A DNA stretch of 37,751 nucleotides from contig NZ_JADGEV010000040.1 in the NCBI RefSeq assembly GCF_016744175.1, forward strand, positions 1 through 37,751, written 5' to 3'. A model generated the notes under the pieces. That model saw only the letters and a list, made by a program, of their open reading frames with translations. It was not told the origin of the DNA and did no database searches. Positions 1 through 37,751 of the stretch are shown here, piece by piece; the first letter of the stretch is position 1; each line of letters opens with the position of its first letter. The DNA is from Neptunomonas sp. GTDB taxonomy: Bacteria; Pseudomonadota; Gammaproteobacteria; Pseudomonadales; Balneatricaceae. Position numbers and translations under genes: made by a program.

Positions 1-99
1 GTTGCGGTTGCGGTTGCGGTTGCGGTTGCGGTTGCGGTTGCGGTTGCGGTTGCGGTTGCGGTTGCGGTTGCGGTTGCGGTTGCGGTTGCGGTTGCGGTT
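1..99. repeat. Perfect hexanucleotide tandem repeat (GTTGCG)n, about 16.5 copies
   Basis: The unit GTTGCG is repeated without interruption from the first base of the window to base 99, so the full array is probably longer. On the minus strand it reads CCG CAA, giving alternating Pro-Gln codons in frame with the open reading frame that starts at 325. The unit is a multiple of three, so gain or loss of copies would change protein length without a frameshift. Confidence 0.97.
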
Positions 100-325
100 C
101 AGTTTTTTTTTCTAAGGGAGTATCGTCAAATTTTGGCGCACTGGTTAAGCGACTATTTAGCCGAATACTTTGGGAAGATGTAGCAGCAACCCGGTCACCG
201 CCAGCGTCTTCGTCGGCGCTTTGTTGTGACCAAATAAAAAAAGCATGGGCCCCTGCCGAGCAGAGTAATAACAGCAAAAAACGTATCGAATAATGATTAA
301 GTAGCACGCTGTATTCCCGCTTCAT
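1..325 (-). CDS. TonB-like energy transducer, N-terminal part (cut by window edge)
   Basis: This frame opens with ATG at 325 and stays open to the left edge, giving at least 108 residues. An in-frame TGA lies just upstream, so this ATG is the first possible one. A short basic start (MKREYS) is followed by a hydrophobic segment at about residues 15-31 (IRFLLLLLCSAGAHAFFIW), then a polar stretch and, from residue 77, at least 16 Pro-Gln dipeptides. A single N-terminal membrane anchor followed by a long Pro-rich periplasmic linker is the layout of TonB, which uses the proton-motive force to energise outer-membrane receptors. The diagnostic C-terminal TonB domain lies outside the window, so the family call is inference. 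TolA-like or other anchored Pro-rich proteins remain possible. A TATAAT hexamer lies upstream at 347-352 (minus strand). No clear Shine-Dalgarno was seen. It is divergent from the Rieske gene. Confidence 0.62.
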   Translation of the reverse strand, partial: MKREYSVLLNHYSIRFLLLLLCSAGAHAFFIWSQQSADEDAGGDRVAATSSQSIRLNSRLTSAPKFDDTPLEKKTEPQPQPQPQPQPQPQPQPQPQPQPQPQPQPQPQ

Positions 326-430
326 CAGGCAGTATCATAGGCACGCATTATAACCACTTAATACATATCTTGGTTGAACACTCTTCATCATGATGCGCAT
401 CAGATTCACTTTTCTCACACAAGGCTCGAT

Positions 431-757
431 ATGCACTTACTCTGCTCTCTAGACACTTTACCTGCCGACACCTCGAAAGGTTTTTTACTGAACGATATAT
501 CACTGGTAGCGATTAACAAACATGGAAATATTCATGTGTATCTAAATCAATGCCCACATCGCGGCGTTCCATTAGAATGGCAGCCGGATCAATTTCTGGA
601 TCTAGATAAGAACTTTATTCAATGCGCGACCCACGGCGCTCTATTTCGCATAGAGGATGGAGAATGTATTGCCGGTCCTTGTCCCGGTGAAATGTTAACG
701 TCTATTGCCTCCAAAATTGAGCAAGGGCAAGTTTGGGTAAACCTACCTTGCACTTAA
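431..757 (+). CDS. Small Rieske [2Fe-2S] ferredoxin-like protein
   Basis: The 108-residue product carries both Rieske cluster boxes: C41-P-H43 followed by RG, and C65-x2-H68 followed by G-A-L-F. Two Cys and two His would bind a [2Fe-2S] cluster. The whole protein is one Rieske fold with no membrane segment, signal peptide or fused oxygenase domain, so it is probably a cytoplasmic electron carrier or the ferredoxin component of an unknown oxygenase; its partner is not identifiable here. I chose ATG 431 because AAGG at 421-424 lies six bases upstream and homologous proteins, as I recall them, begin close to the LCSLD strand. A TTG at 374 would add 19 residues but has no good ribosome-binding site. 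It converges on the aminotransferase with only four bases between the two stop codons. Confidence 0.85.
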   Translation: MHLLCSLDTLPADTSKGFLLNDISLVAINKHGNIHVYLNQCPHRGVPLEWQPDQFLDLDKNFIQCATHGALFRIEDGECIAGPCPGEMLTSIASKIEQGQVWVNLPCT

Positions 758-761
758 AATA

Positions 762-1925
762 TCAACCATTAATTTTTGTATTAAGCCTACTCAAAGCCAG
801 CTCAATACGTTCCAAGCTGGTTGTGTATGAAAAGCGAATGAATTGATTGGCACGATACGACCCGAAATCAATACCCGGCGTCACCGCAACATGTAACTCT
901 TCAAGCACGCTCCAACAGTAATCGAATGAGTTATTAGTTACATGCGAGGCATCTGCATACACATAAAAAGCGCCTTCCGGCATAACAGGGATCTTAAAGC
1001 CCAGTGCTCTCAAGCCATCTACTAGCACGTTTCTACGAATTTCAAACTGATGACGCCTATCTTCCAAAATTTCTAGCGTCTCGGGCTCAAATGCAGCTAC
1101 AGCTGCATACTGAGAAACAGTCGTTGGTGAAATATAGACATTTTGTGCAATTTTTTCTATTTCAGGAACCGCTACTGCTGGTGCGACAATCCAGCCAAGA
1201 CGCCAGCCCGTCATACCAAAATACTTCGAAAAGCTATTAATGACAAAAGCATTGGGATCGACTTCCAGTACCGATGGCGCATCAAAACCATAGGTAAGCC
1301 CATGATATAACTCATCAACAATCAAAGCCCCCCCTTTTTCTCTGACCGCTTCAGCAACAGCCGTTAACTCCTCACGGTGTAATACTGAGCCTGTCGGGTT
1401 AGCGGGTGATGCCAATAAAACTCCAGCTGTATTTGCTTGCCATTCTTGGCGAATCAGTTCAGGAGTAAGCTGAAAATTCTGTTCTGCGGAAACAGGAACG
1501 AGTTGTCCACGCGCCTCTAGCATCCGTAAAATTTGGCGATTACATGGATAGCCAGGGTCGCTCATCATAAAAGTAGTATCCGGATCAGCTAATAAGCCAA
1601 ACACCATTAGAAGCGCCCCGGATGCTCCGGAAGTCACCACAATTCGCTCAGCAGCAATATCTAAGTCGTAACGATATTTATAAAAGTGCGATATCGCTTG
1701 GCGCAGCTCTGGAATACCTGCAGCAGGAGTGTATTGTGTGAACCCTTGATCAATAGCCCGGTGTGCGGCATCTTTAATAAGTGGAGCAGTGCTGAAGTCA
1801 GGTTCACCAGCTTCCATATGCACCACATCGTTACCCTGAGCCTCTAATTCTTTGGCTCTTTTAAGTAAGTCCATTACTTTAAAAGATTCAATTTCGCGCG
1901 CACGCCCTGTCCACTGATTATCCAT
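762..1925 (-). CDS. PLP-dependent class I/II aminotransferase
   Basis: This 387-residue protein is a fold-type I aminotransferase of the aspartate/aromatic type. Visible motifs are A-N-P-T-G (substrate and cofactor binding), the I-V-D-E-L-Y strand (Asp to the pyridine N), and S-F-S-K-Y-F-G-M-T-G-W-R-L-G with the Schiff-base lysine at about residue 234. The C-terminal I-R-F-S-Y carries the Arg that usually binds the substrate carboxylate. The exact amino-donor specificity cannot be read from sequence. The longest frame starts at 1955, but ATG 1925 has AGGAG (1932-1936) six bases upstream, and a perfect TATAAT (1954-1959, minus strand) overlaps the longer start, so 1925 is preferred. A probable aminotransferase next to dksA is also found in Pseudomonas. 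Confidence 0.9.
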   Translation of the reverse strand: MDNQWTGRAREIESFKVMDLLKRAKELEAQGNDVVHMEAGEPDFSTAPLIKDAAHRAIDQGFTQYTPAAGIPELRQAISHFYKYRYDLDIAAERIVVTSGASGALLMVFGLLADPDTTFMMSDPGYPCNRQILRMLEARGQLVPVSAEQNFQLTPELIRQEWQANTAGVLLASPANPTGSVLHREELTAVAEAVREKGGALIVDELYHGLTYGFDAPSVLEVDPNAFVINSFSKYFGMTGWRLGWIVAPAVAVPEIEKIAQNVYISPTTVSQYAAVAAFEPETLEILEDRRHQFEIRRNVLVDGLRALGFKIPVMPEGAFYVYADASHVTNNSFDYCWSVLEELHVAVTPGIDFGSYRANQFIRFSYTTSLERIELALSRLNTKING

Positions 1926-1953
1926 TTGTAACTCCTGCTCAATTAACCCACGC

Positions 1954-1959
1954 ATTATA
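1954..1959 (-). promoter_or_regulatory. -10 hexamer of the aminotransferase promoter
   Basis: A perfect TATAAT lies on the minus strand 28 bases before the chosen ATG at 1925. No convincing -35 hexamer is present at 16-18 bp spacing, so promoter strength is uncertain. Its position excludes the longer start at 1955. Confidence 0.45.
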
Positions 1960-2191
1960 CATAAGTTGTATCGAATATTTGCTTAAACCTACCTATTGTT
2001 CCTAGTAGATAAGCGGTACATAGTAATAATACGTTGATCAGTCTTTACTTTTTGTCGATCAGTACTAGCCTAATACCGTATCTTCTGGTAGTTTCTCCAA
2101 CCTTCTGATCTCAGGAAGTAATGGAATCAACTGTAATTGGGTTGCCGGTTTATAGTCCGAACCCGGCCATTTCGGAGAAGTGAGGCGCATC

Positions 2192-2623
2192 ATGCCAAAC
2201 ACTAGCAACACACAATTCACCCACTTTGTACCTTACGAGGCAGCAAAGGGTGAGGAATACATGAATGATCCTCAAAAAGATCATTTTCGTCATATTCTTC
2301 TAGCCTGGAAACAGGAACTAATGGAGGAAGTTGATAGTACAATCCACCACCTGCAGGAAGAAGCATCTAACTTTGCAGATCCTAGCGATAGGGCTAGTCA
2401 GGAGGAAGAATTCAGCCTGGAACTTCGTACTCGTGACCGTGAGCGAAAACTGATAAAGAAAATCAGTGAAGCAATGGAACGGATCGAAGAAGATGATTAT
2501 GGTTACTGCGACACCTGTGGCATTGAGATAGGCATCCGTCGTTTGGAAGCACGTCCTACTGCAACGATGTGCATCGATTGTAAAACTCTAGCCGAAATAA
2601 AAGAAAAACAGGTCGGCTCTTAA
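2192..2623 (+). CDS. dksA: RNA polymerase-binding transcription factor DksA
   Basis: DksA binds the RNA polymerase secondary channel and, with ppGpp, represses rRNA promoters and activates amino-acid biosynthesis promoters. The 143-residue product has the characteristic layout: a helical region ending in GEEYMN, a coiled coil whose tip carries D63-P-S-D66-R-A (equivalent to Asp71/Asp74 of E. coli), the strongly conserved [10 protein letters not shown] segment, and a four-Cys zinc finger (C106-x2-C109 and C127-x2-C130). The E. coli protein is 151 residues. ATG 2192 is chosen because GAGG (2182-2185) is six bases upstream; the longer frame would begin at GTG 2180, only two bases after the nearest purine run. 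A hairpin terminator follows, and the gene stands alone on its strand. Confidence 0.96.
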
Positions 2624-2632
2624 GACTTATAG

Positions 2633-2670
2633 ATTCAGGCAAATGGAGCCATCCTTTGCCTGAATTTATA
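2633..2670 (+). terminator. Probable dksA transcription terminator
   Basis: Perfect 11-bp inverted repeat ATTCAGGCAAA (2633-2643) / TTTGCCTGAAT (2655-2665) with an 11-base loop, followed by a weak T-rich tail (TTATAATT). The stem is convincing and the U-tract is imperfect, so termination may be partial. Confidence 0.6.
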
Positions 2671-2957
2671 ATTGCTCCTCTGGCGACCACTCACTTTTAA
2701 AGTGCTTTCTTAGTGCCTTGGCGAGAGTACTAAGCATCAATAATTTCTCCTCAAACCACCTGCAACTAACACCCTAAAAAATCTATTCGTAACTATAATT
2801 ACGTCACAATACATCTGAAAAACGGCACACGCTTATACGCAGTAGACCGGCATTTAGTTAATTCTATAATTAAAAACAGAACTTAGCTTCAGAGCGCTGG
2901 ATTGAGTTCTAATAGACTATGTATACTGGCCACCTACTTATTAATTAAAGCGAATAT
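2671..2957. other. dksA-cbrA intergenic region
   Basis: The gap between dksA and cbrA is 334 bp including the terminator. I see no open frame resembling gluQ (glutamyl-Q-tRNA(Asp) synthetase), which occupies this place in Pseudomonas. The region is AT-rich. A TATACT hexamer shortly upstream of cbrA could be a -10 element, but no -35 is at proper spacing. No RNA gene was recognised. Confidence 0.5.
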
Positions 2958-5906
2958 ATGAATTTTTCGGTTACCGAACTTTTCCTAATTGTTACTGCCT
3001 ACCTGCTGTTTCTATTCGGTATAGCCTACGCGACTGAGCGAGAATTCATTCCCCGACGAATTTCGCAACACCCCATTACCCATATGTTATCTTTAGGCAC
3101 TTACGCAAGCGTCTGGACCTTCTATGGTGCTTTTGGAATGCTGGAGCACTCAGGCCTCTTATTTTTATCATCATACTTAGGAGCTACCGCAGCCTTTATC
3201 ATGGCTCCATCCTTACTTATCCCTATTTTCAACATTACTAACCGTTATAAACTAAGCTCTCTTGCTGACCTTTTCGCATTCAGGTTCCGTAGCGGGCTTG
3301 TTGGGACCATCACTACCCTTTTGCTTCTTCTTGCTACTTTGCCGTTGTTATCAATCCAAATTCAAGCTGTCACCGATACTCTACATATTCTTAATGGGGA
3401 CTTTGCCTCACCACAGATAGCCGCCGCATTTTGTATTCTTATTGCCCTATTTGCCATCCTCTTTGGCACACGCCACCCTTCTATGCGCGCTCGTAATCGT
3501 GGGCTAGTTATGGCAATGGCAACCAGTTCAGTCATCAAGCTATTCGTACTATTAAGCATTGCGCTTTATGTTCTTTTTACCGTATGGGAAGGACCTAAAG
3601 ACGCGCTACTTTGGTTGGAACACAATCCACAAATTCTTGAAAAACTAACGGCAAACAGTAACGACGACAGCTGGCACACCCTGCTGCTAGCATTTTTTAC
3701 TGCCACACTTGTTATGCCACATATGTTCCATTTAGCATTCACTGAAAATCGATCAACCGATAGCCTTTATAAAGCGTCATGGGGTATGCCGTTATATTTA
3801 TTACTGTTAGCAGCCTGTGTGCCCATCATAGTATTGGCGGGTTATAAGCTTGGTATCAATCAAGAATCTTCTTTCTTACTACTGTATTTAAGCCAGGTTT
3901 TGCATTCTGAATGGCTGATTATCATTGTCTTTATTGGCGGCCTTACTGCCGCTAGCGGAATAATTATTGTGGCATCAATATCACTCGCATCGATGCTACA
4001 AAACCACCTTATCTTGCCGTTAGTTAAAACACCCGAAAATGTGAAGTTTTATGCTTGGCTCCTCTGGCTCAGACGTATTCTTATCTCGCTCGTTGTACTA
4101 TGCAGCTATCTTTTTTATATCGCATTTGGGGCAAGCCAACAGATCCACTTACTCGGCTTAAGCGCTTTCGTCGCTTTCTTGCAGTTCTTACCCGGAATCA
4201 TTGCTACACTATTTTGGCTTGGGGCTAACCGCATAGGCTTAGTTATCGGCTTAATTCTCGGCATGTCCAGCTGGATCATCACCACATTTTATCCCGTCCT
4301 TTTGCAGCAAGGCGCTTTATTAACAGACACCAATATTGAAAGCTTGAACTGGCAATCATCTGCCATCATCTCTCTTTTACTGAATGTGGGTGCTTTCATT
4401 ATTGTTTCGCGCCTTACGCCAACGCACCCAGAAGAAACACGGGCAGGCGAAGCGTGCCTTCTAAACACAATGGATTCACCTGCAGACATCCAACGACTCT
4501 CTTTTGAAACAACTGATATTATTCGCTTACTCACACCAAAACTCGGTGAGGCGGCCGCCCGCCGTGAATTACTTCATGCAATGAATCAATTAGAACTAGA
4601 TAAAGAGCAAATAGGCCCGCTCGATCTTTTAAGATTACGTAATGCCCTTGAACAAAACTTGTCCGCACTTGTTGGACCAGTGGAAGCTGCTACCTTGCTA
4701 GAGCCTTTAGCAAAACAATCTAACGGCAAAGCATTTCAGACACGGGACATCTATCTCCTGGAAACGCACTTAGAAACGTATCAAGCGAAACTAAGCGGTC
4801 TAGCAGCAGAGCTGGATGAATTACGTCGTTATCACAAACGAACCCTAGAAAAACTTCCCATCGGCGCCTGTACAATTACTCCATCACAACATATTTTATT
4901 TTGGAATAATGAGATTGCTAACTTAACTCAGCTAAGCCCCAATGAGGTTACAGACTTATCATTATCCGAGTTACCCGAGCCCTGGTGTACATTATTACCT
5001 GCATTCGTACAGCAACGTGATAATCACTTAACCGACACTCAGGTTGTGATTGGTACAGACAGTTATTGGCTAACACTCCATAAAAACCAGCTGTCCGAGA
5101 ACGCGGATAGCTCCATTGTCATTCTGGTTGAAGATGAAACAGAACATCACCAACTAACTGATAATTTAATGCACAGCGAACGACTAGCTTCCATCGGGCG
5201 TTTTGCTGCGGGTGTCGCTCACGAAATTGGCAACCCAATAACAGGAATAGCTTGTTTAGCTCAAAACCTTTCTTTAGAGACCGATCAACCAGAGGTTCTT
5301 CAAGCCGGCGATCAAATAATGGAACAAACCCGGCGAATTAACCGCATAGTACAGTCGCTAGTTCGCTTCGCGCATACCGGCCAAACTATCAGCGATATTC
5401 AGTTCGAAGCCATTAATTTAACCCAGTGCATAGAAGAAGCCATCCATCTGGTATCTCTAGATATACACGCAAGACAGCAGCAGTTCACTTGCCAGCTTGA
5501 TGACAGCATTATGGTTGATGCCGACCCTCAACTTCTATTACAAGTGTTAGTTAACATTCTAAACAACGCTTGCGACGCTTCACCTGAAAAAGGTGTAATC
5601 ACGATTGCATCCACCCAAGATGAACAGCGAGTATTTCTAACGATCACCGATGAAGGTAGTGGCATTGATAAAGCCATTCAAGATAAACTTTTTGAGCCTT
5701 TTTTCACCACTAAAGAGCCCGGTAAGGGGACTGGGCTTGGCCTTCCTCTGGTTTACAACATTCTCACCGAGCATTATGGTAGTATTAAAATAATTAGCCC
5801 CGCCAATAACAAGCAGAAGAAAGGCACTCAGGTGATTATCACCTTACCGGGCTCCAGGCCTGAACTGAAAGACGAACTTTCTGAAAGGTCTAGCACTGGA
5901 GAGTAG
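2958..5906 (+). CDS. cbrA: CbrA: SLC5-type transporter fused to sensor histidine kinase
   Basis: CbrA is the membrane sensor of the CbrAB system, which controls use of carbon and nitrogen sources; the Pseudomonas protein has about 983 residues and this one 982. Residues 1 to about 480 are a multi-span membrane domain of the sodium/solute symporter (SLC5) type. Then come a linker of STAC type, a PAS-like domain at about residues 620-720, and a histidine-kinase core. The H-box reads A-S-I-G-R-F-A-A-G-V-A-H-E-I-G-N-P with phospho-acceptor His755. The ATPase domain has the N box N-I-L-N-N-A-C-D-A (about 866-874), D-E-G-S-G-I-D, F-E-P-F-F-T-T-K and G-K-G-T-G-L-G-L (about 922). Its partner cbrB follows after 10 bp. 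Histidine uptake has been linked to this transporter domain in Pseudomonas; whether that holds here is unknown. The ribosome-binding site is weak (AAAG, seven bases before ATG). Confidence 0.94.
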   Translation: MNFSVTELFLIVTAYLLFLFGIAYATEREFIPRRISQHPITHMLSLGTYASVWTFYGAFGMLEHSGLLFLSSYLGATAAFIMAPSLLIPIFNITNRYKLSSLADLFAFRFRSGLVGTITTLLLLLATLPLLSIQIQAVTDTLHILNGDFASPQIAAAFCILIALFAILFGTRHPSMRARNRGLVMAMATSSVIKLFVLLSIALYVLFTVWEGPKDALLWLEHNPQILEKLTANSNDDSWHTLLLAFFTATLVMPHMFHLAFTENRSTDSLYKASWGMPLYLLLLAACVPIIVLAGYKLGINQESSFLLLYLSQVLHSEWLIIIVFIGGLTAASGIIIVASISLASMLQNHLILPLVKTPENVKFYAWLLWLRRILISLVVLCSYLFYIAFGASQQIHLLGLSAFVAFLQFLPGIIATLFWLGANRIGLVIGLILGMSSWIITTFYPVLLQQGALLTDTNIESLNWQSSAIISLLLNVGAFIIVSRLTPTHPEETRAGEACLLNTMDSPADIQRLSFETTDIIRLLTPKLGEAAARRELLHAMNQLELDKEQIGPLDLLRLRNALEQNLSALVGPVEAATLLEPLAKQSNGKAFQTRDIYLLETHLETYQAKLSGLAAELDELRRYHKRTLEKLPIGACTITPSQHILFWNNEIANLTQLSPNEVTDLSLSELPEPWCTLLPAFVQQRDNHLTDTQVVIGTDSYWLTLHKNQLSENADSSIVILVEDETEHHQLTDNLMHSERLASIGRFAAGVAHEIGNPITGIACLAQNLSLETDQPEVLQAGDQIMEQTRRINRIVQSLVRFAHTGQTISDIQFEAINLTQCIEEAIHLVSLDIHARQQQFTCQLDDSIMVDADPQLLLQVLVNILNNACDASPEKGVITIASTQDEQRVFLTITDEGSGIDKAIQDKLFEPFFTTKEPGKGTGLGLPLVYNILTEHYGSIKIISPANNKQKKGTQVIITLPGSRPELKDELSERSSTGE

Positions 5907-5916
5907 GTAGAGAACA

Positions 5917-7311
5917 ATGAGCCGAATTCTGATCGTAGAGGATGAGTCTATCATCCGTGCAGCGCTTCGCCGTTTATTAGAAAAAAACAACTACAACATC
6001 GATGATGCAGCCTCTGTCGATGAAGCAGCCTCGCAATTTAATTTAGATAGCTTTGACCTTATTATCAGCGACTTACGGCTGCCAGGCGCACCCGGAACAG
6101 ATCTAATCAAGCTAGCTAATAACGTACCTGTACTCATCATGACAAGTTATGCCAGCATGAAGTCTGCCGTTGATGCCATGAAAATGGGCGCTGTTGACTA
6201 TATTGCCAAACCTTTTAACCATGATGAAATGCTATCAACTATTACTGCCATTTTGAATCAGCAACCAATAGAAAAACACAGTGTTAGCATTGAACCTGAG
6301 GCGCAGCATACCGAAATCACCGGTACGTGCGATGCGATGCTTAACCTCTTTTCTCGCATCGCTAAAGTTGCACGCACCGATGCAACTGTATTGGTCTTAG
6401 GTGAGTCAGGTACAGGAAAAGAACTAGTTGCACGCGCCATACACGAGCAAAGCTCACGTGCTAAAGCACCGATGATTTCAGTCAACTGTGCCGCCATTCC
6501 TGAAGCACTCATTGAATCAGAGCTCTTTGGTCATGAAAAAGGCTCTTTCACAGGTGCAGATAATAGCCGCTGCGGCTTAATCGAAGCAGCTGATAACGGT
6601 ACATTATTCTTAGATGAAATTGGGGAGCTACCACTGGAAGCGCAAGCGCGCTTATTGCGCTTTTTGCAAGAAGGTGAAATTCGTAAAGTCGGCTCAATAC
6701 AATCAATAAAGGTCAATGTACGCTTAATAGCGGCGACACACCGTAACCTGAAAGAACTAGCGCGGGCCGCACAATTTCGAGAAGATTTATACTACCGATT
6801 GTACGTCATGGAGTTGAGCATGCCCCCTTTACGGGAGCGTGGTCAGGATATTATTACGTTGGCTGAGCGCTTTTTAATTAGTGCCTGCTCTCGTATGAAC
6901 TGCCCAGAAGCACTGCTCAGTGACAGCTCGCGCCAAGTCATGCTGCAATATAGTTGGCCAGGCAATGTACGTGAATTAGAAAATGCAATTGAGCGCGCCG
7001 TTATACTTGCTGATAACCATTTTATTACACCAGACCTACTTGGACTCGATATAGAAACTCGCCCCAGCCTTCAGCAATTAGAGTCTAACTATATAGAGCA
7101 GTCGACAACACGAGAAACAACCACCAGCCACCTGGCAAAAAAGAACTCTCCTGCAGGTGGGCTTTCAATGGATGATTACTTTCAGCGTTTTGTGATTGAG
7201 CACCAAAACGAGATGAACGAAACTGATTTGGCTAAAAAATTAGGTGTCAGCCGAAAGTGCTTATGGGAACGACGCCAGAAATTAGGCATTCCAAGACGCC
7301 CCAAAGGGTAA
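5917..7311 (+). CDS. cbrB: CbrB: NtrC-family sigma54-dependent response regulator
   Basis: CbrB is the cognate regulator of CbrA. The 464-residue protein has three domains. The receiver domain (about 1-115) has the acidic pocket E8-D9, phospho-acceptor D52 in S-D-L-R-L-P, T in M-T-S-Y and K in A-K-P-F. The AAA+ domain (about 133-370) has Walker A G-E-S-G-T-G-K-E (from residue 162), the sigma54-contact loop as G-S-F-T-G-A (209-214) where most family members have GAFTGA, and Walker B L-F-L-D-E-I. The C-terminal Fis-type helix-turn-helix is at about 435-460 (D-L-A-K-K-L-G-V-S-R-K). It forms an operon with cbrA. Its likely direct target is the sigma54 promoter immediately downstream at 7441, as for crcZ in Pseudomonas. 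The stop codon overlaps the first putative CbrB half-site. Confidence 0.95.
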   Translation: MSRILIVEDESIIRAALRRLLEKNNYNIDDAASVDEAASQFNLDSFDLIISDLRLPGAPGTDLIKLANNVPVLIMTSYASMKSAVDAMKMGAVDYIAKPFNHDEMLSTITAILNQQPIEKHSVSIEPEAQHTEITGTCDAMLNLFSRIAKVARTDATVLVLGESGTGKELVARAIHEQSSRAKAPMISVNCAAIPEALIESELFGHEKGSFTGADNSRCGLIEAADNGTLFLDEIGELPLEAQARLLRFLQEGEIRKVGSIQSIKVNVRLIAATHRNLKELARAAQFREDLYYRLYVMELSMPPLRERGQDIITLAERFLISACSRMNCPEALLSDSSRQVMLQYSWPGNVRELENAIERAVILADNHFITPDLLGLDIETRPSLQQLESNYIEQSTTRETTTSHLAKKNSPAGGLSMDDYFQRFVIEHQNEMNETDLAKKLGVSRKCLWERRQKLGIPRRPKG

Positions 7312-7377
7312 CACTTCGAGGTAACACCCACACAGAGTGTTACCTAAAGAAACAAAAAAGTGTTCCCTCCTGTAACC
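7308..7377 (+). promoter_or_regulatory. Putative CbrB upstream activating sequences for the crcZ-like promoter
   Basis: Repeated half-sites occur here: GTAACA at 7308-7313 (overlapping the cbrB stop codon) and 7321-7326, TGTTAC at 7338-7343, and degenerate TGTTCC at 7361-7366 and GTAACC at 7372-7377. GTAACAC and GTGTTAC at 7321-7343 form a clean inverted repeat. From memory, P. aeruginosa CbrB recognises TGTTAC/GTAACA-type half-sites at about -150 to -114 of crcZ; here they lie at about -159 to -90 of the predicted start. Half-site spacing and orientation do not exactly match the reported consensus, so binding is inference. Confidence 0.55.
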
Positions 7378-7440
7378 AATTGGGTAGCACATATTTCACA
7401 AAAAACAAGTTTCTTATAAAAAACAACAATTTACAAAAAG

Positions 7441-7456
7441 TGGCACACCGAATGCA
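7441..7456 (+). promoter_or_regulatory. Sigma54 (-24/-12) promoter
   Basis: TGGCAC at 7441-7446 and TGCA at 7453-7456 give the invariant GG-N10-GC arrangement (GG 7442-7443, GC 7454-7455). The -24 element is a full match to the consensus TGGCAC, and the -12 element differs only by A for the first T of TTGC. It lies 130 bp downstream of cbrB, which encodes a sigma54 activator. The start site is predicted near 7467. Confidence 0.82.
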
Positions 7457-7466
7457 TTACATTGGG

Positions 7467-7675
7467 TGTACAAACAAAAAAAATAAACTTTGAAACGCCG
7501 ACCATTAATAAAAATAAAAATAGGCTGAGTGTAGATAAGTAATCCACCTCGAATAATAATAAAAATGAGGTTTAAAAGCTGATCGCTGGATTGTGCAGTA
7601 ATGCATCTACAGTGCTCTAATAATAACAACAAGCCAAGATCTTTACTCTTAAGCTTGCGGTCAGCTATCCATCTC
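7467..7675 (+). ncRNA. crcZ: CrcZ-like A-rich small RNA (Hfq/Crc-titrating candidate)
   Basis: Between cbrB and pcnB, exactly where Pseudomonas carries crcZ, a sigma54 promoter is followed by a stretch with no credible coding frame but four A-rich tracts: about 7471-7486 (ACAAACAAAA... type), 7505-7522 (AATAAAAATAAAAAT type), 7551-7565 (AATAATAATAAAAA) and 7619-7632 (AATAATAACAACAA). The last two fit the AANAANAA motif bound by Hfq with Crc. The third tract sits in the loop of an ACCTC (7546-7550) / GAGGT (7567-7571) stem. The fourth lies inside a longer stem, AGCTGATCGC (7577-7586) with GCGGTCAGCT (7657-7666), which pairs with one G-U. CrcZ sequesters Hfq and relieves catabolite repression. 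The 5' end is inferred from the promoter. The 3' end is uncertain (somewhere in 7667-7765) because no canonical U-tract terminator is visible. Crc itself is not in the window. Confidence 0.65.
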
Positions 7676-7704
7676 CTCTTTACTCTTTATTCCCTCATTG
7701 CTTA

Positions 7705-7737
7705 ATGTGTCACCTTAACAATGTTATGATGTGTCAC
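7705..7737 (+). repeat. 9-bp direct repeat ATGTGTCAC flanking a -10-like hexamer upstream of pcnB
   Basis: ATGTGTCAC occurs at 7705-7713 and 7729-7737, 24 bp apart, with TATGAT at 7725-7730 partly overlapping the second copy. The second copy ends 30 bp before the pcnB start. It may mark the pcnB promoter and an operator, but no -35 is well placed, so the role is speculative. Confidence 0.35.
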
Positions 7738-7767
7738 TAAATATTTTACGAGCAAAATTTAAAACTC

Positions 7768-9195
7768 ATGCCTAGCCGTTTAATTCAGAAAGTCACCGGA
7801 CTGTTCCGTAACAAGTCGAACTCTTCTCCAGCGAAAGAGCCTACTCAAATTCAAGATGAGGCTCCAGAGGAGAAAGATGAATTTCCGTTGATTATTTCTG
7901 AGAAAACTCATCAGATTCCTCGCAAGCATTTGGATGATAATGCAGCCAAAGTCGTTTATCGGCTCTTAGATGCCGGCTATGAAGGCTATCTTGTTGGCGG
8001 CTGTATTCGAGATACGTTGCTCAAAAAACGTCCGAAAGATTTTGATATCGCCACGAATGCGCACCCAGAACAAGCACATGAGCTATTCCAGCGCTCACGC
8101 CTTATAGGTAGGCGTTTCAAATTACTTCATGTGCGTTTCGGTAGAGAGATCATTGAACTGGCTACATTTAGAGCGAGTCATGACTCAAAAGAAAATAACG
8201 ACGATGCTAAAGGTAAACAGTCCGAATCAGGGCTAATTTTACGAGATAACGTCTACGGCACCATTGAAGAGGACGCATTACGTCGAGACTTTACCGTCAA
8301 TGCGCTCTATTACTGCATGAAAGACCATAGCATTTATGACTTTACTCATGGCTATGAAGATATACAGAAAAAAATTATCCGTATGATCGGCGACCCAGAC
8401 TTCCGTTACAAAGAAGACCCTGTTCGTATGCTCCGCGCTATACGGTTTGCTGCAAAACTAGATTTTTCGATAGAAACAGCAACCGCAGCCCCGATCAAGC
8501 AACAAGCCCACTTACTCCAAGGCATCGCTCCTGCTCGCCTATTTGATGAAACATTAAAACTATTTCAATCGGGCCATGCTGTTACCGCATACCACTTACT
8601 TCAAGAATATCAGTTGTTTGAACAACTACTGCCTTCTGCGGCTAAAGCAGTAAGCAAGCAAGGCGAGAAAAACTTAGTAGAAGCGTTAATACTTCAAGGG
8701 CTTAAAAATACAGACAGGCGCATTAATCAGCGTAAGAGCGTTACCCCTGCATTTTTGTTCGCCACTATGCTTTGGCACCCTCTGCAAACGCGCATGCGAG
8801 AAATACAAAAACAAAATAGCAAGATGCCACCTCTGGTTGCACTGCATGCTGCAGCAAATGATATCATTGCTGCACAAGTAAAACGCACCGCTATTCCTAG
8901 ACGTTTTTCTACCCCTATTAGAGAGATCTGGGAGCTACAACTACGCCTTCCTAAACGCTTTGGTAATCGTGCTGAACAACTATTAGAGCACCCTCGCTTT
9001 AGAGCTGCTTACGATCTATTGTTACTCAGGGAACAAAGCGGCGAATCATTGGATAACTTGGGACAATGGTGGACGCAGTATCAAGCAGCACCTGTACAAG
9101 AAAGAGAATCGATGGTTTCAGAGTTAGTCTCAGAAGGTCCTTCTCGTAAGCCTCGTCGTCGCAGAAGAGCAAAGAATGACCCCCGTAACGCTTAG
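7768..9195 (+). CDS. pcnB: Poly(A) polymerase I
   Basis: PcnB adds 3' poly(A) tails to RNA, promoting decay by PNPase and RNase E. The 475-residue protein is a class II nucleotidyltransferase. After a charged N-terminus of about 50 residues come the palm motif L-V-G-G-C-I-R-D, the catalytic pair D91-F-D93 in K-D-F-D-I-A-T, and R-R-D-F-T-V-N-A-L-Y-Y. Further on are E-D-P-V-R-M-L-R-A-I-R-F-A (ATP/RNA-binding helix) and a very basic tail (R-K-P-R-R-R-R-R). The tail and the overall similarity to PcnB favour poly(A) polymerase over the related CCA-adding enzyme. Its 3' end overlaps folK by 20 bp, so the two are translationally linked. The ribosome-binding site is poor, as is common for pcnB, which is kept at low level in E. 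coli. Confidence 0.93.
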   Translation: MPSRLIQKVTGLFRNKSNSSPAKEPTQIQDEAPEEKDEFPLIISEKTHQIPRKHLDDNAAKVVYRLLDAGYEGYLVGGCIRDTLLKKRPKDFDIATNAHPEQAHELFQRSRLIGRRFKLLHVRFGREIIELATFRASHDSKENNDDAKGKQSESGLILRDNVYGTIEEDALRRDFTVNALYYCMKDHSIYDFTHGYEDIQKKIIRMIGDPDFRYKEDPVRMLRAIRFAAKLDFSIETATAAPIKQQAHLLQGIAPARLFDETLKLFQSGHAVTAYHLLQEYQLFEQLLPSAAKAVSKQGEKNLVEALILQGLKNTDRRINQRKSVTPAFLFATMLWHPLQTRMREIQKQNSKMPPLVALHAAANDIIAAQVKRTAIPRRFSTPIREIWELQLRLPKRFGNRAEQLLEHPRFRAAYDLLLLREQSGESLDNLGQWWTQYQAAPVQERESMVSELVSEGPSRKPRRRRRAKNDPRNA

Positions 9196-9673
9196 TCGAT
9201 GCTACGTTGGCTTGGGCAGTAATTTAGAAAACCCTCGCCAACAAGTTTCAACAGCGCTAGTAGAGCTTAGCCAAATACCAGGCTGCGCTTTACTCGCTAG
9301 CTCCAGCATATACCGCTCCGATCCAGTGGGCCCTGCGGGCCAACCAGATTATATTAATGCAGTTGCTCTACTGGAAACCCGGTTAGAACCGGAAGCCCTT
9401 CTTGACCAGCTACAAGCCATTGAACAACAACACCAACGCGTACGACGCATCCATTGGGGCCCAAGAACATTGGACCTAGATATCATCTTATACGATGATT
9501 TATTGCTCAAGAGTACCCGACTTACTATCCCTCACCCTTTCGCTACAGAGCGTAACTTTGTACTCTGGCCTCTAGCAGAGCTCTCACCAGAGCTTATTTT
9601 CCCCGGTGACAGATCAATTAATGATCTATTAGTAGCATGCCCGCTGGGCACACTGGAAAAGATCTCTGTATAA
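9176..9673 (+). CDS. folK: 2-amino-4-hydroxy-6-hydroxymethyldihydropteridine pyrophosphokinase (HPPK)
   Basis: FolK transfers pyrophosphate from ATP to 6-hydroxymethyl-7,8-dihydropterin in folate synthesis, giving the substrate of FolP (encoded at 28441-29304). The 165-residue protein shows Y-V-G-L-G-S-N at residues 10-16, the N-A-V segment, and the signature W-G-P-R-T-L-D-L-D-I-I-L-Y with the two magnesium-binding aspartates, then I-P-H-P. Length is typical (about 160). It begins inside pcnB and precedes panB with a 44-bp gap, the same order as in Pseudomonas. Confidence 0.95.
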   Translation: MTPVTLSRCYVGLGSNLENPRQQVSTALVELSQIPGCALLASSSIYRSDPVGPAGQPDYINAVALLETRLEPEALLDQLQAIEQQHQRVRRIHWGPRTLDLDIILYDDLLLKSTRLTIPHPFATERNFVLWPLAELSPELIFPGDRSINDLLVACPLGTLEKISV

Positions 9674-9717
9674 TCACGCTCGAAAACAGTGCATCCTATT
9701 AATCAATCGAGTTGCCT

Positions 9718-10512
9718 ATGAACAACGTCACATTACATACATTATCCGCCTGTAAAAAGGCAGGTGAGAAGTTCACCGTCCTGACAGCTTACGATGCGTG
9801 TTTTGCGCATGTAGTCAGCGAAGCTGGAGTTGAAGTGATTCTAGTAGGCGATTCTCTTGGAATGGTTCTACAAGGGCAGGACAGTACACTACCTGTCACT
9901 ATGGATGACATGATCTACCACACCGCGGGTGTCGCCAAAGGCAATCAAGGCGCTCTGGTAATGTCTGACATGCCATTCATGAGCTATGCCACTCCTGAAC
10001 TAACAATGGAGAATGCCGCCCTGCTGATGCAAGCAGGAGCCCATATTGTTAAATTAGAAGGCAATGCCTGGTTAGCTGAGAGTGTTTCTTTACTTTCAGA
10101 GCGCGGCATTCCTACCTGTGTGCATATGGGCCTTACCCCTCAAGCCGTCAATAAGTTAGGCGGTTACAAAGTACAGGGGCGTGATCGCGATACAGCAAAA
10201 CAAATGATTGAAGATGCTGTCAGGCTTGAAGAAGCTGGCGCCAGTATATTATTATTAGAGTGCGTCCCTTCACTCTTAGCGGAAGAAGTAACTCAAGCTG
10301 TTGATATTCCTGTTATTGGAATAGGTGCCGGTGTTGCTACCGATGCTCAAGTATTAGTGCTACATGACATGCTAGGGATTACTCCTGGTAGAAACCCTAA
10401 GTTTGTCAAAAATTTCATGGAAGACGCTACTAGTATCCAATCAGCCATCCAAAATTATGTTGCTGCCGTAAAGCAAAGTCGCTTTCCGGGGCCTGAGCAC
10501 AGTTTCGAATAA
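9718..10512 (+). CDS. panB: 3-methyl-2-oxobutanoate hydroxymethyltransferase (ketopantoate synthase)
   Basis: PanB transfers a one-carbon unit from methylene-tetrahydrofolate to ketoisovalerate, the first step to pantothenate. The 264-residue length equals the E. coli enzyme. Recognisable segments are T-A-Y-D near the N-terminus, V-G-D-S-L-G-M with the metal-binding Asp, G-Q-D-S-T-L-P-V-T, the K-L-E-G region, H-M-G-L-T-P-Q and G-I-G-A-G, and the C-terminal F-V-K-N-F/Y. ATG 9718 is preferred over the longer TTG 9712 because it is a standard start and CGAG lies six to seven bases upstream. panC follows after three bases, so the two form an operon. Confidence 0.96.
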
Positions 10513-10515
10513 GCT

Positions 10516-11364
10516 ATGAAAACGATTCACACACTAGAAGAACTCCGCCAAAACCTGGCGGAGGAGCGCGCACGTGGACATAACATTGGTTTAGTTCCCA
10601 CAATGGGTAATTTGCATGCCGGACATATCGCTTTAGTTCAGCAAGCAAAAAAAAATGCCGATATTGTTATCTCTACCATTTTTGTGAACCCACTGCAGTT
10701 CTCAGCAGGTGAAGATCTCGACAAATACCCTCGTACTCTACAAGCCGATCAAGAAAAGCTTGAAGCCGTTGGTTGCCACTATTTATTCGTTCCTTCAGAG
10801 GACGAGGTTTACCCGGACGGACGAGAAAAGCAAACCATGGTTGAGGTACCTGATGTATCTAACCTTTATTGTGGAGCTAGCCGTCCAGGGCACTTCCAAG
10901 GTGTAGCCACAATTGTTTGCAAACTCTTTGGCATGGTACAGCCTGACTTAGCCATTTTTGGGGCAAAGGACTATCAGCAGCTTTTTGTTATCCGTAAAAT
11001 GACCAAAGACTTGAGTCTTCCTATCATTATTCAAGGCTCTCCTATCGTGCGAAATGAACATGGTCTCGCACTGAGCTCAAGAAATGGTTATCTATCAGAT
11101 GAAGAACTAAGTGCCGCCACAGCACTCAATAAAACACTCAAAACTGCCGCACAAGCGATCAAGCAAGGTAATACAGACTTTGATACTCTCGTAGAAACGG
11201 CCCAGCTAGAGCTCGAAGCCGCAGGCTTTAAGCGTGATTACTTTGTGATAGCACGCCAAAGTGATCTACTTGCTGCCTCAGAGGGTGACACTGAATTAGT
11301 CATACTTGCCGCTGCTTATATGGGAGCTGCACGTCTTCTTGATAATCAAGTAATTACTCCTTGA
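10516..11364 (+). CDS. panC: Pantothenate synthetase (pantoate-beta-alanine ligase)
   Basis: PanC condenses pantoate with beta-alanine using ATP, completing pantothenate synthesis after PanB. The 282-residue protein has the nucleotidyltransferase-fold motifs V-P-T-M-G-N-L-H-A-G-H (HxGH type), F-V-N-P-L-Q-F, F-G-A-K-D-Y-Q-Q, and the S-S-R-N-G-Y-L-S segment in the KMSKS position. Length matches the family (about 280). It is the last gene of the pcnB-folK-panB-panC run; no strong intrinsic terminator follows directly, only the hairpin cluster at 11404-11522. Confidence 0.96.
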   Translation: MKTIHTLEELRQNLAEERARGHNIGLVPTMGNLHAGHIALVQQAKKNADIVISTIFVNPLQFSAGEDLDKYPRTLQADQEKLEAVGCHYLFVPSEDEVYPDGREKQTMVEVPDVSNLYCGASRPGHFQGVATIVCKLFGMVQPDLAIFGAKDYQQLFVIRKMTKDLSLPIIIQGSPIVRNEHGLALSSRNGYLSDEELSAATALNKTLKTAAQAIKQGNTDFDTLVETAQLELEAAGFKRDYFVIARQSDLLAASEGDTELVILAAAYMGAARLLDNQVITP

Positions 11365-11403
11365 ATCTGCAGTAACACCTCATTTCAATACGACTAATTG
11401 TCG

Positions 11404-11522
11404 GCACCTTTTTCAATGTTTATTGCTGAAGGTGCTTGCAATAGCCTTCTCGGTTGCTCACACTGATATTTTCCGCACTGCGGAAAAAAACCAACTACTA
11501 AGCTGACTCCTGCAAGGCTATT
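11404..11522. repeat. Cluster of inverted repeats between panC and the thiolase gene
   Basis: Three inverted repeats are packed into about 120 bp: GCACCTT/AAGGTGC (11404-11410/11429-11435); AATAGCCTT/AAGGCTATT (11440-11448/11514-11522); and, nested in the latter, TTTTCCGC/GCGGAAAA (11469-11476/11480-11487). None is followed by a good T-run on either strand, so they are not standard intrinsic terminators. They could form a structured 3' UTR or a rho/RNase site. Confidence 0.5.
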
Positions 11523-11545
11523 CATTGGCTCCTGCAACATTCGGA

Positions 11546-11565
11546 TCACTTTAATATAAAAGTGA
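11546..11565. promoter_or_regulatory. Palindrome upstream of the thiolase gene, possible operator
   Basis: TCACTTT-N6-AAAGTGA is a perfect 7-bp-arm palindrome with an AT-only spacer (AATATA) that could hold a -10 element. It ends 32 bp before the thiolase ATG. It looks like the binding site of a dimeric repressor, but I cannot name one. Confidence 0.4.
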
Positions 11566-11597
11566 CTGGGTAGAGTTTACTGATAAGAGGCACAATC

Positions 11598-12779
11598 ATG
11601 CGTGAAGTCGTTATTGTTGCTGCTGGCCGTACTGCGGTTGGCGCATTTAATGGTTCTTTAGCTGGCGTAAAAGCATCTGATTTAGGCGCTACGGTACTAA
11701 AAGGACTCGTAGAACAGACTAAAATTGACCCTGCACAAATCGACGAAGTCATCCTTGGACAAGTCCTTGCCGCGGGCTGTGGTCAAAACCCAGCACGTCA
11801 ATCTCTGATCAATGCCGGTATCCCTCAAGAAGTTTCTGCACTCACCATCAACAAAGTGTGCGGCTCGGGCCTTAAAGCGATACAAATGGGTGCTCAAGCA
11901 ATTCGCTGCGGCGATGCTGATGTAATCATTGCTGGCGGTCAAGAAAACATGAGCCAATCTCCTCATGTCCTGCCGAACTCACGCAATGGCGCACGCATGG
12001 GCGATTGGAAAATGATTGATACCATGATCACCGATGGACTGTGGGATGCTTTTAACAACTACCACATGGGTATCACAACAGAGAACATCGTTGAAAAGTA
12101 CGGATTTTCTCGTGAAGAACAAGACGCTTTTGCCAGCGCATCACAAAACAAAGCTGAAGCAGCCGTAACGTCAGGACGCTTTAAAGGCGAGATTTTCCCT
12201 GTTGTTATTCCTAAGCGCAAAGGCGACCCCGTTGTCTTTGACACTGATGAGCAGCCACGTTTTGGTTGTACGCCCGAAGCACTTGCAAAACTTCGTCCTG
12301 CCTTTAAAAAGGACGGAACAGTCACCGCAGGTAACAGCTCCACTATTAACGACGGCGCTGCAGCAGTCATGCTTTGCTCTGCTGAGAAAGCAGCTGAGCT
12401 TGGTTTACCTGTATTGGCTCGTATCAAGGCTTATGCTTCTGCAGGTGTTGATCCGGCCATTATGGGTACCGGTCCTATCTCTGCTACGCAGAAAGCACTA
12501 GAAAAAGCAGGTTGGTCAATTGCTGACCTTGAGCTGGTTGAAGCCAATGAAGCTTTCGCTGCTCAAGCAATGTCCGTTAACCGCGACCTAGGCTGGGATA
12601 CTAACATTGTTAACGTCAACGGCGGCGCCATTGCCCTAGGACACCCAATTGGTGCTTCTGGTTGTCGTATCTTTGTATCACTGGTTCATGAAATGATTAA
12701 GCGTGACGCTAAAAAAGGTCTAGCTACTCTATGCATCGGTGGTGGTATGGGCACAGCATTGGCTATCGAACGCGATTAA
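11598..12779 (+). CDS. Acetyl-CoA acetyltransferase (biosynthetic-type thiolase)
   Basis: The 393-residue protein is a thiolase that condenses two acetyl-CoA to acetoacetyl-CoA, or the reverse. All three catalytic residues are present: nucleophile C88 in N-K-V-C-G-S-G, H349 in L-G-H-P-I-G-A-S-G and C379 in C-I-G-G-G-M-G, essentially the numbering of Zoogloea PhaA (C89, H348, C378). N-E-A-F-A and G-N-S-S-T-I-N-D-G are also typical. Sequence cannot separate phaA from atoB; no phaB/phaC or ato genes are adjacent, so I give no symbol. AAGAGG lies seven bases before ATG 11598, a strong ribosome-binding site. The gene is a single transcription unit with a palindrome upstream and a strong terminator downstream. 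Confidence 0.95.
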
Positions 12780-12796
12780 TCGCTAGCTTTTCGTAT

Positions 12797-12829
12797 AAAA
12801 AAACCGCAGCCTTAGCTGCGGTTTTTTTT
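12797..12829. terminator. Bidirectional intrinsic terminator
   Basis: AAACCGCAGC-CTTA-GCTGCGGTTT (12801-12824), a 10-bp GC-rich stem with a tetraloop, has a T-run to 12829 on the plus strand and an A-run (12797-12803) that gives a T-run on the minus strand. It serves the thiolase gene and the convergent pterin-synthase-like gene. Confidence 0.95.
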
Positions 12830-12862
12830 GTGTCACAAGAAAATAAACATAATCTAAAATGA

Positions 12863-13705
12863 TTAAGCTTTGGCAACAGCGCCCTTACCTACACCCTCGT
12901 AAGCTCGCACCATGACATCATCTAAAGGCCTAACCTGTTTAATACGCGCCGCGAGATGACGAGCAATTTGTTCTACGGTTGTTTCTGTATCAATGTCGTA
13001 GCAGTATTTTTCTGGAAGCGTCAGCGAAAACTCTCCTTGAGGCGCGCGGTACTCATAGCTGTTCATGCCTGCCTCGCTCTCTTTACGGTGCGCTGTTGTT
13101 CCAATATAAATATCTTGCCAACGATGAGCCCATTCTTGCTCCAGCTTTGCATCACGCTGATCATTCAAGAAAATCTCTATACGTGAGCGGTGTCCATGCG
13201 CTATACGCTGGCAGTTACCATCGTGCTGCTGCAACCCATGGCTGTAATGATAAACAGCGCCTGCCACTTCTTCAGGTATAAACTTTAAATTTAATCCTTT
13301 AACTTCCTGAGGAAACAATTTAAGTAACTGGACTGTACACCACTGCGCCATCGCTTCTGGCGTAATTTCTTCGACATCAATCAACACTATTGCCTTACTT
13401 GGCGAGACACAGTTGAACGACTCTCCATCAGGATAACGCCACTCAACACTGGTCTGACCGACAGATTGCTCTGTCTGAACATGACTCATTCTTGTCGGAA
13501 CTAATAGAGCATGATCAATAGTATTATCCATCCACTCACGTGTCAGCTTTTTTACAACTCCGAAATCGCAGACCATTCCTTGTTCATTAAGTGCGCCATC
13601 CAGCTCAAGCTGGAGCAACCAAGACTCGCCCATTAAGCCCCGTGATGAGTGCAGGTAGGAAAAATCCACATTTGTCAGATTATTTACAAAAAGCTTCACA
13701 GTCAT
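12863..13705 (-). CDS. Tandem 6-pyruvoyl-tetrahydropterin synthase/QueD-like two-domain protein
   Basis: The 280-residue product looks like two PTPS/6-carboxytetrahydropterin-synthase units fused head to tail, twice the usual 120-140 residues. Unit 1 (about 1-132) keeps C46-D-F-G, D64-H65 and a C-terminal P-E-A-M-A-Q-W helix like the PTAE helix of the family, but has M-G-E (25-27) where the zinc-binding HGH should be. Unit 2 (about 140-280) has H156, C165 and H170-G-H172, the zinc/catalytic site, followed by I-E-I-F-L, and ends with E-T-T-V-E-Q-I-A. So unit 2 looks like the metal site and unit 1 may be structural or contribute residues in trans. Substrate is uncertain: queuosine precursor and other pterins are possible. 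GAGGG precedes the ATG closely. It is divergent from rsuA; no que genes are adjacent. Confidence 0.75.
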   Translation of the reverse strand: MTVKLFVNNLTNVDFSYLHSSRGLMGESWLLQLELDGALNEQGMVCDFGVVKKLTREWMDNTIDHALLVPTRMSHVQTEQSVGQTSVEWRYPDGESFNCVSPSKAIVLIDVEEITPEAMAQWCTVQLLKLFPQEVKGLNLKFIPEEVAGAVYHYSHGLQQHDGNCQRIAHGHRSRIEIFLNDQRDAKLEQEWAHRWQDIYIGTTAHRKESEAGMNSYEYRAPQGEFSLTLPEKYCYDIDTETTVEQIARHLAARIKQVRPLDDVMVRAYEGVGKGAVAKA

Positions 13706-13805
13706 TCACCCTCATTTGAAGCCTCATATTCTACCGCAAGGCAGTATCCAGATGCATTCAAATCATTACCTATAGCGGCTTTTTCAAGCGAAGTAATAAA
13801 TTTGG

Positions 13806-13834
13806 TTATGAGACTCACGTGAGCACGTTATAAT
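13806..13834 (+). promoter_or_regulatory. Probable rsuA-rsmC promoter
   Basis: A perfect TATAAT (13829-13834) lies 31 bp before the rsuA ATG, with a weak -35 (TTATGA, 13806-13811) at 17 bp. The spacer contains a 10-bp perfect palindrome CTCACGTGAG (13814-13823) that could bind a regulator. Confidence 0.45.
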
Positions 13835-13865
13835 GTATTTTTGTATCTAGGAAAATTTATCTCAC

Positions 13866-14561
13866 ATGCGTCTCGATAAATATTTATCTCAAGCCACCGG
13901 CCTCTCCAGAAAAGACATCAAACGCCTCTTGCACAAAGATTTGGCTAGCGTCAATGGAGTTGTTACGCGAGATGCGTCTCTCAAGATCTCTGACGATGAC
14001 AATGTGGTGTTCCAGGACTCGGATGTAGCTGCTCCCCGCCCACGCTACTTTATGATGAACAAACCGTACGGCTATGTCTGTTCTTCGGACGATCCAACCA
14101 ATGCAACCGTCATGGGGCTACTCATCGATGAGCCTCGTCCTAACGACCTCCACTTAGCTGGTCGACTTGACCTTGATACCACAGGTTTACTACTGATTAC
14201 TGATGACGGCCAGTGGTCACACAAACTTACCTCACCAAAACATAAGCAAGGAAAACGTTACTTGCTGGAAACTGCTGACCCGATCCCCGAATCAGCCGTG
14301 GAGCAATTTGCCCAAGGTGTACAGCTTCTAAATGAAAAACACCTTACTAAACCCGCTGAACTTGAAATCCTTGGCGTTGATGAAGCGTTCTTAACATTAA
14401 CCGAAGGACGATATCACCAAGTTAAGCGCATGTTTGCAGCCATCGGTAATAAAGTCATCAAACTACACCGAGACCGGATTAGCCATATTGTGCTTGATGA
14501 GTCTCTAGCTCCTGGTGAATACCGTGAGTTGACTGAAGAAGAGATACATATAAGCAAATGA
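13866..14561 (+). CDS. rsuA: 16S rRNA pseudouridine(516) synthase RsuA
   Basis: RsuA isomerises U516 of 16S rRNA to pseudouridine. The 231-residue protein (E. coli 231) has an N-terminal S4-like RNA-binding domain (M-R-L-D-K-Y-L-S to about residue 60), then the catalytic domain with M-N-K-P-Y-G-Y and G-R-L-D102-L-D-T-T-G-L-L-L. D102 has the same number as the catalytic Asp of E. coli RsuA. The C-terminal G-R-Y-H-Q-V-K-R-M-F motif is typical of the RsuA branch. The stop codon overlaps the rsmC start (ATGA), so the two rRNA-modification genes are translationally coupled. Confidence 0.93.
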   Translation: MRLDKYLSQATGLSRKDIKRLLHKDLASVNGVVTRDASLKISDDDNVVFQDSDVAAPRPRYFMMNKPYGYVCSSDDPTNATVMGLLIDEPRPNDLHLAGRLDLDTTGLLLITDDGQWSHKLTSPKHKQGKRYLLETADPIPESAVEQFAQGVQLLNEKHLTKPAELEILGVDEAFLTLTEGRYHQVKRMFAAIGNKVIKLHRDRISHIVLDESLAPGEYRELTEEEIHISK

Positions 14562-15607
14562 GTGCAGATAAAGCCTTTGACCTACTGTATGCAGAATTTA
14601 AGCAGGTCAGTGACGTTTCGCTATGGATAGTCGATGAAAACATTTCCACACAGGCTATCCCTACGGCGACGCCATTGATCTGTGCTATATCTAATCGGCT
14701 AGATATCACACAGAGCTTACAGCGCCAAAGGTGGGACTGTAGTTTTAATGACTACCTACTCGAGGCTTTGCCCGCAAAGCACTTTCACAATATCTTTTTA
14801 CGCATTCCTAAAGAAAAAGCGCAAGCACATTACGTTATTAATCAGGCGCAACGCCTACTTATCCATGGCGGCTCATTATATCTTAGTGGTTTAAAGCAAG
14901 AAGGCATTAAAGGCTTTATAGAGCGAGCAGGGACACTAACACGTGCTCCAACACAAACATGGAAAGCGGACAAACAAACATGGGCTGGAAAAATCACCTT
15001 TGATGACACTCCAGCTGCGCTCCTAGATGACAAATCCTATCGCAACCTTAGACAAACCCCTAGCGACTCAACATTCAGTTTTTGGAGTAAACCTGGGATT
15101 TTCGGATGGGACAAGATTGATAAGGGCAGTGAGCTGCTTATTCAGCACTTAAAAGCACTCACGGCAGGAATCGGCCACATTGAGTCTACGCTGGATATTG
15201 GTTGCGGCTACGGATATTTAAGTTTACATGCAGCCAAACAACTCTCTACTCGAATAACGGCAACAGATAACAATGCTGCCGCTATTCTCGCTTGCCAAAC
15301 GAACCTTGAACACTATCAGCTTAATGGCAGCGCAATGGCAGATAACTGCGCTGACAATATAGAACAACGTTTCTCGCTGGTTATATGTAACCCACCTTTT
15401 CATTCTGGATTTGGTGTGGAAAACGATTTAACTGATCGATTTTTAGAAAGCGCAGCAAAACATTTAACAACAAATGGACTAGCCATTTTTGTCGTTAACT
15501 TGCACATTCCTCTCGAACGTAAAGCCAATCGTTACTTTGCGCTCTGTGAGACGCCCGTGGTCACTGATCATTTTAAGTTGGTACGGTTGTCTCAACCTAA
15601 AATATAA
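14558..15607 (+). CDS. rsmC: RsmC/RlmG-type rRNA guanine-N2 methyltransferase
   Basis: This 349-residue protein has the two-domain layout of RsmC (16S G1207 methyltransferase): a degenerate N-terminal Rossmann domain without a SAM motif, and a C-terminal catalytic domain from about residue 165 (F-S-K/W-x-P-G-x-F-G-W-D-K-I-D-x-G-S-E-L-L). That domain contains L-D-I-G-C-G-Y-G (SAM binding, about 213-220) and N278-P-P-F-H (base-flipping, amino-methylation motif). Length is closer to RsmC (343) than to RlmG (378), but the N-domain is divergent, so RlmG specificity is not fully excluded. It overlaps rsuA by four bases, which fits a 16S rRNA modification operon. The 3' end has a short hairpin terminator reaching into the convergent nnrS. 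Confidence 0.8.
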   Translation: MSADKAFDLLYAEFKQVSDVSLWIVDENISTQAIPTATPLICAISNRLDITQSLQRQRWDCSFNDYLLEALPAKHFHNIFLRIPKEKAQAHYVINQAQRLLIHGGSLYLSGLKQEGIKGFIERAGTLTRAPTQTWKADKQTWAGKITFDDTPAALLDDKSYRNLRQTPSDSTFSFWSKPGIFGWDKIDKGSELLIQHLKALTAGIGHIESTLDIGCGYGYLSLHAAKQLSTRITATDNNAAAILACQTNLEHYQLNGSAMADNCADNIEQRFSLVICNPPFHSGFGVENDLTDRFLESAAKHLTTNGLAIFVVNLHIPLERKANRYFALCETPVVTDHFKLVRLSQPKI

Positions 15608-15609
15608 CC

Positions 15610-15631
15610 CCATAACGCATTATGGTTTTTT
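15610..15631 (+). terminator. Probable rsmC terminator, overlapping the nnrS 3' end
   Basis: CCATAA-CGCA-TTATGG (15610-15625) followed by TTTTTT (15626-15631). The stem is short and AT-rich, so efficiency is uncertain. It overlaps the last codons of the convergent nnrS. Confidence 0.55.
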
Positions 15632-16834
15632 CCAGCTCGGGGCCGGAGAAATAAGAATCGGTACATAGCGAATGCAAAATAGTACAAACGCTATCAACCA
15701 TATAACGCCGGCGCTCAAAATAAAGTGATTATAAGCAACACCACCGACCAAGGCAGCAGCTGCTCTGAGTAGCGCTGTTATGCTGATTAATACAAAGACA
15801 GCCGTCATCATTTTACCCGCAACCAGCGCACGCTGAGTGTGCCCCAACGCTGCTCGTGAAGCGACACCAAGAATCATCCCTGCCATCGCTCCAATGCCTA
15901 TTGCATGCAACCCCGCGGAAACATTCATTAAGCCTAAAGCAGACAACCCTAGCAGGATAAGCCCCGCACCTAACCATACAAAGCCCAAATGCAACACCCA
16001 CAACAAAGGCTCACCCATGATCTGCACTCCCTGCCAGCGGCTTATTCGTGCCCACTGAGCAACACCTGCAAGACATAATAACCCGCCAGTAATAATGTTA
16101 ACCGGCACAGCTACCCAACTAACAGCAGCCACCACTAACAAAACGCTAACAAACATATCAAAGCGATTGAATAACATCGGCAGTGACTTATCGGAATCCG
16201 GTTTTTGTTGAACAAGATAGTTGCGAGTAAAAGAGGGCGTAATACGTCCTCCAATTAACGCTATCATCAAGCTGATCTGCATAATTACGCCACGTAATGC
16301 CATTTCACTATATGAAGCACCGTATTGGTGCCCTAAATGAAACAGTAAATTGAAAACGCAGAATAAGCCCAACATAGCGATTATTTTATAATTTCGTTTA
16401 TGCCCCCCAATCACTATTTCACGACCGATCAGACATGCCAATAAAACACCATAGAATAAATCAGCGGCTGCTACGATAGCGTAAGGTAGCTCAGCGGAAA
16501 CGAGCATGGCTACTCGACCCAACACCCAAAAAAATACCAATATAGCTAACGGCATACCACTGACAGGTAAGCGATTTGTCCACTTAGAAACTGCCGCCAA
16601 TAAGAAGCCGCCAATGGCCGCTCCTACGAAGCCAAACAACATTTCATGTGCATGCCACTGCGTTACAGGCACAGCAATAGAAGCGCCATTCCAATACCCT
16701 TTTAAAATAGCTAGCCATAGCCCCATTAGAATTACGCCGGCAGTACCTACACAAAGAAACAGTAGCCGAAAGCCATTGCTTAATAATGTCTCCCAGCGAG
16801 ATGCTGGATACTTTTCAAACATCAGAATAGCCAT
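15620..16834 (-). CDS. nnrS: NnrS family integral membrane protein
   Basis: NnrS proteins are heme- and copper-containing multi-span membrane proteins that appear in nitric-oxide-responsive regulons and protect against nitrosative stress; the chemistry is unresolved. The 404-residue protein is hydrophobic throughout with about 12 predicted membrane segments. It shows the family landmarks W-H-A-H-E-M-L-F-G-F near residue 60, R-N-Y-K followed by H-L-G-H, G-G-R-I-T-P-S-F-T-R-N near 200, and a His-rich second half (L-H-L-G, L-H-A-I-G-I-G-A-M, G-H-T-Q-R). The start at 16834 is the outermost ATG; ATG 16822 (M5) is an alternative, and neither has a strong ribosome-binding site. A 23-bp NsrR-like palindrome covers its -10 region. 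It is convergent with rsmC and a single transcription unit. No norB/nirK/hmp genes are in the window. Confidence 0.9.
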   Translation of the reverse strand: MAILMFEKYPASRWETLLSNGFRLLFLCVGTAGVILMGLWLAILKGYWNGASIAVPVTQWHAHEMLFGFVGAAIGGFLLAAVSKWTNRLPVSGMPLAILVFFWVLGRVAMLVSAELPYAIVAAADLFYGVLLACLIGREIVIGGHKRNYKIIAMLGLFCVFNLLFHLGHQYGASYSEMALRGVIMQISLMIALIGGRITPSFTRNYLVQQKPDSDKSLPMLFNRFDMFVSVLLVVAAVSWVAVPVNIITGGLLCLAGVAQWARISRWQGVQIMGEPLLWVLHLGFVWLGAGLILLGLSALGLMNVSAGLHAIGIGAMAGMILGVASRAALGHTQRALVAGKMMTAVFVLISITALLRAAAALVGGVAYNHFILSAGVIWLIAFVLFCIRYVPILISPAPSWKKP

Positions 16835-16854
16835 AATAAAGTCTCGATTCTTTA

Positions 16855-16877
16855 AACATGCAATAATTATACATGTT
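16855..16877 (-). promoter_or_regulatory. NsrR-like operator overlapping the nnrS -10 element
   Basis: A 23-bp imperfect palindrome has AACATGTA/TGCATGTT arms on the minus strand, 21 bp upstream of the nnrS start. It has the 11-1-11 layout of NsrR sites and matches 15 of 23 positions of the enterobacterial-type consensus as I recall it (AAGATGCAT...ATGCATCTT). A perfect TATAAT (16866-16871, minus strand) lies inside it, so a bound repressor would block RNA polymerase. nnrS is a known NO-regulon member, which supports the call. Confidence 0.6.
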
Positions 16878-16922
16878 AATGTTCATTCTACATATAACTC
16901 ATTAGAGGTAATTTTAGATACA

Positions 16923-16949
16923 AAAAAGCCCTCACTAGGAGGGCTTTTT
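16923..16949 (-). terminator. pnp intrinsic terminator
   Basis: Stem GCCCTC/GAGGGC (16928-16933/16939-16944) extended by A/T tracts, with a T-run on the minus strand, 17 bp after the pnp stop codon. The flanking A- and T-runs make it potentially bidirectional, although no plus-strand gene ends here. Confidence 0.92.
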
Positions 16950-16965
16950 ATCAAACTAGAACAGC

Positions 16966-19071
16966 TTAGCCTTCTACAGACTCGTCTTGAACTAGGTCTT
17001 TCATTGACAGCTTAATACGACCGCGCATATCAACTTCTAACACCTTAACTTTAATGATGTCATCCATTTTCACGTAATCTGTTACTTTCTCAACACGCTT
17101 ATTATCAATCTGAGAAATATGTACCAAACCATCTTTACCCGGCAAGATGTTTACGAATGCACCGAACTCTTCCAAGCGCACCACTTTACCTTCGTAGATT
17201 TTGCCTACTTCAGCCTCAGCAGTAATTTCGATAACTTTATCTGTCGCTGCTTTAGCCGCTGCTTTATCAGCTGCATAAATACGAACAGTACCATCATCTT
17301 CGATATCAATCATCGCACCGGTTTCTTCGGTTAGAGCACGAATAGTCGCTCCACCTTTACCGATAACATCACGAATCTTCTCAGGGTTGATTTTCAATTG
17401 AGTCATCGCTGGCGCATTATCTGGTAGCTCTGGACGAGCATAACCAATTACTTTAGCCATCTCTTTCAAGATATGGGTACGTGCATGCAGCGCTTGCTCC
17501 AGTGCAATTTCCATAATCTCTTCAGTGATACCGGTAATTTTAATGTCCATCTGAAGTGCAGTAATACCTTGCTCAGTACCTGCTACTTTAAAGTCCATAT
17601 CACCTAGGTGATCTTCATCACCCAAGATATCAGTCAAGATAGCGAATTTTTCGCCTTCTTTTACAAGACCCATCGCAATACCGGCTACCGGTGCTTTCAA
17701 CGGAACACCTGCATCCATCATCGCAAGAGAAGCGCCACATACAGACGCCATTGAGCTAGAACCGTTAGATTCTGTAATCTCAGATACAACACGAATGGTG
17801 TACGGAAATTCTTCCTGTGATGGCAACATAGCTGCGATACCACGACGAGCTAGACGACCGTGACCAATTTCACGACGGCCAGTTGAACCAATACGGCCCG
17901 CTTCACCTACAGAATATGGAGGGAAGTTATAGTGCAGCATGAACGGATCTTTACGCTCACCTTCAAGTGCATCAATAAACTGCTGGTCACGTGAAGTACC
18001 AAGTGTACATGTCACGATAGACTGTGTTTCACCACGAGTGAATAACGAAGAACCGTGAGCACCTTTCAAAATATCAACTTCAACGTTGATTGGGCGAACT
18101 GTTTTTGTATCACGACCATCTATACGTGGCGACCCATCAACGATACGCTGACGAACAATCGTTTTCTCAACCGCACTAACTACACCCGAAACTTCTTTAT
18201 CCGAAGGCTTGCCTTCATCAGTACCAGATAACTCACCTACTGCTTTGTTACGCAAGTCATTAAGTGTTGCCTGGCGCTGCATTTTGTCAGCCACTTGGTA
18301 TGCATCAGAGATACCCTGACCAACCAACGTATTTACTTGTGCAATCAGAGTCTCATTTTTGACTGCAGGCTGCCAATCCCATGTAGGCTTACCAGCTTCT
18401 GCTTTCAATTCACTGATTGCATTAATCACAACTTGCATTTCAGTGTGAGCAAAAAGAACTGCACCCAGCATCTCATCTTCAGTCAATTCTTTTGCTTCTG
18501 ATTCAACCATCAAGACTGCATCAGTAGTACCAGCAACAACCATGTCTAGTTCAGACTCAGCAATCTGCTCATAAGTAGGGTTAAGGATATAGCCCTGCTC
18601 TTCAGTGAAACCAACACGTGCGCCACCTACTGGTCCAACAAATGGGATACCAGAGATAGACAGAGCAGCAGAAGTACCGATCATTGCTGCGATATCTGGA
18701 TCATTGTTTTTGTCAGCAGACATAACCGTACAGATAACCTGTACTTCATTCATGTAGCCTTTTGGAAACAGCGGACGAATCGGGCGGTCAATCAAGCGTG
18801 AAGTTAGAGTTTCTTTCTCTGACGGACGTGCTTCACGTTTGAAGAATCCACCCGGGATTTTACCAACAGCATACGTTTTTTCGATATAATGAACGGACAG
18901 AGGGAAGAAACCCTGACCTTCTTTGGCTTCTTTAGCACCAACAACAGTACATAAAACCTGGATATCACCCATCGTTACTAATACAGCACCTGTTGCTTGA
19001 CGAGCAACACGGCCTGTTTCTAATGTGACCTGTTGGCCACCGAAATCAAATGTCTTTGTAATCGCTTGCAC
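16966..19071 (-). CDS. pnp: Polyribonucleotide nucleotidyltransferase (PNPase)
   Basis: PNPase is the phosphorolytic 3'-5' exoribonuclease of the RNA degradosome. Two RNase PH domains (the second beginning near [14 protein letters not shown]) are followed by a KH domain ([13 protein letters not shown]) and an S1 domain ([14 protein letters not shown]). Conserved F-F-K-R-E-A-R-P-S and L-F-T-R-G-E-T-Q are present. I place the start at GTG 19071 (V-Q-A-I-T-K-T-F), with GAGAGG eight bases upstream, giving 701 residues; the longer TTG frame from 19098 adds nine residues that include the ribosome-binding site. The long leader hairpin at 19139-19202 suggests RNase III/PNPase autoregulation as in E. 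coli. It follows rpsO, separated by a terminator hairpin. Confidence 0.97.
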
Positions 19072-19138
19072 GAATATAACCTCTCGTTTAATAAACAAAT
19101 GCCTGTCAGAGAGAAATCGAATTCCATACCATCTTAAG

Positions 19139-19202
19139 GCCAGTACTCATTTGCACTCTATCAAAACTACAAATAATTGATGGAGCACAAATGAGTACAG
19201 GC
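19139..19202 (-). promoter_or_regulatory. Long pnp leader stem-loop (RNase III-type processing hairpin)
   Basis: The arms GTACTCATTTG (19143-19153) and CAAATGAGTAC (19188-19198) pair perfectly and extend outward by three pairs after an A-A mismatch. After a small internal loop, CTCTATCAA (19156-19164) pairs with TTGATGGAG (19177-19185) with one mismatch. The result is a stem of about 25 bp with a 12-base loop, between the rpsO terminator and pnp. In E. coli a comparable pnp leader stem is cut by RNase III, after which PNPase destroys the mRNA. Function here is inferred by position and shape. Confidence 0.7.
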
Positions 19203-19234
19203 TGGTTGAAAACGTTCTCTTTTTAACAGGCGGA

Positions 19235-19265
19235 CAAAACAAAGGCCATACAGTGTATGGCCTTT
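19235..19265 (-). terminator. rpsO terminator between rpsO and pnp
   Basis: AAAGGCCATAC-AGT-GTATGGCCTTT (19241-19265) is a perfect 11-bp stem followed on the minus strand by GTTTTGT. It begins 12 bp after the rpsO stop. E. coli has an equivalent leaky terminator between rpsO and pnp. Confidence 0.88.
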
Positions 19266-19277
19266 GGAAAAACAGTC

Positions 19278-19544
19278 TTAGCGACGCAGACCCAAACGGC
19301 CAATTACAGTCAAATAACGATCAGCATCGTTCTTTTTCAAGTAATCAAGCAATTTACGACGTTGGTTTACCATGCGAATCAGACCACGACGTGAATGGTG
19401 GTCATGCTTGTGAGACTTGAAATGTCCCTGCAGAGTCTCGATGTTTGCAGTTAGCAAAGCAACCTGTACTTCTGTAGAACCTGTATCACCTTCGCTACGG
19501 CCGTAATCTGTTACGATCTGCGCTTTCTGTTCAGCTGTTAACAT
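19278..19544 (-). CDS. rpsO: 30S ribosomal protein S15
   Basis: S15 binds the central domain of 16S rRNA early in 30S assembly. The 88-residue product matches the universal length. It shows [18 protein letters not shown] near the N-terminus, the basic [20 protein letters not shown] segment, and the G-L-R-R end. The TTGGAG-like run upstream of the ATG is the ribosome-binding site. It lies between truB and pnp, the conserved order. A hairpin in its leader is a candidate for S15 autocontrol. Confidence 0.98.
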
Positions 19545-19569
19545 CTATTTTGCTCCAATCTAATATGCG

Positions 19570-19585
19570 GACAGCTTCTGCTGTC
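19570..19585 (-). promoter_or_regulatory. rpsO leader hairpin
   Basis: GACAGC-TTCT-GCTGTC, a 6-bp perfect stem with a tetraloop, ends 26 bases before the rpsO ATG on the minus strand. E. coli S15 represses its own translation through a leader pseudoknot. I can see the stem but not prove a pseudoknot. Confidence 0.4.
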
Positions 19586-19671
19586 GGATTGTAGGACACG
19601 GTGAACCGAGCATATTATCAGTTCATCGCCATCATTTACTGCCATCAGGCATGCAAACGTTTTAAGGAACA

Positions 19672-20622
19672 CTAGTTATTTGTCGACATTAAGCGTCTTG
19701 AAACTAACTGGCCTTCCTGTGTTATCTCGCCAATACCAAGAAATTTCCCAGTATCTTTTTCTTGTATTCTTACAAGCGGCTGGGGAGCAATCTCGAGGTT
19801 AATGACAATGCCATTTAGCACACGTGCACACTGCTCTGCTTCCAGCTCAATGAGAGGAGTGTCCTCAATTGCTGACCACGGCGCTAATAATAGCGCATCT
19901 AAGCGCTTTTGTATGCTTTCTGGAGGCTCATCAGGCGTCATTGGAGCAGCTATTTTTTGCAGTTGCTCTAAGGTAATCATGCTGTGAGCTTGATAGGGCC
20001 CTGAATCTAAACGGCGCAATACTTTTACGTGCGCACCACAACCAAGATACAAGCCTAAATCTTCTACTATCGAGCGAATATAGGTGCCTTTAGTGCAACG
20101 TATATCCAGATCAATCTCGTCACCACGGAAGTCGAGAATTTCAATATTTAAAATCGTAACTTGTCGTCGTTTAACTTCAACAGTAATGCCTTGTCTAGCT
20201 AACTTATACAAAGGCTGCCCATTATGTTTCAAGGCAGAGAACATCGAAGGAACTTGCTCAATCTCACCGGTAAAATGCTCTTCAAGCAAAGATTGAATCA
20301 GCTCACGTGTAACATGCTCTCCGATATCGGCTGTTGCAACTACCTGACCATCTGCATCACTGCTATCCGTTCTGATACCTAGTTTTGCAGTAGTTTGATA
20401 GCGCTTATCAGCATTTAGAAGAAACTGAGAGAATTTGGTGGCTTCTCCAAAAGTAAGAGGAAGCATACCCGTCGCTAACGGATCAAGCGCACCGGTATGC
20501 CCCGCTTTCGCGGCACCATAAATGCGCTTCACACCTTGCAGGACATAATTGGAACTTACACCCTGCGGTTTATCAAGCAGAAAAATGCCGTCCACTGGAC
20601 GGCCTTTATGTCGCCGACCCAC
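19672..20622 (-). CDS. truB: tRNA pseudouridine(55) synthase TruB
   Basis: TruB forms pseudouridine 55 in the T-loop of tRNAs. The 316-residue protein begins with G-R-P-V-D-G-I-F-L-L-D-K-P-Q-G, has the catalytic motif H-T-G-A-L-D47-P-L-A-T-G-M-L-P (D48 in E. coli), then K-R-Y and C-T-K-G-T-Y-I-R, and ends in a small PUA-like domain. The start is GTG 20622, three bases after the rbfA stop, with AGAGG eight bases upstream inside rbfA. It is part of the rimP-nusA-infB-rbfA-truB-rpsO run. Confidence 0.96.
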   Translation of the reverse strand: MGRRHKGRPVDGIFLLDKPQGVSSNYVLQGVKRIYGAAKAGHTGALDPLATGMLPLTFGEATKFSQFLLNADKRYQTTAKLGIRTDSSDADGQVVATADIGEHVTRELIQSLLEEHFTGEIEQVPSMFSALKHNGQPLYKLARQGITVEVKRRQVTILNIEILDFRGDEIDLDIRCTKGTYIRSIVEDLGLYLGCGAHVKVLRRLDSGPYQAHSMITLEQLQKIAAPMTPDEPPESIQKRLDALLLAPWSAIEDTPLIELEAEQCARVLNGIVINLEIAPQPLVRIQEKDTGKFLGIGEITQEGQLVSRRLMSTNN

Positions 20623-20625
20623 TAC

Positions 20626-21021
20626 TTAATCCTCTTCTGAGTCATTCTTCTCACGAATTTCGCGAGAAGCTTTCTCTATAAGACTATGTATATGGCGGCC
20701 ACGTTCCACACTTTTATCAAAGTGAAAACGTAACTGCGGCATCACACGTAGCTGTATTTTATGTGACAGCTCATGCCTGAGAAAACCTGCTGCATTACGC
20801 AGCACTTCAAGAGAACACTTAATAGCGTCCTCTTGAGTTTGCTCTCCCAGAGGGAAAACAGTGATATATACATCAGCAAAGCCTAGGTCTTTTGCAACCT
20901 TAACATAGCTGATAGTCACCATCCCCATACGTGGATCTTTGACTTCAAATTGAATCAACTGAGCCAGATCTCGTTGCATCTGGTCAGCGATTCTTTGAGT
21001 ACGACTAAATTCGCGTGCCAT
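20626..21021 (-). CDS. rbfA: Ribosome-binding factor A
   Basis: RbfA is a KH-like 30S maturation factor needed for 5'-end processing of 16S rRNA and cold adaptation. The 131-residue product begins M-A-R-E-F-S-R-T-Q-R-I-A-D-Q-M-Q-R, the family signature, and shows the strands F-A-D-V-Y-I-T-V-F and the helix G-F-L-R-H-E-L, then P-Q-L-R-F-H-F-D, with an acidic tail. GGAG lies just before the ATG. It is nine bases downstream of infB and three upstream of truB. Confidence 0.97.
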   Translation of the reverse strand: MAREFSRTQRIADQMQRDLAQLIQFEVKDPRMGMVTISYVKVAKDLGFADVYITVFPLGEQTQEDAIKCSLEVLRNAAGFLRHELSHKIQLRVMPQLRFHFDKSVERGRHIHSLIEKASREIREKNDSEED

Positions 21022-21030
21022 ACTACTCCG

Positions 21031-23574
21031 TTACAATGTGCGTTGAACTTCAACAACCGAGAATACTTCGATCTGGTCGCCAACTTTAACGTCATTATAG
21101 TTTTTCACACCGATACCACATTCCATACCCTGACGAACTTCGCTCACGATGTCCTTAAAGCGACGTAGTGACTCCAGCTCACCTTCGTAGATAACAACGT
21201 TTTCACGCAATACACGAATACGCTTATTACGGAACACTGTACCTTCAGTCACCATACAACCAGCTACTAGACCCAGCTTAGGCGAACGGAAGACATCACG
21301 TACTTCAGCAATACCGACAATTTCTTCACGGAACTCAGGTGACAACAAGCCTGTCATTGCCTGCTTAACATCATCAATGATGTTATAGATGACACTGTAG
21401 TAACGCAGCTGTATGCCTTCGCGAGAAATAATCGCCTTAGCCTGAGCATCTGCACGTACGTTGAAACCAACAACTAATGCGGATGATGCCAGTGCAAGGT
21501 TGGCTTCTGTTTCAGAAATACCACCGACACCGCTAGAAACTATAACAACTTTTACTTCATCAGTAGAAAGCTCTTCAAGTGCGTTCGTTAACGCCTCCAA
21601 AGAACCCCTCACATCAGCTTTAAGAACAATGTTTAAGTTCTTAACATCGCCGGCTTCCATATTTGCAAACAGGTTTTCAAGCTTAGACGCATGCTGACGC
21701 GCTAGTTTGATGTCACGGTATTTCCCTTGACGGAATAGAGCAACTTCGCGCGCTTTCTTCTCGTTAGAAACAACAGTGAACTCATCACCGGCTCCTGGCG
21801 TTCCATCAAGACCTTGGATCTCAACAGGAATGGCAGGGCCTGCTTCTTCAACTGGCTTGCCATTCTCATCCATCATTGCTCTGATACGGCCATAGTGCAG
21901 ACCCGCCAGAACAATATCGCCTTTTCTCAAGGTACCATTTTGTACAAGCAAGGTAGCAACCGGACCACGTCCTTTATCAAGACGAGACTCAACAACTACA
22001 CCTTGACCAGGTGCGCTGTTTACCGCTTTAAGCTCTAATACTTCGGCTTGCAGCAATACAGCTTCTAACAAGGCGTCGATACCTTCACCTGTTTTTGCAG
22101 ATACAGGAATGAACTGTACATCGCCACCCCAATCTTCTGGGATAACATCGCGCTGAGCCAATTCGTTTTTAACACGATCAGGATCGGCGTCTTCTTTATC
22201 CATTTTGTTGACGGCAATAACTAGAGGCACGCCCGCAGCTTTAGCATGCTGAACGGCTTCTTCTGTCTGAGGCATAACACCATCATCAGCAGCAACAACA
22301 AGGATAACGATATCAGTCAGTTTGGCACCACGTGCACGCATCGCTGTAAAAGCAGCATGTCCTGGGGTATCCAAGAAAGTAACCATACCGTTGTCTGTTT
22401 CTACGTGATATGCACCGATATGCTGGGTAATACCACCAGACTCACCAGCGGCAACACGCGTACGACGAATAGAGTCAAGTAACGATGTTTTACCATGGTC
22501 AACATGTCCCATAACCGTCACGATAGGTGCGCGGCTATGTAGCTCGCCTTGCGACTGCTGAATGCTTTCCATCAAAGCTTCTTCGATGGCATTTTCAGCC
22601 ATTGGCTTAGCAACGTGACCCATCTCTTCAACAACCAGTACCGCTGTATCTTGGTCAATCACCTGGTTAATAGTCGCCATAGCGCCCATTTTAAACATAA
22701 CCTTGATGACTTCAGCCGCTTTCACTGACATTTTCTTGGCCAGCTCAGCAACAGTAATACTTTCAGGTACAGCAACGTCATGAACTTTCGGAGCCTGCGG
22801 CTCTGTAAATCCATGCGCATTATCCAACTGATGAGCAGTTTTAGCGCGACCCTTCATGTTATTACGTGAAAGTTTACCGCCACGACGAGCGCCTTTTGCA
22901 TCACTGCCACCACGTGAATTGCGGCCATGAGATGCTTTAGCTGGTTTTTTATCTTCACCTCTGAATGACTTTTTCTTGTCATCCTGCGAAGGAGCAGCTT
23001 TTGCTGCTGGCTTAGGAGCCGCAGCAGGTCTTGGAGCTGCCTTAGGCGCTGGCTTAGCAGCTTCCTGAGGCTTAGTCGCTGGTTTAGCAACAGCAACGGC
23101 ATCAGGTTTAGCTACTGCAGCAGCTTTAGCATCAGCTTCAGCTTTCGCTTTAACCTCTGCTTCTTTAGCTGCCGTTTCCTGCTCTAGCTTCAAGCGCTCG
23201 GCATCCAAACGTGCGGCTTCTTCAGCAGCAGCCTTATCAGACTCTGTTGCATCGCCTTCTACATCTGTACGTTTGACATAAGTACGTGTTTTGCGCACTT
23301 CTACATTAACCGTTTTTTTCTTACCTGACGCGCCAGCTACTTTTAATTGAGAAGTAGTAGAGCGCTTCAATGTAATTTTTTTAGGTGAAGCAACATTTTC
23401 GTCTTCTTCACCATGTGATCTTTTAAGATGGTTCAAGAGTGTCTGTCTTTCAGTTTCCGACACTAGAGACTCATCTTTTTTACCTGCGATTCCCGCTTCC
23501 TGCATTTGCGCTAATAAACGCTCAACGGGAACACCAACCACACCGGCAAGTTGTTTAACAGTGACTTCTGCCAT
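21031..23574 (-). CDS. infB: Translation initiation factor IF-2
   Basis: IF-2 is the GTPase that brings fMet-tRNA to the 30S subunit. The 847-residue protein has an N-terminal IF2-N helical domain (about 1-55), a long Ala/Lys/Pro/Glu-rich low-complexity linker (about 110-240), and a second IF2-N-like unit ([12 protein letters not shown]). The G domain has G1 G-H-V-D-H-G-K-T (356-363), D-T-P-G-H-A-A-F and N-K-M-D; domains II-IV follow, ending V-V-E-V-Q-R-T-L. The linker is low complexity and variable in length between species. A GGAGGAG run precedes the ATG. The neighbouring nusA is 23 bp upstream. Confidence 0.98.
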
Positions 23575-23597
23575 ATTGGTATATCTCCTCCGCTGAA

Positions 23598-25088
23598 TTA
23601 GACTTCATCCGCAAACCATGGCGCTCGCGCGGTCATGATCAACTCTGCAGCCTTTTCTTCGTTCATACCTTCAATATCTAGAAGTTCTTCAACAGATTGC
23701 TCTGCTAAATCTTCCATGGTAATCACGCCATTAGCCGCAAGCAGGAAAGCCAAATGGCGATCCATACCTTCCATTTCCAGCAGATCTGCTGCTGGTTCGG
23801 ATTTCTCGAGCTGTTCTTCACTCGCTAGAGCTATATTCAGCAGTGCGTCTTTCGCTCGAGTACGAAGCTCATTCACTAAATCTTCATCAAAGCCGTCAAT
23901 TTCTAACATCTCATCGACTGGCACATAAGCCACCTCTTCCAAGGTGGTAAATCCTTCTTCAACTAGCACTGACGCAACATCTTCATCAAGATCTAGATGC
24001 TTCATCAAAACCTCCATGACAGAACCCATTTCAGACTGCTGTTTTTCTTCAGCGGCCTCAACTGTCATGACATTCAGTTCCCAACCGGTGAGCTCTGATG
24101 CTAATCGAACGTTCTGGCCACTTCGGCCAATAGCCATTGCAAGCGATTCTTGCGCTACAGCAACATCCATTGAATGCGTTTCTTCATCAACAACAATAGA
24201 AGCAACTTCAGCAGGTGACATGGCATTAATTACCAACTGCGCAGGATTATCATCCCAGAGGATAATATCAACACGCTCACCACCTAATTCATTAGATACG
24301 GCCTGAACACGCGCACCACGCATACCAACACAGGCACCGACTGGATCTATACGACCATCGTTAGTTTTCACTGCGATTTTTGCACGTGACCCAAGGTCTC
24401 TTGCTGCCGCTCTGATTTCAATTACTTGCTCAGAAATCTCAGGCACTTCAATCTTGAAAAGCTCTATCAGCATTTCCGGACACGCACGACTCAGCACTAA
24501 CTGAGGACCACGTCCTTCAGCACGTACTTCTGTCAAAACTGCGCGAACTCGGTCGCCCATACGGAACACTTCACGAGGCAAAACATTGTCACGTGGCAAC
24601 AATGCTTCTGCATTGTTACCTAGATCAACGATAATGTTATCGCGCGTAACTTTCTTCACGCTCGCTGAAATCAGCTCACCAAGACGGTCACGATAAAGAT
24701 CTACAACTTTTGCTCGTTCTGCTTCACGTACCTTTTGTACGATAACCTGTTTAGCCGTTTGTGCAGCAATGCGCCCAAACGCAACAGATTCAATTTGTTC
24801 TTTATGAATATCACCTGGCTGCAGTTTAGAGTCGATCTCCTCTGCTTCTTCCATAGTTAATTCTGTGCCTAACAAAGGCACATCATCGTTACTGACTACT
24901 TTCCAGCTACGAAACGTATCATAACCGCCGGTAGTGCGGTCTATGATGACAATTACGTCAGCCTCTTCATCAAAACGTTTTTTAGTCGCTGTTGCCAATG
25001 CCAGTTCAATCGCTTCAAAAATAACATCTTTTGGGACGTCTTTTTCGTTCGATACTGCTTCTGCAACCAGTAGAATCTCTTTATTCAT
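23598..25088 (-). CDS. nusA: Transcription termination/antitermination factor NusA
   Basis: NusA binds RNA polymerase and nascent RNA to modulate pausing, intrinsic termination and antitermination. The 496-residue protein has the N-terminal polymerase-binding domain ([10 protein letters not shown]), an S1 domain (about 135-200), and two KH domains with [15 protein letters not shown] and [10 protein letters not shown]. Two C-terminal acidic repeats follow ([10 protein letters not shown] and [10 protein letters not shown]), as in other gammaproteobacteria. It is 31 bp downstream of rimP. The operon leader contains two intrinsic-terminator hairpins, which suggests that NusA may affect its own expression. 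Confidence 0.98.
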
Positions 25089-25119
25089 GCTACTGCCTCG
25101 CCAATCCCCGAATGTATCG

Positions 25120-25575
25120 TTAAAACTGCGGAATAACCTGAGCCCGATCGATTAAATCAATCGGTAACAAAAACTCTTCATCGTCCACAACCAGCAGAAT
25201 ATCTTCACCTTCAATGCCATTTAAGATCCCTTTAAAGTTTCGTCTTCCATCAAATGGTACGCGAAGACGAATTTGAACTTTGCTTCCTGCAAAGGCACTG
25301 AATTGATCCAATGTAAATAACGGCCTATCCATCCCAGGGGAAGACACTTCTAATGTATAAACACCGCTAATAGGGTCTTCTACATCGAGTATTCCACTGA
25401 TTTGATGGCTCACTGCCGCGCAATCATCCACAGAAACACCTTCCTCTCGCTCTATATAGACACGTAAGGTGCTGTGTTTACCCTGTGAAATGTGATCAAT
25501 ACCCCATAGCTGACAGTCAAGTGACTCAACTATGGGTTTCAACATCTCTTCTAATAATTTCAGCTTTGCTGACAC
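25120..25575 (-). CDS. rimP: Ribosome maturation factor RimP
   Basis: RimP is needed for 30S subunit maturation. The 151-residue product (family about 150) has the N-terminal alpha/beta domain with L-W-G-I-D, L-R-V-Y-I-E and [10 protein letters not shown], then [14 protein letters not shown], the family signature, and a C-terminal SH3-like domain. The start is GTG 25575, with GAGG seven bases upstream; no closer ATG exists. It is the first gene of the nusA-infB operon and sits 30 bp after a terminator hairpin. Confidence 0.95.
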
Positions 25576-25604
25576 CCACTAACCTCTAACTTTCGTAAAG
25601 CAGA

Positions 25605-25635
25605 AATAAAAAATGGGTCTTTATAAGACCCATTT
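25605..25635 (-). terminator. Intrinsic terminator/attenuator immediately upstream of rimP
   Basis: AAATGGGTCT (25611-25620) pairs with AGACCCATTT (25626-25635), a perfect 10-bp stem with loop TTATA. On the minus strand it is followed by a T-rich tail (TTTTTTATTT). It ends about 30 bases before the rimP GTG, leaving no space for a promoter between it and the gene. Confidence 0.82.
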
Positions 25636-25663
25636 CTGCGAAATCAAACTTAACCATACTTAC

Positions 25664-25690
25664 GAAAAAGCCCCTAAAAAGGGGCTATTT
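25664..25690 (-). terminator. Intrinsic terminator after tRNA-fMet
   Basis: AGCCCCT-AAAA-AGGGGCT (25669-25686), a 7-bp GC-rich stem, is followed on the minus strand by TTTTT. It ends the secG-tRNA-Leu-tRNA-fMet transcript, at least partly. Confidence 0.85.
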
Positions 25691-25698
25691 CAAAAATA

Positions 25699-25775
<77 letters not shown>

Positions 25776-25825
25776 TCAGAAACAGGCGCATATTATATAT
25801 ATAACATACTCCCTTTGCAAACATA

Positions 25826-25911
25826 TGGTGCCCAAGGCCGGACTCGAACCGGCACAGCCATAAGCCACTACCCCCTCAAGATAGCGTGTCTACCAATTCC
25901 ACCACTTGGGC
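25826..25911 (-). tRNA. tRNA-Leu (anticodon GAG)
   Basis: An 86-nt class II tRNA with a long variable arm and encoded CCA. The acceptor GCCCAAG pairs with CTTGGGC, the D-loop reads GGAATTGGTAGAC, the anticodon loop contains TGAGG and the T-loop is GGTTCGAGTCC. It lies between secG and tRNA-fMet, like leuU of E. coli. Confidence 0.97.
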
Positions 25912-25927
25912 TTAACTCTTTTACTAC

Positions 25928-26287
25928 CTAATTCGCCTTTGGAATATCCGTCTCAACTGGCACTTCAATCTTAGGCTCATCTAAAACAGGCAACGTAGAT
26001 TGCTCTTCTAGCACTGTCTCAACTGTAGGGATACCCGCATCCCCAACAGAGGTAGCTTGTTGTTTAGCATAAACTGCCAAGACAAAGCTTGTTGCAAACA
26101 AGCCTGTTGCAAGCACAGCCGTCATACGACTTAAAAAATTACCCGACCCCTGACTACCAAAAACTGTCTGGGATGCGCCACTACCAAATGCAGCACCGGC
26201 CTCAGCACCTTTACCCTGTTGCAATAACACCAGAGCAATAATACCAGCAGCAAGAACAACATGAGCAGCAAGAACCAGAGTTTCCAT
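25928..26287 (-). CDS. secG: Preprotein translocase subunit SecG
   Basis: SecG is the small auxiliary subunit of the SecYEG channel in the inner membrane. The 119-residue protein has two hydrophobic helices (about 3-20 and 53-72) joined by the conserved loop L-L-Q-Q-G-K-G-A-E-A-G-A-A-F-G-S-G-A-S-Q-T-V-F-G, then a variable acidic tail. TAGGTAAT lies just before the ATG. It starts five bases after the tpiA stop and is followed by tRNA-Leu, the conserved order of this operon. Confidence 0.96.
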   Translation of the reverse strand: METLVLAAHVVLAAGIIALVLLQQGKGAEAGAAFGSGASQTVFGSQGSGNFLSRMTAVLATGLFATSFVLAVYAKQQATSVGDAGIPTVETVLEEQSTLPVLDEPKIEVPVETDIPKAN

Positions 26288-26292
26288 ATTAC

Positions 26293-27054
26293 CTACCGTT
26301 TAAGCACTTCTGCAGCCGCACTGCAGATAGCTAAAAATTCATCGACCTTCAATGAAGCTCCTCCAACAAGACCGCCATCAATATCTGGCTGAGAGAAAAG
26401 CTCCTGCGCATTAGCAGCATTAACACTGCCGCCATACAGTACCGACATATTCACCGATACTTCTTTACCTGCCAACTCTGTAACCAAGTCACGAATCAGC
26501 TTATGTACTTCCTGCGCCTGCAATGGAGAAGCCGTTTTACCGGTGCCAATTGCCCAGACAGGCTCATACGCAATAACTACATTAGAAATTTGATCTGCAC
26601 TTAACAGACTCAAACCCGCTTTTACCTGAGTAGCTATAACATCAGAGTATCCACCACCTTCCCTATCCTCGAGTGTTTCACCAACACAAAGAATAGGAGT
26701 GAGACGACTACCTAACGTAGCAACAACTTTTTTTGCTACTAAGTTGTCATCTTCACAAAATATCGCACGCCTTTCCGAGTGTCCTAAAATCACATACTCG
26801 CAACCGACATCAGATAACATCGATGCAGACAACTCGCCGGTATAAGCGCCGGACTTTTCATGAAAAAAGTTCTGCGCGCCAACTTTTACTGTTTTAGCTT
26901 GCTGAATCGCTTCATACAAATAGACAGAAGGCGGGAAAACGACAGCCTTTATAGATTCAGAAAAATCAACCTGATTAAGCGCTGACAACATCTCATCAAC
27001 AAACTGTTGAGAGCCATTCATTTTCCAATTTCCAGCGACAATTAAGTCACGCAT
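26293..27054 (-). CDS. tpiA: Triosephosphate isomerase
   Basis: TpiA interconverts dihydroxyacetone phosphate and glyceraldehyde 3-phosphate. The 253-residue protein has N9-W-K11-M-N-G (catalytic Lys11), V-I-L-G-H-S-E-R-R (catalytic His), A-Y-E-P-V-W-A-I-G-T-G (catalytic Glu) and the phosphate-binding Y-G-G-S-V and G-G-L-V-G-G-A-S-L. I start at ATG 27054 (M-R-D-L-I-V-A-G-N-W-K), which has GGGGG six bases upstream and matches usual family starts. The ATG six bases earlier is too close to that run. It sits between glmM and secG. Confidence 0.97.
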   Translation of the reverse strand: MRDLIVAGNWKMNGSQQFVDEMLSALNQVDFSESIKAVVFPPSVYLYEAIQQAKTVKVGAQNFFHEKSGAYTGELSASMLSDVGCEYVILGHSERRAIFCEDDNLVAKKVVATLGSRLTPILCVGETLEDREGGGYSDVIATQVKAGLSLLSADQISNVVIAYEPVWAIGTGKTASPLQAQEVHKLIRDLVTELAGKEVSVNMSVLYGGSVNAANAQELFSQPDIDGGLVGGASLKVDEFLAICSAAAEVLKR

Positions 27055-27092
27055 CGCCATCCCCCATAAAAGAGGCGCAAATATTAACCGAG

Positions 27093-28448
27093 TTACTCGT
27101 GACTGACAAGCGCTTCAAGTGCTTTTCCTACCTCTTTCGCCAACTCTTCACAGAGTTTTTGAATAAACTCTTTATCTTCACCTTCCAGCATCACTCGAAC
27201 TAGCGGCTCGGTTCCCGACGGGCGTAACAACACTCTGCCAGAATCACCAAGCTGCGCCTCTACATCTTTTACTGCCTGCTGGATAGATTCGACACTACGA
27301 ATATCTACTTTTGCAGTGGTGCGAACATTAATCATTACTTGCGGCATTTTATGCATGCCTTTTTTCAAATCATGCAAATTCTTGCCTGATTCAAGCATTG
27401 CTCGTAACACCTGAAGCGCTGAAATGGTGCCATCTCCTGTTGAAGTCAGGTGACGACATACAACATGCCCCGAACTCTCTCCGCCCAAGACCCAATCATT
27501 TTCTGCCAACAACGCCATTACATAGCGATCACCAACATTAGCTCGCACAAAAGGGATATCAAGCTTAGCCAACGATTGCTCCAAACCGAAGTTGCTCATT
27601 AAGGTACCAACAACTCCACCCTGCAAGACCCCACGCTGATGCATCCTCTCCGCTATGATAAAGAGCGCTTCATCACCGTCGATAACTTCACCAAGATGGT
27701 CCACCATCATGAGGCGATCACCATCCCCATCCAAAGCAATACCAAGATCTGCTTTTTCAGCAACAACAACTTTTTGCAAACGTTGCGGAGCTGTCGCACC
27801 ACACGCTTCATTTATATTCAATCCATCAGGGGATGAAGCTACTTCAATAACGTTAGCACCAAGCTCTGATAAAACAGCAGGAGCAACATGGTAGGTTGCT
27901 CCGTTAGCACAATCCAAAACGATCTTAAGTCCCGATAAATTAAAACCTACAGGGACTGACGATTTACAAAATTCTATATATCTACCTGGTGCGTCTTCTA
28001 TACGTCTAGCCTTACCAAGACTAGCGGAGTCAACCGTAGTCATCACTAGATCCATTTGAGCTTCGATCGCATGTTCTATTTCATCTGGAAGCTTAGTTCC
28101 CTCGGCTGAAAAGAACTTAATACCATTATCTCCATAAGCATTATGGGATGCAGATATCACAATACCGGCATTGGCCTGGAAGGTTCTTGTCAAATAAGCA
28201 ATTGCCGGTGTTGGCATTGGCCCGGTAAGCAAGACATCAACACCTGCGGCAGAAAGCCCCGCCTCTAATGCGGACTCAAACATATACCCTGAAATTCTCG
28301 TATCTTTACCTATCAGGATCTTACTACGCCCGTCACGAGCAAATACTTTACCCGCAGCCCAGCCCAACTTAAGCATAAAGTCAGGAGTAATCGGAAACTG
28401 TCCGACACGACCACGAATACCATCTGTACCAAAATACCTTTTACTCAC
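27093..28448 (-). CDS. glmM: Phosphoglucosamine mutase
   Basis: GlmM converts glucosamine-6-phosphate to glucosamine-1-phosphate for UDP-GlcNAc, and so for peptidoglycan and LPS. The 451-residue protein begins [15 protein letters not shown]. It has the phosphoserine loop I-S-A-S101-H-N (Ser102 in E. coli), the metal-binding D-G-D-G-D-R, G-G-E-S-S-G-H and [11 protein letters not shown]. The start is GTG 28448, with AGGAG six to seven bases upstream; the longer GTG frame at 28466 would put that site inside the gene. It overlaps the folP stop by eight bases. Confidence 0.97.
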
Positions 28449-29304
28449 ACCAATCTCCTCTTTCACGCAAAACCGCTTCCGTCATACGCACAACATCTGC
28501 TGACTCTAATACATCATGGACACGAACAATTTTTGCACCTTTCATAACGCCAATAGCAATGGTAGCTAAACCACCCGACAGCCGCTGATCAACATCACGA
28601 TCTAGCACTCCAGCAATCATACTTTTTCGTGAAGTACCTATAAGAAGAGGCAAAGAAAATCCATGCAACTCATCCAAGCGGTTCAACAATGTTAAGTTAT
28701 GCTCAAGTGTTTTACCGAAGCCAAATCCCGGATCCAGCAGTAGCCGATCTAAAGTTATACCCTCTTCTGCACATGCTTTAATACGCTCATGAAAAAACGC
28801 AGACACCTCATCAATGACATTAGTATAGACGGGTGCATCCTGCATATCTTGCGGAGAACCTTTCATATGCATTAGACAAATGGGTAATTTCGACTCAGCT
28901 GCCGCTGCCAACGCTCCAGGAATACTCAGTGCTCTCACATCATTAATAATACCCGCACCTAATTGTGCTGCATTGTTTATGACTTCAGGCTGACTGGTAT
29001 CAACGGAAATGACGACATCTAACTCTTTTGATATGACCTCTACAACAGGGAGCACTCGATCGAGCTCTTCTTGCAATGTGACCTTTTTTGCACCTGGACG
29101 AGTCGACTCGCCACCAACATCGATGATGGAAGCGCCGTCTTTCACCATCTGAGTAGCACGCAACAATGCATCCTCAACAGATAACTCATTGTGCTTAAAC
29201 AGGTCACCACCATCAGAGAAAGAGTCTGGGGTGACATTTAAAATGCCCATTACTTGCACATACTGAAGGTCTAGCGCCCGTGACCCACACTGTAAAATAG
29301 CCAT
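28441..29304 (-). CDS. folP: Dihydropteroate synthase
   Basis: FolP joins 6-hydroxymethyl-dihydropterin pyrophosphate to p-aminobenzoate; it is the sulfonamide target. The 287-residue TIM-barrel protein has [25 protein letters not shown], the I-N-D-V-R region, [14 protein letters not shown] and G-T-S-R-K-S. Its substrate is made by FolK, encoded at 9176. It is translationally linked to glmM by an 8-bp overlap. An intrinsic terminator ends about 16 bp before its ATG. Confidence 0.97.
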
Positions 29305-29319
29305 TATTTTACCTACATA

Positions 29320-29356
29320 TAAAAAAGCCGGATGTGATACACATCCGGCTTATTTT
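29320..29356 (-). terminator. Intrinsic terminator between ftsH and folP
   Basis: AGCCGGATGTG (29326-29336) pairs with CACATCCGGCT (29340-29350), a perfect 11-bp GC-rich stem with a 3-base loop, followed on the minus strand by TTTTTT. It lies 14 bp after the ftsH stop and 16 bp before the folP start. Confidence 0.92.
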
Positions 29357-29369
29357 AGATCAGTTAAGC

Positions 29370-31361
29370 TTAAACAGTTTTTCCATCTTCATCTGCGTCA
29401 CCCGACTCGTCTTTCTTATCAAGCTCTGGAGTTTCACTTTCAGGATCATCAACTACTGGAGCGTCATCTTTTTCTGCCTTTTCTAAAACAGGACCATCTG
29501 AATCACTTCCAGCGGCAGGTAAATCACTATCATCAACCCAGCCTTCTGGTGGTGTAACCTCCCCACGTGCCATCAACTCACCAATCTGGTCACTATTGAT
29601 GGTTTCGTATTTCATTAATGCCTGCGTCATGCTTTCAAGTATATCGCGGTTGGCTTCCAGAAGGCCTGTGGCCTGCTGATAGCACTCATCAATAATTTTA
29701 CGTACTTCTGCATCAATACGGCGCTGCGTATCTTCAGCTAGCGGCTTAGCCCCCTGACCATAGCCTCGACCGAATGGGTCGTCACCTTCATCATCGTACA
29801 ACAATGGTCCCAATTCTTCAGACAGGCCCCATTTTGTCACCATATTTCTAGCCATCGATGTTGCACGCTGAATATCATTAGAAGCGCCCGTGGTCACTCC
29901 ATCTTTACCCAATGTCAGCTCTTCTGCAATTCGACCACCATAAAGGGAGCAAATGTTAGAGATAATCGTTGATCGACTATGACTGTATCGGTCTTCTTCA
30001 GGTAAAAACATAGTTACACCTAAAGCACGACCGCGAGGAATAATAGAAACTTTGTATACAGGATCATGCTCAGGCATCAAACGGCCAACAATAGCGTGAC
30101 CTGACTCATGATAAGCAGTATTCAAGCGCTCTTTATAAGACATAACCATAGATTTGCGCTCGGCGCCCATCATGATTTTATCTTTAGCTTTTTCGAATTG
30201 CTCCATTCCTACTGTACGACGGCTATCACGAGCAGCAAACAGAGCCGCTTCATTAACTAAGTTAGCAAGATCCGCACCAGAGAAACCAGGTGTCCCACGC
30301 GCAATCAATTCTGGCTTAACGTCATCAGCTGTAGGCACTTTACGCATATGTACTTTTAGAATTTGCTCACGACCGCGAATGTCAGGTAAGCTAACATGCA
30401 CTTGACGGTCAAAACGACCTGGACGTAACAATGCCGGGTCTAATACATCAGGACGGTTAGTCGCTGCAATAACGATAACGCCTTCGGTTCCTTCAAAACC
30501 ATCCATTTCAACTAGCAGCTGGTTTAACGTTTGCTCACGCTCATCATTTCCGCCGCCCATACCCACGCCACGGCTACGTCCAACAGCATCAATTTCATCA
30601 ATGAAAATAATGCATGGGGCATGCTTTTTTGCTTGCTCGAACATGTCACGAACACGTGACGCACCCACACCAACAAACATTTCAACAAAATCAGAACCCG
30701 AAATTGAGAAAAAAGGCACTTTCGCTTCACCAGCAATCGCTTTTGCTAGTAAAGTTTTACCCGTACCAGGGCTACCAGCCATCAATACTCCACGCGGAAT
30801 ATGCCCCCCCAAACGTTGAAACTTGCCAGGATCGCGTAAATATTCAACAAGCTCAGCAACTTCTGCTTTTGCTTCTTCAACGCCAGCGACATCATCAAAT
30901 GTAGTCTTTATTTGATCTTCACTCATCATGCGTGCTTTTGATTTACCAAAAGACATCGGGCCGCCTTTGCCGCCTCCACCCTGCATTTGACGCATAAAGA
31001 ACATGAATATTGCGATAATAATCAGTATCGGGAATGACGCAACTAATAACTGCGTCCAAACACTTTGCTGCTCGGGCTGCTTACCTTCAACAATTACATT
31101 ATGTGAAAGTAAATCATCAACTAACTTAGGATCCTGTAAAGCAGGGCGAATTGTCTGAAAAGAATCACCATTACTCCGCTGGCCATAAATAGTATATCCG
31201 TCGATCACTACTTTAGAGACTCGATCAGACTGGACTTCAGTTACAAAATCCGAATAAGTTACACGGCCCGGATCTCTTTCGGCGTTGAAATTATTGAAGA
31301 CCGTCAACAAGACTGCCGCAATAACCAACCAGAGAACCAGATTCTTTGCCATATCGTTCAA
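29370..31361 (-). CDS. ftsH: ATP-dependent zinc metalloprotease FtsH
   Basis: FtsH is the membrane-anchored AAA+ protease that degrades damaged membrane proteins and regulators such as LpxC and sigma32. The 663-residue protein has two membrane helices (about 7-23 and 107-125) around a periplasmic domain. It then has Walker A G-S-P-G-T-G-K-T (196-203; most homologues have GPPGTGKT), Walker B I-I-F-I-D-E-I-D, second region of homology (R-P-G-R-F-D-R), zinc site H418-E-S-G-H422, and a long acidic tail. The frame starts at TTG 31361 with GAGGG seven bases upstream. ATG 31352 (M-A-K-N-L, the usual start) lacks a well-placed site, so I keep TTG. It is 76 bp downstream of rlmE. Confidence 0.96.
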
Positions 31362-31437
31362 AAGACAACCCTCAATTTAATAGCGTCACAAAGCATCAGG
31401 TAAACTACAACAGTTTAGATACTTTGACTAATAAAAC

Positions 31438-32055
31438 TCATTTAAAACCTCGCCCGATTATATAAACCTCTCGCGACCTTGCGCGTGAAGAATCAGGTTT
31501 ACGCGTAACCACACGATCAAAATTCGCACGAACATCCATCAAGTACTGGTCAAAACCTTCACCCTGAAACACTTTCGCTACAAAATTGCCTTTGGGTTTT
31601 AGAACATCTTTTGCCATCTCAAGCGCTAATTCCACTAAATACATAGCAGCCGGTTGATCAATAGAGTTCATACCACTCATATTGGGGGCCATATCAGAAA
31701 TTACAAGGTCTGCTAACTCCCCATCCATAACAGCGAGGATTTCATTAAGCACAGACTCTTCTGTAAAGTCCCCCTGAACAAATTCTACACCCGCCAACGA
31801 ATCCATAGGAAGAATATCAGATGCCACAACACGGCCATTATCTCCCACGAGGTCAGCTGCAATTTGTGACCAGCCACCAGGAGCCGCCCCTAAATCAACC
31901 ACCGTCATGCCTTTTTTAAAAAGCAGGTCCTTATCCTGTATGTCCAACAGCTTGAAGCTTGCACGGGATCGATAGCCTTTCTCTTTAGCAAGTTTGACGT
32001 ACGAATCGTCAAAATGTTCCTTAAGCCAAGCTTTACTAGTTTTTGATCTAGCCAC
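31438..32055 (-). CDS. rlmE: 23S rRNA (uridine-2'-O) methyltransferase RlmE
   Basis: RlmE (RrmJ/FtsJ) methylates the 2'-OH of U2552 in the 23S A-loop during late 50S assembly. The 205-residue protein (E. coli 209) has the K-D-K-E tetrad: K35 in A-S-F-K-L-L, D121 in S-D-M-A-P-N, K161 in A-K-V-F and E196 in S-R-E-V-Y. The SAM motif is [10 protein letters not shown]. The start is GTG 32055 with GAGAAG about five bases upstream. It is next to ftsH, as in E. coli (rlmE-ftsH), and divergent from yhbY. Confidence 0.97.
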
Positions 32056-32150
32056 TAATTCTTCTCTACAGTTTTACGCTGAGCTTGTCTCAGGTAGAAT
32101 ATACTTTTTAAATGTGGCCCAGCCACCCCAAATGAGATGTCTATTTTAGT

Positions 32151-32453
32151 ATGAGCCTGACACCCGAGCAAAAGAAACAATACCGCACCATTGGTCATAG
32201 TCTGAATCCGCTTGTGACCATCGCAGGAAAAGGGATGACAGAAAACATTCAATTGGAGGTTGATAGAGCACTTGAAGACCACGAGCTTATTAAAGTGAAG
32301 TTCGCGGTTGGCGACAGAGACGTGAAAAAGCAATTGATTAAAGAGCTTTGCACTATCGTTGAGGCCACTGTTATTCAGGAGATTGGTAATATCGCCTTAA
32401 TTTATCGTCCTGCACTGCAGCCAAACCCCAAACTGTCTAACCTTTTACGTTAA
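32151..32453 (+). CDS. yhbY: YhbY-type CRM-domain RNA-binding protein
   Basis: YhbY is a single CRM-domain protein that associates with pre-50S particles. The 100-residue product has the family pattern: L-T-P-E-Q-K-K-Q-Y-R near the start, L-V-T-I-A-G-K-G-M-T-E-N-I (GxxG-like loop) and E-L-I-K-V-K-F. The last strand is I-G-N-I-A-L-I-Y-R. Divergence from rlmE and convergence with greA is the conserved gammaproteobacterial layout. It is the only plus-strand gene in the right half of the window. Confidence 0.94.
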   Translation: MSLTPEQKKQYRTIGHSLNPLVTIAGKGMTENIQLEVDRALEDHELIKVKFAVGDRDVKKQLIKELCTIVEATVIQEIGNIALIYRPALQPNPKLSNLLR

Positions 32454-32482
32454 AAAAAGCCGCCCATAAAGGCGGCTTTTTT
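32452..32482. terminator. Bidirectional intrinsic terminator (yhbY / greA)
   Basis: GCCGCC (32459-32464) pairs with GGCGGC (32471-32476), flanked by seven A on the left and six T on the right, so it works in both directions. It ends two bases before the greA stop codon region. Confidence 0.94.
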
Positions 32483-32483
32483 A

Positions 32484-32960
32484 TTAAAGATGAAGCACTT
32501 CTTCTATCTCATATTCAACAATACCGTTAGGTGTTTGAATACCGGCCACATCACCTTCAGATTTACCAATCAAACCACGAGCAATTGGTGAGTTAACTGA
32601 CAGCTTACCAATTTTAATATCAGCCTCATCATCACCAACGATCTGATAACGCACACTCTCATCAGAATCACAGTTAATAATAACAACCGTCGTTCCAAAG
32701 ATCACTTTCCCTGAAGGTGGAATCGCTGTCACGTCAATTACTTGCGATTGTGATAGCTTACTTTCCAACTCTTGGATACGCCCCTCAATGAAACCCTGCT
32801 CTTCACGTGCAGCATGGTACTCAGCATTTTCTTTTAAATCACCATGCTCGCGCGCATCAGCTATCGCCTGAATAACACGAGGGCGATCAGCAGTTTTAAG
32901 GGTAACAAGCTCTTCACGAAGTGCTTTTTCGCCACCCACTGTCATAGGAACACGACTCAT
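32484..32960 (-). CDS. greA: Transcription elongation factor GreA
   Basis: GreA rescues backtracked RNA polymerase by stimulating transcript cleavage. The 158-residue length is exact for the family. The N-terminal coiled coil carries the tip acidic pair in [20 protein letters not shown], and the C-terminal FKBP-like domain contains [10 protein letters not shown] and [15 protein letters not shown] lies seven bases before the ATG. It is 10 bp after carB; a carA-carB-greA operon is known in Pseudomonas, where an extra ORF separates carA and carB. Confidence 0.97.
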
Positions 32961-32970
32961 TCATTAGTCC

Positions 32971-35900
32971 TCAATGCAAATCTTGTAAACGTCGAACTAC
33001 TTTCTCTTCACCATACTCAAGCGCCATAGTCACCGCTTCTGCTCCGGCAAGAGTTGTAGTGTAAGGGACCTTATGCTGTAACGCACTACGACGAATTTCC
33101 GCCGAATCAGCTGTTGCTTTACGGCCTTCGGTGGTATTCACAACATAAGCAATGTCGCCATTCTTTATCATATCAATAATGTTTGGACGACCTTCGGTCA
33201 CCTTATTGACAACATCAACAGGTAAACCATGATCTTTCAAGAAAGCCGCCGTACCGCCAGTAGCCACTAGCGAGAAGCCAAGAGCAAGCATTGACTTAGC
33301 AACAGGCACTGCACCTTCTTTATCAACATTACGTACAGAGATAAAAGCTTTTCCTGACTGCGGCATTTTCTCACCAGCACCAATCATGGCTTTCATAAAT
33401 GCTTCACCGAAAGTTTCTCCGGTCCCCATTACTTCACCCGTAGACTTCATCTCAGGAGAAAGAACAGGATCAACGCCTTGAAACTTATTAAACGGGAACA
33501 CAGCTTCTTTCACATGGAAGTATTCAGGAACTATTTCTTCTGTAAAACCGGTCTCTGAGAGCTTTTTACCAATCATGACTAAAGCAGCCACCTTAGCTAA
33601 AGAAACACCGATACACTTAGATACAAAAGGAACTGTTCGGGATGCACGAGGGTTTACCTCAATCACATAAATCTCACCATCCTGATATGCTAACTGTGTA
33701 TTCATCAAGCCAACAACACCTAACTCAAGTGCCATTCTCTTAACTTGATCACGCATCTCATCCTGAACATCTTTAGGAAGGTTGTAAGGAGGAAATGAGC
33801 AAGCAGAGTCGCCAGAATGCACACCTGCCTGTTCAATATGCTGCATAATCGCACCAATAACGACTGTTTCGCCGTCACATATAGCATCTATATCTACTTC
33901 AATAGCTGCATTTAGGAAGTGATCAAGCAGTACTGGCGCCTCATTAGAAACCTGAACGGCTTCTTTCATGTAACGACGTAACTCAGATTCTTTATAAACA
34001 ATCTCCATTGCCCGGCCACCCAATACATAAGAAGGGCGAACAACCAGAGGGTAACCAATTTTTTCTGCTTCAATAACCGCTTGCTCAAGCGAGCGAACAG
34101 TTGAATTTTCAGGCTGCTTCAAACCAAGACGCTGCAACATTTGCTGGAACTGCTCACGGTCTTCAGCGCGATCAATTGCTTCAGGAGACGTACCTATAAT
34201 AGGCACACCGGCTTGCTCCAGAGCTACTGCAAGTTTTAACGGTGTTTGACCACCAAACTGAACAATAACGCCTTTAGGTTTCTCTACATGGACAATTTCC
34301 AACACATCTTCAAGCGTAATTGGCTCAAAGAATAGACGGTCGGATGTATCGTAGTCGGTAGATACAGTTTCTGGATTACAGTTAACCATAATAGTTTCAT
34401 AGCCAGCTTCACGCGCGGCAAGTGCTGCATGTACACAGCAATAATCAAACTCAATACCTTGGCCGATACGGTTAGGGCCGCCACCAATAACCATGATTTT
34501 TTCACGATCCGATGGATTAGCTTCACACTCTTCTTCATAAGTTGAATACATGTAAGCAGTATCAGTCGCGAACTCAGCTGCGCAAGTATCTACGCGCTTA
34601 AAGACGGGACGAATATTCAAATTATGACGATGTTTACGGAACTGTTTCTCACTTACACCTAAGAGCGTCGCTAAACGCGCATCAGAGAAGCCCTTACGCT
34701 TCAAACGGTAGACTTTGTCTGTATCAAGCTCAGTCAACGCCATTTTTGAAACGCGCTGTTCGTCTTGAATAAGGTCTTCAATCTGCACCAAGAACCACGG
34801 ATCAATACCAGAAATGCTGTACAGCTCTTCAACTGTCATACCCATACGGAACGCATCACCTAGATACCAAAGGCGCTCTGCGCCAGGCTGCTTCATTTCT
34901 CGAACGATATCAGAACGCGCATCTTCACTATCGAGGTCAACGATAGGGTCAAAACCTGTAGCGCCAACCTCAAGGCCACGAATGGCTTTTTGCAAAGACT
35001 CTTGTTGTGTACGGCCAATAGCCATTACTTCACCGACAGATTTCATCTGAGTGGTAAGTCGGTCATTAGCTTGCGGGAATTTTTCAAATGTGAAACGAGG
35101 AATCTTCGTAACAACATAATCAATAGCCGGCTCGAAAGACGCTGGGGTCGCTCCCCCAGTAATATCATTCTGTAGCTCATCCAGTGTATAGCCGATAGCT
35201 AATTTAGCAGCCACTTTTGCAATAGGGAAGCCCGTCGCCTTTGATGCCAAAGCTGAAGAGCGAGAAACGCGTGGATTCATCTCGATGACAACCATACGGC
35301 CATCTTCCGGATTAACGCCAAATTGCACGTTAGATCCACCCGTTTCAACACCGATCTCACGCAGCACTGCCAAAGAGGCATCTCGCATGATCTGATATTC
35401 TTTATCCGTTAATGTCTGAGCAGGGGCAACGGTAATAGAATCGCCAGTATGCACACCCATTGCATCAAAGTTTTCAATTGCACAGATGATGATGCAGTTA
35501 TCGTTTTTATCACGAACAACCTCCATCTCATATTCTTTCCAACCGATCAACGATTCATCGATCAATAGCTCATTAGTTGGTGAAAGATCCAATCCTCGTT
35601 CACAGATTTCAAGAAACTCTTCCATGTTATAGGCAATACCGCCGCCGCTACCTCCCATCGTAAACGACGGGCGAATAATGCATGGAAAGCCAAGCTGAGC
35701 CTGAACTTGCTGAGCTTCTTCGATGCTGTGGGCAATGGCTGCACGAGGACATTCCAGACCAATTTTTTTCATCGCTTTATCAAAACGAGAGCGGTCTTCT
35801 GCCTTATCGATGGTATCAGCATTTGCTCCGATCATTTCAACACCAAACTTGACCAAAACTCCTTCGCGCTCAAGATCTAAAGCGCAGTTCAGTGCTGTTT

Positions 35901-36177
35901 GTCCACCCATAGTCGGTAACAATGCATCTGGGCGTTCTTTCTCAATAATCTTGGCAACCGTTTCCCAAGTAACAGGCTCGATATATGTTGCATCGGCCAT
36001 TACTGGATCAGTCATAATGGTTGCAGGATTGGAGTTAACCAAAATAACTCGATAGCCTTCTTCACGCAGAGCTTTACACGCTTGCGCACCAGAGTAATCG
36101 AACTCACATGCTTGACCGATAATAATCGGCCCAGCTCCTAAAATCAGTATACTTTTTATATCTGTGCGTTTTGGCAT
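32971..36177 (-). CDS. carB: Carbamoyl-phosphate synthase large subunit
   Basis: CarB makes carbamoyl phosphate from bicarbonate, ATP and ammonia delivered by CarA, for pyrimidines and arginine. The 1068-residue protein (E. coli 1073) has two homologous ATP-grasp halves. Half 1 begins [21 protein letters not shown]. Half 2 begins [20 protein letters not shown]. Both contain E-V-N-P-R-x-S-R, followed by the C-terminal allosteric MGS-like domain ([10 protein letters not shown]). It follows carA after 46 bp with no visible structure between. Confidence 0.98.
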
Positions 36178-36223
36178 TGTATAAACCGGTCGAATCTAAT
36201 TACTTAGCTGATTATCACATCAA

Positions 36224-37360
36224 TCAGGCGTGTTTTCTTTTTCTCATCTCTGTTATGAAACGATCAAACAGAGGTGCTACATCACGTGGACCAGGGCTCG
36301 CCTCAGGATGCCCCTGAAAGCTAAACGCTGTACGGTCTGTACGCTCAATCCCTTGAAGAGATTGATCAAATAGAGACTTATGAGTCGCACGAATCGTATC
36401 AGGCAAACTTGTTTCGTCCACTGCAAAGCCGTGGTTCTGGCTGGTTATCATTACTCGTGTAGTGTCGAGATCCTGTACTGGATGATTCGCACCGTGATGA
36501 CCAAACTTCATTTTGACAGTTTTCGCACCTGAGGCTAAAGCCAACAGCTGATGACCAAGACAGATCCCAAAAACAGGCACATCTGTTTTACATATATCCT
36601 GAATAGCAGAAATAGCATAATCGCAAGGTTCAGGATCACCAGGACCATTGGACAAAAATACACCGTCGGGAGATAAACCAAGCACTTCTGATGCGGGTGT
36701 CTGTGCAGGAACAACGGTTACTCGACAGCCCCTTTCTACCAACATTCGTAAGATATTGCGCTTCACACCAAAATCATAAGCAACAACATGATACGGCTGA
36801 GTGGTAGAGTCCTTTTCTTGATGGCCTTTACCTAACTGCCAAGTAGATGAGTTCCACTCGTACTTCTCCGAAACACTAACTTCTTTAGCTAAGTCCATAC
36901 CTTTTAAACCAGGAAATGCCTTTGCTTGTGTTAATGCAGACTCTTCATCTACAGCACCAGCCATAATGCAGCCGTTGAGACAGCCTTTTTCACGAAGAAT
37001 ACGTGTTAAACGACGCGTGTCAATATCAGCAATTCCGACAATGTTGTGGTCTTTCAAATATTGATCTAGAGTTTTCTGGCTTCTAAAATTACTCGCTACA
37101 AGTGGTAAGTCACGGATTACTAACCCAGATACCCATGTATTAGCTGATTCTTCATCCTCATCATTCGTGCCAACATTACCAACATGTGGATACGTTAATG
37201 TCACTATTTGTCTGCAATAGGAAGGATCTGTCAGAATTTCTTGATAGCCGGTCATTGATGTGTTGAAAACAACTTCACCACTAGATTGACCGTCCGCTCC
37301 AATAGCAATACCCCTGAAAATACTGCCGTCTTCAAGGGCCAGAATGGCTGGTCTTGTCAA
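36224..37360 (-). CDS. carA: Carbamoyl-phosphate synthase small (glutaminase) subunit
   Basis: CarA hydrolyses glutamine and channels ammonia to CarB. The 378-residue protein has the N-terminal CPSase domain ([17 protein letters not shown]) and a class I glutamine amidotransferase domain with nucleophile C267 in G-I-C-L-G-H-Q (C269 in E. coli), [10 protein letters not shown], and the His/Glu of F-Q-G-H-P-E-A. The start is TTG 37360. GGGGAGG five bases upstream is the strongest ribosome-binding site in the neighbourhood, and the N-terminus [11 protein letters not shown] aligns with the E. coli start, so a rare start codon is well supported. The leader contains an intrinsic terminator. Confidence 0.97.
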
Positions 37361-37397
37361 TTGAACCTCCCCGCGTGCGTTGCGAATTTACAGAAAA

Positions 37398-37469
37398 CTA
37401 AATATGACACCTGAAAAAAAACGAGGTGCAACCTCGCTTTAAAACCGGAATTCTTGGTGTTCCCCACAT
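37398..37469 (-). CDS. Candidate leader peptide in the carA leader (hypothetical)
   Basis: A 23-codon open frame from ATG 37469 to TAG 37398-37400 begins M-W-G-T-P-R-I-P and runs straight through the terminator hairpin and its U-tract (F-F-F codons), ending 37 bp before the carA start. This is the geometry of the pyrBI leader peptide of E. coli, where translation close behind polymerase prevents terminator formation. No Shine-Dalgarno is visible before the ATG, and the codons carry no clear Arg or pyrimidine-pathway bias, so translation is doubtful. Confidence 0.25.
   Translation of the reverse strand: MWGTPRIPVLKRGCTSFFFRCHI
37414..37436 (-). terminator. Intrinsic terminator in the carAB leader (possible attenuator)
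   Basis: CGAGGT-GCA-ACCTCG (37422-37436) is followed on the minus strand by eight T (37414-37421). It ends 53 bp before the carA TTG. It could be an attenuator of carAB, or a second terminator for the upstream rRNA operon if the carAB promoter lies in the remaining 53 bp. Confidence 0.85.
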
Positions 37470-37662
37470 ATTGCAGGTAAACGGCGGTATTCTAGTCGAT
37501 CCATTAAGCGCTGTCCATGCTGGCTTAAAAAGACTTCTTCTCCTTAGCCCAAGAAACTTACAAAATATAAAGTGCATTCAAAGTTCAAGGTTAAGATAAT
37601 GACATGCTAGCAAAACGTATTTTATCTTTTATAACCCAGCTTCACATGTACCTTCCAGACAT
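37437..37662 (-). promoter_or_regulatory. Spacer between 5S rRNA terminator and carA leader terminator
   Basis: This 226-bp stretch has no convincing gene. On the minus strand it carries candidate promoter hexamers (TTAACC followed 17 bp later by TTTATA, around 37565-37595) and an isolated AAGGAG at about 37540-37545 with no start codon at proper spacing. A carAB promoter upstream of the attenuator-like hairpin is plausible but not demonstrated. Confidence 0.3.
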
Positions 37663-37694
37663 AAAAAAACCCTGATCACGAAGTGATCAGGGTT
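37663..37694 (-). terminator. rRNA operon terminator downstream of 5S rRNA
   Basis: AACCCTGATCAC-GAA-GTGATCAGGGTT (37668-37694), a perfect 12-bp stem with a 3-base loop, is followed on the minus strand by a run of T. It begins about 10 bp after the 5S 3' end. Confidence 0.95.
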
Positions 37695-37704
37695 CTCTAT
37701 TAAA

Positions 37705-37751
37705 AGCTTGGCGATGACCTACTCTCACATGGGGAGACCCCACACTACCAT
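37705..37751 (-). rRNA. 5S ribosomal RNA, 3' end (cut by window edge)
   Basis: On the minus strand the last 47 bases read ATGGTAGTGTGGGGTCTCCC followed by CATGTGAGAGTAGG and TCATCGCCAAGCT, the conserved 3' third of bacterial 5S rRNA. The exact 3' end is set by analogy and may differ by one or two bases. An rRNA operon therefore lies just outside the window. Confidence 0.95.

Follow-up and report, generated by a model that had tools for sequence, protein, structure and literature searches.

The gap between cbrB and pcnB in Neptunomonas sp. very probably encodes a small RNA that would be activated by CbrB and sigma54 and would act as CrcZ does. The gap lies in a stretch of 37,751 nucleotides (contig NZ_JADGEV010000040.1), referred to below as the window. 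By computation we located a sigma54 promoter, upstream sites, four A-rich clusters and a covarying RNA structure in a conserved gene order, and found both Crc and Hfq encoded in the genome. The preliminary description had proposed that the CbrB-sigma54-decoy circuit exists here, and the conservation of CbrA, CbrB, the sites, the promoter, the covarying RNA, Hfq and Crc points the same way. The CrcZ-like character of the RNA is well supported by its in silico features, the target side excepted, and the RNA is not a member of the Rfam CrcZ family as now drawn.

In the mechanism that we propose, poor carbon supply would lead CbrA to activate CbrB, which would bind GTTAC/GTAAC sites and cause the sigma54 promoter at 7441 to fire. 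The RNA, starting at about 7467, would engage the distal face of Hfq, together with Crc, through its four A-rich clusters. Hfq/Crc would thus be drawn off catabolic mRNAs at their A-rich ribosome-binding regions, so that repression would be lifted. From work on Pseudomonas we infer the transcription of the RNA, its dependence on CbrB, the binding of Hfq/Crc and the derepression of targets.

The cbrB-pcnB gap

The features of the locus are collected in the table, where the RNA 5' end is placed 12 nt past the C of the -12 element. Residues 1-590 of CbrA matched chain 10ed_A ('histidine kinase') with an E-value of 6.8e-147; we take this chain to be the CbrA structure of a 2026 preprint (PMC13022988, excerpt). 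Upstream of cbrA (2624-2957), gluQ is absent between dksA and cbrA, in contrast to the dksA-gluQ order of two relatives (G010 and G376), and no listed short frame of at least 20 aa overlaps the cbrA start.

Features of the window and, in the last row, of related loci without CbrB
Feature	Position	Strand	Basis
cbrA, sensor kinase with transporter-like N-terminal part	2958..5906	+	HisKA, HATPase_c; chain match
cbrB, response regulator / sigma54 activator	5917..7311	+	Response_reg and Sigma54_activat
Putative CbrB upstream sites	7308..7376	+	GTAAC at 7308, 7321 and 7372; GTTAC at 7339
Sigma54 (-24/-12) promoter TGGCACACCGAATGCA	7441..7456	+	pattern match, conservation
Predicted CrcZ-type sRNA	about 7467..7680	+	model R1 match 7466-7679, 187.5 bits
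A-rich cluster 1 (5' end of RNA)	7471..7487	+	motif count
A-rich cluster 2	7504..7522	+	motif count
Hairpin ACCTCG / UGAGGU, loop formed by A-rich cluster 3 (7552-7565)	7546..7571	+	covariation, fold
Long-range stem GCTGATCGC (7578-7586) / GCGGTCAGC (7657-7665)	7578..7665	+	covariation, fold
A-rich cluster 4	7619..7632	+	enclosed by stem GCTGATCGC / GCGGTCAGC
Extended -10 TGTTATGAT	7722..7730	+	TGnTATnAT before pcnB in family
pcnB, poly(A) polymerase	7768..9195	+	three Pfam PolyA_pol domains; synteny
Sigma70-like promoters of CbrB-less loci	L200 3655-3683; L201 3699-3727; L352-L355 (g4); L356 3268-3297 (G376)		

The sigma54 consensus is TGGCAC-N5-TTGCW. The near-perfect promoter noted at the outset, some 130 bp after the activator gene, differs from it at one position and begins 129 bp after the end of cbrB. 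The whole window holds two matches to the sigma54 pattern, with 1.93 expected, and we rejected the match as evidence by itself. As a single match is unremarkable, we tested its conservation, and the weight lies on position and conservation.

We searched the window's genome and 56 relatives for CbrB. Orthologues were present in 50 of these 57 genomes (53-100% identity), with paralogues set apart at 47% or less; G008, G010, G016, G023, G025, G035 and G053 had none. Each of the 21 other families in this comparison was represented by one genome, so their counts are thin. The strict promoter pattern, TGGCA[CT]-N6-TGC, was sought from cbrB to pcnB wherever pcnB lay within the available stretch, and occurred after cbrB at 42 of the 50 loci. 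Two further genomes, G036 (at a contig end) and G044, carry the promoter, GTTAC/GTAAC sites and A-rich RNA right ahead of pcnB, which brings the total to 44. Looser promoter forms with A-rich tracts were present in G039 and G041 (shuffle p 0.003 and 0.113). The promoter is gone from the cbrB gap in G015 and G029, which have RNA copies on other contigs, and is absent from the short gap of G052. G042 has both CbrB and Crc; no RNA was found at its locus, and a weak R1 match (30.6 bits) lies elsewhere.

In P. putida, CbrB recognises the subsites TGTTAC (forward) and GTAACA (reverse), with centres 20-25 bp apart, as given in excerpts of PMC6296734. At least two GTTAC/GTAAC pentamers occurred 40-140 bp upstream of all 48 promoters found in the gaps of the 42 loci (0.6 promoters expected). 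The mean number was 3.69, against 0.18 in mononucleotide shuffles of the same upstream stretches, which also gave the expectation. These pentamers match the core of the P. putida subsites and are putative CbrB sites.

The stretch after the promoter had been described as lacking a credible gene but holding four A-rich tracts, and both statements hold. The window's list of open reading frames contains none of at least 100 aa within 7312-7767; the six that overlap 7440-7766 encode 26-78 aa, and the longest of them starts within cbrB in an alternative frame. The cbrB-pcnB gap is 65% A+T. Within 240 nt after the promoter we counted 12 copies of AANAANAA in four clusters, compared with 1.1 in dinucleotide shuffles, and none of 300 shuffles reached that number. 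An excess of AANAANAA over dinucleotide shuffles (p < 0.05) followed 49 of 50 distinct promoters, the exception being L049 (p 0.050). These promoters, 48 in cbrB gaps and two ahead of pcnB, were chosen irrespective of A content, and the window (L003) was counted once.

We aligned 27 RNAs of the window's family, including that of the window; some loci contributed two, and the second L011 copy (end missing) and L025, L027, L030 and L031 (divergent by eye) were omitted. RNAalifold predicted two helices, a hairpin with cluster 3 in its loop and a stem (GCTGATCGC/GCGGTCAGC) around cluster 4. Among the 15 pairs, 13 showed changes on both sides. Base pairing was possible in 96.0% of the alignment cells, against 22-45% in slid controls, and none of 500 shuffles reached any of five measures; as the structure was derived from the same alignment, these measures are favoured, and the count of compensated pairs carries more weight. 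Length changes in the alignment were not multiples of three. In the window, the two covarying elements folded better than shuffles (z -2.25 and -2.63); neither the stretch of cluster 2 (z -0.90) nor the whole RNA (z -1.17) did so notably. Hairpins enclosed 56 of 190 A clusters, against 14.5 in controls, with the window counted twice (also as L003). Most of the enclosed clusters belong to the window's family, with none or little in others, so we claim the A-loop for that family only.

The gene pcnB is the conserved downstream neighbour and comes next in most loci. In the window's family, every one of the 29 loci where pcnB was hit has TGnTATnAT ahead of the gene (0.5 expected); the looser TGnTAnnAT occurred at 35 of 45 loci (3.4 expected). 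The extended -10 element TGTTATGAT is thus likely a separate sigma70 promoter of pcnB. No intrinsic terminator was found after the RNA on the + strand of the window.

Distribution of the predicted RNA and its probable protein partners

A covariance model, R1, was built on the 27 family RNAs. It found one copy in the window's genome, and this match, to a training sequence, is full-length, with both the A-loop hairpin and the closing stem. With a threshold of E 0.01, R1 matched 37 of the 57 genomes, in part weakly. In a sample of 116 genomes of the family, 95 had matches at 1e-5 or better, many outside the training set, and 92 had CbrB. Outside the family R1 reached at most 44.5 bits (G041); further loci gave 10.6-28.6 bits where they scored, the Pseudomonas-type L028 giving 10.6. 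Conversely, the Rfam CrcZ model (RF01675) gave the window RNA 13.3 bits (E 0.21), against a cut-off of 95. At that cut-off, 1 of 36 loci tried (from the 50 cbrB loci) matched, namely L028 with 306.8 bits, which is why we took L028 as Pseudomonas. Given these low cross-scores, it is place, promoter, activator sites and motif, and not sequence homology, that support equivalence to CrcZ.

A scan of named genomes used generic patterns and covered 80 loci, most of them not CbrB loci. The order of promoter, sites, A-rich RNA and pcnB was present in Gilvimarinus agarilyticus, Gilvimarinus gilvus and Dasania sp., the last with two promoters. At two CbrB loci, L084 and L087, both promoter and pcnB were absent, L084 covering some 360 bases past the match. 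The larger result is twofold: most of the sampled families of the order appear to have such RNAs, and the RNA persists in genomes that lack CbrB. A comparison of the cbrB-pcnB gap among relatives had been suggested, and it bore the proposal out, with the promoter at 44 of 50 loci and A-rich motifs after 49 of 50 promoters.

Beyond the order, CbrB was searched at 1e-115 in 274 genomes drawn from the class, and the search for the RNA was limited to their CbrB-like loci. Matches occurred in 27 genomes, three in the window's order (its own, G055 and G063) and 24 in other orders. At 25 loci, those of the 24 genomes and G063, we found neither pcnB in the stretch examined nor a run of A motifs (0-3 copies of AANAANAA); three had a promoter-like pattern without an A-rich RNA. 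That G063 has neither pcnB nor an A-rich RNA near its CbrB-like protein speaks against universality within the order. Several of the 25 loci continue with a frame that starts like acetyl-CoA synthetase (acs, recognised by eye). As described in excerpts of PMC5715377, CrbR relatives activate acs, in a system of an SLC5 kinase and a CbrB-like sigma54 regulator. This suggests that the CbrB-like proteins outside the order are CrbR-like. In this sample, loci with the predicted RNA next to CbrB were confined to the order to which Pseudomonas belongs.

The genome of the window encodes two Exo_endo_phos proteins. One is a match to the PRK11756 type of exonuclease III; the other lies between rph and pyrE and has P. 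aeruginosa Crc as its best match (E 5.8e-79; 118 of 255 residues identical). NCBIfam labels this second protein exodeoxyribonuclease III, so we checked key residues. An E-value of 1e-40 was rejected as a Crc criterion, as nucleases pass it too, and residues were used instead. The nuclease motifs are QE, GDxN and SDH, which are also present in the nuclease-type proteins here; the rph-pyrE protein has QD, GTFN and SEH instead, and Arg140 is kept. Glu193 and Arg229 are also kept, Glu142 is replaced by Asp and Arg230 by Lys. In P. aeruginosa, Arg140 is required for the complex and Lys155 and Arg196 contact RNA, according to excerpts of PMC6422490; the RNA-contact residues are changed here to Thr and Lys, respectively, a point against the CrcZ-type reading. 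The search for crc that had been called for therefore ended in a gene with degenerate nuclease motifs, and the conjecture that Hfq alone might be titrated if crc were lacking does not hold for this genome.

A Crc-type protein was found in 51 of the 57 genomes. In G016, G051, G052 and G053 the best Crc match was nuclease-type and without Arg140, G056 combined intact nuclease motifs with Arg140, and G037 (75% complete) gave neither a Crc-type nor a nuclease-type match. The RNA is absent from the locus in G016, G052 and G053, the last with one weak R1 match elsewhere (25.5 bits). G051 (L048) carries promoter and A-rich RNA despite its nuclease-type homologue and is a possible Hfq-only case. Conversely, G008 and G035 have a Crc-type protein, and the RNA was not found. 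This imperfect co-occurrence of Crc and RNA (G051, G008, G035 and also G042) counts against a CrcZ-type reading. Aligned with Hfq of P. aeruginosa, the Hfq encoded here shares 68 of 75 residues and has Phe in place of Tyr at position 25; excerpts of PMC5815094 report that A-rich motifs bind the distal face of Hfq and that Y25D abolishes this binding. As Crc and Hfq are both encoded, titration of Hfq/Crc fits.

Additional copies and loss of CbrB

Two promoters occurred in one cbrB gap at 6 of the 50 loci (L011, L012, L013, L017, L039 and L046). Of five R1 matches in G024 (L202), three form a tandem array behind cbrB and the remaining two lie on a different contig. G015 had three matches and G029 five (four at the stricter threshold), none of them on the contig that carries cbrB (L194-L199 cover both genomes). 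The strict sigma54 pattern preceded 8 of 16 further R1 matches and a near form, judged by eye, 5; GTTAC/GTAAC was upstream of the same 13. The other three, in G010, G025 and G023, had no sigma54 pattern. The G023 match is weak (29.9 bits); at this locus (L208 2230-2378) an A-rich RNA with hairpins ends in a terminator-like hairpin and a T run, and the genome has Crc and lacks CbrB.

In G010 and G025, cbrAB is missing and the RNA is kept in the order dksA-gluQ-RNA-pcnB (dksA, gluQ and pcnB of L200 and gluQ of L201 from NCBIfam, the other genes read from translations). Their genus, g4, is represented by six genomes in the family sample; each carries the RNA, and a search at 1e-115 found CbrB in none. 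We read the neighbourhood in two of the six. G376, of a different genus, also has dksA, gluQ, RNA and pcnB without CbrB, and its loss of CbrB looks separate from that in g4. The strict sigma54 pattern was absent from the 300 bases ahead of the RNA in all seven genomes, and a GTTAC/GTAAC pentamer occurred there once, in G365 only. Instead, a TTGNNN-16 to 18-TATA[TG]T pair lies directly ahead of the RNA in all seven. A general promoter scan remained near shuffle level (1 vs 0.9, 2 vs 0.6 and 1 vs 1.7), so place and recurrence are the support for these sigma70-like promoters. Each of the seven genomes encodes a Crc homologue (69-76% identity) with degenerate motifs and Arg140 where readable, the G364 protein ending before the last motif. 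In L201, an inverted repeat, AAAGTG-TAAATTTTTTT-CACTTT, lies some 30-60 bases ahead of the RNA, with a near form in L200; perhaps it is an operator beside the new promoter.

We give about even chances to a broader proposal, in which the RNA, and not CbrAB, would be the stable core of the system. Hfq/Crc decoys, with an A-rich hairpin loop in the window's family, would then be order-wide, duplicate in tandem, move, and survive the loss of CbrB by exchanging a sigma54 for a sigma70 promoter. Catabolite repression would have been connected to other inputs at least twice, in the six g4 genomes and in G376.

Alternative readings and known systems

The nearest competitor overlaps with our preferred explanation. 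If Hfq alone were titrated, the RNA would serve general Hfq regulation and not Crc-dependent repression, in keeping with the affinity of A-rich motifs for the Hfq distal face and with G051, where promoter and RNA coexist with a Crc homologue of nuclease type only. We regard this as unlikely, given that 51 of 57 genomes encode a Crc-type protein and that three of the four nuclease-type genomes lack the RNA at the locus. Less probable still is that the region forms a 5' leader of pcnB under CbrB control and not a free sRNA. The usual position of pcnB as the next gene and the lack of an intrinsic terminator in the window would suit a leader, but pcnB has its own -10-type motif (35 of 45 loci and, in the stricter form, 29 of 29), and the RNA is kept as tandem copies. 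Moreover, in G015 and G029 the copies lie on different contigs from the cbrB-pcnB pair, and the strict sigma54 pattern is kept at 8 of the 16 further matches. Very improbable, finally, is that the conserved sigma54 promoter precedes a small-protein gene or a random A-rich spacer. Short reading frames exist and the gap is A+T-rich, yet neither reading agrees with compensatory base pairing, length changes that are not in threes, the excess of AANAANAA over dinucleotide shuffles, or retention of the RNA where the sigma54 promoter is gone.

For the CrcZ-type mechanism itself, the target side is unsupported by our counts. In a 400-kb sample of the window's genome (311 ORFs), with a simple start-picking rule and mononucleotide-shuffle expectations, 17 start regions were A-rich, with 13.8 expected; a control stretch further upstream also showed some excess (12 vs 7.5), weakening the test. 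The corresponding numbers were 8 vs 3.3 in the Pseudomonas-type G055 (308 ORFs) and 8 vs 8.2 in the Crc-less G016 (254 ORFs). A search with a target-like site pattern yielded 18 sites and its reversed counterpart 9; only 4 of the 18 open frames of more than 60 aa.

That Crc-titrating sRNAs are described mainly in Pseudomonadaceae, as stated in the preliminary description, agrees with a 2022 review: excerpts of PMC8871633 call CbrAB-crcZ unique to that family and the cbrA-cbrB-crcZ arrangement described only in Pseudomonas and Azotobacter. A 2018 paper likewise considers CbrAB exclusive to pseudomonads (PMC6296734, excerpt). An excerpt on a seawater metatranscriptome reports cbrAB transcripts in the mesopelagic community and mentions neither their host nor crcZ (PMC5073097). 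Among open-access full texts, the scope of our search, none concerned CrcZ in Marinobacter or Oceanospirill- or used 'CrcZ-like', and those with CrcZ and Halomonas concerned, in the excerpts, P. putida and Stutzerimonas. Excerpts of PMC8312277, PMC5715377, PMC8545117 and PMC9765439 place no CrcZ outside Pseudomonadaceae; for CrcZ with Acinetobacter or homologs, the scope was excerpts of PMC5295007, PMC6321483 and PMC5715377. Our open-access searches turned up nothing that conflicts with the suggestion that a member in this lineage could be undescribed. Should the predicted function hold, carbon control by Hfq/Crc titration would extend across the order, and the Rfam CrcZ model would miss nearly all loci tried. 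The losses of CbrB with the RNA kept would offer a natural comparison of the RNA without its usual activator.

The predicted RNA shares with CrcZ of Pseudomonas (RF01675) the place between cbrB and pcnB, the sigma54 promoter, GTTAC/GTAAC, the repeated AANAANAA and the presence of crc and hfq. It differs in having no recognisable sequence match, in its length (about 210 nt against the 398 positions of the Rfam model) and, in the window's family, in the hairpin with an A-rich loop and the long closing stem. The CrbS/CrbR-acs system has a related SLC5 kinase and CbrB-like sigma54 regulator (PMC5715377, excerpt), but acetate genes are controlled there, and the CbrB-like loci of other orders have no pcnB or A-rich RNA nearby. 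The second copies in several relatives, with sigma54 promoters and GTTAC/GTAAC, resemble CrcY and CrcX of P. putida, A. vinelandii and P. syringae, whereas the window's genome has a single copy, and the relatives' copies match R1, some being direct tandems beside cbrB. RsmZ and RsmY are decoy RNAs whose repeated GGA motifs titrate RsmA. Like these and other protein-titrating sRNAs, the RNA described here carries repeated motifs for protein binding, A-rich and presumably for Hfq instead of GGA and for RsmA.
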